The notes beneath the pieces were generated by a model, which did not search any database, had not been told where the DNA came from, and was given only the letters and a program-made list of their open reading frames with translations. Positions 1 through 20,681 of a DNA stretch of 20,681 nt are shown one piece after another. The position numbers and the translations under genes are program-made. The DNA comes from a virus: positions 1 through 20,681 of the IMG/VR virus record IMGVR_UViG_3300037063_000115; one strand, written 5' to 3'. The first letter of the stretch is position 1. The number at the start of each line of letters is the position of its first letter.

Positions 1-1
1 A

Positions 2-46
2 TATCTAAGACATAGTAAAGAATTTACCAGCGCTAGAGAATTATAA
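2..46 (+). CDS. possible 3' end of an upstream gene (partial)
   Basis: The second + frame is open from the window edge to a TAA at 44-46 and reads as a short tail ending in SAREL. The other two + frames hit stops within 15 bases. It sits 25 nt before the next start, as expected in this tightly packed gene string. With only 14 codons visible no product can be named, and chance is a real alternative. Confidence 0.25.
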   Translation, partial: YLRHSKEFTSAREL

Positions 47-71
47 CTTTTAATGAAAAGGGAATCTAAAA

Positions 72-248
72 ATGGAACATGACGTGGCTAAGCTTTTTTT
101 ATATATTGTTTTAACTGTTTTAGCTTTCATAGGTTGTGGGGCTGTAGGCTTTTTCTTCATGAGAGAGATTGCTGCTTTAAAAACACGGATAACTGACCTA
201 GAAGTTAAACTTGAAACTACCTTGCAGAATATTAAATCTAAGCTGTAA
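72..248 (+). CDS. small single-TM protein of the lysis cassette
   Basis: This 58-aa protein has a short N-terminus containing K7, one strongly hydrophobic segment at about residues 8-30, then a charged stretch with heptad-like leucines and isoleucines (about 31-58) that could form a short coiled coil. The start has a purine-rich AAAAGGGA upstream (56-63). Its stop codon directly abuts the ATG of the holin-like gene, so translation is probably coupled. Small TM-plus-coiled-coil proteins beside holin and endolysin are often inner-membrane spanins, holin accessories or antiholins; which one cannot be decided here. A cysteine inside the hydrophobic segment (FIGC) raises a lipoprotein alternative, but hydrophobic residues continue after it, so a plain membrane anchor fits better. 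Confidence 0.6.
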   Translation: MEHDVAKLFLYIVLTVLAFIGCGAVGFFFMREIAALKTRITDLEVKLETTLQNIKSKL

Positions 249-635
249 ATGTTTGCTATTATAGGAACAATTATCGGTTTTTTGCCACACCTTTTCAAGT
301 TCTTGGAAGGGCTCTCCGATAATAAACAGGAATTGGCGATAATGAGCATGCAGATGGAGTTAGCTAAGCTCAATCTCACTGCTCAACTGCAAGAAATTGG
401 AATGAATGCTAAAGCTTCAGAAATACAATCTATGTATTCTTCTATGAAGACATCTATTCCATGGGTTGATGGATTTAATGCCTGTGTAAGACCTATCATA
501 GCCATAATTTTCACAGCAAAAATGATTGCTAGCTGCTTTTATCCCGAGGCAGCTGTCATGAATGATCACGATTACGCAATCTTAGGATGTATTATGTCCT
601 TCTATTTTGGCGACACTGTGACTTCAAGGCTCTAG
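249..635 (+). CDS. putative 3TM-type holin
   Basis: Predicted to form the membrane lesion that lets the lysozyme encoded next door reach the peptidoglycan. The 128-aa protein has a hydrophobic N-terminus (about residues 1-20), a long polar, Gln/Met-rich helix (about 25-65), then two hydrophobic segments (about 77-97 and 106-122). A PWVDGFNACVRP-type turn precedes the second segment, and the protein ends in FYFGD plus a few residues. This layout, with an aromatic-FGD end, is typical of the GTA-type/3TM holin family. It starts at the base after the upstream stop and ends with TAG directly abutting the next ATG, so the three lysis genes read as one translationally coupled unit. The family call rests on pattern recognition; the lysis role is strengthened by the lysozyme next to it. 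Confidence 0.72.
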   Translation: MFAIIGTIIGFLPHLFKFLEGLSDNKQELAIMSMQMELAKLNLTAQLQEIGMNAKASEIQSMYSSMKTSIPWVDGFNACVRPIIAIIFTAKMIASCFYPEAAVMNDHDYAILGCIMSFYFGDTVTSRL

Positions 636-1067
636 ATGCGACCTATAACATTACAGACAATTAATTTAGTAAAGGGCTTCGAAGGACTTAGATTAGTTCG
701 ATATGGGGATGCTACAGGTTTACCTACCATAGGATATGGACATTTAATTAAACCCGATGAGAACTTCATGCATATAAGTGAAGAACAAGCCTTGGAATTA
801 TTGCAAACCGATTTACAAATTGCTGGCGCTGCAGTGGAAAGATTAATCAAAGTCCAATTAGATGATAATGAGTTTACAGCCCTGATAGATTTTGTTTATA
901 ATTTAGGAGCGGGAGTTCTTCAAGCTAGTACCTTAAAAGCAAAGTTGAATCGTGGAGATTATAGAGGGGCTGCTAATCAATTCAAAAGGTGGGTCTACGC
1001 TGGAGCGACTAAACTCCCAGGATTGATTAAACGTAGAGAAACAGAAGCAGAGTTATTTTTATCATGA
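636..1067 (+). CDS. endolysin, GH24 lysozyme (T4/P22 type)
   Basis: Hydrolyses the glycan backbone of peptidoglycan to release progeny. The catalytic triad of T4-type lysozymes is visible with the expected spacing: E16 in GFEGLRL, D25 in YGDATG and T31 in PTIGYGH, matching the E-x8-D-x5-T layout of T4 lysozyme. Other family landmarks are DNEFTALIDFVYNLG (about residues 75-89) and a C-terminal GLIKRRETEAELF motif. At 143 aa it is full length for the single-domain family. There is no N-terminal signal or SAR helix, so it should depend on the preceding holin for access to the wall. Its last codons overlap the next gene in an ATGA junction. Confidence 0.95.
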   Translation: MRPITLQTINLVKGFEGLRLVRYGDATGLPTIGYGHLIKPDENFMHISEEQALELLQTDLQIAGAAVERLIKVQLDDNEFTALIDFVYNLGAGVLQASTLKAKLNRGDYRGAANQFKRWVYAGATKLPGLIKRRETEAELFLS

Positions 1068-1294
1068 AAGAACAATATCAATATCTATTTGATGAAAGAA
1101 TAGGAATTCTTCAACATGAGGGTCAAATGAATCCCGAACGTGCGCAGAGGATAGCTTTTCTGGAAACATCAGAAATCCTTTGTAAAGAACGCTTTGGGAA
1201 ACAAACTTTGATAAATGAATTTCTAGAATTCAAAAAGCAAGAATATGATATGGTTCTAAAAACTTTATACTCTTGGGGAATTAAACCTTCCTAG
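1064..1294 (+). CDS. hypothetical protein, lysis-cassette end
   Basis: This 76-aa, charged and mostly helical protein is not recognised. It begins inside the last codon of the lysozyme gene (ATGA overlap), which argues for real, coupled translation. It has no TM segment or signal peptide. Most of its length (MNPERAQRIAFLETSEIL and the following KQ/E-rich region) suggests a short helical bundle. Its stop is immediately followed by the DnaA-box inverted repeat, so it appears to close the lysis operon. A lysis regulator or an unrelated passenger are both possible. Confidence 0.6.
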   Translation: MKEQYQYLFDERIGILQHEGQMNPERAQRIAFLETSEILCKERFGKQTLINEFLEFKKQEYDMVLKTLYSWGIKPS

Positions 1295-1316
1295 TTATCC
1301 ACAATTTTGTGGATAA
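1295..1316. promoter_or_regulatory. inverted pair of consensus DnaA boxes
   Basis: TTATCCACA at 1295-1303 faces its exact reverse complement TGTGGATAA at 1308-1316 across the 4-nt spacer ATTT. Each arm is a perfect match to the canonical high-affinity DnaA box. The pair starts at the base after the stop codon of the preceding gene, and an AT-rich stretch (about 1321-1370) follows. It could be a DnaA-controlled regulatory site, part of a replication origin, or simply a 9-bp hairpin protecting the upstream mRNA end. It lacks the U-run of an intrinsic terminator. Confidence 0.6.
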
Positions 1317-1335
1317 GTTCTGTATAACATATTCC

Positions 1336-1364
1336 TTGCATAATTTCTTAAGTTTCTGTAAACT
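1336..1364 (+). promoter_or_regulatory. possible sigma70-type promoter for the capsid gene
   Basis: TTGCAT (1336-1341) and TAAACT (1359-1364) are separated by 17 nt, which is the preferred spacing. The matches to TTGACA/TATAAT are partial (3 and 4 of 6). Transcription would start near 1371 and give a leader of about 200 nt before the major capsid gene. The DnaA-box pair lies about 20 nt upstream of the -35, where a bound protein could influence it. Assigned by eye only. Confidence 0.35.
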
Positions 1365-1370
1365 AAAAAA

Positions 1371-1549
1371 GATTCTCTCGAGCAACGTTATAGCCGAACG
1401 TGAGTCTGAACACGTAAAACGGACAGAGCTAAGCAATTGTAATACTCTTTAAACTGCTCGTGTTGCAACACGTTAAATAGCGTCGTCCAGTAAGACGTTA
1501 AAGTGCTTCGTAAATAAAAAGAATCAAGGCGCAGAGTAATCTGCTTTTT
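1371..1549 (+). ncRNA. candidate structured leader or small RNA upstream of capsid gene
   Basis: This non-coding stretch holds several short inverted repeats: ACGTT/AACGT (1385-1389 with 1397-1401), GTCTG/CGGAC (1404-1408 with 1420-1424, one G-U), a 14-bp palindrome CGTGTTGCAACACG (1459-1472), a 7-bp stem TAGCGTC/GACGTTA (1478-1484 with 1494-1500, one G-U), and the terminal GCAGA/TCTGC hairpin. The 5-mer CGAGC (1379-1383) could also pair with GCTCG (1456-1460) and close a multi-branched fold. The hexamer ACGTTA occurs three times (1385, 1470, 1495). Bounded by a possible promoter and a terminator-like hairpin, it could be a free small RNA or the 5' leader of the capsid mRNA. It is not recognised as a tRNA or a known riboswitch. 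Confidence 0.35.
1531..1549 (+). terminator. intrinsic-terminator-like hairpin (possible attenuator)
   Basis: GCAGA and TCTGC form a 5-bp stem closed by the loop GTAA, which is a GNRA tetraloop in RNA, followed at once by TTTTT. The signal ends 12 nt before the ribosome-binding site of the capsid gene. It could end a small RNA or partly attenuate transcription into the most highly expressed virion gene. The stem is short, so termination may be incomplete. Confidence 0.45.
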
Positions 1550-1561
1550 GAAATTATTTAT

Positions 1562-1566
1562 GGAGG
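1562..1566 (+). promoter_or_regulatory. ribosome-binding site that fixes the capsid start
   Basis: GGAGG lies 5 nt before the ATG at 1572. This favours that ATG over the in-frame TTG at 1548, which has no Shine-Dalgarno sequence and overlaps the U-tract of the hairpin, and over the in-frame ATG at 1560, which overlaps the ribosome site itself. Confidence 0.8.
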
Positions 1567-1571
1567 CTTTA

Positions 1572-2702
1572 ATGGCAAATACCATTTTCGCTTCGAACAG
1601 TCCACAAACCGTTAAGTTATGGAGCATGCGGATTTACCGCGATTTCGTAACTGATACAGGTATGCTTGCAGCAATGATGGAAGCAGGTATTGTTCGTAAG
1701 CATGAAGATACACAAGAAAACGCTGGCGATCGTGTCAGAATTTCCTTCTTACAAAAACAAACAGGTGCGGGTCTAATCGGTAATCAAATTGCTGATGGTA
1801 ACGAATATCCATTGATTTATTTCACTGACGATTTATTAATAAATCAACTTCGTTATCCTATCCAAATTCCAAATGTCATGACAATCTCTCAACAAAGAGT
1901 TGTCTATGATTTACCAGAAGATACATATAAAGTATCTATGGATTGGTTAGCTCAACGTGGTATTGTTTCCGTACTATATCAATTAGCCGGATTCAATCCA
2001 GTAAGCTTTACTTATCAAGGCACAACCTTTACAGGCGCAAGCAGATTAACACTCCAAGGTATGAATCAACCAGTACCTCCAAGTGCTAATCGCGTTCTTT
2101 ACATCGGTTCAAATACAAGTGATACAACAACACAGTCAGATCCAACTGCTACATTAAAGTTATCTTTAGTGGATCAATTAGAGTCTATGGCTGAAATTGC
2201 AGATCCTTACTACATTCGTCCTCTTTCAGAAACTGGAGAAATTAAGTATCATTGGTATGTTCATACTTTCCAATGGCAACAACTAATCCAAGATACATCT
2301 GCTCCAATTCAGTTCCGTGATATTTTCGGTAACGCAATTGCAGGTGGCGATGGTGATGGTGGCTTCGGTCGTTCGATGGTTTATTCCCAAACTTTAATCA
2401 TGAAAACTGACAAGATTCCTAATGGCTTAACTGCTAACGATGGAACCGGTGTCGTTTTACCAAATGTTCGTAGGTCGGTATTCTGTGGTAGAGATGCTGC
2501 AGCATTCGCTTTAGGACGTGGTTATGATGATGGCAAGGAAATCGTACCAGGATTCATGATCCGCGAAGACGTTATTGATATCGGCAACACAAGACGTGTA
2601 GCGATTAATGCACTATGGGGAACTAAGAAAGTTACCTTTAATGGCACTGATCATGGCGTTATTGTTGTTCCTGGTTATGTAGCTCAAACTGCAGCTTATT
2701 AA
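1572..2702 (+). CDS. major capsid protein, DUF4043 / N4-gp56 type
   Basis: Main structural subunit of the icosahedral head, expected to have the HK97 fold. The 376-aa protein begins MANTIFASNSPQTVKLWS, a characteristic start for the DUF4043/N4-gp56 capsid family. Further family-like blocks are AGDRVRISFLQKQTGAG (about residues 56-72), a GN-then-LINQLRYP segment (about 80-97), QQRVVYDLPED (about 107-117), and a C-terminal half with SMVYSQTLIMKTDKIPNG, FCGRDAAAFALGRG and a VAINALWGTKK strand. Length is normal for the family. It sits behind a strong GGAGG site and a long structured leader, and is followed after 14 nt by a probable decoration protein with an AGGAGG site, as expected for genes needed in high copy. 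No separate scaffold or protease gene is adjacent. Confidence 0.9.
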   Translation: MANTIFASNSPQTVKLWSMRIYRDFVTDTGMLAAMMEAGIVRKHEDTQENAGDRVRISFLQKQTGAGLIGNQIADGNEYPLIYFTDDLLINQLRYPIQIPNVMTISQQRVVYDLPEDTYKVSMDWLAQRGIVSVLYQLAGFNPVSFTYQGTTFTGASRLTLQGMNQPVPPSANRVLYIGSNTSDTTTQSDPTATLKLSLVDQLESMAEIADPYYIRPLSETGEIKYHWYVHTFQWQQLIQDTSAPIQFRDIFGNAIAGGDGDGGFGRSMVYSQTLIMKTDKIPNGLTANDGTGVVLPNVRRSVFCGRDAAAFALGRGYDDGKEIVPGFMIREDVIDIGNTRRVAINALWGTKKVTFNGTDHGVIVVPGYVAQTAAY

Positions 2703-2716
2703 TAGGAGGATAACAA

Positions 2717-3271
2717 ATGGTAAATTATGTTGCTACCCCTTTACAAAATCAAACTCCTTGGTCTCCAGGGCGTACTTATGTACTGGGTTATTATTTTGAA
2801 TTGACTGCGGGTCTCGGATTAGGAGACACTATTACATTTCCTGATGCCGTCACTCCTTCTGGCATTATCGGGCTTGATGCAGTAGTTCGTTGCAGTCAAC
2901 TTGATTCTAATGCTACTCCACTGGGTAGATTTGAGTTAGGTGACAGTACTGCTAATGATGCTAATGCAGCTGCTCGTTGGATTACTGGCGGTGTTATGGG
3001 AACTAATGTAGCTGGTGCTATTGTTGTAAGTTTCAGCAATGTCCCTCCTGCTTTTGCTACTGTAACTCCTCCTTATCCACCTAATGCTCAGAGTTATGTG
3101 GTTCAAACTAAAGGTGCAGGCTATGAATATTATAATGATGAAAATAGTCCTACAAATGAACCAGGTGGATTCTTGGATTTAGTTCTTACTGTTACTACTG
3201 CTCCAGCGACTGCTGCAGCTACCGGTACAGTTTGGATGTACTTTACTTATTACTGCGTCGGAAATCCATAA
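2717..3271 (+). CDS. hypothetical virion protein, possible capsid decoration protein
   Basis: The 184-aa protein is not recognised by family. It is rich in Thr, Ala, Val, Gly and aromatic residues, with alternating patterns typical of beta-sandwich proteins (for example GAIVVSFSNVPPAFATV and LDLVLTVTTAP), no TM segment and no long helix. It has one of the strongest ribosome sites in the window (AGGAGG, 7 nt spacing) and follows the capsid gene directly. Phage decoration or head-fibre proteins commonly occupy this slot. The decoration role is inferred from position, composition and expected expression only. A minor tail protein is the main alternative. Confidence 0.7.
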   Translation: MVNYVATPLQNQTPWSPGRTYVLGYYFELTAGLGLGDTITFPDAVTPSGIIGLDAVVRCSQLDSNATPLGRFELGDSTANDANAAARWITGGVMGTNVAGAIVVSFSNVPPAFATVTPPYPPNAQSYVVQTKGAGYEYYNDENSPTNEPGGFLDLVLTVTTAPATAAATGTVWMYFTYYCVGNP

Positions 3272-3286
3272 GACGGAGTAACTTGA

Positions 3287-3988
3287 ATGGCAGCAACTTA
3301 TGGTCAAATGCGCGACCAAATCTTGATGGAAACTAATAGATTAGGCAATACGATTTTTGTTATTGAAGTGCAGAATGCTTTAGTTGCTGCTGTCAAAGAA
3401 TTGGAAACGGAACAATTATTTATCAACTCTAAGTTTGATATCTTACCAGTTGGAACTGATCAGTTCGTAATTCCATTACCTAGTGATTTTATATCAGTTT
3501 TGAATCTAATTTTGCTAGATTCACAAAGTCGAAATCTATTGTATACACCCGCTTCAGGCTTCAAAGAAGTCACATATTGGGAATTACAAACTTTTAGATG
3601 GCAGCAATTTACTCCAGGAGTACCTGCTAATTGGGCTTTGTACGGTAATAACATTCACTTGTGGCCTACTCCCCCAGGACAGTACAATCTGGCAATAGAT
3701 TATTATTATAGAGATGGATATTATCCCGATGATTACGTGACGATTCCTGCACCTTCAGATCCCTATGTGCAACAGCCATGGACTGCAGATCAGTATAACC
3801 TTACATCGTTATGGCTAGGGGATTTCACACAAGACGTTACAAGATATACAGCTAGAAGTATTTTCTACAGAGATTCTCTTCAAAGCCCAGAATTATCAGC
3901 TAGTGACAGAGCACAAGCACAATATGCATTATCACAATTAAGGATTCGTAACTCACAAAGAGATACTACTCCCTATTTAAGTTATTAA
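3287..3988 (+). CDS. head-tail adaptor protein
   Basis: Predicted ring protein joining portal and tail in short-tailed phages, related in pattern to P22 gp4 and SU10-type adaptors. The 233-aa protein opens with a helical region (residues 5-45: a QMRDQILMETNR helix, then VQNALVAAVKELETEQLFIN). A beta part follows with FVIPLPSDFISVLNLILLD, a YWELQTFRWQQF block, and the signature WALYGNNIHLWPTPPG (about residues 116-131) leading into a YNLAIDYYYRDGY strand. A helical C-terminus carries YTARSIFYRD and a DRAQAQYALSQLR helix. The WxLYGxxIxLxPxP layout is typical of this adaptor group. It starts with ACGGAG upstream. Gene order capsid, small protein, adaptor, tail supports the call. Confidence 0.75.
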   Translation: MAATYGQMRDQILMETNRLGNTIFVIEVQNALVAAVKELETEQLFINSKFDILPVGTDQFVIPLPSDFISVLNLILLDSQSRNLLYTPASGFKEVTYWELQTFRWQQFTPGVPANWALYGNNIHLWPTPPGQYNLAIDYYYRDGYYPDDYVTIPAPSDPYVQQPWTADQYNLTSLWLGDFTQDVTRYTARSIFYRDSLQSPELSASDRAQAQYALSQLRIRNSQRDTTPYLSY

Positions 3989-3998
3989 GGAGTTATAA

Positions 3999-4973
3999 AT
4001 GGCTACAACAACCCCCAACTTTTCATTGATTGAACCTGCGGTTTTGAGCAGTACTGACGCCAATCTTTGGGGCGGCATGCTTAATACTAATAGCACGAAT
4101 TTAGACGCTTTTTTAACTAGCCTTACAGCAAATTTTGCTGGGACTTCGACTCCGGTTCTTGGCACTACTGCTTCCCCTACATCAGGTCAATGGTGGGTTA
4201 ACACCACTGGTTCTACTTGGCCACTAAATATTTATGACGGCACAAGTTGGGTTCTAGTAGGGACTATAAATCCTACCACTCATACTTTTGCCCCTGTAAC
4301 TTCATTATCATTGGTTTTAAATCCAGTTACTTTTAAAACTGCGGGAACATTTACATATACTCCTTCTGCTAACTTAGTCTATCTAACTGTTGAAGTTCAA
4401 GGTGGTGGTGGCGGCGGTGCAGCAACAATAACTGGAACACCTATAAATTACTGGAGTCAAGGGGGAGCAGGAGGAGGCTATGGCAAATCACTTTTGGCTG
4501 CTGCCTCTGTCCTCGGTGGAGTGACAGTCACAGTAGGAGCTGGGGGCGCAGGCGGAACTAGTTCACCGATAGCAGGAGCCAATGGAGGTAATAGTTCATT
4601 TGGTGCTCTTATCACGGCTACAGGTGGAGCTGGGGGAGTATCAATGGTTGCGGGCACTGTTTTTGCTGCGCCTGCTCCCGGTAGTTCGACAGGTGGAAAT
4701 CTCCTTAATCTTAATGGGGGATTCGGGGCAGCTGGTTACGGAGGTACAGGCCCTACTTATATAAGTGGCAGTGGTGGCAGTGGCATTTATGGCAATGGAG
4801 GAGCCCCATGGGTTGCTTGTATACCTAGTTCATCTACAGTTGTGAATGGTAATAATGGTCAGGCTGGAACCGGCGGCGGCGGTGGTGGTGGTATTTCATC
4901 TAACGGGTCAGCCGTTGCGAATGGTGGTAACGGAGCTAGTGGCTGTATAATAATAACTGAATTTATTAGCTAA
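3999..4973 (+). CDS. tail fibre-like protein with polyglycine C-terminal domain
   Basis: The 324-aa protein has two parts. The N-terminus (residues 1-90) carries FSLIEPAVLSSTDANLWGGM, then a QWWVNTTGSTWPLNIYDGTSWVL block (QWW, IYDG and W key residues); both patterns recur in phage tail-fibre and collar proteins. From about residue 105 a TFTYTPSANLVYLTVEVQ strand leads into a long glycine-rich domain with runs such as GGGGGG and GAGG repeats, ending in ASGCIIITEFIS. This end matches glycine-rich phage adhesin domains, which present polyglycine sandwiches for receptor binding. AAGGAG lies 6 nt before the start. It probably binds host surface structures. It is separate from the nine-gene family further downstream, so the virion may carry two kinds of surface-binding protein. 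Confidence 0.72.
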   Translation: MATTTPNFSLIEPAVLSSTDANLWGGMLNTNSTNLDAFLTSLTANFAGTSTPVLGTTASPTSGQWWVNTTGSTWPLNIYDGTSWVLVGTINPTTHTFAPVTSLSLVLNPVTFKTAGTFTYTPSANLVYLTVEVQGGGGGGAATITGTPINYWSQGGAGGGYGKSLLAAASVLGGVTVTVGAGGAGGTSSPIAGANGGNSSFGALITATGGAGGVSMVAGTVFAAPAPGSSTGGNLLNLNGGFGAAGYGGTGPTYISGSGGSGIYGNGGAPWVACIPSSSTVVNGNNGQAGTGGGGGGGISSNGSAVANGGNGASGCIIITEFIS

Positions 4974-4979
4974 AATTGA

Positions 4980-7694
4980 ATGTTACTTGGCAAGAAAATC
5001 CAATTAGAAATAGTGCCAGGTGTCAATCCATCAAGTGATTCGACGCCCCTGGATACTATTTTCTGGACTAATGCTGATAAAATAAGATTTCAAGGTGGTA
5101 AATTACGCAAGTTATTAGGATGGCAGAGAATTTGGCCGGCTAATGGTCAACAAATAAAAGGAACCGCCCGAAATATATTTTCTTATCGAGATCAGAATAA
5201 TAATCCGATAACATTAATAGGTACATCCACCAGATTATACGCTTATGCTCCTTTGCAAGGGGAAGATGATTTTTATAATATAACCCCTCTACTCACTTCT
5301 ACTACGAATATTCCCAATGCATTCAGCACTGAGTACAATACTGGGGTAAATGTTACTATTTCCACGGTGGCAAAGAGCCAAACCATTACGATGGATATGA
5401 CACAATATTTTCAAAGCGGTGATTTGATAACTATTTCTGGCGTCACTAACCCCATCAATGGGATCCCTGCTATGAATTTCAACAATACTTTTCCAGTAGA
5501 GGAGCTCAATAATAGCCAGGTGCAATTCGATGTTGCGGTCGCTGCTACTTCTACAGGATCGGTTACTGTGAATCTGAACTGGGCGTCCTCATATTTATAC
5601 GTGAATTACAACAATAATAATCTCCTGGACTACGACAGGATTAAATTCCAGTTAGCTACAGATGTGGACGGAGTTCTGGCTGCCGACATCAATAAAGAGT
5701 ACAACATAAGCAATGTGGTAGATAGAAATAATTTCACCATTTCCACTGGAATAGTCGCCACAAGTAAGGTAACTGCGGGAGGAGGATCGAGTACGACTAT
5801 TCAGTCTCAGATAGCTGCTGGAAGTCCTGGACAGACGGATGGCGTGGGATTCGGCGCGGGCGAGTTTGGTGCCCTGATATTTGGGGCGGCCAACAGCGCT
5901 GGAATCACTACCATGTTTCCTAGGATCTGGTCGATGGACACTTTCGGTACCAATGTAGTTCTGACTCCCGGTGACACTCCTGATGATGATCCTAGCATAG
6001 CCAATTTATTCGAATGGGCAAATGATGTAACCGTTGCTCCTATTTTGATATCTGGAGCGCCAAATGCAGTGAAATGGGTCTACGTATCCAATAATATTGT
6101 TTGCACTCTCGGAGCGGCTGGAGCCTTGAATCTATTTTGGGGATCTGGAGCCGGAGATTACACTGTTTGGACGCCAGGAGCTAACAATCTTGCCAATATT
6201 CAAGTATTTCAACAGGCAAATGTTTTCCTTTCTCAGGCCAAATCGCGCAATTATGACATGTTATTTACGAGTTCTGCCGTTTATACGATGGAATTTGTGG
6301 GACTCCCCGATATTTGGTTGCCCCGTAAACTATTTTCTACAGATGGCATTTTGGCTCCGAAAGCACGGGGGGTCGTTGAGGATGCCGTATTTTGGATGGG
6401 GCAAGGAGATTTTTATGGATTCGATGGATATACCGTTAGCGTTTTGCCCAATAATACCGTAAAAAGATACGTTTTTGATAATCTAAATTGGTCTCAGTAT
6501 GCTAAATCTTTCGTCCATGTAGATGTAGAATGGTCTACAGTTCGTTTTTATTACTGCCAAGGACAGGACATAGAACCAAACAGTTATGTGGACTATAATT
6601 ACAAGGAAGGTCACTGGACGATAGGAACTAACCCTAGAACCGCCTCTGAAGAACCTGTCAACATAAATGAATTTCCATTTTTGGTGCAAAGTCTTGCTAC
6701 AACGATTGTGCCAATTCCAAACGGCATAAGTACATTTTTTTACAATCTGGTCAATAATCCATTTTCTACGCTCAATGGTTCCAATGTTGTATCTGTCTCC
6801 GTCAATACTGACGCAATATATTTACAGGTAGGTGATAGCGTATTAATTTCTGGAGCCACAAATACCAATGGAATACCGGCGGGAGATTTGAATGGCATGC
6901 AGACCATCACAGGGTTCACTGAAGGAATAGAGGGGTTTGGAGGAGGAATTTTCGGCTTTGGTGAGTATGGAAGTCCAGAGGCTGGCGCTACAGGTTTCAC
7001 ATTCTCAGCAATAGTTCCTGCTACGAGTGCGGGCACTGGTGGAGGGGCTGCCGTAACTGTGGGAACTCAGATATTAGCCTTGAACTACACTGGGAATGCA
7101 TTGCAGGTGAATCAGGTGATAACTATAGAGAACGCTACTGCTGTTGATGGATTTACAGCTGCTGAGATTAATGGCACTACCAGCGTGAGATATATTTACG
7201 GAGGATATATAGAGGTCAATGTGCCGGTTTCAAATGCGTACAGTACAAGCACGGTTATAGATGGAGGAGGAACTTCTGCGATCTTCTTCACGACTACTGA
7301 TGGCAGATTATTCCAGCACAACAGTGGACTCAACGATTACAATGATAGTTTCAACTATTTCACTGACCCTTGGAACAGTCAATTTGCGCCCATGAATTCC
7401 TTTGCCCAGACCAATTATACCTTAATTCAGGAAGGTGATAATACCCAGCTGATCTATAGCTTTTATCCCGATATCATAATGCAAGAAAATATGACGCTTC
7501 AGGTGAACGTGAAAGAGTATGCTCAGAGCTCTCACACTCATAGCCAAACATTTACAATGACGCCAACTACTGTTAAAGTCGATCCCATGAGTATAGGAAG
7601 AGTTAGGCAATATATATTTACCAGCAATGTCGTTAACGGTAACTATTTATTGGGCAGAATGTTTGAGGAAATTAAACCTTCTACTCCGAGGTAA
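4980..7694 (+). CDS. large tail nozzle / P22 gp10-like stabilisation protein
   Basis: The 904-aa protein most likely forms the tail nozzle below the adaptor and helps retain packaged DNA. The N-terminus (SSDSTPLDTIFWTNADKIRF, then GKLRKLLGWQRIW) is the typical opening of this podoviral tail family. The centre (about residues 310-510) reads as a beta-propeller-like region with WSMDTFGTNVVLTP, KWVYVSNNIVCTLGA, DMLFTSSAVYTMEFVG and GVVEDAVFWMGQGDFYGFDG, comparable in layout to P22 gp10. Four beta-rich modules of about 65-95 residues are inserted as two pairs (about 121-268 and 601-765), each with a GD.ITISG-like or DGxxAAxING-like core resembling E1-FCCH-type phage inserts. Gly/Phe loops (GFGAGEFG, GFGGGIFGFGEYG) are also seen. 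There is no clear Shine-Dalgarno sequence before the ATG, and the upstream stop is only 6 nt away, so reinitiation is plausible. Confidence 0.72.
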   Translation: MLLGKKIQLEIVPGVNPSSDSTPLDTIFWTNADKIRFQGGKLRKLLGWQRIWPANGQQIKGTARNIFSYRDQNNNPITLIGTSTRLYAYAPLQGEDDFYNITPLLTSTTNIPNAFSTEYNTGVNVTISTVAKSQTITMDMTQYFQSGDLITISGVTNPINGIPAMNFNNTFPVEELNNSQVQFDVAVAATSTGSVTVNLNWASSYLYVNYNNNNLLDYDRIKFQLATDVDGVLAADINKEYNISNVVDRNNFTISTGIVATSKVTAGGGSSTTIQSQIAAGSPGQTDGVGFGAGEFGALIFGAANSAGITTMFPRIWSMDTFGTNVVLTPGDTPDDDPSIANLFEWANDVTVAPILISGAPNAVKWVYVSNNIVCTLGAAGALNLFWGSGAGDYTVWTPGANNLANIQVFQQANVFLSQAKSRNYDMLFTSSAVYTMEFVGLPDIWLPRKLFSTDGILAPKARGVVEDAVFWMGQGDFYGFDGYTVSVLPNNTVKRYVFDNLNWSQYAKSFVHVDVEWSTVRFYYCQGQDIEPNSYVDYNYKEGHWTIGTNPRTASEEPVNINEFPFLVQSLATTIVPIPNGISTFFYNLVNNPFSTLNGSNVVSVSVNTDAIYLQVGDSVLISGATNTNGIPAGDLNGMQTITGFTEGIEGFGGGIFGFGEYGSPEAGATGFTFSAIVPATSAGTGGGAAVTVGTQILALNYTGNALQVNQVITIENATAVDGFTAAEINGTTSVRYIYGGYIEVNVPVSNAYSTSTVIDGGGTSAIFFTTTDGRLFQHNSGLNDYNDSFNYFTDPWNSQFAPMNSFAQTNYTLIQEGDNTQLIYSFYPDIIMQENMTLQVNVKEYAQSSHTHSQTFTMTPTTVKVDPMSIGRVRQYIFTSNVVNGNYLLGRMFEEIKPSTPR

Positions 7695-7696
7695 TA

Positions 7697-7978
7697 ATGA
7701 GTAAAAGTTTAAATCAGATACCGATTACTGGAACATCAGTATTAGAGGAAAGAGTCAAGAGATTAGAGCAGCAATTTTCTAATAGCTCCAATTTTTTAAA
7801 TTCTTATACGTTGGGTACACTGAGAACGGATAGGACAACTGCACCCGCCAACAGCACTGATATTACTGTGGGAGTGGATAAATTATATGATGTTATAAGA
7901 GTATACCCCTATGAATATGTATTAATTCCAGTTGCTGGGGTAGCAAATTGGGTTAGAATAAGTATGAGCACATTTTGA
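7697..7978 (+). CDS. small hypothetical tail-region protein
   Basis: The 93-aa protein has a short helical segment (VLEERVKRLEQQF, residues 15-27, heptad-like) that could form a trimeric coiled coil. A beta-type C-terminal half follows with LYDVIRVYPYEYVLIPVAG and an ending WVRISMSTF. GAGG lies 5 nt before the ATG, inside the end of the nozzle gene. Its stop overlaps the TTG start of the acetyltransferase gene. A small trimeric tail accessory protein is plausible from the coiled coil and the position. No family is recognised. Confidence 0.65.
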   Translation: MSKSLNQIPITGTSVLEERVKRLEQQFSNSSNFLNSYTLGTLRTDRTTAPANSTDITVGVDKLYDVIRVYPYEYVLIPVAGVANWVRISMSTF

Positions 7979-8433
7979 ACGAAAAAGTAAATATAAGAAA
8001 AGCGACAGCATTTGATCATAGCGCGATTTTGAATTTGAGTGTACAATGGTTTGAAGAGGTGCGAGTTCAGGGCTTTCCAGGAGTTTGTGCACAAACGGGG
8101 GTCTGGCTGGCAGATTTAATAGCCAATCACTTATTTTTGGTTGGAGAATATGGAGATAAGATAATAGGAGCGCTCGGCCTTAGAATTGGCAATGTGCCGT
8201 GGAATGTAACTGAACCAGTTTTATTTAATGAGCTTTTTATGACAGACAAGGACTATAGAGGGACTGGTATTTCAGACAAACTGATTGATGCGGTTAAAGA
8301 GTTTTCCGAAGACAATAATTTGTTATTGATTATGGGGCATATGACTGGCACCGATGCGCATTTGAAAGATAAATATTTGAGTATTAAAGGCTTCAGTTAT
8401 GCTGGAGCAAATTTCATATTTGGGAGAAAATAA
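7975..8433 (+). CDS. GNAT-family N-acetyltransferase
   Basis: Predicted to transfer an acetyl group from acetyl-CoA to an unknown amine substrate. The 152-aa protein has the GNAT plan: a beta-strand start (NIRKAT), helices 1-2 (HSAILNLSVQWFEEV), strands with FLVGEYGDKIIGALGLRI, then LNELFMTDKDYRGTGISDKL-type motif A. The acetyl-CoA pyrophosphate loop is R95-G-T-G-I-S100, in a Q/R-x-x-G-x-G/A-like position with Ser last. A C-terminal KDKYLSIKGFSYAG gives the usual motif B region. The start is a TTG overlapping the previous TGA (TTGA), chosen because the GNAT fold begins right there and no ATG lies nearby. GNAT proteins are known inside phage structural clusters. It may modify a virion or host protein, but the target is unknown. 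Confidence 0.85.
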   Translation: MNEKVNIRKATAFDHSAILNLSVQWFEEVRVQGFPGVCAQTGVWLADLIANHLFLVGEYGDKIIGALGLRIGNVPWNVTEPVLFNELFMTDKDYRGTGISDKLIDAVKEFSEDNNLLLIMGHMTGTDAHLKDKYLSIKGFSYAGANFIFGRK

Positions 8434-8434
8434 C

Positions 8435-9469
8435 ATGGCAGCAGCATTACCTTTTGTAGCAGGCGCCGCCGCTATTGGGGGCAGTCTTTTCGGAAGAAAT
8501 AAGGGAGGATCACCTGGAGGTCAATCTAGTTCTAGCGCCAGTCATCAGGAGTCTGGGTTTAACACATTACCTCCTGAAGTTCAAAATGCATATTTAAATC
8601 AATATTTGCCAAGTATTCAACAGCAATTCCATACGAGATATTCTGCCCCACCATTAGGACAAGCTCAGGGTGGCCCATTTGGTTCTCAGGCGTTACAAGA
8701 ATTGCAGAATTATTCAAATTCCACTGGAGGAGTTTTCGGCAATGGTACTGGAGTTAGCCCTCTTGGAGCTGTAGAGCCATTTAATCCTTACCAGCAACAA
8801 GCTATCCAAGCTTTTGGTGGCGGGTTATCTGGACTTCAAAACGAATTGCCAGGTTACCAAAATTTATACAATAAAAATGTTTTAGAACCTGAGTTAGCAA
8901 ATTTAGAAGATCAGAGACAGCAAGCTTTAAATGGTATGCGCTCCAATCAACTGTTGCGAACTGGTGGTCTAAATGCTTTCAGTAATTCCGCTTTCGGCAC
9001 TCAATTGGCTGGATTAGAAGATATAGCTTCCAAAGCTAGATTGAATGCTAGAGCGGGCGCATTTGCAGGTGCTCAAAATCTAAGAAGAATGACGTTACAA
9101 GATATGCTGAATGCTGGGGGAGCCCTACAGGAACAAAATCAAAGTTTATTAAATGTTTTGCAGCCATATTTACAACAGACTACTCCTGGCGCGATGAATC
9201 AGAACTTCGCTCAAGGTCTAAGTGCATTTCCTGGCTCTACCATAAGCGATTCCTCATCGAGTGGAACTGTGACTAATCCCACAGCAGGTAAACCTAATTT
9301 ATGGGCTAGAATAGGAGCAGCTGGACAAGCCCTCGGTGGTTTTGGTCAAGTGGCTCAAGGGTTTGGTGGATTCGGAGGTGGAGGCGGATTTAATGCTCAT
9401 GCCCAACCTTACACTGGGGGCAATCAGGGAGTTGCTGGGATGACACAAAGTGGACAAAGATATTTTTAA
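8435..9469 (+). CDS. putative ejection (internal virion) protein 1
   Basis: The 344-aa protein starts with a small-residue hydrophobic segment (AAALPFVAGAAAIGGSLFG, residues 2-20), followed by a Gly/Ser-rich linker. The body is Gln-, Asn- and Ala-rich and largely helical (for example ANLEDQRQQALNGMRSNQLL and LAGLEDIASKARLNARAGAF). The C-terminus (about 300-344) is glycine-rich. The ATG is chosen for its GGGAG site 8 nt upstream; an in-frame upstream extension would overlap the acetyltransferase gene. It is the first of three adjacent Gln/Ala-rich genes after the tail genes, the slot held by gp7, gp20 and gp16 in P22-type phages, whose products pass into the host envelope with the DNA. That role is inferred from position and composition. 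Confidence 0.65.
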   Translation: MAAALPFVAGAAAIGGSLFGRNKGGSPGGQSSSSASHQESGFNTLPPEVQNAYLNQYLPSIQQQFHTRYSAPPLGQAQGGPFGSQALQELQNYSNSTGGVFGNGTGVSPLGAVEPFNPYQQQAIQAFGGGLSGLQNELPGYQNLYNKNVLEPELANLEDQRQQALNGMRSNQLLRTGGLNAFSNSAFGTQLAGLEDIASKARLNARAGAFAGAQNLRRMTLQDMLNAGGALQEQNQSLLNVLQPYLQQTTPGAMNQNFAQGLSAFPGSTISDSSSSGTVTNPTAGKPNLWARIGAAGQALGGFGQVAQGFGGFGGGGGFNAHAQPYTGGNQGVAGMTQSGQRYF

Positions 9470-9483
9470 CCAATGAGGCGACC

Positions 9484-10677
9484 ATGAAATTTATTCAAGA
9501 TATTACGAATGGACTAGCTCAGGGAGGTAATTTTATAGACAAATTGCACCAGAATCAGAATTATCTGGGGGGTATCAGTGCGTTTAATCCTCAAGGTGGC
9601 CAACGTTTGATGGATCAGGCTCTTTTCATGCGGCAACAACAAGAAGGTCAACGTCAGCAAGAAGCTCACGAGATGAAAAAGAATGAGGCTTTACGTTCTC
9701 AACAATTAGCTAAAGCGCTTCCTCAACTTCTGAATCAGATTGATATAACAAAACCTAATGATGCGCTCAAAGCTTTGGGAGCTGCTGGCGTCCCTCCAAA
9801 GGAAGCCTTGACACTCTTGAAGCAAATTCAGGATCTGAATGATACCAAAGTAGAAGATAAATTTAATCCCGTGACTGGAGAATTGGTTCGATTTCAAAAC
9901 AAGTTAGCTCAAGGTAACACTCCACAACAACAAGGCCAAGGTAATTTCAGTCAGCAAATGGCCGGAGGGAATCAAGCTCCGCAAAATCCATTTGGTAATA
10001 CTCCAATTGGTCAAAAGCTAGCATTTGAAGAAGATTTGAAAGAAAAAGCCGAAGATAAAAAAGTTGATAAGAAATTTCTAGACGAAACTTCACAAGCTGC
10101 AGTTGAGGGTAGTAAATTACTAAACAAACTCGACATAGCCAATAAACTTCTCGATAAATTTTATCAAGGTCCTTTTGCTGGGGAAGTTAAAACTCTCGGT
10201 CAAGCCTTCAGTACAAAAGGCGCTAAGGCTGCGGAAGCTTTTGATGCCATTGTGAGTCAAGTTGTCATAGATCTTTCAACAACCTTGAAAGGCACTCAAT
10301 CTGATAATGATATGGCACGTATTGAATTGACTAAGCCTGCGAAGACCAACACCGAGGAAGGTAATGGAGCGATAGTACAGCAGATAGATGCTTTGACCAA
10401 TCGGGCAGTGATCCAATATAACAAGGCAGCTCAAGAATTCATCGGGGCAGGTGGAAACGGTAAGCAATTCCGTACCAGATGGTCGCAATATGCGAATGCC
10501 TTTCCTTTAATAAATGATGATAGTACCGTGAATTATCAGAATCAAACTCTGTGGCAAGATGTAATATTCAGACCAGACAATGAATTTGACGCCATCATAA
10601 ATGCGGCCAAGCCAGTCACCGAGACGCTAGAAACACCTTTCGGCAATTATACTCTGGAGCAACTAGAAGGTAGATGA
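9484..10677 (+). CDS. putative ejection (internal virion) protein 2
   Basis: The 397-aa protein is rich in Gln, Lys, Ala and Asn. Its first half has Gln-rich helices (MRQQQEGQRQQEAHEMKKNE, about residues 41-60), a helix LKALGAAGVPPKEALTLLKQ, and a low-complexity QQQGQG linker (about 140-170). The second half holds long amphipathic helices, including SKLLNKLDIANKLLDKFYQG and EAFDAIVSQVVIDLSTTLKG (about 255-275), followed by TQSDNDMARIEL. GAGG lies 5 nt before the start. The stop is one base from the next ATG. It has no TM segment. Neighbours and composition fit a DNA-ejection protein; no enzymatic motif is seen. Confidence 0.65.
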   Translation: MKFIQDITNGLAQGGNFIDKLHQNQNYLGGISAFNPQGGQRLMDQALFMRQQQEGQRQQEAHEMKKNEALRSQQLAKALPQLLNQIDITKPNDALKALGAAGVPPKEALTLLKQIQDLNDTKVEDKFNPVTGELVRFQNKLAQGNTPQQQGQGNFSQQMAGGNQAPQNPFGNTPIGQKLAFEEDLKEKAEDKKVDKKFLDETSQAAVEGSKLLNKLDIANKLLDKFYQGPFAGEVKTLGQAFSTKGAKAAEAFDAIVSQVVIDLSTTLKGTQSDNDMARIELTKPAKTNTEEGNGAIVQQIDALTNRAVIQYNKAAQEFIGAGGNGKQFRTRWSQYANAFPLINDDSTVNYQNQTLWQDVIFRPDNEFDAIINAAKPVTETLETPFGNYTLEQLEGR

Positions 10678-10678
10678 A

Positions 10679-12580
10679 ATGAAAGATCAAAATCTAGAGA
10701 AAGCCAGACAATGGTATAAACAACAGCAAAAGAACCGTGCGATCGCTGAATATGAAGGGAATCACAAAAAAAGTCTGGAATCGAATAAGGAATTCAGCGT
10801 AAGAGAGGCCGTAAAAGCCCTTCCGGGGGGAGCCATTTCTGCTATTCCTGACACGGCGATTGGTCTGTTGAATTTAGGTCTCTATGGTGCAGAAAAAGGC
10901 GCTCAAGCTTTTGGTGTGCCAGAAGAATTAGCTAAAACGCCCTCTATTCCATATTATGGAAACCAATTTGCGACTCAACTGACTAATAAAGTATTTGGTG
11001 AACCTCAAACTCAAAATGAATTGGAAGGGCGTAATACGGGAGGGTTGCTGGGGAGTCTTTTGGTTGGCAATCCTGCAAGTTTAGCAACGGCTCCTGCAAA
11101 GTTATCTGGAAAGTTGATAAATTCATTGATTAAATTGAATCCTAAGAAAGCTGAGGCTTTCAAAGCAGCTGGCCTCCAACCCACTTTAGCTGATGTAGCT
11201 GATAGAGGATTAATCAAGCATGCCCAAAGTGCTGTTTTCAGTGGAATAAACCCAAGAGCAGAACAAAGAGGAAAAAAGCTGAATTCATTTTTCGAAGGTT
11301 TGGAACCAATAGATCTCAATCAGACAGGCAAGTTAACGACATCAGGCGCAAAAAAATATAATGAAAAAGCCAGTAGTATATTTAATAAGCTATCCGATAA
11401 AGCTTGGAAAAATATTGATCGTACAGAGTTTCTGCCTCTAACAAACACTATTGAAACTATCCGCAAAGAACTGCAAGCAATCACTCCTGAAGCACAAGCG
11501 AAATTAGCGAAGACACAAGCTGGACAGGAATTGACGGAATTGGTAGAAGCGGCATCAAATTATGAAGGATCTTTGCCTTTTAGTGATGTTGCAGAAGTAT
11601 ATAAATCGCCAATTGGTAAACTGATTGATGTCGGGGAACTGGGAGATAAAGAACAAAAAGCCTTAAAAAGAGCGTATGGAGCCATTGCTCAGGATATAGA
11701 TGATTTTGTTTTATCGAGAGATCCAAGCGCTCTCAAAGACATTAAAAAAGCTAATAAATTTTGGCATAACTTTAGTGAAGGTAATCGTAAGATTACTAAC
11801 GAGGCTATTAGTAAAAACAAAACCTCTGACATAGCTACATTTAACGAAATTAAAAACAGCTTGGCTAGAGGGGAAACTCGGCAAGGTGATGTTTTGACCA
11901 AGAGATTAAATAAGGCAGAAAAAAAGCAATTTTCTGATACCTTGATCCATGAACTGGGTAGAAAAGATGGCGAATTCAGTCCATTTGTTTGGGCTAATAA
12001 TTTTAATAAATGGCGTCCAGAAGCTCAAAAAATTGCACTTTCCGGTTTGGACAAAGAACATTCTAACAAATTGATGAATGTAGCAAAAGCTTTGGTGCAT
12101 GTTAAAGATACTGGTAAATATGGCAATTTTTCTAATACATCGAATAATGCTGCAGCACTGGCTACGCTTATAGGTGCTTGGAAGGCTCCTTTGGAAACAG
12201 CACAAGTTGTAGGAACATTGGCTATAACTGGAGAATTATTTGCAAATCCCAAAGTGATAGATGCGCTTTATGCAGCCTCAAAGGTAAAAACTAAAGATCA
12301 GTTTGATAAAGTCGTCAAACATTATCTCCCCATTATGACTAAATTGGCTGCTCAAAATAAACAGACAGAAAATGAAACAAAAGACAAAAATGAAGACAAA
12401 TTAAATCAAGCACGCGAATGGTATAAATCACAACAAGGAGCTCAAAATATAATAAATCCGGTAGCTAATACAGAAACACGTGGAGAAAGTGATACTTTGG
12501 CGACAAAGCCATTTAAGAAATCGACTAGAGCCGAGAGGGAAGAGGAACAAGGTTCTTATTCGTTTGGTTCGCAAGATTAA
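10679..12580 (+). CDS. putative large ejection (internal virion) protein 3
   Basis: The largest of the three adjacent helical proteins, 633 aa. A conserved-looking motif ARQWYKQQQ (residues 9-17) near the start recurs as AREWYKSQQ (578-586) near the end. Two hydrophobic or small-residue patches lie near the N-terminus (PGGAISAIPDTAIGLLNLGL, about 50-69, and GGLLGSLLVGNPASLATAP, about 121-139), and another around 485-525 (AAALATLIGAW then VVGTLAITGELF). These could insert into the host membrane during ejection. The middle is charged, Lys-rich helix (about 200-460). The C-terminal 60 residues are hydrophilic and probably flexible. No peptidase or transglycosylase motif was recognised. Gene order and size pattern match the third ejection protein of P22-like clusters. 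Confidence 0.68.
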   Translation: MKDQNLEKARQWYKQQQKNRAIAEYEGNHKKSLESNKEFSVREAVKALPGGAISAIPDTAIGLLNLGLYGAEKGAQAFGVPEELAKTPSIPYYGNQFATQLTNKVFGEPQTQNELEGRNTGGLLGSLLVGNPASLATAPAKLSGKLINSLIKLNPKKAEAFKAAGLQPTLADVADRGLIKHAQSAVFSGINPRAEQRGKKLNSFFEGLEPIDLNQTGKLTTSGAKKYNEKASSIFNKLSDKAWKNIDRTEFLPLTNTIETIRKELQAITPEAQAKLAKTQAGQELTELVEAASNYEGSLPFSDVAEVYKSPIGKLIDVGELGDKEQKALKRAYGAIAQDIDDFVLSRDPSALKDIKKANKFWHNFSEGNRKITNEAISKNKTSDIATFNEIKNSLARGETRQGDVLTKRLNKAEKKQFSDTLIHELGRKDGEFSPFVWANNFNKWRPEAQKIALSGLDKEHSNKLMNVAKALVHVKDTGKYGNFSNTSNNAAALATLIGAWKAPLETAQVVGTLAITGELFANPKVIDALYAASKVKTKDQFDKVVKHYLPIMTKLAAQNKQTENETKDKNEDKLNQAREWYKSQQGAQNIINPVANTETRGESDTLATKPFKKSTRAEREEEQGSYSFGSQD

Positions 12581-12608
12581 AATTTTTTCTATCATTATAT
12601 TAAAAAAG

Positions 12609-12637
12609 TTGTTACAATTAATTTTATAAATTATATC
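12609..12637 (+). promoter_or_regulatory. possible promoter before the small beta-rich and fibre genes
   Basis: TTGTTA (12609-12614) and TATATC (12632-12637) are separated by 17 nt in a very AT-rich gap of 73 bases. Transcription would start near 12644, inside the AAGGAG ribosome site, which would leave an unusually short leader. This weakens the call. A promoter slightly upstream in the same AT-rich gap is possible. Confidence 0.3.
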
Positions 12638-12653
12638 CTATAAGGAGTTTATC

Positions 12654-13037
12654 ATGGGAATGAAATCTACCGGTCTAGTTATTGCAGAAGCCGCGCCAGC
12701 TTTAGCATTAACTGCGGCAAACACGATCGTTGTTAATCAATATACTACATTTACAGCTACAAATAACTACTGGGTGCCAAGAGAAGCAACACTTGCGGAA
12801 TTATCTGCATTTGTATCTGGTGGGGCTACTGTTCTTGCAGTTGGCACCATTACTCTAGCAGCAGGAGCCGCAACTGTGCCTTTAGCTACTATCACTGCAG
12901 GAAGTGTGGTTCTTTTATCTGAAGCAAATGCAACACCAAATGCATTAGGTTACGTAATCACCCCAGGTACTGGTTTTGTTATACACTCTGCAAGTGGCGC
13001 TGACACTTCATCAGTGAGTTATGTAGTATACAGTTAA
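12654..13037 (+). CDS. small beta-rich virion protein, unknown
   Basis: The 127-aa protein is rich in Ala, Thr, Val and Gly and reads as alternating beta strands (ATVLAVGTITLAAGAATVPL, about 59-78, and SVSYVVYS at the end), with no TM helix or long coiled coil. It has a strong AAGGAG site 6 nt before the ATG. It is the first gene after an AT-rich gap, so it probably opens a new transcription unit that includes the fibre-like family. A small capsid- or fibre-associated protein is likely from company and composition. It does not contain the C-terminal module shared by the later genes. Confidence 0.65.
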   Translation: MGMKSTGLVIAEAAPALALTAANTIVVNQYTTFTATNNYWVPREATLAELSAFVSGGATVLAVGTITLAAGAATVPLATITAGSVVLLSEANATPNALGYVITPGTGFVIHSASGADTSSVSYVVYS

Positions 13038-13050
13038 GGTAGAGGCTAAT

Positions 13051-13386
13051 ATGACCAACCAAGTCCCATCCACTACTGAAATTATTTTTTTTCAGGCTCA
13101 GACAACTAATGGGTCTTCTACAGGTATGTCTTTCATTTTTCCAATGAAAAGGGCTTGTTTAAAATATTGGGGCACATGGGATGGAGCAACAGTTACATTT
13201 CAAACTGCTACTCCTCTAGATAGTAGTTATTGGATTCCTATCGACACTCTCAATGGTACTATCGCTTCCTTTACCTCGGATGGTCAATCGACTCTAGAAC
13301 TTGTAGTTTATGGAGATCTTTTGAGATGCACAATTTCAGGGGGTGGTGGATCGATGTCATTAAACGTAACAGCTCAAGCAGTATAG
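13051..13386 (+). CDS. small beta-sandwich-like virion protein, unknown
   Basis: The 111-aa protein shows alternating strands with conserved-looking aromatics (FIFPMKRACLKYWGTWDGAT, about 28-47, and SYWIPIDTLNG), ending in a Gly-rich turn (SGGGGSMSLNVTAQAV). The layout (a strand, KYWGTWDGATVTFQ, then strands ending in a LNVTAQ edge) resembles small jelly-roll proteins of phage particles, but no family is named with confidence. AGAGG lies 5 nt before the start. It lies between the preceding beta-rich protein and the first member of the shared-module family, so a role at the particle surface is a reasonable inference. Confidence 0.62.
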   Translation: MTNQVPSTTEIIFFQAQTTNGSSTGMSFIFPMKRACLKYWGTWDGATVTFQTATPLDSSYWIPIDTLNGTIASFTSDGQSTLELVVYGDLLRCTISGGGGSMSLNVTAQAV

Positions 13387-13393
13387 GAACATT

Positions 13394-13894
13394 ATGGCAT
13401 ATATAAATATTATTACTGCAAGCGGGGGAAGCGTGGGATATATAACTATAGAGCACAACGGGTCAGCACTTCCTCAAGAAGCAATTCTGAATTTTGTTGG
13501 TGCGAATTTTACTGTTACTGATAATCCAGGCAATGGTAGTACAGATGTAAGCGTTTCCAGTAGTGGGGGAGCGACATGGGTTGAAGCCCCTGCATCTACT
13601 GGAATGGCTATTAATACCTATTATAATGCTAACAGTGGTAGTCTTGTTACACTTACTCTCCCATCGACAGCGGCGTTTGGTACCTCTTTCGCCGTTTCGG
13701 CTTTTGGAGCAGGTGGATTTACCATCGCACAAAATGCTGGACAGACGATTCATTTTGGTGATTTAAGCACTACTTCGGGGACAGGTGGTTCCATAAGTTC
13801 AGCACGCCAGTACGACACATTATTCTTTTTCTGCTCGGCTGCTAATACAGATTTTACTGTTACAAGTTCTATAGGCAATTTAACCATAGTGTAG
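13394..13894 (+). CDS. fibre-family member 1 (short, distinct N-terminus)
   Basis: The 166-aa protein joins a unique N-terminus (residues 1-60) to the C-terminal module shared by the next eight genes. The N-terminus contains EAILNFVGANFTVTDNPGNG, a phrase of a kind recurrent in phage tail and fibre proteins. The module runs from W62 to the end: TLTLPSTAAFG, GFTIAQNAGQTIHFGDLSTT, SGTGGSIS, then C147 in FFCSAANTDF and a terminal SSIGNLTIV. Its W-to-C distance is 85 residues, as in the next gene. An AGGAA site lies 4 nt upstream. It is probably a fibre-tip or surface-binding component, and its shorter form suggests one of the base forms of the family or a different attachment point. Confidence 0.68.
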   Translation: MAYINIITASGGSVGYITIEHNGSALPQEAILNFVGANFTVTDNPGNGSTDVSVSSSGGATWVEAPASTGMAINTYYNANSGSLVTLTLPSTAAFGTSFAVSAFGAGGFTIAQNAGQTIHFGDLSTTSGTGGSISSARQYDTLFFFCSAANTDFTVTSSIGNLTIV

Positions 13895-13900
13895 CGAGTC

Positions 13901-15634
13901 ATGACAACAACAAATACCCTAAATCTTCAGATTTTCGTGGGGGATAGTGGAAGCGGAGGCACCAGCGGTCTAGTTCCGGCGCCTCCAGCAAATAGCAATC
14001 TTGCCGGAGATTTTCTCAGTGCAGGAGGGTCATTTACTTACGTTGACCAATCCAAGAATATCAATCCGAATTTTTCTTTAGTTACTCAGGGCCCCGTTCC
14101 TTCTGGTTCTCCTGGTACAATCAAATATGAAAGTACGACCATCTTCACGTCTATCGTAACAGGCAAGACATATGCCATCGGGGTAGGATTCCTAGGGTCT
14201 CCCACTTTGACTATCTGGGATATAAGCGACCAGACTCGTCCTACAATCACTGGAACATTCGTGGCTGCTGGTGGAGGAGCCTACAATTGCACAGTTGGAG
14301 TTGTTAGTGGCGTACAATACGCCTTTGTGGGATATAATGCTGGCGCGCATTTCGTGGTCGTCAATTTGACAAATCTGGCCGCTCCTACGCAGACCAGTAC
14401 GACTGTCATCACCGGAAGTCCTGGCTCGATCTACAACGTATCATTTCTCAATGGATATGTATATTGCGCTACTCAAAGTGCAGGTTTGGTTGTTATGGAC
14501 GTAGGGGGTGGCACAGGATCTCCAACAGTTCCCGTTCAGACCTTCACCCAGGGTTCGCCTGTCAAATCCTTTGGAGTGGTCGCCATAGGCACGAATGTCT
14601 ATACAACCTATTACTCTACTTCTAGTCCTTTCACCACTAGACAAATTATATCTTGGACGCTAAGCGGAGCAGGAACTCCTGCAGTTCCTTCTCAGCTACA
14701 GAGCTTGCAAGTTACGGCAGCTGGAGAAGCACTGGGCTTGAGTATTTCAGGAAATACTGCATTTGTCACCACAGCTACTTCAGGTGCCTATAACATCAAT
14801 CTAGTTGACATTACATCTCCTTCTGCCATGACTAATTTGAGTCAGGTTAATAGCTCGAATGCGTTTGGTTCGGCATTTTACGCAGTTGGAAGCGGCAACA
14901 TCATGTACGTTCCTTCAAGCGGCAATGCCACCTATGGGGGGGCGATAGATGCTTATGATATAACGATTCGTACTTCTCCGATTCATATCTCTCAAGTTAC
15001 CACCGGAAACCCTAATTCAGGATTTGGAGGCATAGCCCTATCAGGTGGATATATTTTCTGTGCAGACTATGGAGTTCCAGCCAGTAACAATGGGTACTTT
15101 GATGTATTTACTCAACTGAACGCCACTGCTATTATCGGTGAAATGCTATCTTCTACTGCTTACTTGCAGTCATTAACTCCAAGTACAGCTTTAGTCGCTT
15201 CTTCTTCGAATGAGATCATATCATCTGTTACTACTACTACAGAATTATCATATGTACATGGAGTAACGAGCTCTATTCAAACACAAATTAATGCTTTATC
15301 TGCTAGCTCTTTTGTATGGAATGTTCAAACTACTTCTTTAGCTCTAGTAGCTAATCAAGGATATCTTGCCAATAGTGCTTCGGCTTTAACTTTTACATTG
15401 CCGACCACAGCCACAGTGGGGCAATTATTTGCTGCATCAGAGATAGGAACAGGCTCGTTTTCGATTGCTCAGAATGCTGGACAGCATATACAGTTTGGTA
15501 GTATTCAAACTACTTCTGGCACAGGTGGCTCGTTGACATCTACTAATACTGGTGATACTATTAATTTGGTTTGTTCTGTAGCTAATACTACCTTCCAGGT
15601 GGTGTCTTCTATAGGCAATTTAACGTATATTTAA
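13901..15634 (+). CDS. fibre-family member 2: beta-propeller fused to shared C-terminal module
   Basis: The 577-aa protein has four parts. There is a short N-terminus (1-65). A beta-propeller of LVIVD-like repeats follows (about 70-415), with blades such as LTIWDISDQTRPTITGTF, FVVVNLTNLAAPTQTST, GLVVMDVGG and NINLVDITSPSAMTNLSQV. A linker with STALVASSSNEIISS and TELSYVHGVTSSIQTQINAL (about 430-466) is a phrase typical of phage tail fibres and probably a trimeric coiled-coil neck. The shared module is at about 471-577 with W473, QNAGQHIQFG, C558 in VCSVANTTF and a terminal SSIGNLTYI. The propeller part uses more C-ending codons than the linker and module. It has a weak ribosome site (GCGAG). 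It is best read as a receptor-binding fibre protein; whether the propeller or the module contacts the host is unknown. Confidence 0.72.
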   Translation: MTTTNTLNLQIFVGDSGSGGTSGLVPAPPANSNLAGDFLSAGGSFTYVDQSKNINPNFSLVTQGPVPSGSPGTIKYESTTIFTSIVTGKTYAIGVGFLGSPTLTIWDISDQTRPTITGTFVAAGGGAYNCTVGVVSGVQYAFVGYNAGAHFVVVNLTNLAAPTQTSTTVITGSPGSIYNVSFLNGYVYCATQSAGLVVMDVGGGTGSPTVPVQTFTQGSPVKSFGVVAIGTNVYTTYYSTSSPFTTRQIISWTLSGAGTPAVPSQLQSLQVTAAGEALGLSISGNTAFVTTATSGAYNINLVDITSPSAMTNLSQVNSSNAFGSAFYAVGSGNIMYVPSSGNATYGGAIDAYDITIRTSPIHISQVTTGNPNSGFGGIALSGGYIFCADYGVPASNNGYFDVFTQLNATAIIGEMLSSTAYLQSLTPSTALVASSSNEIISSVTTTTELSYVHGVTSSIQTQINALSASSFVWNVQTTSLALVANQGYLANSASALTFTLPTTATVGQLFAASEIGTGSFSIAQNAGQHIQFGSIQTTSGTGGSLTSTNTGDTINLVCSVANTTFQVVSSIGNLTYI

Positions 15635-15643
15635 GGAGTAAAA

Positions 15644-16243
15644 ATGGCAACTCAAAATTCCATTAATGCTAATGCCTCCACCCCTCTAATAACCACCGAT
15701 GGCGGAACAGGATTATCCAATCCGACAGCTCATGGTATTTTAGTTGGCGAAGGTGCTAGTGCAGTAAACCCTATTGTATTAACAAATGGGCAATTATTAG
15801 TCGGTTCGACTGGAGCTGATCCTGTAGCTGCGTCTATCACTGCAGGTACGGGGATTAGTGTAACTCCTGGTGCTGGTACTATTACTATTGCTTCAACTGG
15901 TGGAGGTGGATTTACATGGAATAATGTTACTGTAAATGCTCCTGTAACAATGGTAGCGGCGCATGGTTATATACAAAATAGTGCAGGAACTAATCTAGAT
16001 TTCATTTTACCTTCCACTTCGGCAGTAGGAGATGTAGTGGCAGTGGCGGATGGTGGTCTTGGATTCCAGATTACGCAGGCAGCGGGTCAATATATAGAAT
16101 TTGGCAATGTTACTACTACGGTTGGCACTGGCGGTTCCATAACTTCTATTAGTGGGCAAAATTGCGCTATACAATTGCTTTGTATTCAGGCCAATATAGC
16201 ATGGGTCGTTATAAGTTCAGTCAGTAATTTCACAGTAGTATAA
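15644..16243 (+). CDS. fibre-family paralogue A (first full-length array member)
   Basis: The 199-aa protein has the two-module plan of the array. The N-module (1-88) carries NSINANASTPL, DGGTGLSNPTAHGILVGEG, NGQLLVGSTGADPVAASITAG and a GTITIAST strand. A Gly hinge leads to W92, then the C-module with FILPSTSAVGDVV, QAAGQYIEFGNVTT, TVGTGGSI, C180 in LLCIQANIAW and an ending SSVSNFTVV. The GGTG...GQLLIG...LTAG pattern recurs in phage tail-fibre shafts. It has the strongest ribosome site of the array, AAGGAG overlapping the upstream stop. Likely a trimeric fibre segment or tip; the receptor is unknown. Confidence 0.72.
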   Translation: MATQNSINANASTPLITTDGGTGLSNPTAHGILVGEGASAVNPIVLTNGQLLVGSTGADPVAASITAGTGISVTPGAGTITIASTGGGGFTWNNVTVNAPVTMVAAHGYIQNSAGTNLDFILPSTSAVGDVVAVADGGLGFQITQAAGQYIEFGNVTTTVGTGGSITSISGQNCAIQLLCIQANIAWVVISSVSNFTVV

Positions 16244-16256
16244 GGAGCAATTAATA

Positions 16257-16847
16257 ATGACAATTCAAAATTCAATAAATGCTAATTCAGTTACACCTTT
16301 ATCAGTACTCGATGGTGGTACAGGACTTAGTAACCCGACTAATCACGGCATTCTAATTTCAGAAGGTACAAGTGCGTTTAATCCAATAGTTTTATCCGCT
16401 GGCCAAGTATTGATCGGTACGACGGGAGCAGATCCTACTGCTGCTACATTGACAGCAGGAACTGGTATAAATATTACAAGTGGTTCGGGTTCTATCACTA
16501 TTGCTAGTGTTGCTACTGACACTTGGACGAATGTAACTACTACTACACAAACTATGGTTGCTGGCGGAGCTTATACCGCAAGTAATGCTGGTTTAGTGAC
16601 TCTTACACTACCTACAACAGCAGCTTATGGTACAATTATGGAAGTTGCTACAGGAACTACTTCAGGAGGATGGAAAATTGCACAAAATGCATCGCAATCT
16701 ATTCAATTCGGCTCAGTTGCAACTACAACAGGCACAGGAGGTTCTTTACAATTTACGGCACTGGGAGATTCTGTTAAACTTCTTTGTACAGTAGCAAATA
16801 CAACTTTCCAAGTTCTTAGTGCTGTTGGGAATATAACTTACGTATAA
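16257..16847 (+). CDS. fibre-family paralogue B
   Basis: The 196-aa protein has the N-module DGGTGLSNPTNHGILISEG, AGQVLIGTTGADPTAATLTAG and a GSITIAS strand. W90 opens the C-module, which has LTLPTTAAYGTIMEV, GGWKIAQNASQSIQFG, TTGTGGSLQ, C177 in LLCTVANTTF and an ending SAVGNITYV. AAGGAG lies 9 nt upstream. A 36-bp stretch in the C-module coding region is 35/36 identical to the next gene although flanking sequence differs more, and the NAGLVTLTLPTTAAYGT block is closest to the second gene downstream. These patterns suggest segmental exchange among the copies. Confidence 0.72.
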   Translation: MTIQNSINANSVTPLSVLDGGTGLSNPTNHGILISEGTSAFNPIVLSAGQVLIGTTGADPTAATLTAGTGINITSGSGSITIASVATDTWTNVTTTTQTMVAGGAYTASNAGLVTLTLPTTAAYGTIMEVATGTTSGGWKIAQNASQSIQFGSVATTTGTGGSLQFTALGDSVKLLCTVANTTFQVLSAVGNITYV

Positions 16848-16858
16848 GAAAATATACC

Positions 16859-17452
16859 ATGGCCACTAATAATACTCTTAATATTAGGCCTACCACTGCT
16901 CCTCTTCCTGTCTTAAGAGGCGGAACAGGCGCAGCTACTCTAACGGCTCATGGTGTTATACAAGGAGCTGGTTCTGGTTTTCTTACATCAACAGCTATGG
17001 GTGCTGGTACATTATTAGTGGGAACTACTAATACACCAGCAGCTGTTGCATTGACAGCTAGTGGAACCGCCGGTAATACTGTATCTGTTACTTCTGCATC
17101 TGGTTCAATAACTATCAATAATGCTTTATATTGGTTAGATGTAACTGCTACTACACACACTATGCTTGCCTATGGTGCTTATACAGCTAGCAATGCTGGA
17201 GTAGTAACATTTACTTTACCTACTTCAGTTTATGGAATTACAATAGAAGTAACTACAGGAACTACCTCAGGAGGATGGAAAATTGCACAATTGTCAGGTC
17301 AATCGATACGTCATGGTAATGTAATCACTACTACTGGAACGGGAGGGTCGTTATCTTCTACCGCTCAAGGTAACTCAGTTAAGCTTGTCTGCCTTCAAAG
17401 TGGAGCAGGATGGCAAGTGATAAGTTCAATGGGCAATTTAACAAAAGTATAA
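16859..17452 (+). CDS. fibre-family paralogue C (divergent N-module)
   Basis: The 197-aa protein has the most divergent N-module among the seven full-length paralogues: LRGGTGAATLTAHGVIQGAG, then GAGTLLVGTTNTPAAVALTA, lacking the GQxLIGTTxxDP form of the others. The C-module is standard from W92: FTLPTSVYGITIEV, GGWKIAQLSGQSIRHG, TTGTGGSLSS, C178 in LVCLQSGAGW and an ending SSMGNLTKV. The usual CxxANT becomes CLQSGAGW. It has no good ribosome site (AAGAAAATATACC precedes the ATG), so expression may depend on coupling or be low. The contrast between an unusual N-module and a C-module sharing DNA with the previous gene points to mosaic origin. Confidence 0.7.
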   Translation: MATNNTLNIRPTTAPLPVLRGGTGAATLTAHGVIQGAGSGFLTSTAMGAGTLLVGTTNTPAAVALTASGTAGNTVSVTSASGSITINNALYWLDVTATTHTMLAYGAYTASNAGVVTFTLPTSVYGITIEVTTGTTSGGWKIAQLSGQSIRHGNVITTTGTGGSLSSTAQGNSVKLVCLQSGAGWQVISSMGNLTKV

Positions 17453-17463
17453 ATGGGTAAATA

Positions 17464-18060
17464 ATGACAACAAATAATTCAATAGATGCTAATTCGACTA
17501 CTCCACTTTCAACTACTAATGGCGGCACTGGTGTTTCTGCTCCAACAGCCCATGGGGTATTGATTGGAGAAGGCGCCTCAGCGATTCATCCTATCGTTTT
17601 AACTGCGGGTCAGGTTTTAATAGGGACAACGGCTAGTGATCCAGTGGGGGCTACATTAACCGCTGGAACTAACGTTACAATTACTAGTGTAAGTGGTTCA
17701 ATTACAATTAATGCAAGTGGAGGGACTAGTTTTACCTGGAATGATGTCACAGGAACTACTCAAACAGCTGCTGTAAATAATGGTTATACCGCAAGTAATG
17801 CTGGCGTAGTAACTATTACATTACCAACCACTGCCGCTTATGGTACAACCATTGAGGTAGGTACAGGTAGCACTGCAGGCGGCTGGGTAGTTGCTCAGAA
17901 TGCGTCTCAAAATATTATATTGGGCAATACTACTTCGACAACAGGAACTGGTGGATCATTAGCTAGCACTTTACAAGGCGATATGGTAGAATTATTATGT
18001 ATAGTTGCAGATACAACTTGGCAGGTACGAAATTGCGTTGGAAATTTAACAGTAACATAA
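17464..18060 (+). CDS. fibre-family paralogue D
   Basis: The 198-aa protein has the N-module NGGTGVSAPTAHGVLIGEG, AGQVLIGTTASDPVGATLTAG and a GSITINAS strand. W92 opens the C-module with ITLPTTAAYGTTIEV, GGWVVAQNASQNIILG, TTGTGGSLAS, C179 in LLCIVADTTW and an ending VGNLTVT. Upstream only GGGT is visible, and the ATG at 17453 between the two genes opens a 3-codon frame that ends in TAA overlapping the real start. That arrangement could support reinitiation. It is the last member with the TGTGGSL form of the C-module. Confidence 0.71.
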   Translation: MTTNNSIDANSTTPLSTTNGGTGVSAPTAHGVLIGEGASAIHPIVLTAGQVLIGTTASDPVGATLTAGTNVTITSVSGSITINASGGTSFTWNDVTGTTQTAAVNNGYTASNAGVVTITLPTTAAYGTTIEVGTGSTAGGWVVAQNASQNIILGNTTSTTGTGGSLASTLQGDMVELLCIVADTTWQVRNCVGNLTVT

Positions 18061-18069
18061 TGGGTATAA

Positions 18070-18684
18070 ATGTCTGTATTAAATAATTCCCTAAATGCTA
18101 ATAGTTCTACGCCGTTATCTACGGTAGAAGGCGGTTCGGGAGTATCCAATCCTACCGCTCATGGTATTGCGATTGGTGAGGGCTCAGGTGCCATTAATTC
18201 TATTGTTCTAGGGGCTGGGCAACTCCTGATAGGTAATACGTCAGGGGATCCCTCGCCTACCACTTTAACCGCTGGATCCAATATTACTATAACACCCACT
18301 TCTGGCGCTATTACAATAGCTTCTTCAGGTGGTGGGTCCAGTTTCACTTGGACGTCTGTTGTAACATCAACCGTCAATATGACAAATAATACTGGATATG
18401 TAATAAATTATACTGGTGGAAATTCTGTAACGTTTACTTTACCGACCACATCTAATGTTGGTGATACTATTAGCGTAGATTGTAATGAACTCGTTAATTC
18501 ATCGATGAATTGGACTATATTACAAAATTCTGGACAGGTATTTAATAATGGGCCGCAAAATTCTACAGTAACTACCGGAACTTTGTATAGTGGACAAGCA
18601 TGTTCAGATGTCACTTTCGTTTGTATAGTTGCTGATACAGTATATTCTGTAATATACGGTACTGGCACTATTTTGAAAACTTAA
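18070..18684 (+). CDS. fibre-family paralogue E (second C-module subtype)
   Basis: The 204-aa protein has the N-module EGGSGVSNPTAHGIAIGEG, AGQLLIGNTSGDPSPTTLTAG and a GAITIASS strand. W94 opens a divergent C-module: FTLPTTSNVGDTISV, NWTILQNSGQVFNNG, then TVTTGTLYSG in place of TGTGGSL, C185 in FVCIVADTVY and an ending YGTGTILKT. An additional cysteine is present in GQACSD. The W-to-C distance is 91, the longest in the family. Only GGGT precedes the start. The changed segment lies in the region between the GQ motif and the conserved Cys, where loop variation would be expected if that face contacts a ligand. Confidence 0.7.
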   Translation: MSVLNNSLNANSSTPLSTVEGGSGVSNPTAHGIAIGEGSGAINSIVLGAGQLLIGNTSGDPSPTTLTAGSNITITPTSGAITIASSGGGSSFTWTSVVTSTVNMTNNTGYVINYTGGNSVTFTLPTTSNVGDTISVDCNELVNSSMNWTILQNSGQVFNNGPQNSTVTTGTLYSGQACSDVTFVCIVADTVYSVIYGTGTILKT

Positions 18685-18696
18685 TAGGGAAATTTA

Positions 18697-19305
18697 ATGT
18701 CTGAATTGAATAATACTATCAATGCAAACAATACTACTCCATTGCCTGTCAATGCAGGTGGATTTGGCGTTAGCAGCCCTACAGCTAATGCTGTTTTGAT
18801 TTCTGAAGGATCAAGTGCATTTAGTTCTATAGCATTGAGCACAGGCCAAGTTTTAATTGGCACTACTTCAGGAGATCCCTTAGCAGCTACTTTAACTGCT
18901 GGTACAAATATTTCTATAACTAATGGCTCTGGTTCTATTACTATAGCTTCCACCGGTGGCGGCGGAAGTCTTACATGGAATTCTGTAACTGGTTCAACTC
19001 AAACTTTAGTTGCTAATAATGCATATGTTCAAAATTCGAGTAGTAATTTAGTTACTTATACGTTGCCCACAACAGCAAATATTGGAGATACTATAATCGT
19101 TACAGCTAATTATTTTAATAATAATTCTGGAGCATGGCAAATTAATGTTAATTCGGGGCAACATATTACTTACGTTGCTACTCAAACTACTAGTAGTGGA
19201 TATTTAGCTGGTTCAACAGGGGCGACAGTAACATTAGTTTGTGTTGTTGCTAATACAACATTTACGGTTATTAGTTTTTATGGGACGAGCGTTACAACTC
19301 ATTAA
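18697..19305 (+). CDS. fibre-family paralogue F (second C-module subtype)
   Basis: The 202-aa protein has the N-module AGGFGVSSPTANAVLISEG, where GGFG replaces GGTG and TANA replaces TAHG, followed by TGQVLIGTTSGDPLAATLTAG and a GSITIAST strand. W94 opens the C-module with YTLPTTANIGDTIIV, AWQINVNSGQHITYV, TTSSGYLAGS, C182 in LVCVVANTTF and an ending FYGTSVTTH. The GYL form groups it with the next gene. A short AGGGAAA lies 8 nt before the start. The role is as for the other paralogues, and the receptor is unknown. Confidence 0.7.
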   Translation: MSELNNTINANNTTPLPVNAGGFGVSSPTANAVLISEGSSAFSSIALSTGQVLIGTTSGDPLAATLTAGTNISITNGSGSITIASTGGGGSLTWNSVTGSTQTLVANNAYVQNSSSNLVTYTLPTTANIGDTIIVTANYFNNNSGAWQINVNSGQHITYVATQTTSSGYLAGSTGATVTLVCVVANTTFTVISFYGTSVTTH

Positions 19306-19322
19306 TATAAAAGAAAGATTAT

Positions 19323-19937
19323 ATGTCAATATTAAACAATTCGATTAATGCTAATAGTAACACGCCGTTGTCTCCTACAGAGGGTGGTACGGGACTGAAC
19401 TCATCTAGTGCTACCGCTCATGGTATACTAATCACCGAAGGTTCTAGTGCATTTAATCCCATTGTTCTAACTGCTGGAGAAATTCTAATTGGTACTACTT
19501 CAGGAGACCCTATAGCAACAACTTTAACTGCTGGTACTAATGTAACTATTACAAGCATATCGGGAGCAATCACTATTAATGCTAGTGGGGGTGGTGGATC
19601 AACTTTTACTTGGAATACGGTTTCATCTTCGCCCATAACAATGGTATCTAATAATGGTTATGTGAATTTATCTTCTATTTATTTCTTCTTGCCGACCACA
19701 GCTAGTGTAGGAGATATTTTTATTATTACATCTAATGCTAATGCAACTACTATTTCTAATGGAAGGATAGAGACTAATTCTGGTCAATTTATTACATTTA
19801 ATACTCAAACTACCTCGATAGGAGGTTATTTACAACTTTCCACCTCGACAACTTGTAGTGGTGTGACCCTTGTGTGCTTAGCTACTAATACTCTATTTGG
19901 GGTGGTTAATTTTATTGGGGCCATATCAATACATTAA
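19323..19937 (+). CDS. fibre-family paralogue G (last array member)
   Basis: The 204-aa protein has the N-module EGGTGLNSSSATAHGILITEG, with a short insertion before TAHG, then AGEILIGTTSGDPIATTLTAG and a GAITINAS strand. W97 opens the C-module: FFLPTTASVGDIFII, GRIETNSGQFITFN, TTSIGGYLQ, C185 in LVCLATNTLF and an ending FIGAISIH. An extra cysteine appears in TTCSG. The ribosome site is poor (AAAGAAAG). It has the longest intergenic gap before it in the array (17 nt), and an 85-base gap with a probable promoter follows, so this gene closes the array. Confidence 0.7.
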   Translation: MSILNNSINANSNTPLSPTEGGTGLNSSSATAHGILITEGSSAFNPIVLTAGEILIGTTSGDPIATTLTAGTNVTITSISGAITINASGGGGSTFTWNTVSSSPITMVSNNGYVNLSSIYFFLPTTASVGDIFIITSNANATTISNGRIETNSGQFITFNTQTTSIGGYLQLSTSTTCSGVTLVCLATNTLFGVVNFIGAISIH

Positions 19938-19963
19938 ATTGAAAGTTTACGCGTAATAATGGA

Positions 19964-19991
19964 TTTACATTTATTTGATATAATATATACT
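19964..19991 (+). promoter_or_regulatory. probable promoter before the small-protein cluster
   Basis: TTTACA (19964-19969) and TATACT (19986-19991) are 16 nt apart, and a perfect TATAAT also sits at 19979-19984 in the same AT-rich stretch. Transcription would start near 19998 and leave about 25 nt before the ATG of the next gene, including its AAGGAA ribosome site. The 85-base gap is the second longest in the window, which supports a separate unit. No clear terminator is seen for the preceding array. Confidence 0.45.
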
Positions 19992-20022
19992 GTTATTAAC
20001 TTTATTTATAAGGAATAAAAAA

Positions 20023-20277
20023 ATGGCTAAAAGAGAAAAAAAATACTCAAAAGAAGAAGTAACTTCTAAGGAATATGGTTCCAGGATGGCAGGTTGTTTC
20101 GGTCGTGAAGCATCTATGGGCATCCCTTCTTATGATAGTGAACCAGAAAAAGCTGGTTTAGTTCCATTAAAGAACCGTTTCAGCGCTCAGCACGATGTGA
20201 GTCAAGATGAGGCTATGCGCGTTGTAAGAGGCCGTGGAACTTCTGCTATGACCGAAAAGATGAATGATACTGATTAA
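20023..20277 (+). CDS. small charged hypothetical protein
   Basis: The 84-aa protein is Lys/Glu/Arg-rich with a basic start (MAKREKKYSKEEV) and an SQDEAMRVVRGRG segment near the end. There is no TM segment, signal peptide or recognised domain; one Cys and a few Gly/Pro suggest limited structure. AAGGAA lies 7 nt upstream of the ATG and a probable promoter precedes it. It leads a run of three small, charged genes. A nucleic-acid- or portal-associated role is possible, but nothing in the sequence decides it. Confidence 0.65.
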   Translation: MAKREKKYSKEEVTSKEYGSRMAGCFGREASMGIPSYDSEPEKAGLVPLKNRFSAQHDVSQDEAMRVVRGRGTSAMTEKMNDTD

Positions 20278-20289
20278 TCGAGGTTAGTC

Positions 20290-20448
20290 ATGCCCCTGAA
20301 GAAAGGAACCAGCAAGAAAACTTTGTCTGAGAATATCCGTACTGAACGTAAAGCTGGTAAACCAGAAAAACAGGCTGTTGCTATTGCTTTTAATGTTAAA
20401 CGCGAAGCAGAACTTGCTAAAGAGCGTCGTAAGGATAAAAAGAAATGA
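20290..20448 (+). CDS. small basic protein of a recurrent phage type
   Basis: The 52-aa, very basic protein has a start [19 protein letters not shown], then [12 protein letters not shown] and a Lys/Arg-rich tail. This arrangement (SENIRTE followed by GK-x-KQAVAIA) is one I recognise as recurrent in small phage proteins of unknown function. GAGG lies near the start, and its TGA overlaps the next ATG (ATGA), giving translational coupling. A role in DNA or RNA binding is suggested only by charge. Confidence 0.72.
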
Positions 20449-20642
20449 GTGAAAAATGGATGGCTGAAGCTTTTGGTAAAAACAAAGGCAAACTTCATCG
20501 TGAATTGGGTGTTAAAGAAGGGGAGAAGATTCCTGCTAAGAAATTAGCGAAAGCCGAGCATTCTAAAAACACAACTATCAGAAAAGAAGCTGTTTTGGCT
20601 CACACTGCTGGAAAAATTAATAGACGTCCTGGCAAAAGATAG
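20445..20642 (+). CDS. small basic protein with LHRELGV...GEKIP motif
   Basis: The 65-aa protein shows the pattern [20 protein letters not shown] (about residues 14-33) followed by [18 protein letters not shown]. This matches, by eye, a small protein type common in phage genomes and often next to the preceding SENIRTE-type gene. It is strongly basic, has no TM segment, and begins in an ATGA overlap with its neighbour. Function is unknown. The pair is usually seen among virion or packaging genes, which agrees with this location. The 39 bases after it hold no further recognisable gene. Confidence 0.75.
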
Positions 20643-20681
20643 GTACACTATTCTAGTCATTGTACTATTGTCCTTTCGCTG

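Follow-up and report, generated by a model that had tools for sequence, protein, structure and literature searches.

The stretch of DNA analyzed here (hereafter the window) is a 20,681 bp virus record, in which nine open reading frames lie in tandem on the plus strand at positions 13394–19937, with gaps of 6–17 nt between them. A second assembly of the same phage (IMGVR 3300038463_000304, 35,676 bp) has ends that overlap by 194 bp, which places the genome at about 35.5 kb, and it carries the same nine genes, which rules out an artefact of assembly. The array (genes a1–a9) makes up 18% of the genome, and eight of its nine products are short. A P22-type portal, a terminase large subunit and a Phage_capsid_3 head protein are encoded in the same genome, from which a podovirus-type genome was inferred. 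Other genes recorded were a GNAT acetyltransferase among the virion genes (7975–8433; Pfam E 3.8e-7) and, elsewhere in the genome, an ankyrin-repeat protein (L050 6680–7066; Pfam E 1.8e-10) and a DNA methylase on the minus strand (L050 824–2023; N6_N4_Mtase, E 1.1e-23); the relative L059 apparently encodes ankyrin-like proteins too, as judged by eye. Promoter and terminator scans gave signal at the level of shuffled sequence. The C-module of a4 (see below) had no relative in 84,980 species genomes at the sensitivity of the scan, and a search with the 904-aa tail protein gave no more than four contigs, all distant and from metagenome bins; no host is claimed.

The first array gene, a1 (13394–13894, plus strand), is the putative base gene and consists of a conserved 56-residue N-terminal anchor segment (aa 1–56, 13394–13561) and a C-terminal module, the C-module (13574–13891). 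It lacks the short N-terminal tag of the other eight genes, and is the first array gene in those relatives whose array start is covered. Gene a2 (13901–15634) combines the tag MTTTNTLN (13901–13924; found only once the tag pattern was widened to allow T), a beta-propeller (about aa 49–410, 14045–15130) and a C-module (15311–15631). The remaining seven genes, all on the same strand, are each built from a tag, an N-terminal module (N-module) and a C-module: a3 (MATQNSIN, 15644–16243, C-module 15911–16240), a4 (MTIQNSIN, 16257–16847, tag and N-module aa 1–89 at 16257–16523, C-module aa 88–196 at 16518–16844), a5 (MATNNTLN, diverged N-module, 16859–17452, C-module 17126–17449), a6 (MTTNNSID, 17464–18060, C-module 17731–18057), a7 (MSVLNNSLN, 18070–18684, diverged C-module 18343–18681), a8 (MSELNNTIN, 18697–19305, diverged C-module 18970–19302) and a9 (MSILNNSIN, 19323–19937, most diverged C-module 19605–19934). 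Two small plus-strand genes (127 and 111 aa, 12654–13386), possibly attachment or head genes, are kept directly upstream of the array in relatives and had no match among named phages. A separate fibre gene with a glycine-rich C-terminus lies outside the array (3999–4973, plus strand; Pfam Gly_rich_2 E 1.2e-13, phrog_863 E 1.7e-40).

The C-module is one homologous domain of about 107 residues. A profile was built from 87 C-modules of other phage groups, with sequences from the window and its near relatives excluded, and it matched a1–a9 with E values of 4e-15 to 2e-39; 0 of 1,800 shuffled copies and 0 other open reading frames of the window were matched. The independent search therefore bears out the original prediction of nine adjacent same-strand genes with a common C-terminal module, and its Trp-to-Cys distance of 85–91 residues agreed exactly with the spacings measured in a1–a9 (85, 85, 88, 87, 86, 87, 91, 88 and 88). 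A Trp, a Tyr, a Leu-Pro, a Gly, a Gln, the Cys and a Val were invariant in 9/9. The remainder of the predicted motif list largely stood, but a7 lacks both the GTGGSL and the GYL form, and a3 and a5 deviate from the C..AnT.f context; the N-module was found in seven of the nine genes (a3–a9), as had been claimed. The same prediction had overlooked that a2 is a propeller bearing this C-module, that the a1 N-terminus is conserved and different from the others, and that a2 starts with the same short tag as a3–a9. Among named phages, Microcoleus phage My-WqHQDG was the sole relative for the C-module. Deep forks of the C-module tree were unresolved; a4–a6 clustered with single copies of relatives, a7–a9 with each other (SH-aLRT 85), and a1 with the first array gene of a relative. 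Site variability of the C-module was higher in strands than in loops, a pattern from which no function is claimed.

For structure prediction, which had been named earlier as one check on a fibre function, a4 was modeled as a single chain using 103 related sequences (mean pLDDT 89). In this model the C-module (residues 87–196) forms a nine-stranded mixed beta-sandwich of XD1 type, and it aligned with phage baseplate and spike proteins over 90–100 residues at Z 9.4–12.2 and 2.2–2.8 Å. Matches included a KP1 baseplate chain (Z 12.2), residues 61–185 of CBA120 TSP4 (Z 11.5, 100 aligned, 2.4 Å), residues 66–167 of T4 gp9 (Z 10.1), T4 gp10 (Z 9.4), and the C-terminal parts of the Pa223 capsid spike (Z 10.3) and an Acinetobacter tailspike (Z 9.6). 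In TSP4 the XD1 domain comprises residues 80–178 (PMC8825819). Fold matches to CpaA and StcE were weaker; CpaA- and StcE-like domains bind glycans (PMC8825819). The C-module of the array is thus predicted, from the a4 model, to be an XD1-type beta-sandwich; the fold matching covered a4, and the model of a2 also has high confidence at its C-module. No XD2 or XD3 jelly-roll domain was present among the a4 fold matches listed, and the N- and C-modules together fill a3–a9.

The N-module gave a weak match to Pgp3_N (below the Pfam cut-off), a weak fold likeness to the N-terminal domain of Pgp3, and a weak match to phrog_31660 in 22 of the 103 relatives (best E 1.3e-7), with a4 itself not passing 0.001. 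In other phages it is joined to S74 (endosialidase) chaperone, glycine-rich (Gly_rich_2) and C1q heads, and longer proteins contain one to several copies of it, as a rule ahead of one C-module at the C-terminus. Because of these heads and the predicted fold, a fibre or spike role for the nine products is well supported. The original prediction had drawn its fibre or adhesin identity from motif likeness and the neighbouring virion genes; the fold, the N-module heads, and the propeller and glycine-rich partners now support that identity independently of such likeness.

The body of a2 is an LVIVD beta-propeller, with a Pfam match above the cut-off (E 3.8e-8) and, in a model of moderate confidence, Z of about 26 over 280–297 residues to WD40-type and YncE propellers. 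Phages with diverged or unrelated core genes carry this body at 68–84% identity, and a residue-by-residue comparison of a2 with one relative showed identity falling from about 80% to about 45% at the C-module border. The phages at L228, L229, L230 and L231, whose virion genes are different, have no C-module and carry a propeller body 68–80% identical to that of a2, which has apparently been horizontally exchanged.

Genes a2–a9 start with the tag M-[AST]-x-[NQTL]-N-[ST]-[IL]-[ND], with one extra residue in a7–a9. Across 180 loci, 86 tagged genes were counted (0.7 expected from internal Met sites), and in loci having array genes only 1 of the 86 was remote from them. The tag was found in 75/159 genes directly after a C-module gene vs. 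14/1,464 others, and in 58/97 loci with a C-module vs. 2/52 with the N-module only; by the pattern used, which was widened after inspection, 39 of the 97 C-module loci had no tag. With loci grouped at 60% core identity, tagged groups numbered 25/50 for the C-module and 0/13 for the N-module only (P = 0.0008), but grouping at 40% gave a non-significant association (P = 0.12), the loci being related. A clustering of loci in which the fibre genes took part merged almost all of them and was discarded. All of these tag counts lean upward, because the pattern was refined during inspection and the queries that fetched the loci included tag letters. Tag and C-module are genetically linked, and the first array gene is untagged in the window, in its relatives and in nearly all listed arrays; an anchor-like N-terminus of the a1 type opens that gene in most relatives, where the anchor is sometimes fused to a body, e.g. 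a propeller. As unrelated bodies share the tag, a docking peptide is suggested, and as tagged genes sit behind C-module genes, the C-module is suggested as its socket; docking of the tag in the C-terminal sandwich is read from gene order and is put forward conditionally. In some phages the tagged proteins outnumber the C-modules, so the pairing is not simply one to one.

Array length was compared across related phages, as had been proposed earlier, and expansion through two, five and nine genes was seen. Relatives at about 50% identity have two C-module genes, after which comes a tagged protein of 446 aa. In the nearest relatives, whose 904-aa tail protein is 72% identical, there are five, together with an N-module protein of 611 aa that ends in a glycine-rich segment; the window and the second assembly of the same phage have nine, the longest such set seen. 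Other phages have one to five; the set was chosen by similarity, and these counts are not frequencies. Within a3–a9, mean identity was 58% for N-modules and 40% for C-modules, the N-modules being more similar in 19/21 pairs, and the two identities were uncorrelated across pairs (r = −0.18). At 79% identity, the N-module of a6 resembles the one in the glycine-rich 611-aa protein of the relative, a protein whose C-terminus is different. The N-module tree was almost unresolved. Module exchange between paralogues and between phages is evident. More recent variation was seen between the two assemblies, which differ at 11 sites within the array and at 1 site in the 13.4 kb upstream (P = 4e-5, assuming independent sites, although the sites are clustered). 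Gene conversion among paralogues as the origin of these variants was not supported, because the codons beside the variant sites differ from those of the donor copies. Separately, 11 inter-assembly differences fall within 132 bp at 20424–20555, mostly silent in a 65-aa open reading frame (20445–20642), and may represent a recombination tract or a contig-end effect.

The reading preferred here, to which we give roughly even chances, is that the nine genes form a plug-and-socket kit of short, probably trimeric subunits that would build a mixed, segmented or branched virion fibre. In such a fibre a1 would be the base and would hold the whole to the particle through an N-terminal anchor of its own; the XD1-type sandwich at each C-terminus would act as a socket, and the tag of a2–a9 as a plug seated in the socket of another subunit, so that subunits having both could extend or branch the fibre. 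The propeller would be contributed by a2, and diverged, possibly receptor-facing sandwiches by a7–a9. Copies would have arisen by duplication, with N-modules, bodies and C-modules exchanged as well, and the phage would thereby present several binding surfaces simultaneously. Weighing against the socket role is TSP4, whose XD1 domain has been interpreted as a spacer and not a docking site (PMC8825819). Extended to a general assembly code, in which an N-terminal peptide of 8–9 residues seats in the XD1 sandwich of a neighbor and many lineages add, drop or swap segments, the proposal is tentative and falls short of even chances.

Instead of plugging into one another, a2–a9 might dock independently on a common acceptor (a1 or a tail protein) as parallel tips of mixed specificity, each sandwich being a glycan-binding tip. 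The glycan-binding domains of CpaA and StcE share the predicted fold of the C-module, and RaK2 gp531 has a CpaA-like C-terminal domain proposed to bind polysaccharide (PMC10253068); the greater divergence of C-modules relative to N-modules and the loci in which two or three tagged proteins accompany a single C-module also fit independent docking. What it leaves unexplained is how often the gene before a tagged gene ends in a C-module, and why very different heads follow C-module genes, and we consider it rather unlikely. Placement on the head, as capsid spikes or head fibres, is less likely again: the C-module does match the C-terminal part of the Pa223 capsid spike, the two small genes stay directly upstream of the array in relatives, and the recognized tail-fibre gene sits elsewhere, but baseplate and tailspike chains make up most of the fold matches and relatives of the N-module bear tail-spike heads, which does not decide the location.

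The original prediction had offered three uses for so many copies, of which a mixed or heteromeric fibre fits best and a silent reservoir poorly. A reservoir, with one or two copies in use and the others as spare cassettes swapped in by recombination, would draw on the module exchange seen between paralogues and phages and on the excess of recent array variants over the upstream part. Yet all nine genes are intact, each with its own start, the paralogues have drifted far apart, and the pattern of variable sites does not resemble paralogue conversion. The 35.5 kb genome showed no invertase and no reverse transcriptase, the latter on reading the translations of its open reading frames of at least 90 aa, which speaks against a diversity-generating retroelement, and invertible cassettes were rejected likewise, with no machinery seen and a single short imperfect inverted repeat in the region (21-nt, 86%). 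For these reasons the reservoir is disfavored and judged very improbable.

If tag and sandwich are plug and socket, the fibre composition of many uncultured phages could be deduced from their sequences, and a few small purified proteins would allow a direct test of how receptor-binding parts are gained or exchanged; if the general code holds, many phage lineages could swap fibre segments like building blocks. Known phages that carry many fibre proteins are for the most part large myoviruses whose spikes are big and enzymatic. The N-terminal tag, on a2–a9 and in many phages, is new here, and in the mostly open literature searched no description was found of nine tandem short paralogues, each with one N-module and one XD1 module, in a small genome. 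The closest named counterparts of the N-module are the PHROG tail fibre protein phrog_31660, whose weak match covers part of the protein and mainly this module, and the N-terminal domain of chlamydial Pgp3, for which the likeness in sequence and fold is weak and no functional link is claimed. The C-module shares its predicted XD1 fold with T4 gp9 and gp10, but gp9 continues into another C-terminal domain, to which the long tail fibre binds, whereas in the array the sandwich is the C-terminus. CBA120 TSP4 likewise has a beta-rich N-terminal region followed by an XD1 sandwich, and in the branched tailspike complexes of Ackermannviridae and G7C several spike proteins are joined via dedicated modules (PMC8825819); docking in CBA120 and G7C uses XD2/XD3 and their spikes have a large enzymatic body, whereas the array parts are mostly 200 residues. 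Multi-fibre clusters are already known from RaK2, phiKp24 and CBA120. RaK2, with nine to ten fibre proteins, and phiKp24, with fourteen predicted, resemble the array in having many fibre genes that are mostly clustered, but these are jumbo myoviruses with large depolymerases, and the paralogues of the array are short and belong to a podovirus-type genome of 35 kb.
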